Positions 1 to 40,908 of a DNA stretch of 40,908 nt are shown here, one piece after another. This stretch comes from Myxococcales bacterium (lineage in GTDB: Bacteria > Myxococcota_A > UBA9160 > SMWR01): assembly GCA_029881215.1 (NCBI GenBank), contig JAOUNA010000007.1, positions 1 to 40,908 of the forward strand, written 5' to 3'. Within the stretch, counting starts at the first letter, position 1. Each line of letters begins with the position of its first letter. A program made the position numbers and the translations under genes. A model generated the notes under the pieces. It was not told where the DNA came from, searched no databases, and saw only the letters and a list, made by a program, of their open reading frames with translations.

Positions 1-666
1 GGCGCGGCGCTGGCGCCGATCCCGCATGCGCGCCGGGCCGACGTATTCCACCGTCTCGTACTGCTCGGTCTCGACCATGCGTCCCAGGCGCTTCAAGATC
101 TCCGAAATCCGGCCAATCTCGCGCCGCACCGCGTCGATGCGCTCGTACTCCACCGCACAATCGCGCTCGTCCGCCAGCACCTCCACCTCACGCTCCAGCA
201 GAGCCAGCTGATTCACCATCACCGCCAGGGGATTGTTGATCTCGTGCGACAGACCGATGGCGACCTCTCCGAGGGTGGCGAGCTTGTCCTTGCGCAGGAT
301 CTCGCGCAGATCCTTGGCGAAGCCGATGGTGCCGTTCTCGCACCCGGCTTCGTCGTAGAGGAGCGTGCCCGTGATCGCCACGGGAATCCGCTCGCCGTCC
401 TTGGAGAGAAACGTGGTCTGGAAGGTCTCGACGACTCCTTCGCCCCCGTTGTCGGGCCCGCGCATCGCCTTCATCACGCGCTTCGCCTCTTCGAGGTCGG
501 GATACAGGCGTGCCACGTAGAGGCCCAGCACCTCTTCCGACTTGTAGCCGAGGATGCGAGAGGCGCCGTCGTTGTAGTACACGACGTTGCCTTCGCGATC
601 GGTCGCGATGACGAGATCCGTCGACCGCGCGATGAGACGCTCGAGCTGCTCCTTCGAGAGCCCCAT
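1..666 (-). CDS. PAS-domain sensor histidine kinase (partial, N-terminal part)
   Basis: Reading leftward from an ATG at 666, with AGGA about 10 bases upstream, the protein begins with a PAS domain (about residues 5-120). A HisKA dimerisation domain follows. Its H-box reads GLSHEINNPLAVMV, with the phosphoacceptor at His141 followed by E-x-x-N-P. The window ends before the ATP-binding domain, so only about 222 residues are visible. There is no membrane segment, so this is probably a soluble kinase sensing an internal signal, with the PAS domain as sensor. It lies 61 bases downstream of trxB on the same strand and may share its transcript. The REC-PAS regulator at 3742-4875 could be its partner; that pairing is inference from proximity. 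Confidence 0.88.
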   Translation of the reverse strand, partial: MGLSKEQLERLIARSTDLVIATDREGNVVYYNDGASRILGYKSEEVLGLYVARLYPDLEEAKRVMKAMRGPDNGGEGVVETFQTTFLSKDGERIPVAITGTLLYDEAGCENGTIGFAKDLREILRKDKLATLGEVAIGLSHEINNPLAVMVNQLALLEREVEVLADERDCAVEYERIDAVRREIGRISEILKRLGRMVETEQYETVEYVGPARMRDRRQRRA

Positions 667-727
667 GATCTACATCCTACTCCCTTCGCGTCGCACGCGC
701 CGCGCCCAGCTCTCGCCGGGCGCGCGC

Positions 728-1666
728 TCAGGCGATGCGCCGTTCCGCGAGCCAGCGCTCCGCGTCGATTGCGGCCATGCAGCCCGTCCCGGCTGCCGTC
801 ACGGCCTGGCGGTAGGTCGGATCCATCACGTCTCCGCAGGCGAAGACGCCCTCCACGGAGGTGCGCGTCGAGCCGGGCGAGACGCGCACGTAGCCGGTCT
901 CGCCGAGGGCGAGCTGATCCTTCAGGACCGCGGTGTTCGGCTGGTGTCCGATCGCGATGAAGAGCGCCTCGACGGGGAGCTCGCGCTGCGCGCCCGACTG
1001 CACGTCGCGCAGGCGTACGCCGGTTACGAAATCGTCACCGAGCACCTCCTCCACGATCGAGTTCCAGACGAAATCGATCTTCTCGCTCGCGCGCGCGCGA
1101 TCCTGCATGATCTTCGAGGCGCGCAGCGCTTCGCGGCGATGGATCACGCTGACCCGGCTCGCGAATCGCGTCAGGAAGAGCGCCTCTTCGAGGGCCGTGT
1201 CGCCGCCGCCCACCACCGCCATCGCCTTGCCGCGGTAGAGCGCGCCGTCACAGGTCGCGCAGGCCGATACGCCCCGATTCTGCAGGCGCTTCTCCGACTC
1301 GAGGCCAAGCCAGCGCGCCGACGCGCCCGTGGCCACGATCACCGCGTCGGCGCTGAGCGCGCGCGACGCCGTGCGCAGTCGGAAGGGCCGGGCGTCGAGC
1401 TGAATCTCTTCGACGTCTTCCAGCAGAATCTCGGCGCCGAAGCGCTCCGCCTGCTGCTTGAAGAGCTCCATCATCTCGGGGCCCGTCACGCCGTCCGGAA
1501 AGCCGGGGTAGTTCTCTACCTCGGTGGTCAGCATCAGCTGACCCCCAAATTGGATTCCGGCGGCGACGAGCGGAGCGATCTCTGCTCGCGCCGCGTAGAT
1601 GGCCGCGGTGTAGCCCGCAGGGCCACTTCCCACGATTACGAGTTTGCGGTGCTCTGTCTCGGTCAT
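728..1666 (-). CDS. trxB: Thioredoxin reductase (NADPH)
   Basis: The enzyme passes electrons from NADPH through FAD to thioredoxin in the cytoplasm. The 312-residue length is normal for the low-molecular-weight bacterial class. Visible motifs are the FAD-binding GSGPAG (residues 13-18), the redox-active CATC (Cys136 and Cys139), the NADPH-binding GGGDTALEEA with a following HRREALRASK, and the C-terminal ACGDV FAD motif. Its ATG overlaps the stop of the glutaredoxin gene by four bases (ATGA), so the two are translationally coupled. The pair supplies both thiol-reducing branches, with gshA about 3 kb upstream on the same strand. Identification is secure, although some relatives act as ferredoxin-NADP reductases; the CATC motif argues against that here. 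Confidence 0.96.
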   Translation of the reverse strand: MTETEHRKLVIVGSGPAGYTAAIYAARAEIAPLVAAGIQFGGQLMLTTEVENYPGFPDGVTGPEMMELFKQQAERFGAEILLEDVEEIQLDARPFRLRTASRALSADAVIVATGASARWLGLESEKRLQNRGVSACATCDGALYRGKAMAVVGGGDTALEEALFLTRFASRVSVIHRREALRASKIMQDRARASEKIDFVWNSIVEEVLGDDFVTGVRLRDVQSGAQRELPVEALFIAIGHQPNTAVLKDQLALGETGYVRVSPGSTRTSVEGVFACGDVMDPTYRQAVTAAGTGCMAAIDAERWLAERRIA

Positions 1667-1929
1667 CGCCCCGACTCGCCTTGCTGGCTCAGCAGCTCGT
1701 CCAGCTTCCCGCTCCGGTTCAGCGCCGCCAGATCGTCGTATCCTCCGACGTGCCGTTCTCCGATCCAGATCTGCGGCACGGTGTGCTGACCGCTGCGCTC
1801 CATCATTTCACGGCGGCGATCCGCATGCGCAGCGACGTCGATCTCCTCCCACGCGCATCCCTTCGACTCCAGCAGCTGCCGGGCGGCGTGACAATAGGGG
1901 CACGATCTCGTCGCATACATGGTGATCAT
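1663..1929 (-). CDS. grxC: Glutaredoxin (GrxC-like)
   Basis: This 88-residue thioredoxin-fold protein has the dithiol active site CPYC at residues 10-13. It also has the TVPQIWIG cis-proline region and the GGYDDL glutathione-binding segment of class I glutaredoxins. It should reduce protein disulfides or glutathione mixed disulfides using glutathione, which fits the gshA gene nearby. Translation could begin at the ATG at 1929 or at an in-frame ATG three codons later; the longer form is taken. It overlaps trxB by four bases. The 142 bases between it and the upstream membrane-protein gene leave room for a promoter, but none is recognisable. Confidence 0.94.
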   Translation of the reverse strand: MITMYATRSCPYCHAARQLLESKGCAWEEIDVAAHADRRREMMERSGQHTVPQIWIGERHVGGYDDLAALNRSGKLDELLSQQGESGR

Positions 1930-2071
1930 CGCAATCGAAGGCGCTGGACGCTCCGTCTCGGCGGACGCTTGGGCTCCCGGGCTCCGAGCCGTAAAGGAGC
2001 CGCTGGGTCGCGGGCGGCGCTGCTGCCCTGAGGCCGCAGAATCTACGCTCGGCGCCGCGCCCCCGCCAGGG

Positions 2072-3733
2072 TCAGAGCGGCTCGGTAATCGGAATGTCCT
2101 CCCACATGAGCTGCAGGAAGGTTCCGATGAAGAATGACATGAACGTCATGATGAAGATGGCGGCCGGGAAGGTGTAGAACGGCTCGAAGCCCACGATTCT
2201 CGGCAGCTCGCCCAGGAAGGGAGGCAGCCACTCGCGCAGCTGTTCGACCGAGGCGGGTGCGGGTCCGCCGGACCAGTTCCGCGCGGCCATGAAGCTTCCC
2301 AGCATGCCGGTAAAGAGCAATCCGATCCCCGCGGCCTGCAGCACTCCGAGCAGGAAGATCTGACGCGCGCGCCAGAAGGCGAGCTTCGTGTCGCCGAGCC
2401 GGTACTGGACTTCCACGTACAGGTACAGGAGCGTGGTGGCTCCCAGCACCACCGCGATGCTGACGAGCGTGAACCAGGGTTGGTTGGCCAGGCTCCAGAC
2501 TTCGTCGATGAAGAAGATGGGCAGATAGCCCACGGTGATGCCGGCGGTGATCCGGGGAACCGAGGTGTGGAAGAAGGTCAGGTCCCGGCGCCACAAGAAG
2601 CGGTAGAGAAGGAACCAGAGCACGGCAATGTCCGCGGCCACGAGCTCGGCCGCGCAGAGCGCGTCGAAGAGCAGGGGCGCGCGCTCGTAGAAGAAGGCGC
2701 CCGTCACGAACGGCGCGAACAGGCAAGCGAGTGCGAGCACGTAATTCCGCGTGCGGTGCCTCGAGAGCGTCCGGTCCGCATCGACCACCTCGTTGCGCAG
2801 GTTGTCCGCGTGTCGGATGACCGCGGCTGCGTGATGAATGTCGTACTGCCGCAGGAACCACTCCTCGAGCTTCGCCAGCAGACGCAGGCAGTTCCGATTC
2901 CCGATCCGCCTGAGGAAGGGGGTCAGCTCTCGGCCGCGCGACACGCGCGTGCATCCGGGCCGGCTGATCGCCCTGCGCACCTCCTCTTCGCGCGTGCCAA
3001 AAGGCGATCCCTCCATCTCGAAGGCACCGTTCGCCTCGTCGAGGCAGCCTTCTTCGATCCAGCGATAGAAGGCGCGCTCCGCGAGCCGCACGGTGCAGCG
3101 ATTCACCGTGTCGACATCGCCGCTCTCCAGCGTGTGGAAGAAACCGCTCTCCGACAGATCGTCGGACGGATCGATCGGATCCACGGTCCCCGCGACGTAA
3201 GCCGCGACGTAGCCGGGATCGACGCGCCGCTCGAGCAGCGCCAGCAGAACGCGGTGCGCGATCTTGCGCAGGTGCAGGACGGCGAGCCGCAAGCCCGGTC
3301 GATCGTCACCCAGGCGCTCGCCCGCAAAGCGGATCACGATCTGCGCCAGGATCGCCACCTCCTCGCAGACGCGCGCCAGGCGCTCGCGGGAGAGCCGCGG
3401 CTCGCGCTCGAGTCGGTCGATCAGCTTCTCCAGGTAGCGCGGAATCGCGATCACCAGTCGGGAGACGAGAACCTGCGCGTCCCGGCGCTGCGCCTCCGGA
3501 GAGAGGAGGCTGGGCTTGCGCGACAGGTCCACGAGCTGCAGGTAGATCTCCGCCGGATCGTGGCGATCGGCGCGAAAGGAGAAGGTCTCGGGGAACAGTC
3601 GCTTGAAGCCGGCGCCGCGATCGCACTCGAAGCGGATCTCGCGCGCATGGAATGCGTAGGTGAAGCGCAGCGTGAGCTTGAGGCGCTCGACCCGCAGCTC
3701 GAGACGATCCAGCGTCGGAGAAGGTTGATTCAC
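2072..3733 (-). CDS. Six-helix membrane protein of unknown function, coupled to a response regulator
   Basis: I do not recognise this 553-residue protein. Residues 1-325 are soluble, charged and probably mostly helical. The C-terminal part has about six hydrophobic helices, near 331-349, 361-380, 394-412, 421-440, 459-478 and 520-542. No enzyme motif is evident. The chosen GTG at 3733 lies eight bases after the stop of the response regulator. A TTG at 3745 overlapping that stop is an alternative. The reading frame continues open far upstream, but that part only shadows the regulator gene. The tight spacing implies joint translation, so a role as membrane effector or sensor for the regulator is the best inference. 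Confidence 0.72.
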   Translation of the reverse strand: MNQPSPTLDRLELRVERLKLTLRFTYAFHAREIRFECDRGAGFKRLFPETFSFRADRHDPAEIYLQLVDLSRKPSLLSPEAQRRDAQVLVSRLVIAIPRYLEKLIDRLEREPRLSRERLARVCEEVAILAQIVIRFAGERLGDDRPGLRLAVLHLRKIAHRVLLALLERRVDPGYVAAYVAGTVDPIDPSDDLSESGFFHTLESGDVDTVNRCTVRLAERAFYRWIEEGCLDEANGAFEMEGSPFGTREEEVRRAISRPGCTRVSRGRELTPFLRRIGNRNCLRLLAKLEEWFLRQYDIHHAAAVIRHADNLRNEVVDADRTLSRHRTRNYVLALACLFAPFVTGAFFYERAPLLFDALCAAELVAADIAVLWFLLYRFLWRRDLTFFHTSVPRITAGITVGYLPIFFIDEVWSLANQPWFTLVSIAVVLGATTLLYLYVEVQYRLGDTKLAFWRARQIFLLGVLQAAGIGLLFTGMLGSFMAARNWSGGPAPASVEQLREWLPPFLGELPRIVGFEPFYTFPAAIFIMTFMSFFIGTFLQLMWEDIPITEPL

Positions 3734-3741
3734 TTCATCCG

Positions 3742-4875
3742 TCAAAGTACGGACTGCTTCGACTTCTCGCCCGATTCGTAATATTCCTCGACGCGCCGCG
3801 CCAGCTCGCGGACATGCGCGGGCGGTTCGCCCGCGAGAGGCCAGCGCGCCGCCGCGATCCGCATGCGATCCTGGAGCACCTGAGCATCGGGAAGCTCCTC
3901 GTGCGCCATGGCGTCGTCGACGTCGAGCCAGTTCTCGATGGCTGTGCGCGTGCGCGAGATGCGCTCGGCGAGGGTGCTCATGCCCGGCGACTCGATGTGC
4001 GAGGCCTTGATCTGTTCGGCGAGCTGCGGCAGCTGACTGTGCACGCGCTCGAGCTCGGCGCGCAGCGGCCCCTCCACCTCCGCGAGCTCGCCGACCAGAT
4101 CGTAGAATCGACGCTGCAGCGGCTCGTGCGAGACCTCGCGAAACAGGATCACGCGCCCGAAGGGATCGCCAGCTTCGTCGGCCAGGTCGTGGGTCTTCAC
4201 GCGGAAACGGTGCCCGCGGACCTCGACGTCGTAGTGGTTCACCTCTTCGTCGCCCGCCACGGCGATCGCGGCGGCACCGATCGCGTCGAGTCCGTGCTTC
4301 TCGAGCACCTCCTTGAGCGGCCGCCCCCGAGCGTTCGTCCCGAGCGAAAAGAAGTCCCGAGCGGGGCGGTTCACCGCCTGGATGACGCCGCTCTCGTCCA
4401 CGGCGATCGCCCCCGTGTCGAGCTGATCCATCACGGCGCGCAACAGATGGTTCACGCGCTGCAGATCCGTGAGCAGCCGATCGTTCTCGATCATCAGCCG
4501 GTGGTGCGCGACGGCCTGCTTCATCAGCTGCTTGAGCTGCTCGGACTCCCACGGCTTGGTGATGTAGGCGTAGACGTGCCCGTCATTGATGGCCTGGATG
4601 ATCGCCTCCATGTCGGAGAATCCCGTCAGGATCATACGGACCGTGGAGGGGTGGCGCTTGCAGACCTCCGCTACGAAATCGACACCGCTCATGTCGGGCA
4701 TGCGCTGATCCGTGAGGACCACCGCAAAGGGCTCGTTCTCGTCCAGGATTTCGAGGGCGCGGCGCGCACTCGTCGAAGTGAACACCTCGTAATCGTCCTG
4801 GAACGTGTAGATCATCGTCTCGAGGATGGCTTCCTCGTCGTCGACGACCAGGATCTTGGGCAGAGAAGCTTTCAT
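3742..4875 (-). CDS. Response regulator, REC-PAS, no recognised output domain
   Basis: The receiver domain fills residues 1-125, with the acidic pair Asp12/Asp13, phosphoacceptor Asp56 in VVLTDQRMP, Thr84 and Lys107 in ITKPWE. This pattern resembles the receivers of HD-GYP and RpfG-like regulators. A short coiled coil leads into a PAS domain (about 145-250). The last 120 residues are helical and charged, with no HD-GYP, GGDEF, AAA+ or helix-turn-helix signature in the 377 residues. It may therefore act by protein contact, for example on the membrane protein encoded eight bases downstream. The start is the ATG at 4875; no strong ribosome-binding site is seen. The gene follows gshA after 94 bases. 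Its cognate kinase may be the one at the left window edge. Confidence 0.88.
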   Translation of the reverse strand: MKASLPKILVVDDEEAILETMIYTFQDDYEVFTSTSARRALEILDENEPFAVVLTDQRMPDMSGVDFVAEVCKRHPSTVRMILTGFSDMEAIIQAINDGHVYAYITKPWESEQLKQLMKQAVAHHRLMIENDRLLTDLQRVNHLLRAVMDQLDTGAIAVDESGVIQAVNRPARDFFSLGTNARGRPLKEVLEKHGLDAIGAAAIAVAGDEEVNHYDVEVRGHRFRVKTHDLADEAGDPFGRVILFREVSHEPLQRRFYDLVGELAEVEGPLRAELERVHSQLPQLAEQIKASHIESPGMSTLAERISRTRTAIENWLDVDDAMAHEELPDAQVLQDRMRIAAARWPLAGEPPAHVRELARRVEEYYESGEKSKQSVL

Positions 4876-4969
4876 GGGTACGACGCTCGCAGCTTGACGC
4901 GGGGCCGGCCTAGGATACCGCGACCCGTGCCGGCGGCGCCCGCGCAGCTTCCTGCGCGGGCGCTGCGCA

Positions 4970-6367
4970 TCAGTAGCGCGCGTACTCGATCAGGCGGTCC
5001 ACGGACCGCCCCCAATCGCCTTCCCAGCGCTCGGCGACCACCTCGCCGGGACTCACGCCGAGCTCGAGCTGCTCGAAGATCGGATCCAGGAAGTTCGATT
5101 CGTCTGCGTCGATCACGCCCGCGTGGCCGATGCGCCGCAGGCCGTCTCGCGAGATCACCGCCAGCTCGCGGGCGAGCTCGATCACCGGCACCGCGCCGTA
5201 ATGAGCCCCGAGTCCGCGGCGCGCCACGTCCGAGCGCACGGCGTCGCGAACCTCGAAGTCGTAGCGATCCACCAGATCCCAGGCCCGCGATCGCGCCGTG
5301 GCGTCGTACAGGACGCCCTTCCACAGGGCCGGCAGCGAGCACGTCAGGCCCGGCGGCACCGCGTCCGCACCGCGCACCTCGATCCACTGCTTCAGGCGTA
5401 CGTCCGGAAACAGCGTGGTCAGGTGCCGATCGAAATCCGCGAAATTGGCGGGACTCCCCTCGAAGCCATCGCGCAGGAAGCAGCGGAAGGTCATCCCCTT
5501 CGCCTCGTGATACGCGCCGTTGCGGACCACGAAGAACATCGGCACGTCGAGCGCCCACTCCACGTAGCGGCGGTAGCCGAAGTCCGATTCGAACACCATC
5601 GGCAGCAGTCCGGTGCGATCGGGGTCCGTGAACTGCCACGCATACATTCTGCGCGACACGAAGCCGTTCGTCTTTCCCTCGGACAGACTCGAGTTGGCGA
5701 AGATCGCCGACACGATCGGAGAAATCCCCGTCGCGACGCGCATCTTGTCGACCATGTCGGCTTCGTCCGCATAGTCGAGATTCGCCTGCACCGTGGCCGT
5801 CGCGAACATCATCTCGAGCGCGAGCGCGCCGCGCGTCGGCAGATAGCGCTGCATGATCCGGTAGCGCGCCTTCGGCATCACGGGGATGCGGTCCACGGTG
5901 TGGAGCGGATTCATGCCCAGGCCCAGCCATTCGATGCGCAGCGGCTCGCACACCCTCTTCATCAGCGCCAGGTGCGCGTGGAACTCCGCGCACGTCTCGT
6001 GGATCGTGCGCAGCGGCGCTCCCGACAGCTCGAACTGCCCCCCGGGCTCGAGGGTGATGCTGGCCCGCCCCTTCGTCAGCGCGATCGTGTTGCCGGCCTC
6101 GCCCACGCGATGCCAGTCGCCCTGCTCCGCGATGCGCTCCAGCACGGCGCCGATGCCGCGCTCGCCCTCGTACGGAATCCCGGCGTGGCTGTCCCCGTAG
6201 AGCCCGATCTTCTCGTGCTCCGTCCCGACGAGCCACTGCTCGGGGGACTTCTCGCCCTCGCGCAGATAGTCGACGAGCGCCTCGACGCCCTCGATGCTCG
6301 CGAGGCGATCGCGGCCGCCCGGCACGCTGTCGTCGCGTTCCTGGCTCACGGACCCACCGCCGGGCAC
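4970..6367 (-). CDS. gshA: Glutamate-cysteine ligase, proteobacterial/plant-type (GCS2 family)
   Basis: It joins L-glutamate and L-cysteine with ATP to make gamma-glutamylcysteine, the first committed step of glutathione synthesis. The 465 residues match the GCS2 family. They include TEHEKIG near residue 49, the LEPGGQFELSG core motif near 106, and the conserved FVSRRMYAWQFTDPDRTGLLP and YRRYVEWALDVPMFFV stretches. The first codon is GTG at 6367, ten bases after the stop of the small upstream gene. A second in-frame GTG at 6349 with GGTGG just upstream is an equally plausible start. No gshB is present in the window. Linkage to glutaredoxin and thioredoxin reductase downstream is consistent with a thiol-redox gene group. 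Confidence 0.93.
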   Translation of the reverse strand: MPGGGSVSQERDDSVPGGRDRLASIEGVEALVDYLREGEKSPEQWLVGTEHEKIGLYGDSHAGIPYEGERGIGAVLERIAEQGDWHRVGEAGNTIALTKGRASITLEPGGQFELSGAPLRTIHETCAEFHAHLALMKRVCEPLRIEWLGLGMNPLHTVDRIPVMPKARYRIMQRYLPTRGALALEMMFATATVQANLDYADEADMVDKMRVATGISPIVSAIFANSSLSEGKTNGFVSRRMYAWQFTDPDRTGLLPMVFESDFGYRRYVEWALDVPMFFVVRNGAYHEAKGMTFRCFLRDGFEGSPANFADFDRHLTTLFPDVRLKQWIEVRGADAVPPGLTCSLPALWKGVLYDATARSRAWDLVDRYDFEVRDAVRSDVARRGLGAHYGAVPVIELARELAVISRDGLRRIGHAGVIDADESNFLDPIFEQLELGVSPGEVVAERWEGDWGRSVDRLIEYARY

Positions 6368-6377
6368 TGCGCATCGA

Positions 6378-6830
6378 TCACGGCGCGCACGCCTCTTCCA
6401 GAAATCGCTCGAGGAGCTCGCCCAGCGCCTGTTCGATCTCGCCTTTGGCGTCGAAGGGAAAGCTGCGGCAGGGCCCCTCGGTCTTGCCCGCGTGGAAGGG
6501 GCCCACCAGGGTCACCTGCCCGCGACTCTTCGCCGTCACCACCGCCCTGCAGCGGCCGCGCGCGAGATCGAACTCGACGGAGCGCAGATGCTTGTCGTCG
6601 ATCCGCGTCTCGCCGAGAGCCACGCGCAGGTGAGGCGCACCGGAGGCGGCAGCTGCGGCGTGGAAGCGATCCAGGGCCTCGGCCACCCGCGCGCGCAGCG
6701 CCTCCGCGCAGCCTCGCGCCACCTCCAGCTGCCCCGCATGGGCGGCCTCGCGCGCGCCGATCTCTCGGCCCAGCGCCTCCAGTCGGCGGACCAGATCGCT
6801 CGAGGACTGCGCCGGGGCGGAACTCGACAT
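6378..6830 (-). CDS. Hypothetical protein (150 aa) next to gshA
   Basis: I do not recognise this family. The 150-residue product lacks a signal peptide or membrane segment. Residues 1-75 are alanine- and arginine-rich and probably form long helices. The rest looks alpha/beta, with a GQVTLVGPFHAGKTEGPCRS segment followed by an acidic C-terminal helix. The GKTEG motif superficially recalls a P-loop but lacks the required GxxxxGK[ST] form. The ATG at 6830 was chosen because the same frame upstream only shadows the peptidase gene. It sits 44 bases after the M23 peptidase stop and ten before gshA, so co-transcription is likely. A role related to glutathione or cell-wall metabolism is not supported by anything beyond position. 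Confidence 0.7.
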   Translation of the reverse strand: MSSSAPAQSSSDLVRRLEALGREIGAREAAHAGQLEVARGCAEALRARVAEALDRFHAAAAASGAPHLRVALGETRIDDKHLRSVEFDLARGRCRAVVTAKSRGQVTLVGPFHAGKTEGPCRSFPFDAKGEIEQALGELLERFLEEACAP

Positions 6831-6874
6831 GCGGCGATGCTCGCACATTCGGCAGACCGGTTCGACGCCGGGGC

Positions 6875-8242
6875 CTAGAGTGCGGCGTCCTCCGCGGCGA
6901 AGAGCGTGCCGGCGTCGAGCTCCGCCATGAGCAGGGCGCTGGCGGTCCGGAAGGTGGGCTGGAGCTCGTCCGGCACCGGCCTGCCGCTCGGCGTGCGCAG
7001 GCGCGCGGGATTCACGTACTGCCCGTTCTTGGCGATGCGGAAGCACACGTGCGGACCCGTGGCGAGGCCAGTCTGGCCTACGTACCCGATCACCTGCTTC
7101 TGACCCACCTTCTGCCCGACCTTCAGATTCTTCGCATAACGCGACAGGTGCGCGTAGTACGAGACATATCCGTTCGCGTGGCGGATCTTCACGAGATTGC
7201 CGAAACCGCCCGCGCGGGCCCGGTAGATGACTTCTCCGTCGGCCACCGCCCACACGGGGGTCCCCGTCGGCGCCGCGTAGTCGATGCCGTGGTGCGGGCG
7301 CGTGATCTTGAGGATGGGGTGGTGCCGCGCAGCGCTGTAGCTCGAGCTGACTCGGGCGTGGCGCAGCGGGGCCATCAGGAACTGACCCTCGACCGAGGTG
7401 CCGTCCGGGCGGTAGTAGCCGCCGCGCCCCTCTTCGGACTCGAAGTAGACCGCGGTGTGCGAGCCGGCGGTGCCGTCGTAGCGCGCCGCGAGAATTCGGC
7501 CGGGCCGGACATAGCTCTCGCCGCCGTCGTCCTCGGCGCGGTAGAGCCGCTCGTAGAGCACCTGGAAGCGATCGCCGGGCTGGACCGAGCGCTGGAAGTC
7601 GATGTCCCAGGCAAAGACGTCGGCAAAGTCCCGGGCGAGCTGTCCGCTCTCCCCCAGGTCCGTCACGGCCTTGTAGAGCGTGCTCACCACGACACCCGCC
7701 AGGCGCTTCGGGTGCGGGACCAGCTCGATCTCCTCGTGCAGCGCCGTGAAACCCTCCCCGTCGCGCACGATGCGGAAGCCTTCCGTGGTCGAAGTGCGGT
7801 AGCGGAACTCCATCAGCTCTCCGGCCGCGTCCAGCGTCAGCCAGAACTCGTGTCCCGGGCGCGCGCGGCGGAAATTGAAGAGCGGTCGCATCTCCGCGTC
7901 GATCCGGTTCACGATCTCGGTCGCGACGCCCAGCGCGCCGAGCGCGCTGCCGAGCGTCTGCCCCCGATCGAGTCGCCCCGCCACGATCCGGTCCGGCGGC
8001 GGCGGAGGCTCCGGCGCCTCGAGGAGCGGGGGCGCTGCCGTCACGGGAGGCAGCGGGGGCACCACCGCAGCGACCGCCAGCCGCTCATTCGGCGCACTCC
8101 CGGCGCGCGAGAACTGGGCGGATGAGAGCGCCACCGCGGCAATCAGCAGCACGGGCACCAGCAGCCCCCCGACCGAGAGCAGGCGGCGCAGTGAGCACGA
8201 TCTGAGCTTCTGGAACCGGCGGACGGGCGGACCGCTCTGCAT
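6875..8242 (-). CDS. M23 family metallopeptidase (LytM-type murein hydrolase)
   Basis: A short basic N-terminus and one hydrophobic helix (about residues 23-42) anchor or export the protein. A proline-rich linker follows, then an OapA/LysM-like region (85-230) and the LytM domain (about 295-415). This is the MepM/NlpD architecture for cleaving peptidoglycan peptide cross-links in the periplasm. Catalytic-site residues seen are HHGID (His317 or His318, Asp321), YYAHL (His365) and GPHVCF (His398, Cys400). The usual H-x-H is H-x-C here, a variant I recall from other bacterial M23 proteins. The ATG at 8242 is preferred over one at 8311 because AGGAG lies eight bases before it. It heads the group with the small protein and gshA. 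Confidence 0.92.
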   Translation of the reverse strand: MQSGPPVRRFQKLRSCSLRRLLSVGGLLVPVLLIAAVALSSAQFSRAGSAPNERLAVAAVVPPLPPVTAAPPLLEAPEPPPPPDRIVAGRLDRGQTLGSALGALGVATEIVNRIDAEMRPLFNFRRARPGHEFWLTLDAAGELMEFRYRTSTTEGFRIVRDGEGFTALHEEIELVPHPKRLAGVVVSTLYKAVTDLGESGQLARDFADVFAWDIDFQRSVQPGDRFQVLYERLYRAEDDGGESYVRPGRILAARYDGTAGSHTAVYFESEEGRGGYYRPDGTSVEGQFLMAPLRHARVSSSYSAARHHPILKITRPHHGIDYAAPTGTPVWAVADGEVIYRARAGGFGNLVKIRHANGYVSYYAHLSRYAKNLKVGQKVGQKQVIGYVGQTGLATGPHVCFRIAKNGQYVNPARLRTPSGRPVPDELQPTFRTASALLMAELDAGTLFAAEDAAL

Positions 8243-8544
8243 CGACTTCTCCTGGAACGACTGCCGCGCGACGAGAGCTATCCCGGTCCGCAGCCGTTGC
8301 AACGCATCCATTCGCTTCGGGGACGACTCTGCTCCGGCGTGCGGTTGGCTACGACCGCCGCCAGACCCATCGGGGACCGCCGCGGGCTCGCCGTACTCCG
8401 TGGCGTCCGTGACGATCCTCGAGCTGGCTGCGGAACCCCCCCCGGCAATACGTCGGCAACACTACCTGCGCACCGCTGGATTTTCATCCAAAAAAACGAG
8501 TGCCCCGCCCCCCCGGGATCGAGCCGGTCGGCGCCCGGGCCACC
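8243..8544 (-). other. Intergenic region between aminotransferase and M23 peptidase
   Basis: About 300 bases separate the stop of the aminotransferase gene from the start of the peptidase gene, both on the minus strand. It must hold the peptidase promoter, but no convincing -35/-10 or sigma-54 element can be picked out. The only notable feature is a run of seven T on the minus strand (8496-8490) behind GC-rich sequence, treated separately as a possible terminator. No credible small ORF is seen. Confidence 0.5.
8490..8539 (-). terminator. Possible intrinsic terminator of the thyX-GNAT-aminotransferase operon
   Basis: Read on the minus strand, two CCCGGG blocks (8539-8534 and 8517-8512) can pair. 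They are followed by G-rich sequence and then seven consecutive T at 8496-8490. It lies just after the aminotransferase stop. The stem is short and the T-run lies about 15 bases away from it, so this is a weak call. Confidence 0.35.
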
Positions 8545-9870
8545 TCAGCGCAGCGCCTGGATCGCCGCGTGCACCGACTCGAAGAGCGGCTCGACCTGCT
8601 CCAGCTCCAGGCACGAGAAGGCGATCCGCAGGTCCGACCCGCCGGCCGCGATCACGCCGCTGCCGTGGCGCTCCAGCAGCTCGACGCGCACCGCTTCCGC
8701 CTCGACGCCCTTGGCGCGCAGGCACATGAAATAGCCGCTGTTGAACGGGTAGACGTCCCAGCTGTCGCGGAAGCGCTCGGCGTGCACCACCCGGTGCACG
8801 GCCTCGGCGCGCGCGCGCAGCGTCTCGTGCTTGTCCTTGCGCTCCTGCTCGAGCGTCGAGGATTCGAGCGCCTTGCGCACCAGGCTCTGGGAGAGCTGCG
8901 AGACGTTCGAGATGCCGCCGCGAATGGCGCCGCGCAGCTTGGCATCGAGCACGGCGCACACCGCCTCCGCCGTGTCCGCCCGACCGGGACCCACCGTCAA
9001 GAAGCCACAGCGCAGGCCCCAGACGAAGAGCTCCTTGGTCGCGCCGTCGAGCCGGAGCGCCAGCAGATTGGGGTGGAGATTGGTGAGGGACGCGAACAGC
9101 GACTCGGTGCGGCTGGGCTCGCCGAGGTGGTAGAAGAGGCCGAAGTAGGCGTCGTCGAGCACCACCAACAGCCGCGTGCCGCGCTCGGCCTGGCGGAGCA
9201 GCGCCTCGACGATGGCCTCGCCCTCCGCCTCGTTCGGCATGTAGCCGGTCGGGTTGTTCGGGAAGTTGAGCAGCGCGATCAGCTTCTCGCGCCCCTCGGC
9301 GCTGCGCTGCAGCGCCGCGGCGAACGATGCCACGTCGAAGCCCGTTCCCGCGTAGAACGGATAGGTGGCAATCCGGGCGCCCAGCCGCACCTCGTAGGTG
9401 AGCCGGTAGTTGCCCCAGAGCTTGTCGGGCAGCACGAGGACGTCGCCCGGATCGACGAACAGATCCCCGACCAGCGCGAGCCCGTGCGTGATGGCGCTGG
9501 TGACGACGGGCAGGCCGAAGGACTTGCCGCGCAGCGACGGATTCTCGGCGAGCATCTTCTCGCGCCAGCGCTCGCGCAGAGCCGGCTGCCCGGCGGGCGG
9601 CGCGTACGGAAACGCCTCTTCCGGCGCCACGTCGCGCAGATGCGCCGCGATCGAGGCCAGGTGCATCGGTCCGCCGCCCTCCGTGGCGATCCCGATGGTG
9701 GCGTTGAAGCGGTGCGCCTTGGCCTTGGCTTCGGCGCTCTGGGAGAGGATTCCCTTCGGGAAGTAGAGGCGGCGGCCGAGACCCGAGAGCATGCCGAATA
9801 CTTCCGGCGCGGCGCTCTCGAGGTGTTCGTTGAGCTCCCGTGCCAGGGGGTTGAGGTCGGTGGGGGACAT
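8545..9870 (-). CDS. PLP-dependent aminotransferase (class I/II fold)
   Basis: The 441-residue protein has fold-type I aminotransferase landmarks. FPNNPTGYMP (about residue 203) and VVLDDAYFGLFYH contain the Asn and Asp/Tyr that hold pyridoxal phosphate. DGATKELFVWGLRCGFLTVG carries the likely Schiff-base lysine and the downstream Arg. GGSDLRIAFSCLE near the C-terminus supplies the carboxylate-binding arginine. Substrate cannot be read from sequence; aromatic or branched amino acids are typical of such enzymes. The ATG at 9870 has AGGAG seven bases upstream. It is the last gene of a likely three-gene operon, 27 bases after the acetyltransferase. It differs from the usual DapL motif set, so it is not assigned to lysine synthesis despite the dap genes elsewhere in the window. 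Confidence 0.88.
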   Translation of the reverse strand: MSPTDLNPLARELNEHLESAAPEVFGMLSGLGRRLYFPKGILSQSAEAKAKAHRFNATIGIATEGGGPMHLASIAAHLRDVAPEEAFPYAPPAGQPALRERWREKMLAENPSLRGKSFGLPVVTSAITHGLALVGDLFVDPGDVLVLPDKLWGNYRLTYEVRLGARIATYPFYAGTGFDVASFAAALQRSAEGREKLIALLNFPNNPTGYMPNEAEGEAIVEALLRQAERGTRLLVVLDDAYFGLFYHLGEPSRTESLFASLTNLHPNLLALRLDGATKELFVWGLRCGFLTVGPGRADTAEAVCAVLDAKLRGAIRGGISNVSQLSQSLVRKALESSTLEQERKDKHETLRARAEAVHRVVHAERFRDSWDVYPFNSGYFMCLRAKGVEAEAVRVELLERHGSGVIAAGGSDLRIAFSCLELEQVEPLFESVHAAIQALR

Positions 9871-9897
9871 ACTCGCTCCTCGGGCGCAGCCGCGACT

Positions 9898-10386
9898 CTA
9901 CAGCCGGCGCTGCAGCACGTCCACGAAGGCGTCGAAGCCGAGCGCGCGCCAGAAGTGCTGGCCCTCCGCATTGCCCGCTACGACGCGCACCTCGACGCGC
10001 GCCACGCCGCGCTCCCGAACCCACGCCAGCGCCGCGGCGACCAGTGCGCGGCCGATGCCGCGGCGCCGCGAGGCGGGCCGCACCGACACGTCGGTGATCT
10101 CCGCGCGCACGACCTCTTCGTGGATCGGCGGTGCCCGGTCGATGCGCACGCTGCAGAAGCCGTCGAGTCCTCCCCCGCAGTCGTGGACGAAGAGGGCCGC
10201 GTTCGCGTCGCGCAGCTGCGCCGCGAGCAGGCGATGCACCGCCTGGCCCGCCCCCGCGCGAAGCGCGAAGAGCGGCTCGAAGGCTGCGTGATGCGCGCTG
10301 AGATCCATCCAGAGACCTGCCACCGCCTCGAGATCACGCGGTCGGGCGCGGCGGATCGCGCCGTCGCTGCGCGCGCTGCGCGTCAC
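9898..10386 (-). CDS. GNAT family N-acetyltransferase
   Basis: This 162-residue acetyltransferase transfers an acetyl group from acetyl-CoA to an unknown amine. The beta4 strand reads AEITDVSVRPASR and is followed by the acetyl-CoA pyrophosphate loop RRRGIGRALV (Q/R-x-x-G-x-G/A). The terminal motif NAEGQHFWRALGFDAF is typical of the family. The frame is open far upstream as a shadow of thyX, so the start is uncertain. The GTG at 10386 gives a natural N-terminus (IRRARPRDLEAVAGLW) and leaves 38 bases after the thyX stop. No good ribosome-binding site is seen. Its place between thyX and an aminotransferase gives no clear substrate hint. Confidence 0.85.
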   Translation of the reverse strand: MTRSARSDGAIRRARPRDLEAVAGLWMDLSAHHAAFEPLFALRAGAGQAVHRLLAAQLRDANAALFVHDCGGGLDGFCSVRIDRAPPIHEEVVRAEITDVSVRPASRRRGIGRALVAAALAWVRERGVARVEVRVVAGNAEGQHFWRALGFDAFVDVLQRRL

Positions 10387-10424
10387 GCCGGACAACCGTT
10401 GCAGCGCCGCGCCTGCACGAGCGC

Positions 10425-11951
10425 TCAGAGCACGCGGCGCGTCTCGGGGAAGCTGCGCCACACCGGGATTCCGCAAAAGTGGGCGCCCTCCGTGCAGCGC
10501 GGGCGCGCCAGGCCCGAGCGCACGAAGCAGGGCGGACCCACGTGCTCGACGAGCTTCGGCTGCACGGCGCGCACCTGCTCGATCTCCTCCATCGACGCCT
10601 GCCAGATCTCCCACTGCGCGTTCAGGCAGCTGCGCATGGTCCACTTGTGCAGCAGATCCAGCAGCGTCCCAGATTCTTCGAAACGCACGGCGAGCGCGTT
10701 CGGGAGCACGTAGAGCGCGAGGCGCGGGTCCACGCCGCGGGCGAGCAGCTGCGCGCGCGCCTCCCACTGCGCTTCCACGACCTCCCGGAAGAGCCCGTGG
10801 CAGGCGGGGTCGCTGCGGATCAGCTCGGGCTCCACCACGTCCACCCCGGCAGGCACGGTGCGCGAGAGCAGCGGGCGCGAGCCGGGCACGGTGCGATGGC
10901 GCTGATCCTGGGAATCCGCCGTGTGCGACAGCTTCTTGCGAAAGACGAAGTGCGCGTGCGCCAGGCTGCGCATCAGCGGCGCGTGCGTCGAGACGTTGAG
11001 CCGCTCGAGCCGATAGGGATTGCGCGCGGGGTCGAGCACCAGATCGAGGGCCTCCGCGTCGGAGAGGTCCGCGCGCCCGAGAACGTGGCGAACGGCATCC
11101 GCGATCGCTTCCGGAGCCCGCGCGCCGAAGCCCACCAGGCGCGCCGTGCGACCATCGAGCGACTTGTCGAAGGCCTCGAGAACGGCCGGATCGCCCAGGC
11201 CGGGCGGCGCGAGCCGCTCCTCGACGATCTCTGCCGCTTCGAGCGGAGGCTGTCCGACGCTGCGGAAGAAGTTCGGATCGGCTTGCTCGACCTCGGCCAC
11301 CATGCGCTGCACCACGTCGAGCGCCTCGTCGGGGACGTCGCCGACCCGCGCCATGCGCCGCAGCCGGTGCAGCACGAGACCCGAAACGGTGTATACCATG
11401 GCGGTGTGGCACGCGATGGGAATCACGTAGCGCGCCGTCTCGATCGCCTTCTTCTCCGCCTCGCGCGCCACGCTCTTGCCGAACGCGGCGTTCTGACGGT
11501 CCTGCAGGCGCCAGAGGGCCGCGAGGCGCGCGTGGGCGAGCGGCGCGAGCCGCGCAGCCAGCGCGGCGTAGCCCTGCCAGGCGCGCTCGATGCAAGCCGT
11601 GTAGATGCCGCGGGCCTCGCCCGCGAGTGCCGGCGGAACGTGGGCCGCCACCTCGTCGAGGCGCACGTAGCGCTGGCTCTGCTGCTCGGTGTTGTAGAAG
11701 GGGAAGCTGTGCAGGAACGACCAGACCAGCTGACGCGAGACCCCCGAAATCGCGAACTCGAAGCTGGCGTGTTGGAAGACGGTGTGGTGGCCGCCCTCGA
11801 AGGTGAGGGGGCCGATGCGGCGCCGCTGGGGCTCGGTGATCTCGTCGCTCTCGATGACGCGCGGCGAGTAGCAGGTGCGGGCGGCGGCGATCGCGCCGTC
11901 GTAGGGGCTGTTCGTCGCGCTGCGCAGGCGGACCCTGGGTCCGCGATCCAT
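10425..11951 (-). CDS. thyX: Flavin-dependent thymidylate synthase, tandem double-domain form
   Basis: ThyX makes dTMP from dUMP using methylenetetrahydrofolate, FAD and NADPH. This 508-residue protein is about twice the usual length and holds two ThyX-like halves. The first half has FEGGHHTVFQHASFEF and the NTEQQSQRY part of the signature (residues 87-95), but its RHR triad reads LHS (80-82). The second half has the missing RHR in DQRHRTVP (351-353) but no SQRY. Each half also has a recognisable ThyX C-terminal segment (ARYVIP near 173, LYVLP near 413). The ATG at 11951 is used. An in-frame TTG at 11960 with GGGAG closer upstream is an alternative. It heads the operon with the GNAT and aminotransferase genes. 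Confidence 0.86.
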   Translation of the reverse strand: MDRGPRVRLRSATNSPYDGAIAAARTCYSPRVIESDEITEPQRRRIGPLTFEGGHHTVFQHASFEFAISGVSRQLVWSFLHSFPFYNTEQQSQRYVRLDEVAAHVPPALAGEARGIYTACIERAWQGYAALAARLAPLAHARLAALWRLQDRQNAAFGKSVAREAEKKAIETARYVIPIACHTAMVYTVSGLVLHRLRRMARVGDVPDEALDVVQRMVAEVEQADPNFFRSVGQPPLEAAEIVEERLAPPGLGDPAVLEAFDKSLDGRTARLVGFGARAPEAIADAVRHVLGRADLSDAEALDLVLDPARNPYRLERLNVSTHAPLMRSLAHAHFVFRKKLSHTADSQDQRHRTVPGSRPLLSRTVPAGVDVVEPELIRSDPACHGLFREVVEAQWEARAQLLARGVDPRLALYVLPNALAVRFEESGTLLDLLHKWTMRSCLNAQWEIWQASMEEIEQVRAVQPKLVEHVGPPCFVRSGLARPRCTEGAHFCGIPVWRSFPETRRVL

Positions 11952-12172
11952 CACCGCCAAGGAATCTCCCTTGCGCGGCGTCCTTCCGCGCCGCGTGGCG
12001 TCCCCCCCGACCTCCTGGCCGATCCGATGCGAAGCCCGAACGTCGACGCCTACTCTTGCAGACCCGCGCGCTCGTTGCGAGGGCAAAAGATTTCCCATTC
12101 TGACCCGCGGAGTCTCCTTCCGCGGACCCGCTACGCGAGCTCATCGGCCGCAGCCCGAGCGCAGACTTCGCT

Positions 12173-12212
12173 CACCGAAACAAGAGGTTCGGTGTTGTTC
12201 TTCCGGTTCGGT
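12173..12212 (+). repeat. GGTTCGGT repeat cluster upstream of the sigma-54 promoter
   Basis: CACCGAA at 12173-12179 and TTCGGTG at 12188-12194 form a perfect inverted repeat with an eight-base spacer. GGTTCGGT occurs at 12186-12193 and again at 12205-12212, 19 bases apart, close to two helical turns. The cluster lies 18-57 bases upstream of the -24 element. It could be an activator or repressor site; this is inferred from position and symmetry only. Confidence 0.45.
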
Positions 12213-12229
12213 CGCCACCGCTGCCCCGC

Positions 12230-12246
12230 TTGGCACAGGGCTTGCC
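12230..12246 (+). promoter_or_regulatory. Sigma-54 (-24/-12) promoter
   Basis: TTGGCACAGGGCTTGCC matches the sigma-54 consensus TTGGCACR-N4-TTGCW at every position except the last. The GG (12232-12233) and GC (12244-12245) have the required spacing. The expected transcription start is near 12257. That lies after an upstream in-frame ATG at 12252, so it supports translation starting at 12288. Confidence 0.78.
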
Positions 12247-12287
12247 CTAGTATGCAGCGGGCAGTTGCATCTTCGCCCTCGAGAGCC

Positions 12288-14231
12288 ATGTCCCGCCTAT
12301 GGATCGTCCATCGCGACCAGCGCCAGCGCTCCGCTCTGGCCCGTCTCGCTGCAGCTTCGGAGGACGCCGTGCTCGGCGCCCCGGGCGAGCCTCGCTTCGA
12401 CGCGGCCCCGCCGGCCGAGGTGATCCTGCTCGGTCTGGGCGACGATTGGGAGCTCGAGCTCGAGTACGCGCACAGCGTCCGGCGCCGAGCTCGCGACGCG
12501 CACTGGATCCTGATCGGCGCGCCGCGCAGCGGCGACGCCGCGCTGCGCTGCTTCGACACGCTGCGCGCCGAATTTCTCGCCTATCCCCCGACGCCGGACG
12601 TGCTGCGCGAGCGCATTCGCGCTGCGCGGCGCCCCGCCGCGCCGACGCTCTCCCAGCGTGCGGGCCGCGAGGCCGTTGCCGAGCGCTTCTCGCGCTGGTT
12701 CTCCGATCTCGAGCTGCCGGAGCTGCTGCGCGCCCTCGATCCCCGACTCGCCGACGTCACGCTGCTGATCCGCGGAGAGCCGGGCACGGGGCGCAGCCTG
12801 CTCGCCCAATACGTGCACCTCTTCGGCGGAACGGCCGCGGGCGTCTTCGTGCGCGTGCCGTGCGCCGAAGCCACGCGCGCGGACGAAATCCTCGCAGCGA
12901 TCGAGCAGGCCGGAAGCCGCGCGGCGACGCCCGCCGCGCTCGCGATCTGCCTCGAGAATGTGGAGCGCCTCGCGCCGTCGATACAGGCACTCGTCTGCGA
13001 CTGGATCGAGCTGGGGCTCCCGCCGGGCGTGGTGCGCGCGCCGCGCTTGCGCTGGATGGGCACCGGCGGCGACGCAGACGCGCAGCTCCAGCCGGATGCG
13101 GGGCTGTGCCGAGCGCTCTCCGAGCTCAGCATCCGATTGCCTCCGCTGCGCGAGCGACCCCATCTGATCGACGTGGTCACCCGGGCGGTCACGCGCGCCT
13201 GGTGCGAGACGCGCCGCGAGCGATCCCGGCGCTTCGGCGAGGATGCGCTGGCGGTGATGGAGGAATATCCCTGGCCGGGGAATCTGCGCGAGCTCGAGGC
13301 CCTCGTGGTGCAGACCCTCGCCTGCAGCACCTCGGATCCGGTTCGCTCGGACGATCTGCAGTGCAATGGGCGGGCGTTCTCCCCGCTCCTGCCGAGCGAG
13401 ATCGGCGGGCGCGAGCACGACGATTCTTCGGCCGAGCGCGCCGTTGCCAGCGCCTCCGCCGAGGGCATGGCGCGACACGAAATTGCGATTCGTCGGGTGG
13501 AGGATGTGAGCGCCGCAGCGCCGCGGCCGAGCGCTGCGCCCGAGGCCGCGGCTGCGCAGCGCGCGGCGCCGGTCGACGAGATCTCGCTCGCGCGCCTCGT
13601 GGCGTCGCTCTCCCACGAGGTGCGCAATCCGCTCGCCACCCTCCGCACCTTCGCGGAGCTGCTGCCCGAGCGCTTCGCGGACCCCGAGTTCCGCAACCGC
13701 TTCGCGAAGGTGGTGAGTCAGGATGTCGAGCGCATCGACGCGCTCGTCGAGCAGCTCGGCCGGCTCTCCGATCTCCAGGCACCCAAGCACGAGACCGTGA
13801 ACCTCTCCGACCTGCTCGAGCAGTTGCTCGACGCGCGCGAGGAGACGATCCGGAACAGGCGTTTGCTCGTGCTGAAGGAGCTCGACGCGGAGCGGTCGAT
13901 GGTCGTCGCAGATCGCGAGCAGCTGCGCTTTGCCTTCGACGCGCTGCTCGGAAGGTCGCTCGAGCTGGTTCCCGAGCGCGGCGACGTCTACCTCGCGTCC
14001 CGTTACCACAACGGAGAGCCGGCGCACCCGCCGTCCGTGCGCGTGCTGCTGCGCTTCCACGACCCGGAGAGCGTGGGCTCCGCCAGCCCGGCGCCGGGTC
14101 TCTCCGTCGCGGAGAACTCCCTCGAGCTCACGGTCGCGGAGCTCGTCATTCGCGCCCAGGGCGGGCGCTTCGCCCTCACCAGCAGCGAGGGCAAGGAGAC
14201 GGTCATCGTCGTGGATCTCCCGGCGCGCTGA
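12288..14231 (+). CDS. Composite pseudo-receiver / pseudo-AAA+ / histidine-kinase-like protein
   Basis: Three degenerate signalling domains are fused in 647 residues. Residues 1-115 follow the receiver fold, but the aspartate site reads LLGLGDD and the lysine site AYPPTP. Residues 135-345 resemble a sigma-54 activator AAA+ domain. A Walker A-like GEPGTGRS (163-170), SIRLPPLRER and YPWPGNLREL are kept. The ESELFGHE/GAFTGA region is missing and Walker B reads CLENVE. After an alanine-rich linker comes an intact H-box, SLSHEVRNPLATL with His443. The region where the ATP-binding domain should be lacks the N-box asparagine and the G-boxes, though it ends in a kinase-like ETVIVVDLP. It probably works as a phosphotransfer or scaffold protein rather than as a kinase or an ATPase. 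The ATG at 12288 fits the sigma-54 start site. It precedes the NtrC-type gene by 60 bases. Confidence 0.85.
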   Translation: MSRLWIVHRDQRQRSALARLAAASEDAVLGAPGEPRFDAAPPAEVILLGLGDDWELELEYAHSVRRRARDAHWILIGAPRSGDAALRCFDTLRAEFLAYPPTPDVLRERIRAARRPAAPTLSQRAGREAVAERFSRWFSDLELPELLRALDPRLADVTLLIRGEPGTGRSLLAQYVHLFGGTAAGVFVRVPCAEATRADEILAAIEQAGSRAATPAALAICLENVERLAPSIQALVCDWIELGLPPGVVRAPRLRWMGTGGDADAQLQPDAGLCRALSELSIRLPPLRERPHLIDVVTRAVTRAWCETRRERSRRFGEDALAVMEEYPWPGNLRELEALVVQTLACSTSDPVRSDDLQCNGRAFSPLLPSEIGGREHDDSSAERAVASASAEGMARHEIAIRRVEDVSAAAPRPSAAPEAAAAQRAAPVDEISLARLVASLSHEVRNPLATLRTFAELLPERFADPEFRNRFAKVVSQDVERIDALVEQLGRLSDLQAPKHETVNLSDLLEQLLDAREETIRNRRLLVLKELDAERSMVVADREQLRFAFDALLGRSLELVPERGDVYLASRYHNGEPAHPPSVRVLLRFHDPESVGSASPAPGLSVAENSLELTVAELVIRAQGGRFALTSSEGKETVIVVDLPAR

Positions 14232-14291
14232 GTCGCCGGCCGCCGCCGCCCCGCGCGGCAGCGCGGCCGCGCGCGAACTACAGTCTGCGCG

Positions 14292-15662
<1,371 letters not shown>

Positions 15663-15709
15663 GCTGCACGCTCACCCCGCCCGCTGGGAACGTCTCGCCA
15701 CTGACGAAT

Positions 15710-15725
15710 TGTTCGGATCCGAACA
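15710..15725. promoter_or_regulatory. Palindrome 1, TGTTCG-N4-CGAACA (candidate activator site)
   Basis: TGTTCGGATCCGAACA is a perfect 16-base palindrome in the 280-base gap before the HD-GYP gene. Its centre is about 200 bases upstream of the predicted sigma-54 start site. A second site with the same half-sites and the same four-base centre lies exactly 80 bases downstream. Distant palindromes are the usual binding sites of NtrC-type activators, one of which is encoded immediately upstream. Confidence 0.6.
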
Positions 15726-15787
15726 GTTCGACAAACGCTGTTTGAGAGCAGCGGGATAGAATCCTGCTTGCTTCCTTCGATCGCCCG

Positions 15788-15807
15788 GGTGTTCGAAATC
15801 GAACACC
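15788..15807. promoter_or_regulatory. Palindrome 2, TGTTCG-N4-CGAACA (candidate activator site)
   Basis: GGTGTTCGAAATCGAACACC has nine-base inverted arms around a central AA. Its core TGTTCG-N4-CGAACA (15790-15805) repeats the pattern of the site at 15710. It lies about 120 bases upstream of the predicted sigma-54 start site, within the usual range for enhancer-like sites. Confidence 0.6.
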
Positions 15808-15891
15808 TCTCGCTGCGCTGCTCTCCCGCCTCCAGAGAAAAAAGTTTTGTGATCTCGGACACATAGCGTGGCGTGGCGAGAGGGCACCGGG

Positions 15892-15908
15892 GCGGCACGC
15901 CTCTTGCG
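15892..15908 (+). promoter_or_regulatory. Sigma-54 (-24/-12) promoter of the HD-GYP regulator gene
   Basis: GCGGCACGCCTCTTGCG fits TTGGCACG-N4-TTGCW with GGCACG and TTGC intact and correctly spaced. GG is at 15894-15895 and GC at 15906-15907. Transcription would begin near 15919, leaving about 24 bases of leader containing the ribosome-binding site AGGTGG before the ATG at 15943. Confidence 0.72.
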
Positions 15909-15942
15909 AAGGCTGGAATGCAATCCGCACACGAGGTGGGCC

Positions 15943-17118
15943 ATGGCAACCAGGAAGCCGCGCGTGACCGTCCTGATCGTCGACGACGAACGCGGACCCC
16001 GGGATTCGCTGCGCATGCTGCTGGCATCCAGCTACGAAGTCCTCACGGCGGGCAGCGGCGCGCAGGCTCTCGACATCCTGCGCACCACCCCGGTGGATGT
16101 GGTGACGCTCGACCTGAACATGCCGGGCATCGACGGACAGACGCTGATGCGCACCATGCACCACGAGTGCCCCCACGTGGAGATCATCGTGATCACCGGC
16201 TGCGCCACGATTGCCAGCGCCCAGGAGGGGATTCGCAACGGCATCTGCGACTACCTGCAGAAGCCCTTCGACGTGGTCCAGGTGACCGCCGCCGTGCGGC
16301 GGGCCGTGCAGCGGGGCAGCGCGCGGCGCGGGCTCGTGGCGTTTCTCGAGGAGCTCGGTGCGGTGGTCGGGCGCGATCGCGACACGCAGCGCATCCTGAC
16401 GGAAATCCAGCGCAGCCAGAAGATGCGCGGGAAGCTCAGCGGCCTGCTCGACGCGCACGGTCACCTCGAGCTGGCACAGGTGGAGAAGGACGCCGACTGC
16501 ACCCTCCAGTTCCTGGAGGTGCTGGCGGAGACCATCGAGCTGAACGACAGCGGCATGCGCGGCCACGCGCGCCGCGTTGCCTTCTACGCCGGAATGATCG
16601 CGGACCGCATGAATCTCTCCCTCGAGGAGCAGGAGCGCGTGCGGATCGCCGCCTTCCTGCACGACCTCGGCAAGGTGGGCGTGCCCACGGATCTGATGTT
16701 GCGGCCGTCGTCCCTCAGCGCCGCCGAGCGCGCCCTCGTGGAGCGCCATCCCGTGATCGGCGCGCGCATGCTCGCGCCGCTGGATCTTCCCGGATCGATC
16801 GCTGAGGCGATCCATCACCACCACGAGTGGTGGGACGGCAGCGGCTATCCCGACGGCATCGCCGGCGACGAGATCCCGCTCATCTCCCGCATCATCGGTG
16901 TGGCGGACGCCTTCGATGCGATGAGCAGCGATCGACCCTACCGGCCGGCGCTGTCACGGCCGGTCGTGGTCGACGAGCTCCGGCGCTTCACCGGACGCCA
17001 GTTCGATCCGGACATCGCCAAGGAGTTCCTGGCGATCCTCGAAACGGCCGTCGAGGACCTGGATCTGACGCTGCTCGCCGACGCCTCCGGCGGCCCGGCG
17101 CAGGCGCCCCCGGGCTAG
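15943..17118 (+). CDS. Response regulator with HD-GYP domain (c-di-GMP phosphodiesterase)
   Basis: A receiver (residues 5-122; Asp57 in TLDLNMPG, Lys107) is joined by a helical linker to an HD-GYP domain (about 190-375). The HD pair is His240-Asp241 in FLHDLGKVGVP. The metal- and substrate-binding HHHHEWWDGSGYP segment (291-303) and the following DAFDAMSSDRPYR are intact. It should therefore break down cyclic di-GMP under phosphorylation control. The ATG at 15943 has AGGTGG four bases upstream and fits the sigma-54 start site. An upstream in-frame GTG or ATG would fall before or at that start. The length of 391 residues is typical of RpfG-like proteins. It lies 65 bases before tatB but probably belongs functionally with the regulators upstream. 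Confidence 0.93.
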   Translation: MATRKPRVTVLIVDDERGPRDSLRMLLASSYEVLTAGSGAQALDILRTTPVDVVTLDLNMPGIDGQTLMRTMHHECPHVEIIVITGCATIASAQEGIRNGICDYLQKPFDVVQVTAAVRRAVQRGSARRGLVAFLEELGAVVGRDRDTQRILTEIQRSQKMRGKLSGLLDAHGHLELAQVEKDADCTLQFLEVLAETIELNDSGMRGHARRVAFYAGMIADRMNLSLEEQERVRIAAFLHDLGKVGVPTDLMLRPSSLSAAERALVERHPVIGARMLAPLDLPGSIAEAIHHHHEWWDGSGYPDGIAGDEIPLISRIIGVADAFDAMSSDRPYRPALSRPVVVDELRRFTGRQFDPDIAKEFLAILETAVEDLDLTLLADASGGPAQAPPG

Positions 17119-17183
17119 CGCGGCGGGAGGCGCTCGCTCCCCGGCTCCGTCCCGCGCGCCCTGCGCGCTAGCATTGCGGCGCC

Positions 17184-17537
17184 ATGTTCGGCATTGGGAT
17201 GACGGAGCTTCTGGTGATCTTCGTGATCGGGCTGCTGGTGCTCGGTCCGAAGCGGCTGCCGGATCTCGCCCGCTCGCTCGGGCGCAGCCTGGCCGAGTTC
17301 CGGCGCGCGTCCAACGATCTGCGCCGCGAGTTCATGGACGTGGCGGAAGACGTGCGCGTCGAGCCGCTCGAGCTGCCGAAGCCGCGCCCGCCCCAGAAGA
17401 AGCAGGCCGAAGTCGAGGCGACCGGGGCCGCGACCGCCGCAGCGCCGCAGGCACAGCCCGACACGGACGGGACCGCGGAGGCGCGCGAGACCCGCCCGCC
17501 CGGCGCAGCTCCCTCCGACGCGACGCACAATGGATGA
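17184..17537 (+). CDS. tatB: Sec-independent (Tat) translocase protein TatA/TatB
   Basis: This is a single-span inner-membrane subunit of the twin-arginine translocase, which exports folded proteins. It starts [20 protein letters not shown], followed by the hinge [16 protein letters not shown] and an amphipathic helix, then a polar proline- and alanine-rich tail to residue 117. The glutamate at position 8 and the length favour TatB over TatA, but the two are not always separable by sequence. Its last eight bases overlap tatC. No separate tatA is in the window, so this protein might serve both roles, or tatA lies elsewhere. Confidence 0.9.
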
Positions 17538-18276
17538 CGCGCGGCTTCCCATCGCCGAGCACCTCGCGGAGCTGCGCTCGCGCATCTTTCGCATCCTGAT
17601 CGCGTGGGCGCTGGGCTGCGCGCTCGCCTGGAACTTCAGCGAGCAGGTCTTCGGGCTCCTGATCGCACCGGCGGTGGACGCGCTCGGCGCCGGGCACACC
17701 CTGCAGGCCATCGCGCCCACCGAGGTCTTCTTCACCTACCTCAAGTGTGCCGTGCTGGCCGGCTTCGTCATCGCGCTGCCCGTGGTCTTCTGGCAGATCT
17801 GGGCGTTCGTCGCGCCCGGGCTCTACCCGAACGAGCGCAGCGCGATCCTGCCCTTCGTGCTGGTCTCGACCCTGCTCTTCGCCGGCGGCGCCATCTTCGG
17901 CTACACGCAGGTCTTTCCCCTGATGTTCTCCTTCTTCAGCAGCTTCGACAGCGCGTTCGTCGAGTCGGCCTGGACGATGCGCGAGGTCTTCGGCCTGACC
18001 ACGCGCCTGTTTCTCGCCTTCGGCGTGGCCTTCGAGCTGCCGGTCTTCGTCTTCTTCCTCTCGGTCGCGGGGATCGTGGATGCACCCACGCTGCTGCGCA
18101 GCACGCCCTACGCGGTGCTCGGGGTCTTCGTGGCGGCGGCCCTGCTCACCCCGCCCGACTGGGTGAGCCAGGTCTTCCTCGCCGTTCCGATGGTGGCGCT
18201 CTACTTGGTGGGTGTCGGGGTGGCGTACCTGTTCGGCGGCTCGCGGGCGCGCGCCAAGACCCGGAGCGCGGTGTAG
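17530..18276 (+). CDS. tatC: Twin-arginine translocase subunit TatC
   Basis: The 248-residue multispan protein recognises twin-arginine signal peptides. It has the N-terminal [15 protein letters not shown] motif, the [12 protein letters not shown] segment, [12 protein letters not shown] with the conserved family Glu, and a [12 protein letters not shown]-like helix containing the conserved glutamate. Six membrane spans can be traced. The start at 17530 overlaps the tatB stop by eight bases, indicating coupled translation. The gene ends 41 bases before the convergent carboxylase gene, with no clear terminator in between. Confidence 0.95.
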
Positions 18277-18317
18277 CCAGGCGCGGGGCAGCGAAGCATC
18301 CGAGGCGCGGGCGACGC

Positions 18318-21059
18318 TCAGATCAGCGCGAGCGTGGCCTCGCGCATGCGCGCCCGGCGCGTCGCTTCCGATTCCTTCACCGCTCGCTCGTCGGGCTCGA
18401 TGTGGAACAGCGGCTGACCCTTGGCGACGACGCAGCCCTCCCGGCCGGCCATCAGCTTCTCGCGAATCGTGCCCGAGAACGGCGCGCGCACCTTGTTGAA
18501 CATCTTCATCACTTCGATGATGAACAGCGGCTGCCCCGCTTCGAAGTGGTCGCCCACCTCGATCAGCTCCGGCAGGTGTGGGGCCTCGCGCGCGTAGAAC
18601 GTGCCGCCCATCGGACTCACGATCTCGTCGGCCCCCGCCTGGGGCGCGGGCGCGAGAGCCTTGACGCAACCGGCGGCAACCGCCGGATCGAGGAACGCGC
18701 GCGGGAACACCACGCACAGCGAATCGTCCACCTCGATGTCGCTGAAGCCCGAGAGCACGCCCAGGCGCGGCAGCAGCAGCAGCAGATCGAGGCCAACCTG
18801 GAAGCCGCGGTGCGCCGCCTGACAGGCGTCCCAGTGCGCGTCGTCCACGCCCGGAATGCGCTCTCCCCGCGCTCCCTCGAGCAGCTCGCGCACCTCGCGC
18901 CAGCCGGCCACGCCGGTGAGCTCGTTCACGCGCTCATAGAAATCGTGCGCTGCGCGCAGGATCTCCTCGTCGTGATCCCAGATGCGCTCGCAGGGCAGAT
19001 TGCCACTCGCGTCGTCGAGATGCAGATAGTGATACAGCTCCCACAGGAAGTGGACGGGGTTGGCGGCAAAGTGGACGCCGTCCTCGTCCCGCTCCCAGAG
19101 CACACCGTCGAAGTGTCCGAGGAATCCCGCAAGCTTGTGGGGGTCCGCGAGCAGGCGCTCGATAGGGCGCAGCAGCAGCGTGCGCTTGCAGGCGAGCGCC
19201 GCGCGCGCACCGGCATCCGGCTGGCGCTCGCGCAACGCGGTCATCGCCACCTCGAGATCGACGTCTTCCGCGGCGCGCGCGAGCGCACCCACCGCGGGCA
19301 GGTAGGCCGCCATGAAGCGCGTATCGGGCTTTGCCAGCGGCGCCTTGCCGAGGATCCAGTGGATGAGTCCGTAGTGCACCGAGAGATTGGTCTGCAGATC
19401 TTCGCCGCGCAGCTCCGTGCGCCGCAGGATCTCCGCCATCCGCGCGTAGCTGTCCCGGCGGCTCGCGCCGTCCGTCACCACCAGCGCGACGTTCGAGTCG
19501 TAGGCGCCGGCCAGCTTGTAGGGCACGAAGTCACCGGTGTCGGGATTGCGCGCGCCGATGCCCTGGTCGTACCGCACTTCGCCTTCGATGGGAGGCGACC
19601 AGCTCTGGATCATGCCCCCCGCGTGGGGCTGCAGCGCGGCATTGGTCGCGTTGATGCGCACCTCGACCGCGGAGACGGCGCGCGGCACGCGGCGCGGCTC
19701 GGGCAGACGCGCCCCGTGCACGGCCAGCAGCAGCATCGCCTCGATCAGGTGATCCACGACGAACGCCTCGCCGGGCTCTTCGGGATTCTCGAAGGCGAGG
19801 CCGTAGACGAGCTCGGTGACCACGTGCTCCACCTGGATGCGCGTGTTCATCTCCATGAAGTAGTGATCGAAGCCCGAGACGATGCATTCGAAGGTGGAGA
19901 CGCTGTCGAGCCCCGTCGCGGCACCGAAGCGCGCGGCCTCGCTCTCCATGCGCTCGAGCGTGGCGCGGTCGCCGCGCAGGATCTCGGCGGCCTGGCCCTC
20001 CGCCCCGCCGATCTCGGCCTCCAGCAGCTCGCGCGTGAGGGAGATCTCGAGGAGCTTCTGCTCGTGCATCTGCACCGAGCAGTCCCGGCCGCCGAGCGCG
20101 ATGCACCAGCTGCCGTTTCCGATCAGCTGAATCTCGTTGTGGCGCGTGCTCTCGATGTTCCGCTCGATCAGGAAGTTTCGATTCGAGCCGGGTGCGAGCA
20201 CCTTCGATTCGGCCAGAACGTCCATGACGGCAGCGCTCACGTCCTCCAGTCTCGACACCACCCGTTGTCCCTTGCCGCCGCCTCCGCCGATGTGCTTGAA
20301 GCGGATGCGGCTGCCGGGATGTTCGCGCCAGATCTCCCCGCAGATCGACTGCGCCTCCGCCTGCAGCGACGCGACGTCGATCAGCTCGACGGCGTTCGCG
20401 TAGCCCAGCTGGAGCAGGGCCTCCGCGCTCTCCACCAGCGGGAGCGTCTCGTCCGGGGAGAAATCGAGCCCGTGGTGGATGGCGAGCTTCTCGAGCCCCT
20501 TGCGATTCTCCACGCGCCGCGCCAGCGCGCGCGCCGAGACATCGTCCACGCCCGGGATCACCGCGTTGCCCAGGCGGCGAGCCAGCTTCTTGGCCTCGTC
20601 CTTGGCACCCGCGCGGCGCACGACCCGCGACGACGGACCCACGAAACCGATGCCGGCCGCCTCGAGCGCCTCGATGAATTCCGCGTCTTCGGCCATGAAG
20701 CCGTAGCCCGCGAACACGTGCGTGTACCCGTGCGAGACGGCAATCTCCACGATCTCTGCGATGCGCGCCTGCTTCTCCTCCTGCCCAGCGCCGCTGTAAT
20801 CGTGGACTCGATGCACGTTCTGGGGAGAACGCAGGCCGCGCAGCTCGGGCGCGACACAGCGCGGATAGGTGATGGAGTCCTTCTCGGACAGCAGCATTCC
20901 GTATTCGCGAATGCCGATCTCGTCGAAGACCTCGAACGCCTCCTGGCGCACCGGACCCCGGCACACGACCAGGCACTTGACCGACGCCAGCGAGAGCGAG
21001 CGCAGCCAGGCAGACTCGCATGCGTCGAAACGAAGCCGCTCGCGGCTCTGGTCGCGCAC
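18318..21059 (-). CDS. Divergent biotin carboxylase fused to biotin carboxyl carrier domain
   Basis: This is the large subunit of an acyl-CoA carboxylase. ATP, bicarbonate and biotin give carboxybiotin, which the neighbouring carboxyltransferase uses. Of 913 residues, about 25-590 form the biotin carboxylase/ATP-grasp part, with the glycine-rich loop GGGGGKG (258-264) and catalytic MEMNTRIQVEH (402-412). The canonical N-terminal ANRGEIA motif is absent. Residues 590-790 are an unrecognised helical linker. The C-terminal carrier domain has the biotinyl lysine Lys852 in EVMKM. The start is GTG at 21059, whose G is the last base of the TAG stop of the carboxyltransferase gene, with GGAG eight bases upstream. 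The long open frame beyond that start is a shadow. Confidence 0.87.
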   Translation of the reverse strand: MRDQSRERLRFDACESAWLRSLSLASVKCLVVCRGPVRQEAFEVFDEIGIREYGMLLSEKDSITYPRCVAPELRGLRSPQNVHRVHDYSGAGQEEKQARIAEIVEIAVSHGYTHVFAGYGFMAEDAEFIEALEAAGIGFVGPSSRVVRRAGAKDEAKKLARRLGNAVIPGVDDVSARALARRVENRKGLEKLAIHHGLDFSPDETLPLVESAEALLQLGYANAVELIDVASLQAEAQSICGEIWREHPGSRIRFKHIGGGGGKGQRVVSRLEDVSAAVMDVLAESKVLAPGSNRNFLIERNIESTRHNEIQLIGNGSWCIALGGRDCSVQMHEQKLLEISLTRELLEAEIGGAEGQAAEILRGDRATLERMESEAARFGAATGLDSVSTFECIVSGFDHYFMEMNTRIQVEHVVTELVYGLAFENPEEPGEAFVVDHLIEAMLLLAVHGARLPEPRRVPRAVSAVEVRINATNAALQPHAGGMIQSWSPPIEGEVRYDQGIGARNPDTGDFVPYKLAGAYDSNVALVVTDGASRRDSYARMAEILRRTELRGEDLQTNLSVHYGLIHWILGKAPLAKPDTRFMAAYLPAVGALARAAEDVDLEVAMTALRERQPDAGARAALACKRTLLLRPIERLLADPHKLAGFLGHFDGVLWERDEDGVHFAANPVHFLWELYHYLHLDDASGNLPCERIWDHDEEILRAAHDFYERVNELTGVAGWREVRELLEGARGERIPGVDDAHWDACQAAHRGFQVGLDLLLLLPRLGVLSGFSDIEVDDSLCVVFPRAFLDPAVAAGCVKALAPAPQAGADEIVSPMGGTFYAREAPHLPELIEVGDHFEAGQPLFIIEVMKMFNKVRAPFSGTIREKLMAGREGCVVAKGQPLFHIEPDERAVKESEATRRARMREATLALI

Positions 21060-22738
21060 TACTCGAACTCCCGCTGGGTTCCCGTCAGCGCCGACGGCAC
21101 GTAGTTGCGCATCATGAAGTCCAGATTCTGGGCGAGCACGCGGCGACTGGTTCCGGGCATCACCACCCGCGACACCGAGCCGAGGGCGAGCGCCTCCTTG
21201 GGATTCATCAGCTCCCGCTCGTAGCGCTCGTTCAGCGTGGCGAGTCCCGCGTCCCGGGTGCGCGCGGCCTGGGCCTCGTCTTCTCCCGCGTCGAGCGCTG
21301 CGCGGTACGCGACTTCCAGCGCGCGCACCTCCTTCTTGTAGACGAACTCCACGCCCGCAGGCCCCATCACTGCGATGCGCGCCATGGGCATGGTGAAGAC
21401 CATGTCCGCGCCTACGAAGTGGGAGTTGTAGCTCGCGTAGGCGCCGCCGAAGGCGTTGCGCAGGATGAGCGTGATGCTCGGGGTGCGCAGATCGATGATG
21501 GAGTCGAGGAAGCGGCGCCCCTCGAGAATGATGCCGTGCGTTTCCTGCTCGCGTCCGGGCAGGAAGCCGGTGGTGTCCTCGAGGAAGATCATCGGGATGT
21601 TGTAGAGGTTGCAGAAGCGTATGAACCTCGTTCCCTTGCGCGCCGCGTCGATGTCGATCTGTCCCGATGCCACCGCCGAGTTGTTGGCCACGAAGCCCAC
21701 CACGTGGCCGCCGAGGCGCGCGAAGGCGGTGATCAGGTTGCGCGCGCGGTTGGGCTGCAGCTCGAAATACGCGCCGTGATCGCAGATCAGCTGCAGCAGC
21801 AGCGTGATCTCGAGCGGTGCGCTCATGCCGGCGTGCCTGCCGAAGACGCGGCGGAAGAGGATGTCCTCGTCGACCGTGAAGCGATCGACGGGATCGGAGG
21901 TGGGCAGGAAGGGCGCGCCGACCGCGTTGTGATCGGGCAGGTAGGAGAGCAGGCGGATCGCCTGGCGCAGCGCGGAGCACTCGTCCTCCGCCACGAGGTC
22001 CGCGACGCCGGAGAGACCGTGCACGCCGGGGCCGCCCAGCTCGGCGGCGCTGACGTCCTCGCCGAGCACCGACTTCACCACCGTGGGTCCGGTCAGCCCG
22101 ATGAAGGTGCCGCCCGCCTGGATCACGAAGGAGCCCTGGCGCGGCAGGTAGGCGCCGCCGCCCGCGTTGTAGCCGAACATCAAGCTGATGCTCGGCACCA
22201 CGCCGCTGATCCTGCGCAGCGCGGTGAAGCCCTCGCTGTAGCCGTCGAGTCCGCCCACGCCCGCGGGCACGAAGGCCCCCGCCGACTCGTTCATGCCGAT
22301 CAGGGGAATGCGCCGCTCCCCGGCCATCTGGATCAGCCGGGCCAGCTTGGCCCCGTTGGTGGCGTCCATCGCGCCAGCGCGCACGGTGAAGTCGTGGCCG
22401 TAGACGGCCACGTCGCGCCCGCCGATGTCGAGGATGCCGGTGACGATGGAGGCGCCATCGAGGTGGGGGCCCCAATTCTGGAAGAGGATGTTGGGCTCCC
22501 GATCCGTGAGCACCTTGATGCGCTCCCAGACGGTCATGCGGTGCTTGGCGTGCTGGGTGCGGACGCGCTCGGTGCCCCCGCCGCGACGGCTCCGCTCGAG
22601 CAGCTCGTGCCCGAGCTCCAGCGCCTGCTCGTAGGCCTTCACGCCGGCCGAGCGCTCCCGGGATTCCGGGCGCGCTTCGCCGCCGCGGGCAAGCGGATTG
22701 TCGAGCGAGTAGTGGGGCGCGCTGGGGTCCATGAGCAT
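21059..22738 (-). CDS. Acyl-CoA carboxylase carboxyltransferase (beta) subunit
   Basis: This crotonase-fold subunit moves the carboxyl group from biotin to an acyl-CoA such as acetyl-, propionyl- or methylcrotonyl-CoA. The 559 residues contain two carboxyltransferase halves. The first has [17 protein letters not shown] and the second [18 protein letters not shown] with [13 protein letters not shown], the glycine-rich oxyanion regions of the family. The start is ATG at 22738, and an ATG two codons later is possible. The TAG stop overlaps the first base of the next gene's GTG start. A 207-base gap separates it from the upstream biotin carboxylase, enough for its own promoter. Substrate cannot be assigned from sequence alone. 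Confidence 0.92.
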
Positions 22739-22945
22739 CCGGTCTCTGGAAGTCGCTGGCGCAGCCGAACGGGCGGAGGCGCCGCTGCGCCGGATTTCCC
22801 GGGGGCTCTCGACCCGCCGGATCGTTCGAGCGAACAGCGCTCCCGCGCGGCTCAGGGCCTCCCGCGAGCCCGCCGGGCTGAGCGACTGGGTAGCATAGAT
22901 CGCCGCCGCGGCGGCATGCCGCGCGAACGATTGCGCGTGTCGGGA

Positions 22946-24316
22946 TCAATCCCCGTCCGTGTCTTCGGCCGTCCCGCCGCGCGCCATGAGATCCTCCACG
23001 AAGCCGGTGTCGTAGCGCCCCGCCAGAAAGGAGGGGGCGCGCACGGCGCGGCGGTGAAAGGCCAGGGAGCTGGCGACGCCCTCGATCGCGAAGGCGTCCA
23101 GGGCGCCGCGCAGTCTTTCGATCGCCCGGGGTCGATCGGGAGCCCAGGCGATCAGCTTCGCGAGCAGCGCGTCGTAGTGGACCGTGACGCGATCGCCCTC
23201 CACGACGCCCGCGTCCACCCGGATGCCGGGGCCCTCGGGCGGCCGGAACACGCGCAGCGCACCCGGAGATGGCAGGAACTTCCGCGCCGGATCCTCCGCG
23301 TAGATTCTCGCCTCGATGGCGTGGCCCCGCAGCTGCAGGTCTTCTTGAGCCAGCCCGAGAGGCTCCCCGGCGGCGATGCGAATCATGTGTTCGACCAGGT
23401 CCACGCCGGTGACGGCTTCGGTGACGGCGTGCTCCACCTGGATGCGCGTATTCATCTCGAGGAAATAGAAGCGATCGTCGCGATCCACGAGAAACTCGCA
23501 GGTTCCTGCGCTCACGTAGCCCGCCGCGCGCGCGGCGCCGAGTGCCGCCCGGCCGAGCTGCTGGCGCAGCTCGGCATCGATCCGGCTGGCCGGCGCCTCT
23601 TCGAGCAGCTTCTGGTGACGTCGCTGGATGGAGCACTCGCGCTCGAAGAGCTGCAGCGTCTTCCCGTGCCTGTCGGCCAGGATCTGCACCTCGATGTGGC
23701 GCGGATTCGCCAGCAGCTTCTCCAGGTAGACGGCGCCGACGCCGAACGCGGAGGCGGCCTCGCGGGCTCCCCGCTCGATCGCGCCGAGCAGTGCCGCCCC
23801 GTCATCCACGCGCCGCATGCCGCGCCCGCCGCCGCCCGCCGCCGCCTTCACCAGCAGCGGGAAGCCGAGCGGCTCGGCCAGGCCCAGCGCCGACTGCGGC
23901 GTGATCGGCTCCGCGCTGCCCGGCACGACGGGGATGCCGGCCTGCATCATGAGGCGACGCGCGGCGAGCTTGTCGCCCATGGCGCGGATCACGTCGCCCG
24001 GAGGTCCGATGAAGCGCACGCCCGCCGCCTCGCAGCGCTCCGCGAAGGCGCCGTTCTCCGAGAGGAATCCGTAGCCGGGATGCAGCGCGTCCGCGCCGCA
24101 CGCCCGGGCGATCTCGAGCATGCGCTCGGCGTCGAGGTACGACGCGCGGGCGGGCGCCGGCCCGCAGGGGTACGCCTCGTCCGCGAGCCGTGCGTGCAGC
24201 GCCTGCGCGTCGGCCTCGGAATAGACGGCCGCGCTCGTGACGCCGAGCGCGCGGCACGCCCGGATCACGCGCACCGCGATCTCCCCCCGGTTCGCGATCA
24301 GGATCTTCCGGAACAC
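22946..24316 (-). CDS. Biotin carboxylase (AccC-like), stand-alone
   Basis: This is a canonical ATP-grasp biotin carboxylase of 456 residues. It has the N-terminal ILIANRGEIAVRVIRAC, HPGYGFLSEN, the ATP-binding AAAGGGGRGM and the catalytic FLEMNTRIQVEHAVTE. It ends after the biotin carboxylase C-terminal domain and carries no biotin carrier, so it must borrow one. The only carrier in view is the C-terminal domain of the large subunit at 18318-21059. The gene follows the acyl-CoA dehydrogenase by 37 bases, suggesting co-transcription. Why a cluster with a fused carboxylase-carrier also needs this second carboxylase is unclear. Confidence 0.92.
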   Translation of the reverse strand: MFRKILIANRGEIAVRVIRACRALGVTSAAVYSEADAQALHARLADEAYPCGPAPARASYLDAERMLEIARACGADALHPGYGFLSENGAFAERCEAAGVRFIGPPGDVIRAMGDKLAARRLMMQAGIPVVPGSAEPITPQSALGLAEPLGFPLLVKAAAGGGGRGMRRVDDGAALLGAIERGAREAASAFGVGAVYLEKLLANPRHIEVQILADRHGKTLQLFERECSIQRRHQKLLEEAPASRIDAELRQQLGRAALGAARAAGYVSAGTCEFLVDRDDRFYFLEMNTRIQVEHAVTEAVTGVDLVEHMIRIAAGEPLGLAQEDLQLRGHAIEARIYAEDPARKFLPSPGALRVFRPPEGPGIRVDAGVVEGDRVTVHYDALLAKLIAWAPDRPRAIERLRGALDAFAIEGVASSLAFHRRAVRAPSFLAGRYDTGFVEDLMARGGTAEDTDGD

Positions 24317-24353
24317 CGGGTGAAAGCCCCAGCCGGGCGCGACGCGGCGCCGC

Positions 24354-25493
24354 TCACTCCTTCAGCAGCTCGCGCGCGATCACCAGGCGCTGGATCTGAT
24401 TGGTGCCCTCGTAGATCTGCATGAGCTTGGCGTCGCGCATCAGCTTCTCGACCGGATACTCCTTCGTGTAGCCGTTGCCACCGAAGATCTGCACGGCCTC
24501 CGTGGTGATGCGCATGGCCGCATCCGTCGCGAAACACTTGGCGATCGAAGAGTGCTTCGACGCGCGCAGGCCCCGATCCACCAGCCACGCACTCTGCTGG
24601 GTGAGCAGGCGCGAAGCTTCGATCTCCTTGGCCATGTCCGCGAGCATGAACTGCACCGCCTGGAATCCGCCGATCGGGGTGCCGAAGGCCTTGCGCTCGC
24701 GCGCGTAGGCAATCGATTCGTCGAGCGCGCGCTGCGCAATGCCGGTGGCCAGCGCCCCGATGGGCGGGCGCGTGCGGTCGAGCGTGCGCATGGCAATCTT
24801 GAAGCCCTCGCCTTCCTCGCCGAGCCGCTGCGCTGCGGGGACACGCGCCCCGTCGAAGTGGATCGCGCAGGTGTTGCTGGCCCGCTGACCCATCTTGTCT
24901 TCCTTCTTGCCCGCCTCCACGCCGGGCGTGTCCGCGGAAACGACGAAGGCGCAGATGCCCTTGTGGCGCGCGTTGCGATCCAGCGTCGCGAAGACCGTGT
25001 AGAAATCTGCCACGCCGCCATTCGTGATCCAGCACTTCGTGCCGTCGAGCACGTACGCGTCGCCGTCCTTGCGCGCCTGCAGCTGCAGGCCGGCGACGTC
25101 GGAGCCGGCGTTCGGCTCGGACAGGCAGAACGACGCGAGCAGGAAGCGCTCCGTGCACGCCGTGAGCCACTCGCTCTTTTGCGCCGCGCTCCCCGCAACC
25201 AGGATCGGGGTCAAGGCGAGATCGTTGCACATCACCGACGTGGCGATGCCGCCACAGCCCCAGGCGATTTCCTCGGTGATCAGGCAGGCGTCGAGGGACG
25301 TGAGCCCGAGGCCACCACAGTCCTCGGGAATGACCGTGTTGAGCAGGCCCAGCTCCCAGGCCTTCTCGATGATCTCCCGAGGAAACTCGGCGGACTGGTC
25401 GTACTGCGCGGCTGCCGGTGCGACTTCGTCGCGCGCGAAGCGCCGCGCGGTCTCCTGGAGAGCCAGCTGCTCGCCGGACAGCTCGAAATCCAT
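24354..25493 (-). CDS. Acyl-CoA dehydrogenase
   Basis: This 379-residue flavoenzyme oxidises an acyl-CoA to the 2-enoyl-CoA and passes electrons to electron-transfer flavoprotein. Family marks are [13 protein letters not shown] and [14 protein letters not shown] in the middle domain, [21 protein letters not shown], and the catalytic base Glu362 in [11 protein letters not shown]. The ATG at 25493 has GGGGG six bases upstream. The longer open frame shadows the IclR gene. It is the first structural gene below the IclR regulator (110-base gap) and is followed by carboxylase genes. That order suits breakdown of a short or branched acyl-CoA, such as in leucine or fatty-acid degradation. Confidence 0.94.
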
Positions 25494-25603
25494 GCAATCC
25501 CCCCGCACGCGCCGGATGTCCCGCGCAGCACCGACGCGAACGTACGCGACACCCTCGCGAGCGGCAAGCAGCGTCGCGCCTGGATTCGGTCGTTGGCGCG
25601 GGC

Positions 25604-26392
25604 TCAGGCCCCGTAGCCGAGCTCTCGGGAGAGCCGTTCTGCCGCAGACGTCACGGCCGGACACAGCCGGTCGATCAGGTCTTCTTCCGAGGCCCGGAAG
25701 CTCGGCGCCGACACCGAGAGCGCCGCGATCACCTGCTCCGAAGCGTCGTGCACCGGAGCGGCCACACAGACCAATCCGACCTCGCACTCCCCCACATCCA
25801 GGGCAAAGCCGTGGACGGCCACGCTGCGGATGTGCTCGAAGAACTTGTGGGAGTCGACGATCGTCCTGGGGGTGCGCCGCTCGAGTCCGCCGTTGGAGGC
25901 CAACGCGCGGTCGAATAACTCGCGCTGTGCCTCGGGCCCGCATCCGAGCAGCACCTTCCCGAGTGCGGTGCAGTGCACGGGCAGGCGCCGCCCCACGCGC
26001 AGCCCGGTGAGCACCAGCCGGCTCGGCGCGGCGCCGTCCACGTGGACGACGTCGAAGCCGTGCAAGGTCGCCAGGTGGGCGGACTCTTCGGTGACGCCGG
26101 ACAGCTCCACCACGACGGGGCGTGCCCGCGCCAGCAGCTCGCGGCTGCGCAGATAGGAGTGGCCGATCTCCAGCGTGCTGACGCCGAGGCGGTAGCGCTC
26201 GCTGACCGGGCTCTGCTCGATGTAGCCCGCCTCCTCGAGAGTCGCGAGCAATCGGAAGACGTTGTTCTTGTGCAGGCCCAGGCGCCGCGAGAGCTCGGCG
26301 ACCCCGACCTCCTGCTCGTCGCGGAACACCTCCAACAACCGCAGGGCATTGGTGACGGTCTGGATGGCGTAGTCGCTCTTCGGCTTCTTCAT
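25604..26392 (-). CDS. IclR family transcriptional regulator
   Basis: The 262-residue protein has an N-terminal winged helix-turn-helix (about residues 8-70; [28 protein letters not shown]) and a C-terminal IclR effector-binding domain. Typical stretches of the latter are [14 protein letters not shown] and [10 protein letters not shown]. It probably senses an acyl-CoA or aromatic/branched intermediate and controls the dehydrogenase-carboxylase genes downstream. The ATG at 26392 (MKKPKSDYA) is preferred over an earlier in-frame start at 26485 because the added residues are low-complexity and unlike the family. AGAGGG lies about 10 bases upstream. The long leader holds repeated TGTCTCGA elements that may be its own operators. 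Confidence 0.9.
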
Positions 26393-26418
26393 CGACTTCT
26401 GCCCTCTAGGTTTCGACC

Positions 26419-26541
26419 TCGAGACACGTCGGTCGGGAGGGTCCCGCTCGAAACGGGTCGAATCAACCCTGCGCTCCGATTGCACGTGTCTCGATGATTT
26501 GAGAACCGCAGCACCCGATTCCCGTAACGGGAATGTCTCGA
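26419..26541. repeat. Three TGTCTCGA elements upstream of iclR-like gene
   Basis: TCGAGACACGT at 26419-26429 and ACGTGTCTCGA at 26484-26494 form a perfect 11-base inverted repeat. A third half-element, TGTCTCGA, lies at 26534-26541 in the same orientation as the second, 47 bases on. They lie 27-149 bases upstream of the IclR start codon and are candidate operator half-sites. Confidence 0.45.
26518..26534. promoter_or_regulatory. Inverted repeat ATTCCCG-TAA-CGGGAAT
   Basis: Seven-base perfect arms flank three bases, 126-142 bases upstream of the IclR start codon. Its size and symmetry suit a dimeric regulator site. It overlaps the end of the TGTCTCGA repeat group by one base. There is no direct evidence of which protein binds. 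Confidence 0.4.
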
Positions 26542-26916
26542 CACCTCGACATCAACCACCAAGATGAATACCCCGCCGGGATCCACCGCGCGCAGTCGTC
26601 GACCGTCCACCCCGCCGGGCAATGCGGCACGTCGCCCGCCCAGGCGACGTGCACGAAACCGCAGGAGCGGGACCGAGCAGCAAGGCCGACCGGGATTCGA
26701 TTTCCACTGTGCGTCCGATGGATCCGTCGCGGGAGGCATTCACGCGTGGACTGAGCCCTTCTATCGTAGCCGCGTGAGAGGTGTCAAGAACCGCGCGAGC
26801 TTTTCCGGGCTGCCGTCGGGGGACGACGTTCCAATGTGTATGCGGTGTTGCGCTCAACGCCCGTGCCGCAAAGGAAATTTCGCCGGGAAATGCGGCGCCC
26901 GAGCGGAGAAGAAAAT

Positions 26917-27435
26917 CTACGCCTCCGGCTCGCCGGACTCGGTCCCGGCGCGCTTCTCTCCCTCGCTGGCGAGCAACTCGAGCAGCAGGATCGCCACACC
27001 GACGACGATGAAGCTGTCGGCGAAGTTGAAATCGGGCCACGAGTAGCCGCCCCAGAGGCGGAAATGCAAGAAGTCGACCACCTCTTCGCGGAGCACGCGG
27101 TCGACGAGATTTCCGACGGCGCCGCCGAGAATCAATCCGAGTGCGAGCGCGGAGAGTCGATCCCCTGGGGCGATCTGTCGAAAGAACGAAATGATGATCC
27201 AGATCGCCAGGCACGACACGCTGATGAAGAACCATTGGCGCCACAGCGCGTCGCCGTCGGCGAACAGCCCGAATGCACCCCCCGGATTTCTCACGTGGGT
27301 GAGGTAAAAGAACCCCTCGATCACCGTGATGCGCTCGGCGAAGTCGATGCAGGTATCGACGAGGTACTTGCTCAGCAGATCGAGCGTCAAGCTGACTGTG
27401 AGTGCAATCAGCAGGACGCGAAGCTTGGGCGTCAT
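26917..27435 (-). CDS. lspA: Lipoprotein signal peptidase (signal peptidase II)
   Basis: This inner-membrane aspartic peptidase removes signal peptides from diacylglyceryl-prolipoproteins. The 172-residue protein has four hydrophobic spans and the family signatures VRNPGGAFGLF, GNLVDRV and NFADSFIVVGV. The catalytic pair is Asp121 and Asp140. It follows the TPR lipoprotein gene by 36 bases and the penicillin-binding protein upstream of that, a plausible envelope operon. The first product is anchored in the inner membrane, and the second is itself a likely LspA substrate. Confidence 0.95.
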   Translation of the reverse strand: MTPKLRVLLIALTVSLTLDLLSKYLVDTCIDFAERITVIEGFFYLTHVRNPGGAFGLFADGDALWRQWFFISVSCLAIWIIISFFRQIAPGDRLSALALGLILGGAVGNLVDRVLREEVVDFLHFRLWGGYSWPDFNFADSFIVVGVAILLLELLASEGEKRAGTESGEPEA

Positions 27436-27471
27436 GGGGCGGGCGAACCTATCACAGGCATCCGACCGGGG

Positions 27472-27942
27472 CTATCGAAGCTCATCGGCGCTGAGGAAGC
27501 CGTCGCCCCATACGTCGGGCGCGCGCCTTGCCGCCTGCACGAGGAGCGCATCGCCCTCGAGCATTCGACCCTCCAACTGCAGTGCGTTGCCGCGCAGTCC
27601 GAGCAGGTGCACGGAAACCCGAGGGGAGTCGGCCTGCGTCGACTCGTACAGCAGCTGCGCGTGGTCGAGATACGCGAGCGCGCGCGGGGCATCGCGTTGC
27701 TCGATGTGGTGCCGCGCCAGGGCGAGATAGGCAACCGCATTGCCCGAGTCGATCTGCAGGGCGCGCTCGTACTGACTGAGTGCTCGATCGGGCTGCTGGC
27801 GGCTGTCCGCAGCCAGCCCTTCGAGCACCAGCCGCGTCGAGGCGCGTCGGGCCGCGTCTCCTGCTGCCGCGACCTCCTCGACGTGAAGCGCGCGCGCGTC
27901 GCGCTGCATTCCGGCGCAGGCCAGCACCTGCAAGGCGAGCAC
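27472..27942 (-). CDS. TPR-repeat lipoprotein, start uncertain
   Basis: From the GTG at 27942 the product is 156 residues. It has a lipobox-like LACA near the start and two TPR-like helical repeats (PDRALSQYERALQIDSGNAV and the following 34 residues). Such proteins usually act as periplasmic adaptors. The GTG start cuts a signal peptide in half. Upstream in frame lie three arginines and the hydrophobic run ALALAVLALQVLAC, reaching back to a CTG at 27993 that overlaps the stop of the penicillin-binding protein gene. The true start may be that CTG, giving 173 residues and a textbook lipoprotein signal. The function is unknown; it may help the adjacent peptidoglycan synthase, like LpoA or LpoB, but that is only inference from position. 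Confidence 0.68.
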   Translation of the reverse strand: MLALQVLACAGMQRDARALHVEEVAAAGDAARRASTRLVLEGLAADSRQQPDRALSQYERALQIDSGNAVAYLALARHHIEQRDAPRALAYLDHAQLLYESTQADSPRVSVHLLGLRGNALQLEGRMLEGDALLVQAARRAPDVWGDGFLSADELR

Positions 27943-27989
27943 CGCGAGGGCGAGGGCTCGTGCGTCTCGTGAAGCGGTCGCGCGGGTGT

Positions 27990-30440
27990 TCAGAGTCGAT
28001 CTCCCAGCCAGCGCAGAAAGCGCCGGGGCACGCCGTCGCCCCGGTCACCCGGCCGCGCCCCGTCGGGGCACACGTGGGTCGGAAGCGTACCGCGCAGGAA
28101 GTATTCCTCACGCCGCTCCGGACAGCCCGCGAGAGCGAGCGCTCCCGTCGAGGGCTCGATCGCCACGCGCTGGACGTCGGGCGGGCGCAGGAACGCGCCG
28201 CGAATCACGCCGCCGGTCGCCCCCTCGACGAAGCGGCGCCAGATCGGCAGCGCCCCGCCACTGCCCGAGAGCCCGACGCTGCGCGGCTCGTCGAAGCCGA
28301 GCCACACCACCGCCACCAGATCGGGCGTGAAGCCCACGAACCAGAGGTCGCGCTCCTCGTCGGTGGTGCCGGTCTTGGCGGCGATGGGGCCGCGCAGGCC
28401 CCCGGCGCGCACGCTCGCCGCCGTGCCGCGCTCCGCCACGCCCTCGAGCAGATTCGTGGCGAGATACGCCGTGCCCGCGTCGAGCACGCGCTCGAATTGC
28501 AGGCGCCGGCGCTCGAGCACGGCGCCGCTCCGATCGACGACGTCCTCGATGCTCTCGATCTCGGGGCGGATGCCGCCGCTCGCCAGCGTGGCGTAGGCGC
28601 GCGCGATCTCGAGCGGCGTGACCTCCGCCGTGCCGAGCGCCAGGCTCGGCACCGCCGGCAGGCGGCTCTCGATGCCGAGCCGCTGCGCGACGCGCACGAC
28701 GCGCTTGATGCCGATCTCCTGGGCGAGCCGGGCGGTCGCCACGTTGTACGAATTCTCGAGGGCCTCCCGCACCGTGACCGACTCGTGGAAGCGATCGTCG
28801 TGATTCTTCGGCGCCCACGGCCCGTTGCGCGAGTCGATCTCGAGCGGCGAGTCGTCGAGGAAGCTGCTCAGCGTGACGAGGGGCCCGCCGTCCACCGGCT
28901 CGAGTGCGGCGATGTACACGAAGGGCTTGAACACGCTGCCCGGCTGGCGGCGCGCCTGGGTGCAGCGATCGAACTGCGAGACGCGATAGTCGCGTCCACC
29001 GACGAGCGCCAGCAGCTCGCCCGTCTGCGGTCGCAGCGCCACCAGGCAGCCCTGCAGCGCGCGCGCGGGATCGTCGCTGCGCAGCGCCGGGAAACGGCGC
29101 TCGAGCGCGGCGATGCCCTCGCTCAGGCTCATCGCGGCGAGACTCTGCAGCCGATGATCGAGGGTCGAGTAGATGTGCAGGCCCTCGACGGTCAACACTT
29201 CCGAGGGATAGTGATCCGCGAGCTGGCGGTGCAGCAGATCGAGGAAGTAGCGCGTATCGCCCTGCTCGGGCGTGATCGATGCCAGGCGCAGCGGCTCCTG
29301 CCGCGCTTTCTCGTAGCTGGCCGCGTCGATGCGGCGCTGATCGAACATCAGCTCGAGCACCAGATCGCGGCGCCGCGTGGCGCGCTCCGGATCCCGATAC
29401 GGGGAAGTGCCGTTCGGGCTCTGGATGATGGCGGCGAGCAGTCCGGACTCTGCGACACTCAAGCGGGATGCAGATTTTCCAAAGTACAGCCGCGCCGCCT
29501 CGCCCACGCCGTGGATCTGCGTGGCGCCGCGCTGTCCGAGGTAGATCTCGTTGAGATAGGACTCGAGGATGGCGGGCTTGTCGTAGCGGGCCTCCACCAG
29601 CAGCGCCATCAGGGCTTCCTGAAGCTTGCGCCGGTAGGTGCGCTCCGGCGTGAGGAAGAAATTCTTGACGAGCTGCTGCGTGAGCGTGCTGCCGCCCTGG
29701 CGAATCGAGCCGGCGCGCAGATTCGCGAGCATCGCCCCGGCGATGCGCCGCAAGTCGATGCCGCCGTGCGATTCGAAGCGCTGATCCTCGACGGCCAGGA
29801 CCGCGTCGAGGAGGTGTCGCGGCAGCTCGTCGAGCCGGACCAGCTCGCGCTGCTGGCGATTCGGTCCGTAGTAGGCGCCGAGTTCCTCGGGCTCGAGCAG
29901 AATGGCACCGAGCTCGGTGCCGTCGGGCATCGCGCGGATCTGGGCGATGCTCGAGCCGCGCAGGCGCAGGACCACGTCGCGCGACGGCTCGGGGCGGCTC
30001 GGGTGCTCGAAGGCGCGCAGGTGCACGCGCACGCGATTCTCACCCCAGACGTACTGGCCGGGCGGCAGATCGCGCGTTTCGGACGCGGCGCGATAACCGA
30101 GGCGCTCGAACGAGCCGCGCAGGTCCACCAGCTTCCAGTCGAGCCCCGGATACAGGATGGTGGGGGCGCTGTAGACCCGCGACGGCAGCCGGAAGCGAAC
30201 GCCCTCGAAGCGCTCGCGCACGCGGCGGTCGAGGGACGCCACGTAGGCGGCGGACACGAAGCCCACGAGGAAGGAGGCGGCGAGGATCCCGAGCGCCACG
30301 CGACGCAGCGACGTCGGCAGTCTGCGCGTCAGCATCTTCCAGGCGCGCGCCAGCAGCCGCCCGGCGCGCACCAGCAGCCCGCGCTGCGACTGCGTCGCGC
30401 GCCTGCGCCCTGCGGGGCCCGTGCGCCGCCCTCCTGCCAT
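27990..30440 (-). CDS. Class A penicillin-binding protein (PBP1b-like, bifunctional)
   Basis: It polymerises and cross-links peptidoglycan. A basic cytoplasmic tail is followed by one membrane span (about residues 48-68). A UB2H-like region (85-190) comes next. The glycosyltransferase domain has VEDQRFESHGGID with Glu218 and RQGGSTLTQQLVKN. The transpeptidase domain has SVFK (Ser502, Lys505), SYN (564-566) and KTGTT (689-693). All catalytic motifs are intact in 816 residues. The ATG at 30440 has a G-rich GGGGGAAG just upstream. Divergent from argH, with 134 bases between. The lipoprotein and lspA genes follow. Confidence 0.95.
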   Translation of the reverse strand: MAGGRRTGPAGRRRATQSQRGLLVRAGRLLARAWKMLTRRLPTSLRRVALGILAASFLVGFVSAAYVASLDRRVRERFEGVRFRLPSRVYSAPTILYPGLDWKLVDLRGSFERLGYRAASETRDLPPGQYVWGENRVRVHLRAFEHPSRPEPSRDVVLRLRGSSIAQIRAMPDGTELGAILLEPEELGAYYGPNRQQRELVRLDELPRHLLDAVLAVEDQRFESHGGIDLRRIAGAMLANLRAGSIRQGGSTLTQQLVKNFFLTPERTYRRKLQEALMALLVEARYDKPAILESYLNEIYLGQRGATQIHGVGEAARLYFGKSASRLSVAESGLLAAIIQSPNGTSPYRDPERATRRRDLVLELMFDQRRIDAASYEKARQEPLRLASITPEQGDTRYFLDLLHRQLADHYPSEVLTVEGLHIYSTLDHRLQSLAAMSLSEGIAALERRFPALRSDDPARALQGCLVALRPQTGELLALVGGRDYRVSQFDRCTQARRQPGSVFKPFVYIAALEPVDGGPLVTLSSFLDDSPLEIDSRNGPWAPKNHDDRFHESVTVREALENSYNVATARLAQEIGIKRVVRVAQRLGIESRLPAVPSLALGTAEVTPLEIARAYATLASGGIRPEIESIEDVVDRSGAVLERRRLQFERVLDAGTAYLATNLLEGVAERGTAASVRAGGLRGPIAAKTGTTDEERDLWFVGFTPDLVAVVWLGFDEPRSVGLSGSGGALPIWRRFVEGATGGVIRGAFLRPPDVQRVAIEPSTGALALAGCPERREEYFLRGTLPTHVCPDGARPGDRGDGVPRRFLRWLGDRL

Positions 30441-30574
30441 CTTCCCCCCGATCGCTCGCTAGAGGTTGATCAAAGTAGGAGACCGGCTGAGCGCGTGCGA
30501 CCGCATGCGCCCGCGCAAGTTCCGAAAGCGCCGCCGTCCTTGCAGAAAGGCGGTTTGTCTCCGAGATTTGCGGC

Positions 30575-32028
<1,454 letters not shown>

Positions 32029-32032
<4 letters not shown>

Positions 32033-32205
32033 GGCGCGCGGGCCCGCTGCTGCTGCTGCTCGTCGCCGCGGCCCTGATCGGCTGCGGCCGCTACGGCCCT
32101 CCGGTGCGCCGCGCACGGATCGACGCCGCGCCCGCCGCAGCGGCGAGCCCCGAGGCGCCGAGCCCCGCCGCGCCGCCGGAGGCGCCCCCGGACCCGGCGC
32201 CGTGA
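32029..32205 (+). CDS. lptM: Small LptM/YifL-like outer-membrane lipoprotein
   Basis: The 58-residue product starts at a GTG overlapping the argH stop (GTGA). It has arginines, a leucine-rich hydrophobic core and the lipobox LIGC, followed by GRYGPP. The rest is proline- and alanine-rich. The C-G-x-x-G-P start of the mature protein is the signature of LptM (formerly YifL), which binds the LptD-LptE lipopolysaccharide translocon and helps its oxidative maturation. In many Gram-negative bacteria that gene sits beside argH, lysA and dapF, matching the context here apart from a missing lysA. The tail is longer and more proline-rich than in the enterobacterial protein. Confidence 0.75.
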
Positions 32206-33050
32206 GCCGCGCGCTGGCGTTCACGAAGATGCACGGCGCCGGCAACGACTTCGTCGTCCTGGACGGTCTCCGCGAGGCGCTCCCGCCCATCGAGCCGCTG
32301 GCGCGCCGGCTCTGCGACCGCCACTTCGGCATCGGGGCCGATCAGCTGCTGGTGGTGCGCCCGTCCGACGCCGCCGACTACCGCATGGAGATCTTCAACG
32401 CCGACGGCTCCCAGGTGGAGATGTGCGCCAACGGCATCCGCGCCTTCTACAAATATCTGCGCGACCGCGGCCACACGGACGCCGATGAGATCCGCGTGGA
32501 GACCCTCGGCGGCATCGTGCGCCCGCGCTGGGCTGGAAGGGACCGCGTGTCGGTGGACATGGGCCCGCCGATTCTCGCTCCGGCCAAGATTCCCACCACC
32601 CTGACCGGCGGCGAGGGCCCGGTGCTCGACGTGCCGCTGCAGCTCGATGGCGAGCGCCTGCGCGTCTCGTCGGTTTCGATGGGCAACCCCCACGCGATCG
32701 TCTTCGTCGACGACCCCGACGCGACGCCGGTCGAGCGGCTCGGCCCGCTGCTCGAGCACCACCCGGCCTTTCCGAACCGGGTCAACGCCGAGTTCGTCGC
32801 CGTGCTCGAGCGCGGGCGCATCCGCCAGCGCACCTGGGAGCGCGGCGCAGGCGAAACGCTCGCCTGTGGGAGCGGAGCCTGCGCGGTCGCCGTAGTATCC
32901 ATGTTGCGCGGGCTCGTGGACCGGGCCGTGCGCATCGAGCTGCGCGGGGGTGAGCTCGACATCGAGTGGCCGGACGACGCCGCGCACGTGCGCATGACCG
33001 GTCCGGCGGCCGAGGTGTTCACGGGCCGCTTTCCGCTCGGGGAGGACTAG
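32202..33050 (+). CDS. dapF: Diaminopimelate epimerase
   Basis: This PLP-independent epimerase turns LL- into meso-diaminopimelate for lysine and peptidoglycan. The 282 residues contain both active-site cysteines, Cys75 in NADGSQVEMCANGIR and Cys222 in ETLACGSGACA, and the KMHGAGNDFVV N-terminus. The start is GTG at 32202, overlapping the lipoprotein stop by four bases. dapA follows with no spacing. Confidence 0.97.
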   Translation: MSRALAFTKMHGAGNDFVVLDGLREALPPIEPLARRLCDRHFGIGADQLLVVRPSDAADYRMEIFNADGSQVEMCANGIRAFYKYLRDRGHTDADEIRVETLGGIVRPRWAGRDRVSVDMGPPILAPAKIPTTLTGGEGPVLDVPLQLDGERLRVSSVSMGNPHAIVFVDDPDATPVERLGPLLEHHPAFPNRVNAEFVAVLERGRIRQRTWERGAGETLACGSGACAVAVVSMLRGLVDRAVRIELRGGELDIEWPDDAAHVRMTGPAAEVFTGRFPLGED

Positions 33051-33923
33051 ATGTTCGAAGGCGTCCTGACCGCACTCGTGACCCCGCTGCGCGACGGAGG
33101 GCTCGACGAGCCCGCGCTGCGCGACCTCGTCGAACGCCAGATCGAGGCCGGCATCGACGGACTCGTGCCCTGCGGCTCGACCGGCGAGAGCGCCACGCTC
33201 AGCTACGCAGAGCACCACCGCGTCGTCGAGCTCGTGATCGAGACCGCGCGCGGCCGCGTGCCGGTGGTGGCGGGGACGGGCTCGAACAACACCGCGGAGG
33301 CGATCGCGCTGACGCGGCACGCCGTGGAAGCAGGCGCCGACGGCGCGCTGCTGATCTCGCCCTACTACAACAAGCCCACCCAGCAGGGCATCGTGGCCCA
33401 CTACAGCGCGGTGGCCCGGGCGGCCGCGCTGCCGCTGCTCGTCTACAACATTCCCGGCCGCACCGGCTCGAACATCCTGCCCGCCACCATGGCACGGCTC
33501 GCCGACATCGAGCACGTGGTCGGGGTCAAGGAGGCGTGCGGCGATCTCGGCCAGATCGGCGAGGTGATCGCGCGCTGCGGGAGCGATTTCTGCGTGCTCT
33601 CGGGCGACGACGCACTCACCCTGCCGATGCTCGCGCTCGGCGCGAAGGGCGTCGTCTCGACCACCTCGAACGTGGCGCCCGCCGAGATGTGCGAGCTGGT
33701 GCGCGCCTACCGCGCCGGCGATCTCGAGCGCGCGCGCCACATCCACTACCGGCTGCTGCCGCTCTTCGACGCGCTCTTCTGCGAGACGAATCCCATCCCG
33801 GTGAAGGCGGCGCTCCAGCTGATGGACCGCATCGGTCCCGAGATCCGCCTGCCGCTGACGCCGATCACCGAGCCCAACCGCCAGCGCCTGCAGATGGTGC
33901 TGAAAGAGCTCGGGCTCGCGTGA
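33051..33923 (+). CDS. dapA: 4-hydroxy-tetrahydrodipicolinate synthase
   Basis: It condenses pyruvate with aspartate semialdehyde, the entry to the diaminopimelate pathway. The 290-residue TIM barrel has the Schiff-base lysine Lys160 in VVGVKEACGD, the catalytic Tyr132 in LVYNIPGRTG, GSTGESATL and SPYYNKPTQQG. The ATG at 33051 directly follows the dapF stop codon, and its TGA shares one base with the dapB start (TGATG). The enzyme class is certain by motif and by neighbours. Confidence 0.97.
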   Translation: MFEGVLTALVTPLRDGGLDEPALRDLVERQIEAGIDGLVPCGSTGESATLSYAEHHRVVELVIETARGRVPVVAGTGSNNTAEAIALTRHAVEAGADGALLISPYYNKPTQQGIVAHYSAVARAAALPLLVYNIPGRTGSNILPATMARLADIEHVVGVKEACGDLGQIGEVIARCGSDFCVLSGDDALTLPMLALGAKGVVSTTSNVAPAEMCELVRAYRAGDLERARHIHYRLLPLFDALFCETNPIPVKAALQLMDRIGPEIRLPLTPITEPNRQRLQMVLKELGLA

Positions 33924-34720
33924 TGGCCGCGCCCGCGCCGCACCGCGTGCTGGTGGTGGGCGCGCTCGGGCGCATGGGGCACTGCGTGCGCGAGGCACTC
34001 GCCGAGGAGCCGTCGCTGCGCCTCTCCGCGGCGCTCGAGGCGCCCGGGCATCCCGGCATCGGCAGCCAGTTCGCGGACGGCGTCGAGGTGCTGGAGGATG
34101 CCGAGGCAGCGCTGGCGCGCTGCGACGTGGTGATCGACTTCAGCCAGCCCGCGGTCACCCTGGCGCTGCTGCGCGCGGCGGCCGACGCGCGCCGGGCCTT
34201 CGTCACGGGCACCACCGGCCTGAGCGAGGCGCAGCGCAAGGAGCTGGCTGCGCTGGCCCAGCACACGGCGGTGCTGCACGCGCCGAACTTCTCGGTGGCC
34301 GTGAACGTGCTCGCCTGGCTCACCCACCAGGCGGCCGCCAAGCTCGGCCCCGGCTACGACGCGGAGATCGTCGAGCTGCATCACGCCGCCAAGCGCGACG
34401 CGCCGAGCGGCACGGCGCTGGCCCTGGCCGAGGCGGTGGCCGCGGCGCGCGGCGTGGCGCTCGGGGAGCATCTCGTGCTCGAGCGCGCCGGCGAGACCGG
34501 CGCGCGGCCCGAGGCCAGCATCGGCGTGCAGGCGCTGCGCGGCGGCGACAACCCCGGCGAGCACACGGTGCTCTTCCTCGGACGGGGCGAGCGCCTCGAG
34601 CTGGTGCACCGCTCGGCCACGCGAGACCACTTCGCGCGCGGCGCGGTGCGGGCCGCGGCCTGGCTGGTGGGCCGCGCGCCGGGCCTGTACCGCATGGACG
34701 AGGTGCTGGGGCTCGGCTGA
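33923..34720 (+). CDS. dapB: 4-hydroxy-tetrahydrodipicolinate reductase
   Basis: It reduces the DapA product with NAD(P)H. The 265-residue protein has the Rossmann motif VVGALGRMG (about residues 10-18), FVTGTTGLS and the catalytic signature ELHHAAKRDAPSGTAL. The ATG at 33923 overlaps the dapA stop by one base. The frame is open much further upstream only as a shadow of dapA. It is the last gene of the argH-dap run and is followed by a strong hairpin. Confidence 0.96.
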   Translation: MAAPAPHRVLVVGALGRMGHCVREALAEEPSLRLSAALEAPGHPGIGSQFADGVEVLEDAEAALARCDVVIDFSQPAVTLALLRAAADARRAFVTGTTGLSEAQRKELAALAQHTAVLHAPNFSVAVNVLAWLTHQAAAKLGPGYDAEIVELHHAAKRDAPSGTALALAEAVAAARGVALGEHLVLERAGETGARPEASIGVQALRGGDNPGEHTVLFLGRGERLELVHRSATRDHFARGAVRAAAWLVGRAPGLYRMDEVLGLG

Positions 34721-34840
34721 TCCGCCCGATCCGCGCGGAGTGTCGGCGCGCAACAGGCTGCGCTCGATTGCGCCGCAGCCGGCCTCGCGCCGCCTCTGGG
34801 AAGATCGCTCGCAAGGATCTGACGGGGGCGCAACAGAAAC

Positions 34841-34874
34841 GGGCGCGGCGCCGATCGGCGGCGCCGCGCCCTTT
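34841..34874. terminator. Strong GC hairpin, probably a bidirectional terminator
   Basis: GGGCGCGGCGCC (34841-34852) and GGCGCCGCGCCC (34860-34871) form a perfect 12-base stem with a seven-base loop. It is followed by TTT on the plus strand and by GTTTCTGTT on the minus strand. It lies between the convergent ends of dapB and the first porin gene, so it can stop transcription from both sides. Confidence 0.72.
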
Positions 34875-34880
34875 CAGAAT

Positions 34881-34903
34881 CCCAATCGGCAGTGCCGATC
34901 GGG
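34881..34903 (-). terminator. Second hairpin after the porin stop
   Basis: CCC-A-ATCGGC and GCCGAT-C-GGG form a ten-position stem with one mismatch around an AGT loop, 17 bases after the porin stop codon on the minus strand. No T-run follows. It may stabilise the porin mRNA 3' end or assist the larger hairpin next to it. Confidence 0.4.
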
Positions 34904-34919
34904 CTCCCGCGGTCAGGTC

Positions 34920-36356
34920 CTAGAAAGCGTAGTAGACCTGAACACCCGCGGTGGTCTGGCCGCGCACGTCGCGCGAGCCATTGCCCTTGTAGAACTCGTT
35001 CGTGCCCACCTGGCGCACCTGATCCCAGCGGATCTCGCCGCGCAGCACGAGGTTCTCCACGAGCGTGTAGTCCACCGTGCCCGTCACGCCGAAGACTTCG
35101 CTGTCCCTGAACGGATTGAAGTCGGCACCGGAGCCAATGAAGTTGAACGGATCACCCAGGCCAAAGAAGTCCTGGCGATCGCGCGCGTACTCGCCGCGCA
35201 GCGACACGCCCGACCGATCGTTCACCGCCATGCGGCCGCCGACACCCATGCCCCACGCTCCGGTGGCGCTGCCCTGGATCCAGGCGTAGTCGGCGTTGGC
35301 CCACAGCGACAGCGCATCCGAGGCCTGGAAGGTGCCCACCATGTTGAGCAACCCGTTCTTCTGGCCGTTGACCGACGGGTTGAGTGCGAAGCCCCCCATG
35401 AACATGTCGGCGCCGTAGATCACGGTGCCGCGCACGCCCATCTGGTCCTGCTTGAACGCGGCGGTCAGGATGTAGGCCTTGTCCGAGTTGAGGTCGGGTG
35501 CCGTGATGTTCGACATGCCGCTGTTCACCACACCGACGCCAACCTCGACGGGACCCGCCATGCTGGTCAGCATCACGCCCAAGTGGTCATCCGGCTGGAA
35601 TGCGTTGTACAGGAAGCTGTGCGTGATGTGGTTGTTGCGGGTGTTGTCGAGCGACTCGTTGCCCGTGATCGCGGCGAACTTGCCGAAGCGCAGGTTCACG
35701 CCGCTCCCGATGGGCGCCTGGTACTCGACATACGCCTGGTGCACGTAGACGTCACTGGGCGAATCCAGGTCTGCGATGCGCCGGCTTCCGCTGAACGCAG
35801 CGGGAACGCCTCCCGGCGGGAGGTAGCCGATCGCCACCAGCCCCTGGAAATCGCTCATCGACGAGGCCGTCTGGCCGTAGAGAACGTCGAAGCGGAATCC
35901 CGCGCGGCTCTCGTCGCTGGCCGGCTTGCCGATGCCGAACCAGACGTGATCCAGCTGGAACGTGTTGTGATCGGGATGGAAGCGGTAGTACTGGCCCGTG
36001 AAGGTGCCACCCTGGTTCCCGCCCAGACCTTCCAAGGATTGGAGGTCCGGCCGGTTGAAGTTCCAGAAGTAGCTGCCGGCCACGCCGCCATCGACTTCCA
36101 GAGACTCGATGAACTTCGCCAGTCCGGAGAGCGCCGCCGTCTCCTGCTGATCCTGCACGACCTGCTGGGCATCCTCGAGGAGCTCGCCCTGGTGCGCGAG
36201 CTGCTCTTGCTGCGCGTTCACTTTCTGTTGAAGTCCCTTCACCATCTCGCGCATCTCGGCGAGATCGGACTCCACGTCTGTACTCGCAACGACCGGCTGA
36301 GCGACGAACAGCAGCGCAGCTGCCGCACCCGCCAGCACCATCGAGACCCTCTTCAT
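34920..36356 (-). CDS. Outer-membrane porin (OmpL-like beta-barrel) with coiled coil
   Basis: The 478-residue protein starts at an ATG with GGAGG five bases upstream. It has a signal peptide (MKRVSMVLAGAAAALLFVAQ, cleaved near VVAS). A coiled coil follows (about residues 28-70; repeated EMREMVKGLQQKVNAQQEQ-type heptads), then a beta-barrel ending VQVYYAF with a C-terminal aromatic. Residues such as RFHPDHNTFQLDHVWFGIGK and RAGFRFDVLYGQTA are shared almost motif for motif with the porin gene at 38900. This is the BBP2/OmpL-like porin family. The two genes flank glnB-glnA, so uptake of a nitrogen compound is a reasonable but unproven idea. Confidence 0.9.
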   Translation of the reverse strand: MKRVSMVLAGAAAALLFVAQPVVASTDVESDLAEMREMVKGLQQKVNAQQEQLAHQGELLEDAQQVVQDQQETAALSGLAKFIESLEVDGGVAGSYFWNFNRPDLQSLEGLGGNQGGTFTGQYYRFHPDHNTFQLDHVWFGIGKPASDESRAGFRFDVLYGQTASSMSDFQGLVAIGYLPPGGVPAAFSGSRRIADLDSPSDVYVHQAYVEYQAPIGSGVNLRFGKFAAITGNESLDNTRNNHITHSFLYNAFQPDDHLGVMLTSMAGPVEVGVGVVNSGMSNITAPDLNSDKAYILTAAFKQDQMGVRGTVIYGADMFMGGFALNPSVNGQKNGLLNMVGTFQASDALSLWANADYAWIQGSATGAWGMGVGGRMAVNDRSGVSLRGEYARDRQDFFGLGDPFNFIGSGADFNPFRDSEVFGVTGTVDYTLVENLVLRGEIRWDQVRQVGTNEFYKGNGSRDVRGQTTAGVQVYYAF

Positions 36357-36745
36357 AAATCCTCCGTCCTTCCTTCGTCGTCCCCGCTCGAGCACGCCAG
36401 AGACAAGCCCCGCTTGGGACAGTCCCATCAGGAACAGAGTCTCCGCGCTCTGCGCGCACGATCGTTTCAGCGGGGGGACGCAGAATATTAAGCAAACCTC
36501 CGCGCGGTCCGCAGGTGTGTTGATAAGGACACACTTCGATCATGGCCGCGGAAGTGCACACAAAATTGTTTGAGCATGGCAGTGCGTAGCCCGCGGACCG
36601 AACAAGACAAACTATGTTTTATTTTGTTCGATCCCGCGCTCCCGAGCAGCGCCGATTGGCGCAAGGCCAGGCGGCATGCCGGCGGGCCGCTCGCGGCGGG
36701 AGCCCCGCGGCCCCCGTGCGTTCAACCATTCAAGTACGTCCCCGC
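36357..36745 (-). other. Intergenic region between glnA and the first porin
   Basis: This 389-base gap is less GC-rich than the rest of the window. It must hold the porin promoter and the glnA 3' end. Inverted repeats are visible at 36599-36630 and around GTGTGT/ACACAC (36511-36530). No sigma-54 consensus could be matched in the direction of the porin gene, and no gene is seen. Confidence 0.5.
36599..36630. repeat. Inverted repeat CGAACAA-N18-TTGTTCG in AT-rich patch
   Basis: Perfect seven-base arms lie at 36599-36605 and 36624-36630, with an 18-base AT-rich spacer, about 245 bases upstream of the porin start. It could be a regulator site or part of the glnA 3' end. The half-site CGAACA also occurs in the palindromes at 15710 and 15788, which may be coincidence. 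Confidence 0.35.
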
Positions 36746-38161
36746 CTAGAGATCGAAGTAGAGCTCGAACTCGTGCGGGTGGGGCCGCACGCGCACCGGG
36801 TCCACCTCGTACTCGCGCTTGTAGCGCGCCCACATCGCCAAGGCGTCTTCCGTGAAGACGTCGCCCTTGAGCAGGAAGTCGTGGTCCGCCTCGAGCGACT
36901 CGAGCGCCTCCTGCAAGCTGCCCGGCATCACGGGAATGCCCTTGGCCTCTTCGGGCGTCAGCGCGTAGATGTTCTTGTCGAGCGGCTCGCCCGGGTCGAT
37001 CTTGTTCTCCACGCCATCCAGCCCCGCCATCAGCATCGCGGCGAAGGTGAGGTAGGGGTTGCAGGAGGGGTCCGGGTAGCGCACCTCGATGCGCTTGGCC
37101 TTGGGGCTCGCCGAGTACATGGGAATCCGGCACGAGGCCGAGCGGTTGCGCGAGCTCATGGCCAGATTGACCGGCGCCTCGAAGCCCGGGACCAGGCGCT
37201 TGTAGGAGTTGGTCGTCGGGTTGCTGAACGCCGAGATGGCCCGCGAGTGCTTGAGGATGCCGCCGATGTAGTGCAGCCCGAGCTCCGAGAGGCCCGCGTA
37301 GCCGTCGCCCGCGAACAGCGGCTTGCCCTCCTTCCAGATGGACTGGTGCGTGTGCATGCCCGAGCCGTTGTCGTTGAAGACGGGCTTGGGCATGAAGGTG
37401 GCGGTGAGGCCGCGCCGGCGCGCCACGTTCTTCACCACGTACTTGTAGAGCATCACCTGGTCGGCCATGCGCACGAGCGTGCTGAAGCGCATGTCGATCT
37501 CGCACTGGCCGGCGGTGGCGACCTCGTGATGGTGGGCCTCGACGCTGATGCCGAGCTTCTCCATGGCGAGCACCATCTCGGTGCGCACGTCCTGCAGCGT
37601 GTCGGTCGGCGGCACCGGGAAGTAGCCCTGCTTGTGGCGCGGCTTGTAGGCGAGGTTTCCGCCCGGCTCCTCGCGACCCGTGTTCCAGGCGCCCTCGATG
37701 GAGTCGATGCTGTAGAAGCCGTGATCCGGACCCGTGCTGAAGCGGGCGTCGCTGAACACGAAGAACTCGGCTTCCGGACCGAAGTAGGCGGTGTCGCCGA
37801 AGCCGGTCTGCCGCAGGTAGTTCTCGGCCTTCTTGGCGATCCAGCGCGGATCGCGCGAGTACGGCTGGCGCGTGATCGGGTCGACGATGTCGCAGACCAC
37901 GACCAGCGTGGGATTCTCGAGGAACGGGTCGATGAATGCCGTGGTCGGGTCGGGCAGCATCAGCATGTCGCTCTCGTGGATGGTCTGCCAGCCGCCGATG
38001 GAGGAGCCGTCGAAGCCGCGGCCCTCTTCGAAGGTATGCTCGCCGATGTCACCGATCGGGTACGAGCAGTGCTGCCACATGCCCCGCCAATCCGTGAAGC
38101 GGAAGTCCACGATCACGACATCGTGCTTCTTGGCGAGACTCAGGGCCTCTTTCGCATTCAT
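36746..38161 (-). CDS. glnA: Glutamine synthetase type I
   Basis: It forms glutamine from glutamate, ammonia and ATP and is the main ammonium assimilation enzyme. The 471 residues include the DGSSIGGW loop (51-58), [10 protein letters not shown] (128-137) and the metal/ammonium-site region [17 protein letters not shown] (210-226). [12 protein letters not shown] (263-273) and the adenylylation loop with Tyr399 in [11 protein letters not shown] follow. The tyrosine suggests control by GlnE adenylylation. The ATG at 38161 has GAGGGA eight bases upstream. It follows glnB by 80 bases, and both are likely read from the sigma-54 promoter before glnB. Confidence 0.97.
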
Positions 38162-38241
38162 CACAGTTCCCTCGTGTCTTTCTCTCTGGCTGGTTGGCGT
38201 CTTCGATGCGGCGGCGCGATCGGATCCCGAACGAGCGCGCT

Positions 38242-38899
<658 letters not shown>

Positions 38900-40324
38900 T
38901 CAGAAGCGGTAGTAGGCCTGCACGCCTCCCACGAACTGATCCCGGCGGAAATCGCCGGGGCGGCGATCCCGATAGAACACCGGGTCCGAGCCGTGGGTCT
39001 CGCCCGCGTCGTAGCGACCCTCGACGCGGACCACGAGGTTCTCGGCGAGACTGTGGTCCACGGTCCCGGTGAGCGACCAGAGCGTGTGATCGCCGAGCCC
39101 GGTCACGAGCGTGGGATCGAGGAAGTTGTCCTGCCCGTAGATCACCTCGGCGCGGAAGCCGAAGCCGGTCTCGGGCGTGATCGCGTAGCGCGACGCGGCG
39201 GCGACGGCGAAGGCGCGTGGATTGCCCGGCACCCGAGCCTGGCTGCCGCCGATGATCGCCTCGAGATCCTTCGTCCACACGTAGTCGAAGTCGAGCCAGG
39301 TGGACAGCACCGCGGAGGGATCCCAGCGCAGCACCAGGTCGACGATCCCGACCCGGTCGGTGTTCGAATCGAAGCTCGCCGGCGGACTCGCCGGATCGAA
39401 GCCGGGCAGGCTGCCGGCGTCGCCCCACAGGCCGTTCAGCGCCAGGTGCAGCGTCTGCGTCAGCGCGACGCCCACGCTCCAGAGCAGCGCCTTGCGGTCG
39501 TTGAGATCGCTGTTCAGATTGAGCGCCGAGTCGTTGGACGCGCCGACCAGCAGCGTCAGCGGCCCGATCGCGCTCTGCACCGTCACGCCGACGTGGTTGT
39601 TCGGCTGCAGCAGGGTGTCGAGCAGGCCGTCCGTCACGTTGAAGTTGTGCACGGTCTCCTTCCGTTCGACACCAATCGGCGTGGCGAAGCGACCGGCCGT
39701 GACGAGCACGCCGGGGCCGACCGGCGCGAGGAACTGCGCGTAGGCCTGGAAGACGCTGGAGAGATCGCCGTTGCCGCCGCCCGCCCCGCGCAGCGCGTCC
39801 GCCGTCTGGCCGAAGAGGATGTCCACGCCGAAGCCCGCACGGCTCTCGGGCGTGGCCTCGTTCACCAGCTTGAACCAGAGCTGGTCGAGCTGAAAGCTGT
39901 TGTGGTCGGGGTGAAACGGGTAGGCGAGCCCCGTCGCGTCGGTTCCGAGCGCGGGATTGCCGCGGTTGGCGAGGCGACCGCTTCCGTCCACGGGCCGATT
40001 GGCGTTGTACCAGTAGCTGGTCGCCACCCAGCCGTCGAAGCGCGTCTGCTCGACGAAGCGGGCGAGCCCCGAGAGGCTCGCCCGCGACTCGGCGAGTCCG
40101 GCTCGCTCGATCACCTGTTCCTGCGCCTCGACCCGCGTCTTGGCCGACGTGAGCTCGTCCTGCGTGGCCTCGAGCTGCTGCTCGAGATCGGAGATGCGCG
40201 CGTTCATGCGCTGCAGCTGATCCTGGACGTCGTCGGCGCAGGCGGCGCCCGGAGTCAGCGCCCAGCTCGCCGCGAGCGCGGCGCCGCCCCACGCGGACCG
40301 CAGGAATCGCGTCGGAAATCGCAC
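38900..40324 (-). CDS. Outer-membrane porin (OmpL-like beta-barrel), second copy
   Basis: This 474-residue porin is related to the one at 34920-36356. A signal peptide ends near GAACA. A coiled coil (residues about 31-75; QLQRMNARISDLEQQLEATQ) follows, then the shared AYPFHPDHNSFQLDQLWFKL and RAGFGVDILFGQTA, and a C-terminal barrel strand ending VQAYYRF. The first codon is GTG at 40324; no strong ribosome-binding site is seen and no other start fits the signal peptide better. It lies upstream of glnB on the same strand, 319 bases away. The duplication around glnBA suggests transport linked to nitrogen status, unproven. Confidence 0.88.
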   Translation of the reverse strand: MRFPTRFLRSAWGGAALAASWALTPGAACADDVQDQLQRMNARISDLEQQLEATQDELTSAKTRVEAQEQVIERAGLAESRASLSGLARFVEQTRFDGWVATSYWYNANRPVDGSGRLANRGNPALGTDATGLAYPFHPDHNSFQLDQLWFKLVNEATPESRAGFGVDILFGQTADALRGAGGGNGDLSSVFQAYAQFLAPVGPGVLVTAGRFATPIGVERKETVHNFNVTDGLLDTLLQPNNHVGVTVQSAIGPLTLLVGASNDSALNLNSDLNDRKALLWSVGVALTQTLHLALNGLWGDAGSLPGFDPASPPASFDSNTDRVGIVDLVLRWDPSAVLSTWLDFDYVWTKDLEAIIGGSQARVPGNPRAFAVAAASRYAITPETGFGFRAEVIYGQDNFLDPTLVTGLGDHTLWSLTGTVDHSLAENLVVRVEGRYDAGETHGSDPVFYRDRRPGDFRRDQFVGGVQAYYRF

Positions 40325-40379
40325 GGAGAGCCCCCCATCCGGCGGCGTCTGGCCGCGGCCCGGGGGTGCATCGCGTGGT

Positions 40380-40908
40380 CTATCGCGTCTGCTGCCCGCC
40401 TGCCAGGGGTGCGGCGCGCGCCTCGCTCCCGAGATCGGGCACCAGCCGCCACAGATCGCGCGCGTCGAGATGGGCGAGCGTTCGCGGGCACAGCGATTCC
40501 GCGCCGCGCCCGCGCGCCTCGGCGAGCCAGCGCAGATCCGCGACGCGGTCGAGATCGAAGCACGGCGCCTCGACGGACACGCGCAGGCCCCGGCGCCGCG
40601 CAGCCGCGAGCGTATCGTCGAGCACGCGGCGCGTGCTCATGGGATGGGCGAACAGGCCGGGCACCGCAGCGCGCACCCCGACCAGGCTGTAGCCGCCGTC
40701 GCGATCGGGGCACACCGCGAGGTCGTGGGTCTCGAGCGCTGCGAGCGCCGCCAGCACGTGCCGCATGTCGAGCATCGGGCTGTCGCTGCCGCGCAAGAGC
40801 ACGCGCTCCGCACCGGTGGAGAGCGCGTCCTCGATGGCCCGCTCCATGCGCTCGCCCAGATCTGCGCCGCGCTGACCGAGCACGCCGAACGCCCGGGGCA
40901 GCGGCGCG
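40380..40908 (-). CDS. DUF2064-type glycosyltransferase/nucleotidyltransferase (partial, N-terminus missing)
   Basis: The visible 175 codons run off the right edge of the window. The GT-A-like signature LLRGSDSPMLDMRHVLAAL, followed by AVCPDRDGGYSLVGVR and FAHPMSTRRVLDDTL, is the hallmark of the DUF2064 / TIGR04282 family. That family is often encoded near sugar or arsenosugar synthesis genes. The C-terminal 50 residues look like an ordinary extension. The ATG-like GTG at 40883 is unlikely to be the true start because the family's N-terminal nucleotide-binding part lies beyond the edge. Partner genes are outside the window. Confidence 0.82.
   Translation of the reverse strand, partial: APLPRAFGVLGQRGADLGERMERAIEDALSTGAERVLLRGSDSPMLDMRHVLAALAALETHDLAVCPDRDGGYSLVGVRAAVPGLFAHPMSTRRVLDDTLAAARRRGLRVSVEAPCFDLDRVADLRWLAEARGRGAESLCPRTLAHLDARDLWRLVPDLGSEARAAPLAGGQQTR

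Follow-up and report, generated by a model that had tools for sequence, protein, structure and literature searches.

The composite protein encoded by gene A (12288-14231, + strand) is preceded by a -24/-12 box, TTGGCACAGGGCTTGCC (12230-12246, + strand), that on comparison with orthologous loci is a sigma-54 promoter conserved among related uncultured bacteria far beyond chance. The window, that is the whole stretch of 40,908 nucleotides that was analysed, is contig 141 of an incomplete genome (G000; 375 contigs, 89% complete). Judging by its conservation, a palindrome farther upstream is likely the enhancer, at an ordinary enhancer distance, and the gene A promoter is an enhancer-dependent sigma-54 promoter made of parts of known kinds. 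We propose that the box drives gene A and probably the following gene B, that an NtrC-type enhancer-binding protein sits on the palindrome at 12081-12096, and that a DNA loop would bring the bound activator, acting from one side of the double helix, to the polymerase. Palindrome and sigma-54 box would be reused together as a module at a small number of further genes, with a gene for an ECF sigma factor as the most widespread case, and the small sigma-54 regulon may feed an ECF sigma cascade. A cluster of short repeats between the two elements (12173-12212) would play no part. We regard this model as a whole as highly probable. Both elements, their conservation, the tendency of their spacing to be phased and the second class of promoters that carries them are evident in the compared sequences.

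Of the 79 genomes from the order, 70 contain a gene A ortholog (E <= 1e-40). Loci from 65 of these were used (G006, G029, G058, G061 and G073, with just the C-terminal part listed, were omitted), and L090, which has no N-terminal match, was dropped, leaving 64 loci. A scan of the 280 bp above the start codon at these loci bears out the original prediction of a sigma-54 promoter: TGGCACN5TTGC is exact at 48 and has one mismatch at 12, so that 60 of 64 upstream regions carry it with at most one mismatch. It is missing in L048, L089, L095 and L063, the last of which has just 55 bp upstream. In contrast, 382 in-gene control windows of equal length contain no exact and two one-mismatch copies, and 1280 shuffles contain none and 14, respectively. 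The exact pattern occurs once in the window (12231-12245) and eight times in the 3.43-Mb genome, where a backwards control pattern occurs twice.

The sigma-54 consensus used for comparison is YTGGCACGNNNNTTGCW. The box had been described as matching it except for the last base; that base does differ (a final C), and there is a second departure, the A after TGGCAC. This A is found at 14 of the 60 orthologous promoters. The departure at the final base is the norm among them, since 58 of 60 have G or C after TTGC. Like other sigma-54 promoters, the element has GG and GC 10 nt apart inside a TGGCAC-N5-TTGC-like box upstream of a gene. RpoN is encoded in 73 of the 79 genomes, including that of the window (Sigma54_DBD at G000:C339:475-951, E 2.6e-62). 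No sigma-70-type promoter patterns were found in 11900-15900, and no Rfam family in 11900-12400. We infer from the box that transcription starts there and depends on sigma-54.

If the C of the -12 GC (12244-12245) is taken as -12, at 12245, the predicted transcription start is 12257 on the + strand, which fits the start near 12257 proposed originally and leaves a leader of 31 nt to the ATG at 12288. No in-frame ATG, GTG or TTG lies between 12257 and 12288. Given the predicted start, ATG 12288 is thus the first in-frame start codon, in agreement with the start proposed for the composite protein, and the Shine-Dalgarno match before it is weak (GAGAG). A long ORF from 12299 is in another frame than gene A and has no family match. 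Gene A encodes 647 amino acids with a sigma-54-activator-like AAA part, a HisKA domain and a poorly conserved ATP-binding part. After a gap of 60 nt follows gene B (14292-15662, + strand), encoding an NtrC-type response regulator with a receiver, a sigma-54 activator domain with GAFTDA and a Fis-type HTH; from their arrangement, we consider that the two genes probably form one operon and are co-transcribed. Among relatives with a name, the nearest that came up was 'Deltaproteobacteria bacterium isolate Meg19_02_Bin_150' (L111), at 36% identity. Beyond the operon, 15868-18276 encodes a regulator with a receiver and an HD-GYP-type (HD_5) domain, followed by tatC. Tat genes also lie downstream of gene A in G003 (labelled by eye), and tatC is near gene A in G014.

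The palindrome GGGCAAAAGATTTCCC (12081-12096) lies 134 bp above the TGG of the box, scores 19.9 bits and fits the palindrome search pattern exactly; as a sequence it is present as a predicted upstream activating site in 58 of 60 orthologous promoters. It first became apparent far above the promoter in an alignment of 15 family loci, and a matrix was grown from four sites, with matches counted above 8 bits. Against these 58 promoters stand hits in 3 of 358 windows of coding sequence and in 5 of 600 shuffled sequences, figures that lean in favour of the matrix, which was trained on the same promoters that it scores, and that come from related rather than independent sequences. L061 and L062 have the box and lack a good palindrome.

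The intergenic region is shared with a divergent thyX (Thy1; 10425-11951, - strand), and thyX is divergent at 33 of the 64 gene A loci, so the palindrome might serve thyX and not gene A. However, it is present not only at 31 of the 33 promoters that have thyX on the divergent side but also at all 27 whose fetched flanks contain no thyX (for L008 a flank of ~570 bp), which indicates that it belongs to the sigma-54 promoter and leads us to reject it as a thyX site. It also occurs at the promoters of ECF genes, and its distances to the sigma-54 box are helically phased. A role for thyX instead of gene A is therefore extremely improbable in our judgement. Upstream of the palindrome, CTACTCTTGCAGACC (12050-12064) is kept in many relatives that bear thyX, and look-alikes were seen by eye in some without thyX.

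Distances from the palindrome core to the TGG cluster near 120, 131, 141, 152 and 160 bp. When each of the 33 genera contributes a single distance, the values reach a circular concentration of 0.58 at periods of 10-11 bp, compared with 0.22 (sd 0.09, maximum 0.49) in 300 control sets with values jittered by up to 8 bp. With the main cluster excluded, 25 genus-distinct distances keep its phase (V 0.50, p 2e-4, with the reference phase and the cluster limits chosen after the distances were known). Shared ancestry may inflate the phasing, yet several different whole-turn distances occur. From these alignments, the distance between palindrome and promoter tends to shift by whole helical turns, as expected for protein looping from one helix face; looping, like the identity of the activator, is something we infer. 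At 10.5 bp per turn, the palindrome distances at ECF genes and at gene A agree in phase to within 0.3 bp. The helical phasing of an enhancer can thus be read from comparative sequence alone.

IHF could have a role in the loop: the predicted loops of the 60 promoters contain no perfect IHF consensus, and four of them have one-mismatch sites where 0.8 would be expected. The orthologous spacers also contain a weak GGTT/CTT-like element ~28, 39 or 50 bp above the TGG (for example at 12189), at spacings about one helical turn apart; its log-likelihood is 57 compared with 45-51 in four shuffled sets.

The original prediction had also pointed to GGTTCGGT, repeated with an inverted half-site just above the promoter, as a possible control site. 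The repeats are where it placed them: GGTTCGGT occurs at 12186-12193 and 12205-12212, and ACCGAAAC (12174-12181) is one mismatch from the inverted 8-mer. The cluster (12173-12212, + strand), with three copies in 39 bp inside the predicted loop and with TTCGGT and ACCGAA also present in L007, could be a repressor or architectural site. However, when the 130-bp spacer is shuffled 2000 times with its dinucleotides preserved, a 6-mer found three times on both strands has P 0.34, an exact 8-mer repeat P 0.18 and both features together P 0.10. The search for the repeat upstream of orthologous genes found TTCGGT/ACCGAA in just 7 of 60 spacers. The copies total 10 where 4.1 would be expected, the highest of 100 shuffled sets also reached 10, and 5 of the 10 copies sit in the window (L001) and L007. 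Being neither conserved nor statistically unusual, the repeats are probably incidental. We reject a conserved operator since the orthologs do not keep it, and we judge a repressor or architectural site very unlikely.

Part of the same region (12173-12204) reads as CACCGAA-N8-TTCGGTG with a T-rich tail and matches a terminator pattern on the + strand, so it could act as a weak terminator and protect the promoter against read-through. However, one such pattern in 4 kb is what chance would give (1.2 expected), just 2 of 60 orthologous spacers have it, and the region does not fold more stably than shuffles (z -0.53). On these results we reject the repeat as a terminator, and we judge it very unlikely that it protects the promoter in this way. 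The guess of a local repeat is hence replaced by a testable enhancer, the palindrome at 12081-12096.

To find other genes with this arrangement, all 79 genomes were searched for sigma-54 boxes with a palindrome core upstream at a spacing of 76-106 bp. This regulon pattern gave 33 matches in 25 genomes, whereas the reversed pattern gave none; the 25 are among the 70 genomes with gene A, and none of the nine without gene A has a match. We fetched and read 21 of the matches, in 20 loci. Seven lie upstream of one ECF sigma-factor gene, and five upstream of short secreted-looking proteins with aspartate-rich repeats (secreted-looking is a label given by eye throughout). Two precede another secreted-looking protein common to two species, two a secreted-looking pair in G011, and the remaining matches are single or unclear cases. 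The presence of palindrome and box at the ECF gene and at some secreted-looking proteins points to a small sigma-54 regulon, and in this comparison the gene A promoter looks like one of its members.

Upstream regions of the ECF gene were collected from 67 loci (30 and 37 from successive collections), and 400 bp of each were scanned. A sigma-54 box within one mismatch is present at 59 of them and absent from eight. Of 53 genomes with gene A, 47 have the palindrome core, with at least 6 of 8 positions at 95-115 bp, where shuffling would give 4.1, and so do four of six listed genomes without gene A; ties between boxes at L173 and L177 lower the count. At the ECF gene of the window's genome (G000:C118:9227-9784), GGGAAAATTTTTCC lies 101 bp above CTGGCACAGCCCGTGC (one mismatch). 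A further candidate at the end of G000:C242 (L105:374-455), with a palindrome and a one-mismatch box 61 bp from the 22-mer, is directed towards the end of the contig and has an exosortase gene as its neighbour. A looser pattern, with a loose core and a spacing of 115-145 bp, is matched in 41 of the 79 genomes. Many of its matches are gene A promoters, many others are not, and some probably arise by chance; in G000 the gene A promoter is its sole match.

Exact sigma-54 boxes also occur at other genes of the window's genome. One stands above the gene of an NHL-repeat protein (L099:1530-2748, G000:C40), with no palindrome above 9 bits; TGAGTCAAATC at this locus is shared with the upstream region of the relative in L114, and the box likely belongs to another regulon with another activator. 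Another is above the gene of a multihaem cytochrome c7-like protein (L098:1501-2660, G000:C30).

The enhancer and its regulon give a first handle on the role of the conserved composite protein. The consensus of its AAA part, from 62 orthologs, reads GExGTGR, with an arginine replacing the Walker lysine; GAFTGA is not visible in this consensus and is missing from the window's protein. Unlike a sigma-54 activator, which has the Walker A lysine and the GAFTGA loop, the gene A protein lacks both, so by its sequence it is probably no such activator itself. Its HisKA histidine is present (HisKA 47.6 bits), and HExRNPL is conserved. No HATPase_c match was obtained at E 0.001, and the usual N box and DxGxG of the ATP-binding part are not visible in the consensus of the 62 orthologs. 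The protein might act as a phosphatase or scaffold towards a response regulator. More tentatively, and in our view rather less likely than not, the fused pseudo-enzyme, an inactive activator-like module joined to the remnant of a histidine kinase, would not activate promoters itself and would instead tune the activator of a previously unrecognised, ECF-coupled GGGMAAN4TTTCCC sigma-54 regulon across most of the order.

As the response regulator of the same operon, gene B is the obvious candidate for the activator on the palindrome. If it binds 12081-12096, its phosphorylation would let the operon drive its own expression, and gene A would be its partner. Gene B has what a sigma-54 activator (bEBP) has: Sigma54_activat at 235.9 bits, HTH_8 at 42.1 bits and GAFTDA, a loop variant listed as compatible with activation in the consulted part of a study of D. 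vulgaris (PMC4641369). It follows gene A within the fetched flank at 46 of 64 loci, 14-799 nt away (median 64). The activator loop of these 46 reads GAFTDA in 23 and GAFTGA in 15 (the rest were not read), and the C-terminal HTH appears by eye to be strongly conserved. The restriction of the regulon pattern to genomes with gene A also favours gene B. However, a gene B ortholog above ~50% identity is missing from eight of the 17 genomes in the family, although in one of the eight (G009) gene B is cut by the contig end. Gene A sites are kept without gene B in G001 (26.3 bits), G002 (11.0), G003 (13.8), G004 (10.6), G013 (16.8) and G014 (26.3), and in G005, where both genes are missing from the assembly, an 8/8 site is kept at the ECF gene. 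The mean site score is similar whether the locus has gene B (18.4; 42 loci) or lacks it (17.7; 18 loci), and a helix of the gene B type is present in none of 20 other activators from G001-G005, G013 and G014. The lack of gene B in G014 is likely real because this genome is 95% complete and gene A lies well inside a 300-kb contig. We give gene B somewhat less than an even chance of being the protein on the palindrome.

Alternatively, a different enhancer-binding protein that almost every genome of the order has retained could bind the palindromes of both gene A and the ECF gene; gene B would then respond to gene A and act on other targets. This would agree with the persistence of the palindrome where gene B is missing and with the many such activators in each genome, and an activator ending in RWNRKxAAxxLxISYKALLYKMKENGL is found in both G005 and G014. 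In contrast, no specific protein is tied to the palindrome, and where a genome is incomplete, a missing gene B may reflect a gap in the assembly; G060, for example, has gene B and a contig end where gene A is expected. We consider it a toss-up whether such a protein is the activator.

Like NtrC-type sigma-54 promoters, the gene A promoter has a -24/-12 box and a palindrome 100-200 bp upstream, and its genome encodes an activator that carries a Fis-type HTH; it differs in that sigma-54 dependence is here predicted from sequence. We know of no named activator site that matches GGGMAAN4TTTCCC. Literature searches with topic words found no description of this motif or regulon, which hints that both may be new. 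By its logic, the nearest described system in our comparison is PrsK-PrsR of the PEP-CTERM proteins, in which, as far as the consulted parts of the sources go, a kinase and an NtrC-type regulator are likewise combined with a palindrome-like site and a sigma-54 box above genes of exported proteins (PMC1569441, PMC9850573). Unlike the palindrome here, the predicted PrsR site ends in TTTACA, and its mean distance to the box is 63 nt, according to the part consulted (PMC1569441). Gene B scores 402.3 bits against the PrsR model (TIGR02915), below the curated cutoff of 502.6 bits, and one of the 79 genomes has a PrsR above it; with the cutoff not reached and the site unlike, we reject gene B as PrsR. 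In the sigma-54 regulome of D. vulgaris, activator sites were similarly paired with sigma-54 boxes by comparative reconstruction, and GGGAA and TTCCC were not found in the main text of that paper (PMC4641369).

The module at the ECF gene predicts a cascade from sigma-54 to an ECF sigma factor in bacteria known from assembled metagenomes. A sigma-54 promoter drives another sigma factor in the case of hrpL. In the RpoN-RpoS pathway of Borrelia, a sigma-54 promoter also drives the gene of a second sigma factor (PMC3037356, consulted in part). As in these two systems, as far as they are covered by what was consulted, sigma-54 with an enhancer-binding protein would drive a second sigma-factor gene, whereas here the case is made from sequence only and the ECF gene, the activator and the lineage are others. 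In the window's genome, two ECF sigma-factor genes stand in tandem (L163:693-2058, G000:C118), and the first has the palindrome and the sigma-54 box upstream.

Follow-up and report, generated by a model that had tools for sequence, protein, structure and literature searches.

A probable kinase-dead NtrC-NtrB-like fusion protein whose key DHp residues are retained together with an NtrC-type regulator

The locus described here poses the question of what a protein built from three signalling modules may still do when each module has lost its catalytic residues. The window (the whole stretch of DNA that was analysed, 40,908 nucleotides) encodes a 647-residue protein of this kind. An initial annotation, made from the sequence of the window, noted that losses in all three modules coexist with a preserved phosphoacceptor histidine, and proposed selection for a scaffold or phosphotransfer role. 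The features of the protein are as follows:

12288 to 14231, + strand: degenerate receiver-AAA+-DHp-CA protein (open reading frame of 647 aa)
12288 to 12641, + strand: receiver-like domain, residues 1-118, without the phosphorylation Asp, the acidic pair and the Lys (fold, alignment columns)
12645 to 13367, + strand: NtrC-type AAA+-like domain with lid, residues 120-360, without GAFTGA and with an irregular Walker B (Pfam, AlphaFold2, Foldseek)
12774 to 12797, + strand: Walker A-like GEPGTGRS, residues 163-170, with Lys replaced by Arg (alignment)
13407 to 13568, + strand: disordered linker, residues 374-427 (pLDDT <50)
13572 to 13769, + strand: HisKA/DHp helical hairpin, residues 429-494 (Pfam HisKA, 1.8e-12; models)
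13614 to 13616, + strand: codon of His443, the phosphoacceptor position (present in 58/58 genomes with an NtrC ortholog and 3/16 without)
13626 to 13628, + strand: codon of Asn447 (His+4), the HisKA phosphatase residue (58/58 with an NtrC ortholog, 4/16 without)
13647 to 13649, + strand: codon of Thr454 (His+11), a partner-specificity position of HisKA kinases, equivalent to EnvZ L254
13791 to 14225, + strand: ATPase-like (CA) domain, residues 502-646, without N-box and G-boxes (models, alignment columns)

Architecture, catalytic losses and conservation

The composition proposed in the initial annotation (receiver, sigma-54-activator AAA+ and histidine kinase-like parts) is one on which Pfam, AlphaFold2 and Foldseek agree. 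Pfam matches were obtained for Sigma54_activat (5e-5, partial), AAA_lid_14 (6e-10) and HisKA; the receiver and HATPase_c parts gave none, and no family spanning the entire protein was found in Pfam and NCBIfam. The AlphaFold2 model, built from 61 aligned sequences, has a mean pLDDT of 89 and shows four folded parts: a receiver fold (4-113), an AAA+ fold (121-346), the DHp hairpin (429-494) and a CA fold (502-646). Foldseek matched the N-terminal half to the receiver-AAA+ structures of NtrC1, NtrX, VpsR and FleQ, and the C-terminal half to the DHp-CA structures of HK853, DivL and RetS. The C-terminus is a kinase core without an HTH, as seen both by Pfam and by AlphaFold2. A chance domain annotation is ruled out by AlphaFold2 and Foldseek.

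The losses first read from the window turned out to be shared by the whole protein family. Alignment columns confirm that the receiver lacks its Asp and Lys, and the acidic pair is missing family-wide as well. In the AAA+ part GAFTGA is gone and the Walker B is irregular (ICLENVERL); a further change, overlooked initially, is that the Walker A Lys position is occupied by Arg in 73 of 78 orthologs. The CA domain lacks the G1 and G2 boxes, with a variable G1 Asp column, and none of the orthologs in the class has an N-box. Because no family member has regained it, the losses cannot be attributed to chance decay of one copy. The DHp motif reads H443-E-V-R-N447-P in the window protein, in agreement with the HExxNP motif noted before, and fits HE/DxxT/N; the acidic residue that follows His443 is replaced by Ala in four related species and by Asp in two. 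A DHp with a conserved His next to a CA-like domain devoid of ATP-binding motifs is therefore found, conditional on the presence of NtrC (see below).

Distribution of the protein was examined in 91 genomes of the window's class, 43 of them of good quality. At a threshold of E<=1e-20, matches were found in 82 of the 91 and in 41 of the 43. A profile search in 284 genomes of the phylum confined full-length matches to the class; the sole match outside covers the receiver/AAA+ part only. Orthologs are open, full-length frames that share roughly 25-52% identity across the class, and Arg124, Gly166, Trp329 and Arg589 are invariant. Intact catalytic motifs are absent from every homolog in the class, and the same losses recur throughout. 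Hence, as judged from sequence comparison, the 647-aa protein is an old, maintained, catalytically dead fusion rather than a broken kinase. A functionless pseudogene or decaying kinase, which the many missing motifs might bring to mind, can be practically dismissed: class-wide orthologs refute decay, the frames are open and full-length at such divergence, the four residues above are invariant, a promoter-like site is conserved, and the AlphaFold2 folds are confident.

The NtrC neighbour and its coupling to the DHp face

Downstream of the gene, the window contains the following:

14292 to 15662, + strand: response regulator of NtrC type; receiver quintet and Walker A/B intact, HTH of Fis type, GAFTDA in place of GAFTGA
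15868 to 17118, + strand: response regulator with HD-GYP domain (c-di-GMP phosphodiesterase type), the usual next gene
17184 to 17537, + strand: TatA, conserved downstream neighbour
17530 to 18276, + strand: TatC, conserved downstream neighbour

A gap of 60 bases separates the fusion gene from the NtrC gene, as initially described. The regulator had been called intact, which needs a correction: GAFTDA replaces GAFTGA in the window species (residues 216-221). Among 56 NtrC orthologs, 28 have GAFTDA and 22 GAFTGA, and receiver residues D8, D9, D51 and K101 are intact in all 56. In most of the taxonomic order to which the window belongs, the genes lie on the same strand: the 647-aa protein, NtrC, often the HD-GYP regulator, often PilZ, and finally TatA and TatC. 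A PilZ-domain gene is found upstream of TatA in 48 loci (e.g., L059); in the window, no such gene separates HD-GYP from TatA. The arrangement is different in the sister family f12, where a gene of about 190 codons comes next (9/9 loci, e.g., L042, L040 and L045), followed by TatA-TatC, with NtrC and HD-GYP absent. The protein encoded by the 190-codon gene has no significant Pfam match.

Presence of NtrC was scored by bit score: orthologs scored 516 bits or more and paralogs never exceeded 421, a gap that makes the calls unambiguous save at contig ends and broken frames. Four genomes were excluded for the latter reasons, and two more because they contain only the C-terminal half of the protein. 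The scorable set comprised 74 genomes, 58 with an NtrC ortholog and 16 without. NtrC lies directly downstream in most of the 58 and elsewhere in a few (14 kb away in G021, on another contig, or frameshifted in G025). The NtrC-less genomes are the nine of f12 plus G033, G043, G002 and G011, G003 and G012, and G007, and they represent five or more losses within the order, besides the sister family.

The counts for His443 and Asn447 given above reveal a clear association: both residues are present whenever NtrC is, and both are rare when NtrC is missing. Thr454 is found in 55/58 genomes with NtrC and in 2/7 NtrC-less genomes inside the order; all nine sister-family genomes keep it. The NtrC-less genomes that preserve His are G002, G012 and G082, two of which have Glu or Asn changed. 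A test of dependent evolution between His443 and NtrC, using a tree that excluded the DHp region, gave LR 29.0 and p about 8e-6, a value to be read as approximate since the topology came from FastTree and some fitted rates were at bounds. Within the order alone, and with one extra parameter, LR was 23.9 for His443, 13.9 for Thr454 and 11.7 for Asn447, the top three of the conserved positions examined. Of the 51 positions that are otherwise conserved, none is lost more often in the absence of NtrC than His443, and none shows a stronger coupling. Mean retention of the 51 positions in NtrC-less species is 85% in the order and 71% in f12; other conserved positions are thus mostly kept, and general relaxation is insufficient to explain the loss of His443. 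As the genes share an operon, the loss of NtrC and a relaxed DHp face could in part go back to a single local event.

The HD-GYP regulator was considered as a partner and dismissed, since retention of His parallels NtrC but not HD-GYP: in G007, HD-GYP persists, NtrC is gone and position 443 is Arg, and His is kept at all 14 loci where no HD-GYP gene separates NtrC from TatA.

His443 is not universally conserved, as the sister family and several other species have lost it. The role proposed initially must be qualified accordingly. Selection for it is supported by class-wide conservation, by retention of His in most orthologs while catalytic residues are lost, and by the tie between His443 and NtrC, which lends specific support to NtrC as the partner. 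However, f12 has kept the protein despite losing NtrC and, in 8/9 genomes, His (mostly replaced by Gln), so a His-independent role probably exists as well.

Proposed function and alternative explanations

Studies on HisKA proteins provide a guide to the residues involved. Kinase action alone requires the acidic residue that follows His, and phosphatase action alone the Asn or Thr at His+4 (PMC3510030). In CrdS, His is only weakly needed for phosphatase action, which barely decreases upon His to Ala replacement, and an Asn to Ala mutant performs phosphotransfer near normally (PMC3510030). In EnvZ, partner specificity resides at His+7, +11 and +12 (T250, L254 and A255), with L254 as a rewiring site (PMC2991266). 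The missing ATP site, together with a residue pattern in which His and His+4 are invariant in the presence of NtrC, His+11 is coupled to NtrC within the order and the acidic residue is replaceable, argues against a kinase and in favour of NtrC docking with phosphatase and/or phosphotransfer action. Autokinase activity of the 647-aa protein is, on these grounds, unlikely.

The ancestor may have been an NtrC-type regulator (receiver and AAA+) fused to an NtrB-type kinase core (DHp and CA). In the fusion, the receiver would then have ceased to accept phosphate, the AAA+ part to hydrolyse ATP and contact sigma-54, and the CA domain to bind ATP. The four-helix face of the DHp would remain active and dock the receiver of the NtrC encoded by the adjacent gene. 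There, Asn447 might hydrolyse the phosphoryl group on the receiver Asp, and His443 might accept or donate it in the manner of kinase-dead phosphotransferases and phosphatases. The receiver/AAA+ half, together with the CA fold, would have a second role that needs neither His443 nor NtrC. We regard it as probable that the protein is a kinase-dead NtrC-NtrB-like fusion of this sort, whose HisKA hairpin docks NtrC to remove or relay phosphate and which also has a His-independent role. The coupling between His443 and NtrC suggests that a regulator and a kinase have been rebuilt into a phosphate-handling helper for the NtrC switch.

Invariance of both His443 and Asn447 seems a perfect fit to neither a pure phosphatase nor a pure phosphotransfer model, given the behaviour of the CrdS mutants. 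A dedicated NtrC phosphatase, in which Asn447 positions water, His443 assists and phosphotransfer does not occur, is a possibility of some weight, though below even chances: Asn447 is invariant with NtrC, Glu444 is dispensable, and in CrdS the Asn is needed exclusively for phosphatase action (PMC3510030). Against it, NtrC-less genomes have given up His no less readily than Asn, and His is otherwise absolutely kept, although replacement of the CrdS His by Ala barely affects phosphatase action.

One-way phosphotransfer to NtrC, with the receiver of a hybrid kinase or of the HD-GYP regulator as donor, in the manner of ChpT or Spo0B, appears rather unlikely. A kinase-dead DHp-CA that keeps its His beside the gene of a partner regulator has precedents in ChpT (PMC3433190) and PhyT (PMC5898713). 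Yet no constant donor gene adjoins the locus, NtrC and His coexist without HD-GYP in the 14 loci mentioned above, and Asn447 should be dispensable for such a reaction, as the CrdS mutant indicates.

A pseudokinase like DivL or RetS, that is, a sensor or scaffold that binds a phosphorylated regulator or another kinase without phosphate chemistry, is in our opinion improbable for the window protein. Among solved structures, DivL and RetS are some of the nearest; in the sister family the DHp fold is preserved, with Gln mostly in place of His, and the protein persists without NtrC. For binding alone, however, invariance of His and Asn is unnecessary: DivL carries Tyr instead of the phosphoacceptor His and shows no phosphatase activity (PMC4211667), whereas His443 is present in the window and in all 58 NtrC-bearing genomes. 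This explanation fits the sister family better than the window's order. Doubtful to a similar degree is that the protein is a two-headed, class-wide pseudo-regulator whose dead NtrC-like half becomes part of the NtrC AAA+ assembly or caps it, or else is a c-di-GMP sensor like FleQ and VpsR, while the kinase-dead DHp half drains phosphate from the same NtrC, the first half keeping a separate job once NtrC is lost. If so, one protein would gate a sigma-54 activator at two levels.

Comparison with known systems helps to place the phosphate-handling fusion that we favour. ChpT likewise combines a HisKA-like DHp dimer and an ATPase-like domain unable to use ATP, with His retained (PMC3433190), but it is a stand-alone DHp-CA protein with CtrA as partner; here, a receiver/AAA+ pseudo-regulator stands in front and the likely partner is of NtrC type. 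Spo0B and PhyT are described as degenerated histidine kinases that act as phosphotransferases, and PhyT also restrains its own regulator (PMC5898713). Phosphoryl exchange by the 647-aa protein would resemble theirs, although they lack a receiver/AAA+ part, have other partners and differ in DHp motif (HRxxN in PhyT). In the NtrB-NtrC and ZraS-ZraR pairs the likeness is distributed: the AAA+ part and lid match NtrC-family structures and the DHp-CA part matches HisKA kinases, but here both halves are dead and fused, and an intact NtrC is encoded separately by the next gene. FleQ and VpsR, which are sigma-54-activator-like and have a degenerate receiver, resemble the receiver/AAA+ half in structure, and c-di-GMP genes (HD-GYP, and PilZ in relatives) lie at the same locus; the 647-aa protein, however, lacks a DNA-binding HTH and has a kinase-like C-terminal half. 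With DivL and RetS it would share reuse of a regulator-docking surface, the difference being that His and Asn are invariant here while NtrC is present.

In line with the initial statement that no regulator of this composition is known, a search of the literature for a fusion of degenerate receiver, AAA+ and kinase parts gave no match. Kinase-derived phosphotransferases and pseudokinases (ChpT, Spo0B, PhyT, DivL and RetS) were already known. What is new is the coupling, with its repeated, partner-linked loss of phosphate-handling residues. Every ATP-related motif has already been lost in the family, and His, Asn and a specificity residue vanish repeatedly upon NtrC loss while most of the protein stays. 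The family thus provides a natural experiment on the roles of DHp residues, and a clear, testable case for phosphatase or phosphotransfer function without kinase function. A regulator-kinase fusion would have been recycled into a pure partner-handling protein and fixed across a class of uncultured bacteria.

A sigma-54 promoter-like site and the upstream genes

One further feature lies upstream of the gene:

12231 to 12245, + strand: sigma-54 (-24/-12) promoter-like site TGGCACAGGGCTTGC, a perfect pattern match 42 bases before the start codon

In the window alone, matches to the sigma-54 pattern are not above chance. A site with at most one mismatch is found upstream of 55/61 orthologs in the NtrC-present group, which includes four loci whose NtrC status was left unscored, and of 9/16 NtrC-less ones (p <=0.025 each against shuffled sequences). 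The genome from which the window derives has a sigma-54 gene and contains eight perfect sites, compared with two for a reversed control pattern. Other perfect sites in this genome (L131, L129 and L135) precede genes that were named by eye from their translations as type IV pilin-like, multihaem cytochrome-like and chaperonin-like. Simple autoregulation by the adjacent NtrC is not supported as the sole use of the site: six of the seven NtrC-less genomes of the order keep it perfect, and another activator must therefore be able to use it in those species.

Further upstream, ThyX, GNAT and aminotransferase genes are found on the opposite strand in most of the order. The ThyX-type protein of the window (10425 to 12098, - strand) has 557 aa, about twice the usual length, with two Thy1 stretches, and a ThyX-type gene lies beside the gene of the 647-aa protein in much of the order.

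Follow-up and report, generated by a model that had tools for sequence, protein, structure and literature searches.

A putative twin enhancer for an NtrC-type regulator upstream of a sigma-54 promoter in a Myxococcales genome

What is the function of two similar palindromes that lie between the gene for an NtrC-type response regulator and the sigma-54 promoter of the gene that follows it? The question is raised by a stretch of 40,908 nucleotides from a Myxococcales bacterium (GenBank assembly GCA_029881215.1, contig JAOUNA010000007.1, positions 1 to 40,908 of the forward strand), here called the window. A sequence-only reading of this DNA had predicted that the palindromic motif is the recognition site of the regulator encoded at 14292-15662, and the pattern of conservation described below supports that prediction. 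We consider that the two palindromes probably (a probability of roughly 0.87) constitute a twin enhancer, or pair of upstream activating sequences, for the adjacent regulator.

The palindromes and their genomic setting

The features of the locus, in window coordinates, are the following.

12231..12245, plus strand: second sigma-54 promoter, TGGCACAGGGCTTGC, before the partner gene; not preceded by palindromic sites
12288..14231, plus strand: partner gene, upstream of the regulator; AAA+/AAA-lid/HisKA protein with degenerate ATP-binding motifs
14292..15662, plus strand: NtrC-type response regulator with receiver, sigma-54 AAA+, lid and Fis-type HTH (from Pfam, orthologues and the HTH)
15710..15725, no strand: putative enhancer site 1 (distal), TGTTCGGATCCGAACA, a perfect palindrome of 8+8 bp and putative regulator site
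15746..15758, plus strand: degenerate IHF-like box 1, GAGCAGCGGGATA, three mismatches to WATCARNNNNTTR; offset from site 1 conserved
15790..15805, no strand: putative enhancer site 2 (proximal), TGTTCGAAATCGAACA, with 9-bp arms GGTGTTCGA-AA-TCGAACACC
15853..15865, plus strand: degenerate IHF-like box 2, TCTCGGACACATA, three mismatches, preceded by an A-tract; offset from the promoter GG conserved
15893..15907, plus strand: predicted sigma-54 promoter, CGGCACGCCTCTTGC (GG-N10-GC), from its sequence and its conservation in orthologous loci
15943..17118, plus strand: target gene, a response regulator with an HD-GYP domain (Pfam), predicted c-di-GMP phosphodiesterase
17184..17537, plus strand: tatA, the next gene after HD-GYP (Pfam and synteny)
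17530..18276, plus strand: tatC, an open reading frame named by synteny and similarity, with no family search

Site 1 reads TGTTCG-GATC-CGAACA and site 2 TGTTCG-AAAT-CGAACA. The shared 6-bp half-sites are identical, as had been claimed, but the four-base centre, which had been described as the same in both, differs. The two palindromes occupy the intergenic region between the regulator's stop (15662) and the HD-GYP start (15943), and site 1 begins 47 nt after the end of the stop codon, within the 50 bases that had been given. Behind the pair the expected sigma-54 promoter is indeed found, with its GG at 15894-5 and its GC at 15906-7; the transcription start predicted from it, at about 15919, puts the palindrome centres at about -202 and -122, in agreement with the earlier estimate of about 200 and 120 bases.

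In the whole 3.43 Mb genome, TGTTCGNNNNCGAACA has two matches, which are the two palindromes described here, and the reversed control pattern has none. The looser form GTTCSN4SGAAC has 15 matches: two are these palindromes, two are parS-like, and none of the others in this genome is set before a sigma-54 promoter as the window's pair is. The own-genome regulon was judged by pattern searches alone, and in this 89% complete genome they revealed no second target at this stringency. With 45.6 bits the window's pair is above chance expectation, since the best of 2200 mononucleotide-shuffled regions reaches 15.6 bits.

These counts bear on whether the palindromes might instead serve as a partition site of the parS type, or as a LexA-type operator, with no relation to the sigma-54 promoter. 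The resemblance to parS is real, for the parS-like sites GTTCCACGTGGAAC of these genomes have the same outer half-sites; however, their ACGT centre occurs in none of the listed enhancer sites (GATC and AAAT in the window), they are clustered elsewhere, on another contig, and the enhancer sites keep a fixed position with respect to the -24/-12 promoter. Nor does the motif recur across the genome as a LexA-type or other unrelated operator would, since just two exact copies make no regulon-wide operator. We regard this explanation as highly improbable. Two parS-like GTTCCACGTGGAAC lie 36 bp apart on contig 275 of genome G000 (20561-20610; L043, L044), where they can mislead motif scans.

The regulator has the domain architecture of an NtrC-type enhancer-binding protein (PF00158, 2.4e-70; PF00072, 8.9e-28; PF02954, 6.7e-11), and its genome encodes rpoN (PF04552, 210 bits). 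Its sigma-54 contact loop is GAFTDA, which we take as equivalent to GAFTGA; among 43 orthologues the loop is GAFTDA in 26 and GAFTGA in 13, the threonine being kept and the second glycine variable. None of the NCBIfam equivalogs passes its cut-off for this protein, the best being AtoC (449.9 vs 714), followed by NtrC (427.2 vs 558.6) and ZraR (364.6 vs 760); the closest named record is from a Deltaproteobacteria MAG (MB1D_Bin_1), with 70% identity. The best NCBIfam match of the HD-GYP target, the NosR family, is likewise under its cut-off.

Conservation of the pair among relatives and its absence with the regulator

Of the 60 related genomes, over 40, belonging to the same order as the window's, encode an orthologue of the regulator (56-70% identity, paralogues about 52% or less). 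Their loci were chosen by the protein and not by the site. A YGTTCS-N4-SGAACR pair stands before the -24/-12 promoter of an HD-GYP gene, a PilZ gene or both at 39 of these 44 regulator loci, from nine families, and the comparison of orthologous loci that had been suggested thus shows the pair following the regulator and its target promoter through all nine. When scored with a matrix built from the same loci, so that the scores partly restate the pattern, 38 of 42 loci score above every one of 2200 shuffled regions; in G023, which was left unscored, the pair was recognised by eye. The promoter behind orthologous regulators has the form TGGCAY-N5-TTG, and the combined site-plus-promoter pattern is found in 31 of 79 genomes, as opposed to one for the reversed control.

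In family f4 an extra gene follows the regulator, and the pair is still with the HD-GYP promoter, some 1.5-2.4 kb from the regulator. The -12 element of that promoter is TTGT, TTGA or TTGG in this family (L078-L085) and not TTGC, the sites and the -24 element being kept. Several loci of family f5 have a single recognisable site, which we count against the enhancer-pair explanation. Three genomes of the same family (L100, L101, L102) have an additional, third site, which lies 28-31 bp upstream of site 1.

Conservation of this kind also bears on the idea that the palindromes act as RNA hairpins, for example as the terminator of the regulator transcript. Site 1 is self-complementary and lies only 47 nt past the stop codon, as a terminator might; but no T-run follows either palindrome, there are two copies with a conserved spacing, which persist in family f4 despite a different gene between regulator and sites, and the matrix shows the half-sites to be conserved as sequence, beyond mere pairing. 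We give a hairpin function very little credence.

The usual gene order among the relatives is partner gene, regulator, sites and promoter, HD-GYP, PilZ, tatA and tatC; in the window's genome PilZ is absent from its usual place between HD-GYP and tatA. In G056, G070 and G067 a PilZ gene is first or next behind the promoter, in place of HD-GYP, and at regulator loci without HD-GYP the palindrome pair remains with the PilZ gene. Since it is HD-GYP or PilZ that lies behind the promoter, the switch appears to be reserved for c-di-GMP genes. The sequence-only reading had overlooked the PilZ and tat genes that normally come after HD-GYP, as well as the differing centres, the 69-bp spacing norm and the IHF-like boxes considered below.

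In six loci without the regulator, a single contig carries both the partner gene and tatA (G002, G003, G007, G011, G012, G042). No site pair is present in any of the six, where the best-scoring candidate reaches 5.7 bits, and the association of site absence with regulator loss has a Fisher p of 2.9e-5, a value that ignores kinship. No HD-GYP gene was found in four of the six, so that only the two that keep it, G007 and G012, are informative. In G012, GGGCACGGGACTTGC is retained before a truncated HD-GYP gene and the palindrome is absent.

It could be argued that the sites serve some other enhancer-binding protein or transcription factor, and that their nearness to the regulator is a coincidence of operon order. 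The NtrC family is large, cross-talk is possible within it, and this genome alone has about 28 regulator-like regions. Yet the sites track the regulator orthologues through nine families and are missing where the regulator has been lost. Moreover, the orthologues' HTH is unlike that of all 12 paralogues examined: the recognition helix TRRxLKLKMD is common to all 43 orthologues examined, with little variation, and occurs in none of the 12 close paralogues. We consider service to another activator unlikely, and prefer the adjacent regulator as the protein that recognises the pair.

Two further sigma-54 promoters that are conserved in the same genomes were used as negative controls, that of a TPR gene and that of the partner gene. 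Any site at all was found at 2 of 31 TPR-gene promoters, one of them weak, and the partner-gene promoters (about 30) yielded no pairs and one weak single site. The TPR protein gene itself (G000 contig 282:5891-6361, L245) is conserved in the order, and its sigma-54 promoter is present in almost every genome. With a promoter that is near-universal and a site in 2 of 31 genomes (G031, G034), it was rejected as a second member of the regulon. Loose pairs outside the order were set aside as mostly parS-like or chance, and a match at an AmtB promoter in G040 was attributed to chance. On contig 12 of G021 (about 3567-3650, L336), away from the regulator locus, another pair of sites is accompanied by a sigma-54 promoter; a search for its target gene identified none.

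The partner-gene promoter is kept in 27 of 30 relatives, including genomes without the regulator; having no palindromes, it may be read as part of a sigma-54 cascade under another activator. The partner protein looks like a double pseudoenzyme. Its sigma-54-type AAA+ domain is degenerate, the Walker lysine being replaced by arginine in most orthologues (L292-L321), and none of the 28 aligned proteins has the customary N-box or DxGxG motif in the ATPase part of its HisKA module. The HisKA histidine is kept in most relatives and lost in G003 and G011, both of which lack the regulator. The degenerate ATP-binding domain counts against our preferred explanation insofar as this involves phosphorylation of the regulator.

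As we picture the twin enhancer, one dimer of the regulator would bind each 16-bp palindrome through its Fis-type HTH. Activation, presumably by phosphorylation, would cause the receiver domain to permit assembly of the AAA+ ring. Bending of the DNA, for which IHF would be responsible in the relatives and the A-tract perhaps in part in the window's genome, would then loop the ring to the sigma-54 RNA polymerase at 15893-15907, and the promoter would open. Because the promoter would drive a gene for an HD-GYP response regulator, the switch would alter c-di-GMP; in most relatives this gene is followed by one for a PilZ receptor of c-di-GMP.

IHF-like boxes and the spacing of the sites

The spacing of 80 bp between the starts of the two sites, given as exact in the sequence-only reading, is indeed so. 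It amounts, however, to 7.6 turns of 10.5 bp, no whole number, and it is the exception among the relatives, where the norm is about 69 bp: the spacing is 67-71 bp in 31 of the 34 good loci and 80 bp in three (G000, G038, G064), with none between. At 6.6 turns, 69 bp is not a whole number either. From site 2 to the promoter GG the distance is 101-107, 114-118 or 128 bp in the same 34 loci.

With site 1 and the -24 GG as anchors of the alignment, matches to WATCARNNNNTTR fall at two fixed positions. The first, box 1, starts 18-20 nt beyond site 1, with at most two mismatches in 18 of 34 loci and at most three in 28; box 2 starts 41-43 nt before the GG, sitting roughly 36 bp ahead of the -24 element, and the corresponding counts are 16 and 28. 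In 3-nt windows off these peaks the median number of loci with at most two mismatches is 0. If the 22 genera are weighted equally, box 1 is present in 12.5 genera against 0.9 in the rotation null (maximum 4.3) and box 2 in 10.5 against 0.4 (maximum 2.8). Each box has an A/T run 10-12 nt upstream. At the TPR promoters there is a weaker tendency to a box in nearly the same place as box 2. The boxes, which are strong in relatives, are weak in the window, and with three mismatches in each the action of IHF at the window's own promoter is uncertain; its genome does encode IHF-alpha and IHF-beta (ihfA/ihfB), both above the NCBIfam cut-offs.

In the 69-bp arrangement box 1 is at the midpoint between the palindromes. 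In the loci examined, 35 or 46 bp separate it from site 2, and the distance from site 2 to box 2 clusters near 62, 72.5 and 83.5 bp, values one turn apart; G029, with 57.5 bp and a box 2 that is unrecognisable, is the exception. A circular statistic is no sharper at 10.5 bp than at neighbouring periods, and the helical-turn reading therefore rests on the discrete clusters. In effect, the window's site 2 has been shifted one turn towards the promoter.

These distances suggest a more elaborate arrangement, to whose three parts taken jointly we would give a little less than an even chance. An IHF bend at the exact midpoint would set two regulator dimers face to face and so nucleate the hexamer; a second IHF bend would deliver that hexamer to the sigma-54 polymerase; and site 2 would, in evolution, change its distance from either IHF box only by whole helical turns. 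If this were true, IHF would help to build the activator, a role beyond looping. The layout site-IHF-site-IHF-promoter, with its helical-turn stepping, could be rebuilt in E. coli to probe the part of IHF in the assembly of an enhancer-binding protein.

Comparison with known systems

The analysis links an activator that had no name of its own, and that is conserved through a mostly uncultured order, with a DNA motif, a recognition helix and the operon it would control, and the nature of the target gene makes the switch a transcriptional input to c-di-GMP signalling. The components and their logic, an enhancer for a bacterial enhancer-binding protein together with IHF and sigma-54, are already known. 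What looks like a variant is the IHF-like box in a central position between the two enhancer sites, kept over an order; we found no description of it in the literature searched, outside of which lie most subscription papers.

NtrC, ZraR, AtoC, NifA and CbrB share with this system a REC-AAA+-Fis HTH protein whose gene is beside its target, and the enhancer-binding proteins of the NtrC family also share palindromes 100-200 bp upstream of a -24/-12 promoter; the motif YGTTCS-N4-SGAACR and the helix TRRxLKLKMD, in contrast, belong to this order. The partition site parS, bound by ParB, is alike in its outer half-sites TGTTC...GAACA, but it has the core TGTTCC-ACGT-GGAACA and is clustered, whereas the enhancer sites never have an ACGT centre and are linked in position to a sigma-54 promoter.

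The orp operons of Desulfovibrio vulgaris, controlled by DVU2106, IHF and sigma-54, have IHF sites between the site of the enhancer-binding protein and the promoter (PMC3897727). They resemble the present loci in their palindromic activator sites and in the box, here IHF-like, before the sigma-54 promoter, and we used the same IHF consensus; unlike them, the loci described here have an extra IHF-like box midway between two activator sites. At the CbrB promoters of Pseudomonas putida, non-palindromic subsites 20-25 bp apart lie on one face of the helix, and IHF lies between these subsites and the sigma-N promoter (PMC6296734). Several activator subsites at a defined spacing, with IHF or an IHF-like box before the promoter, are common to both systems, but here the sites are palindromic and about 69 bp apart, with an IHF-like box at their midpoint.
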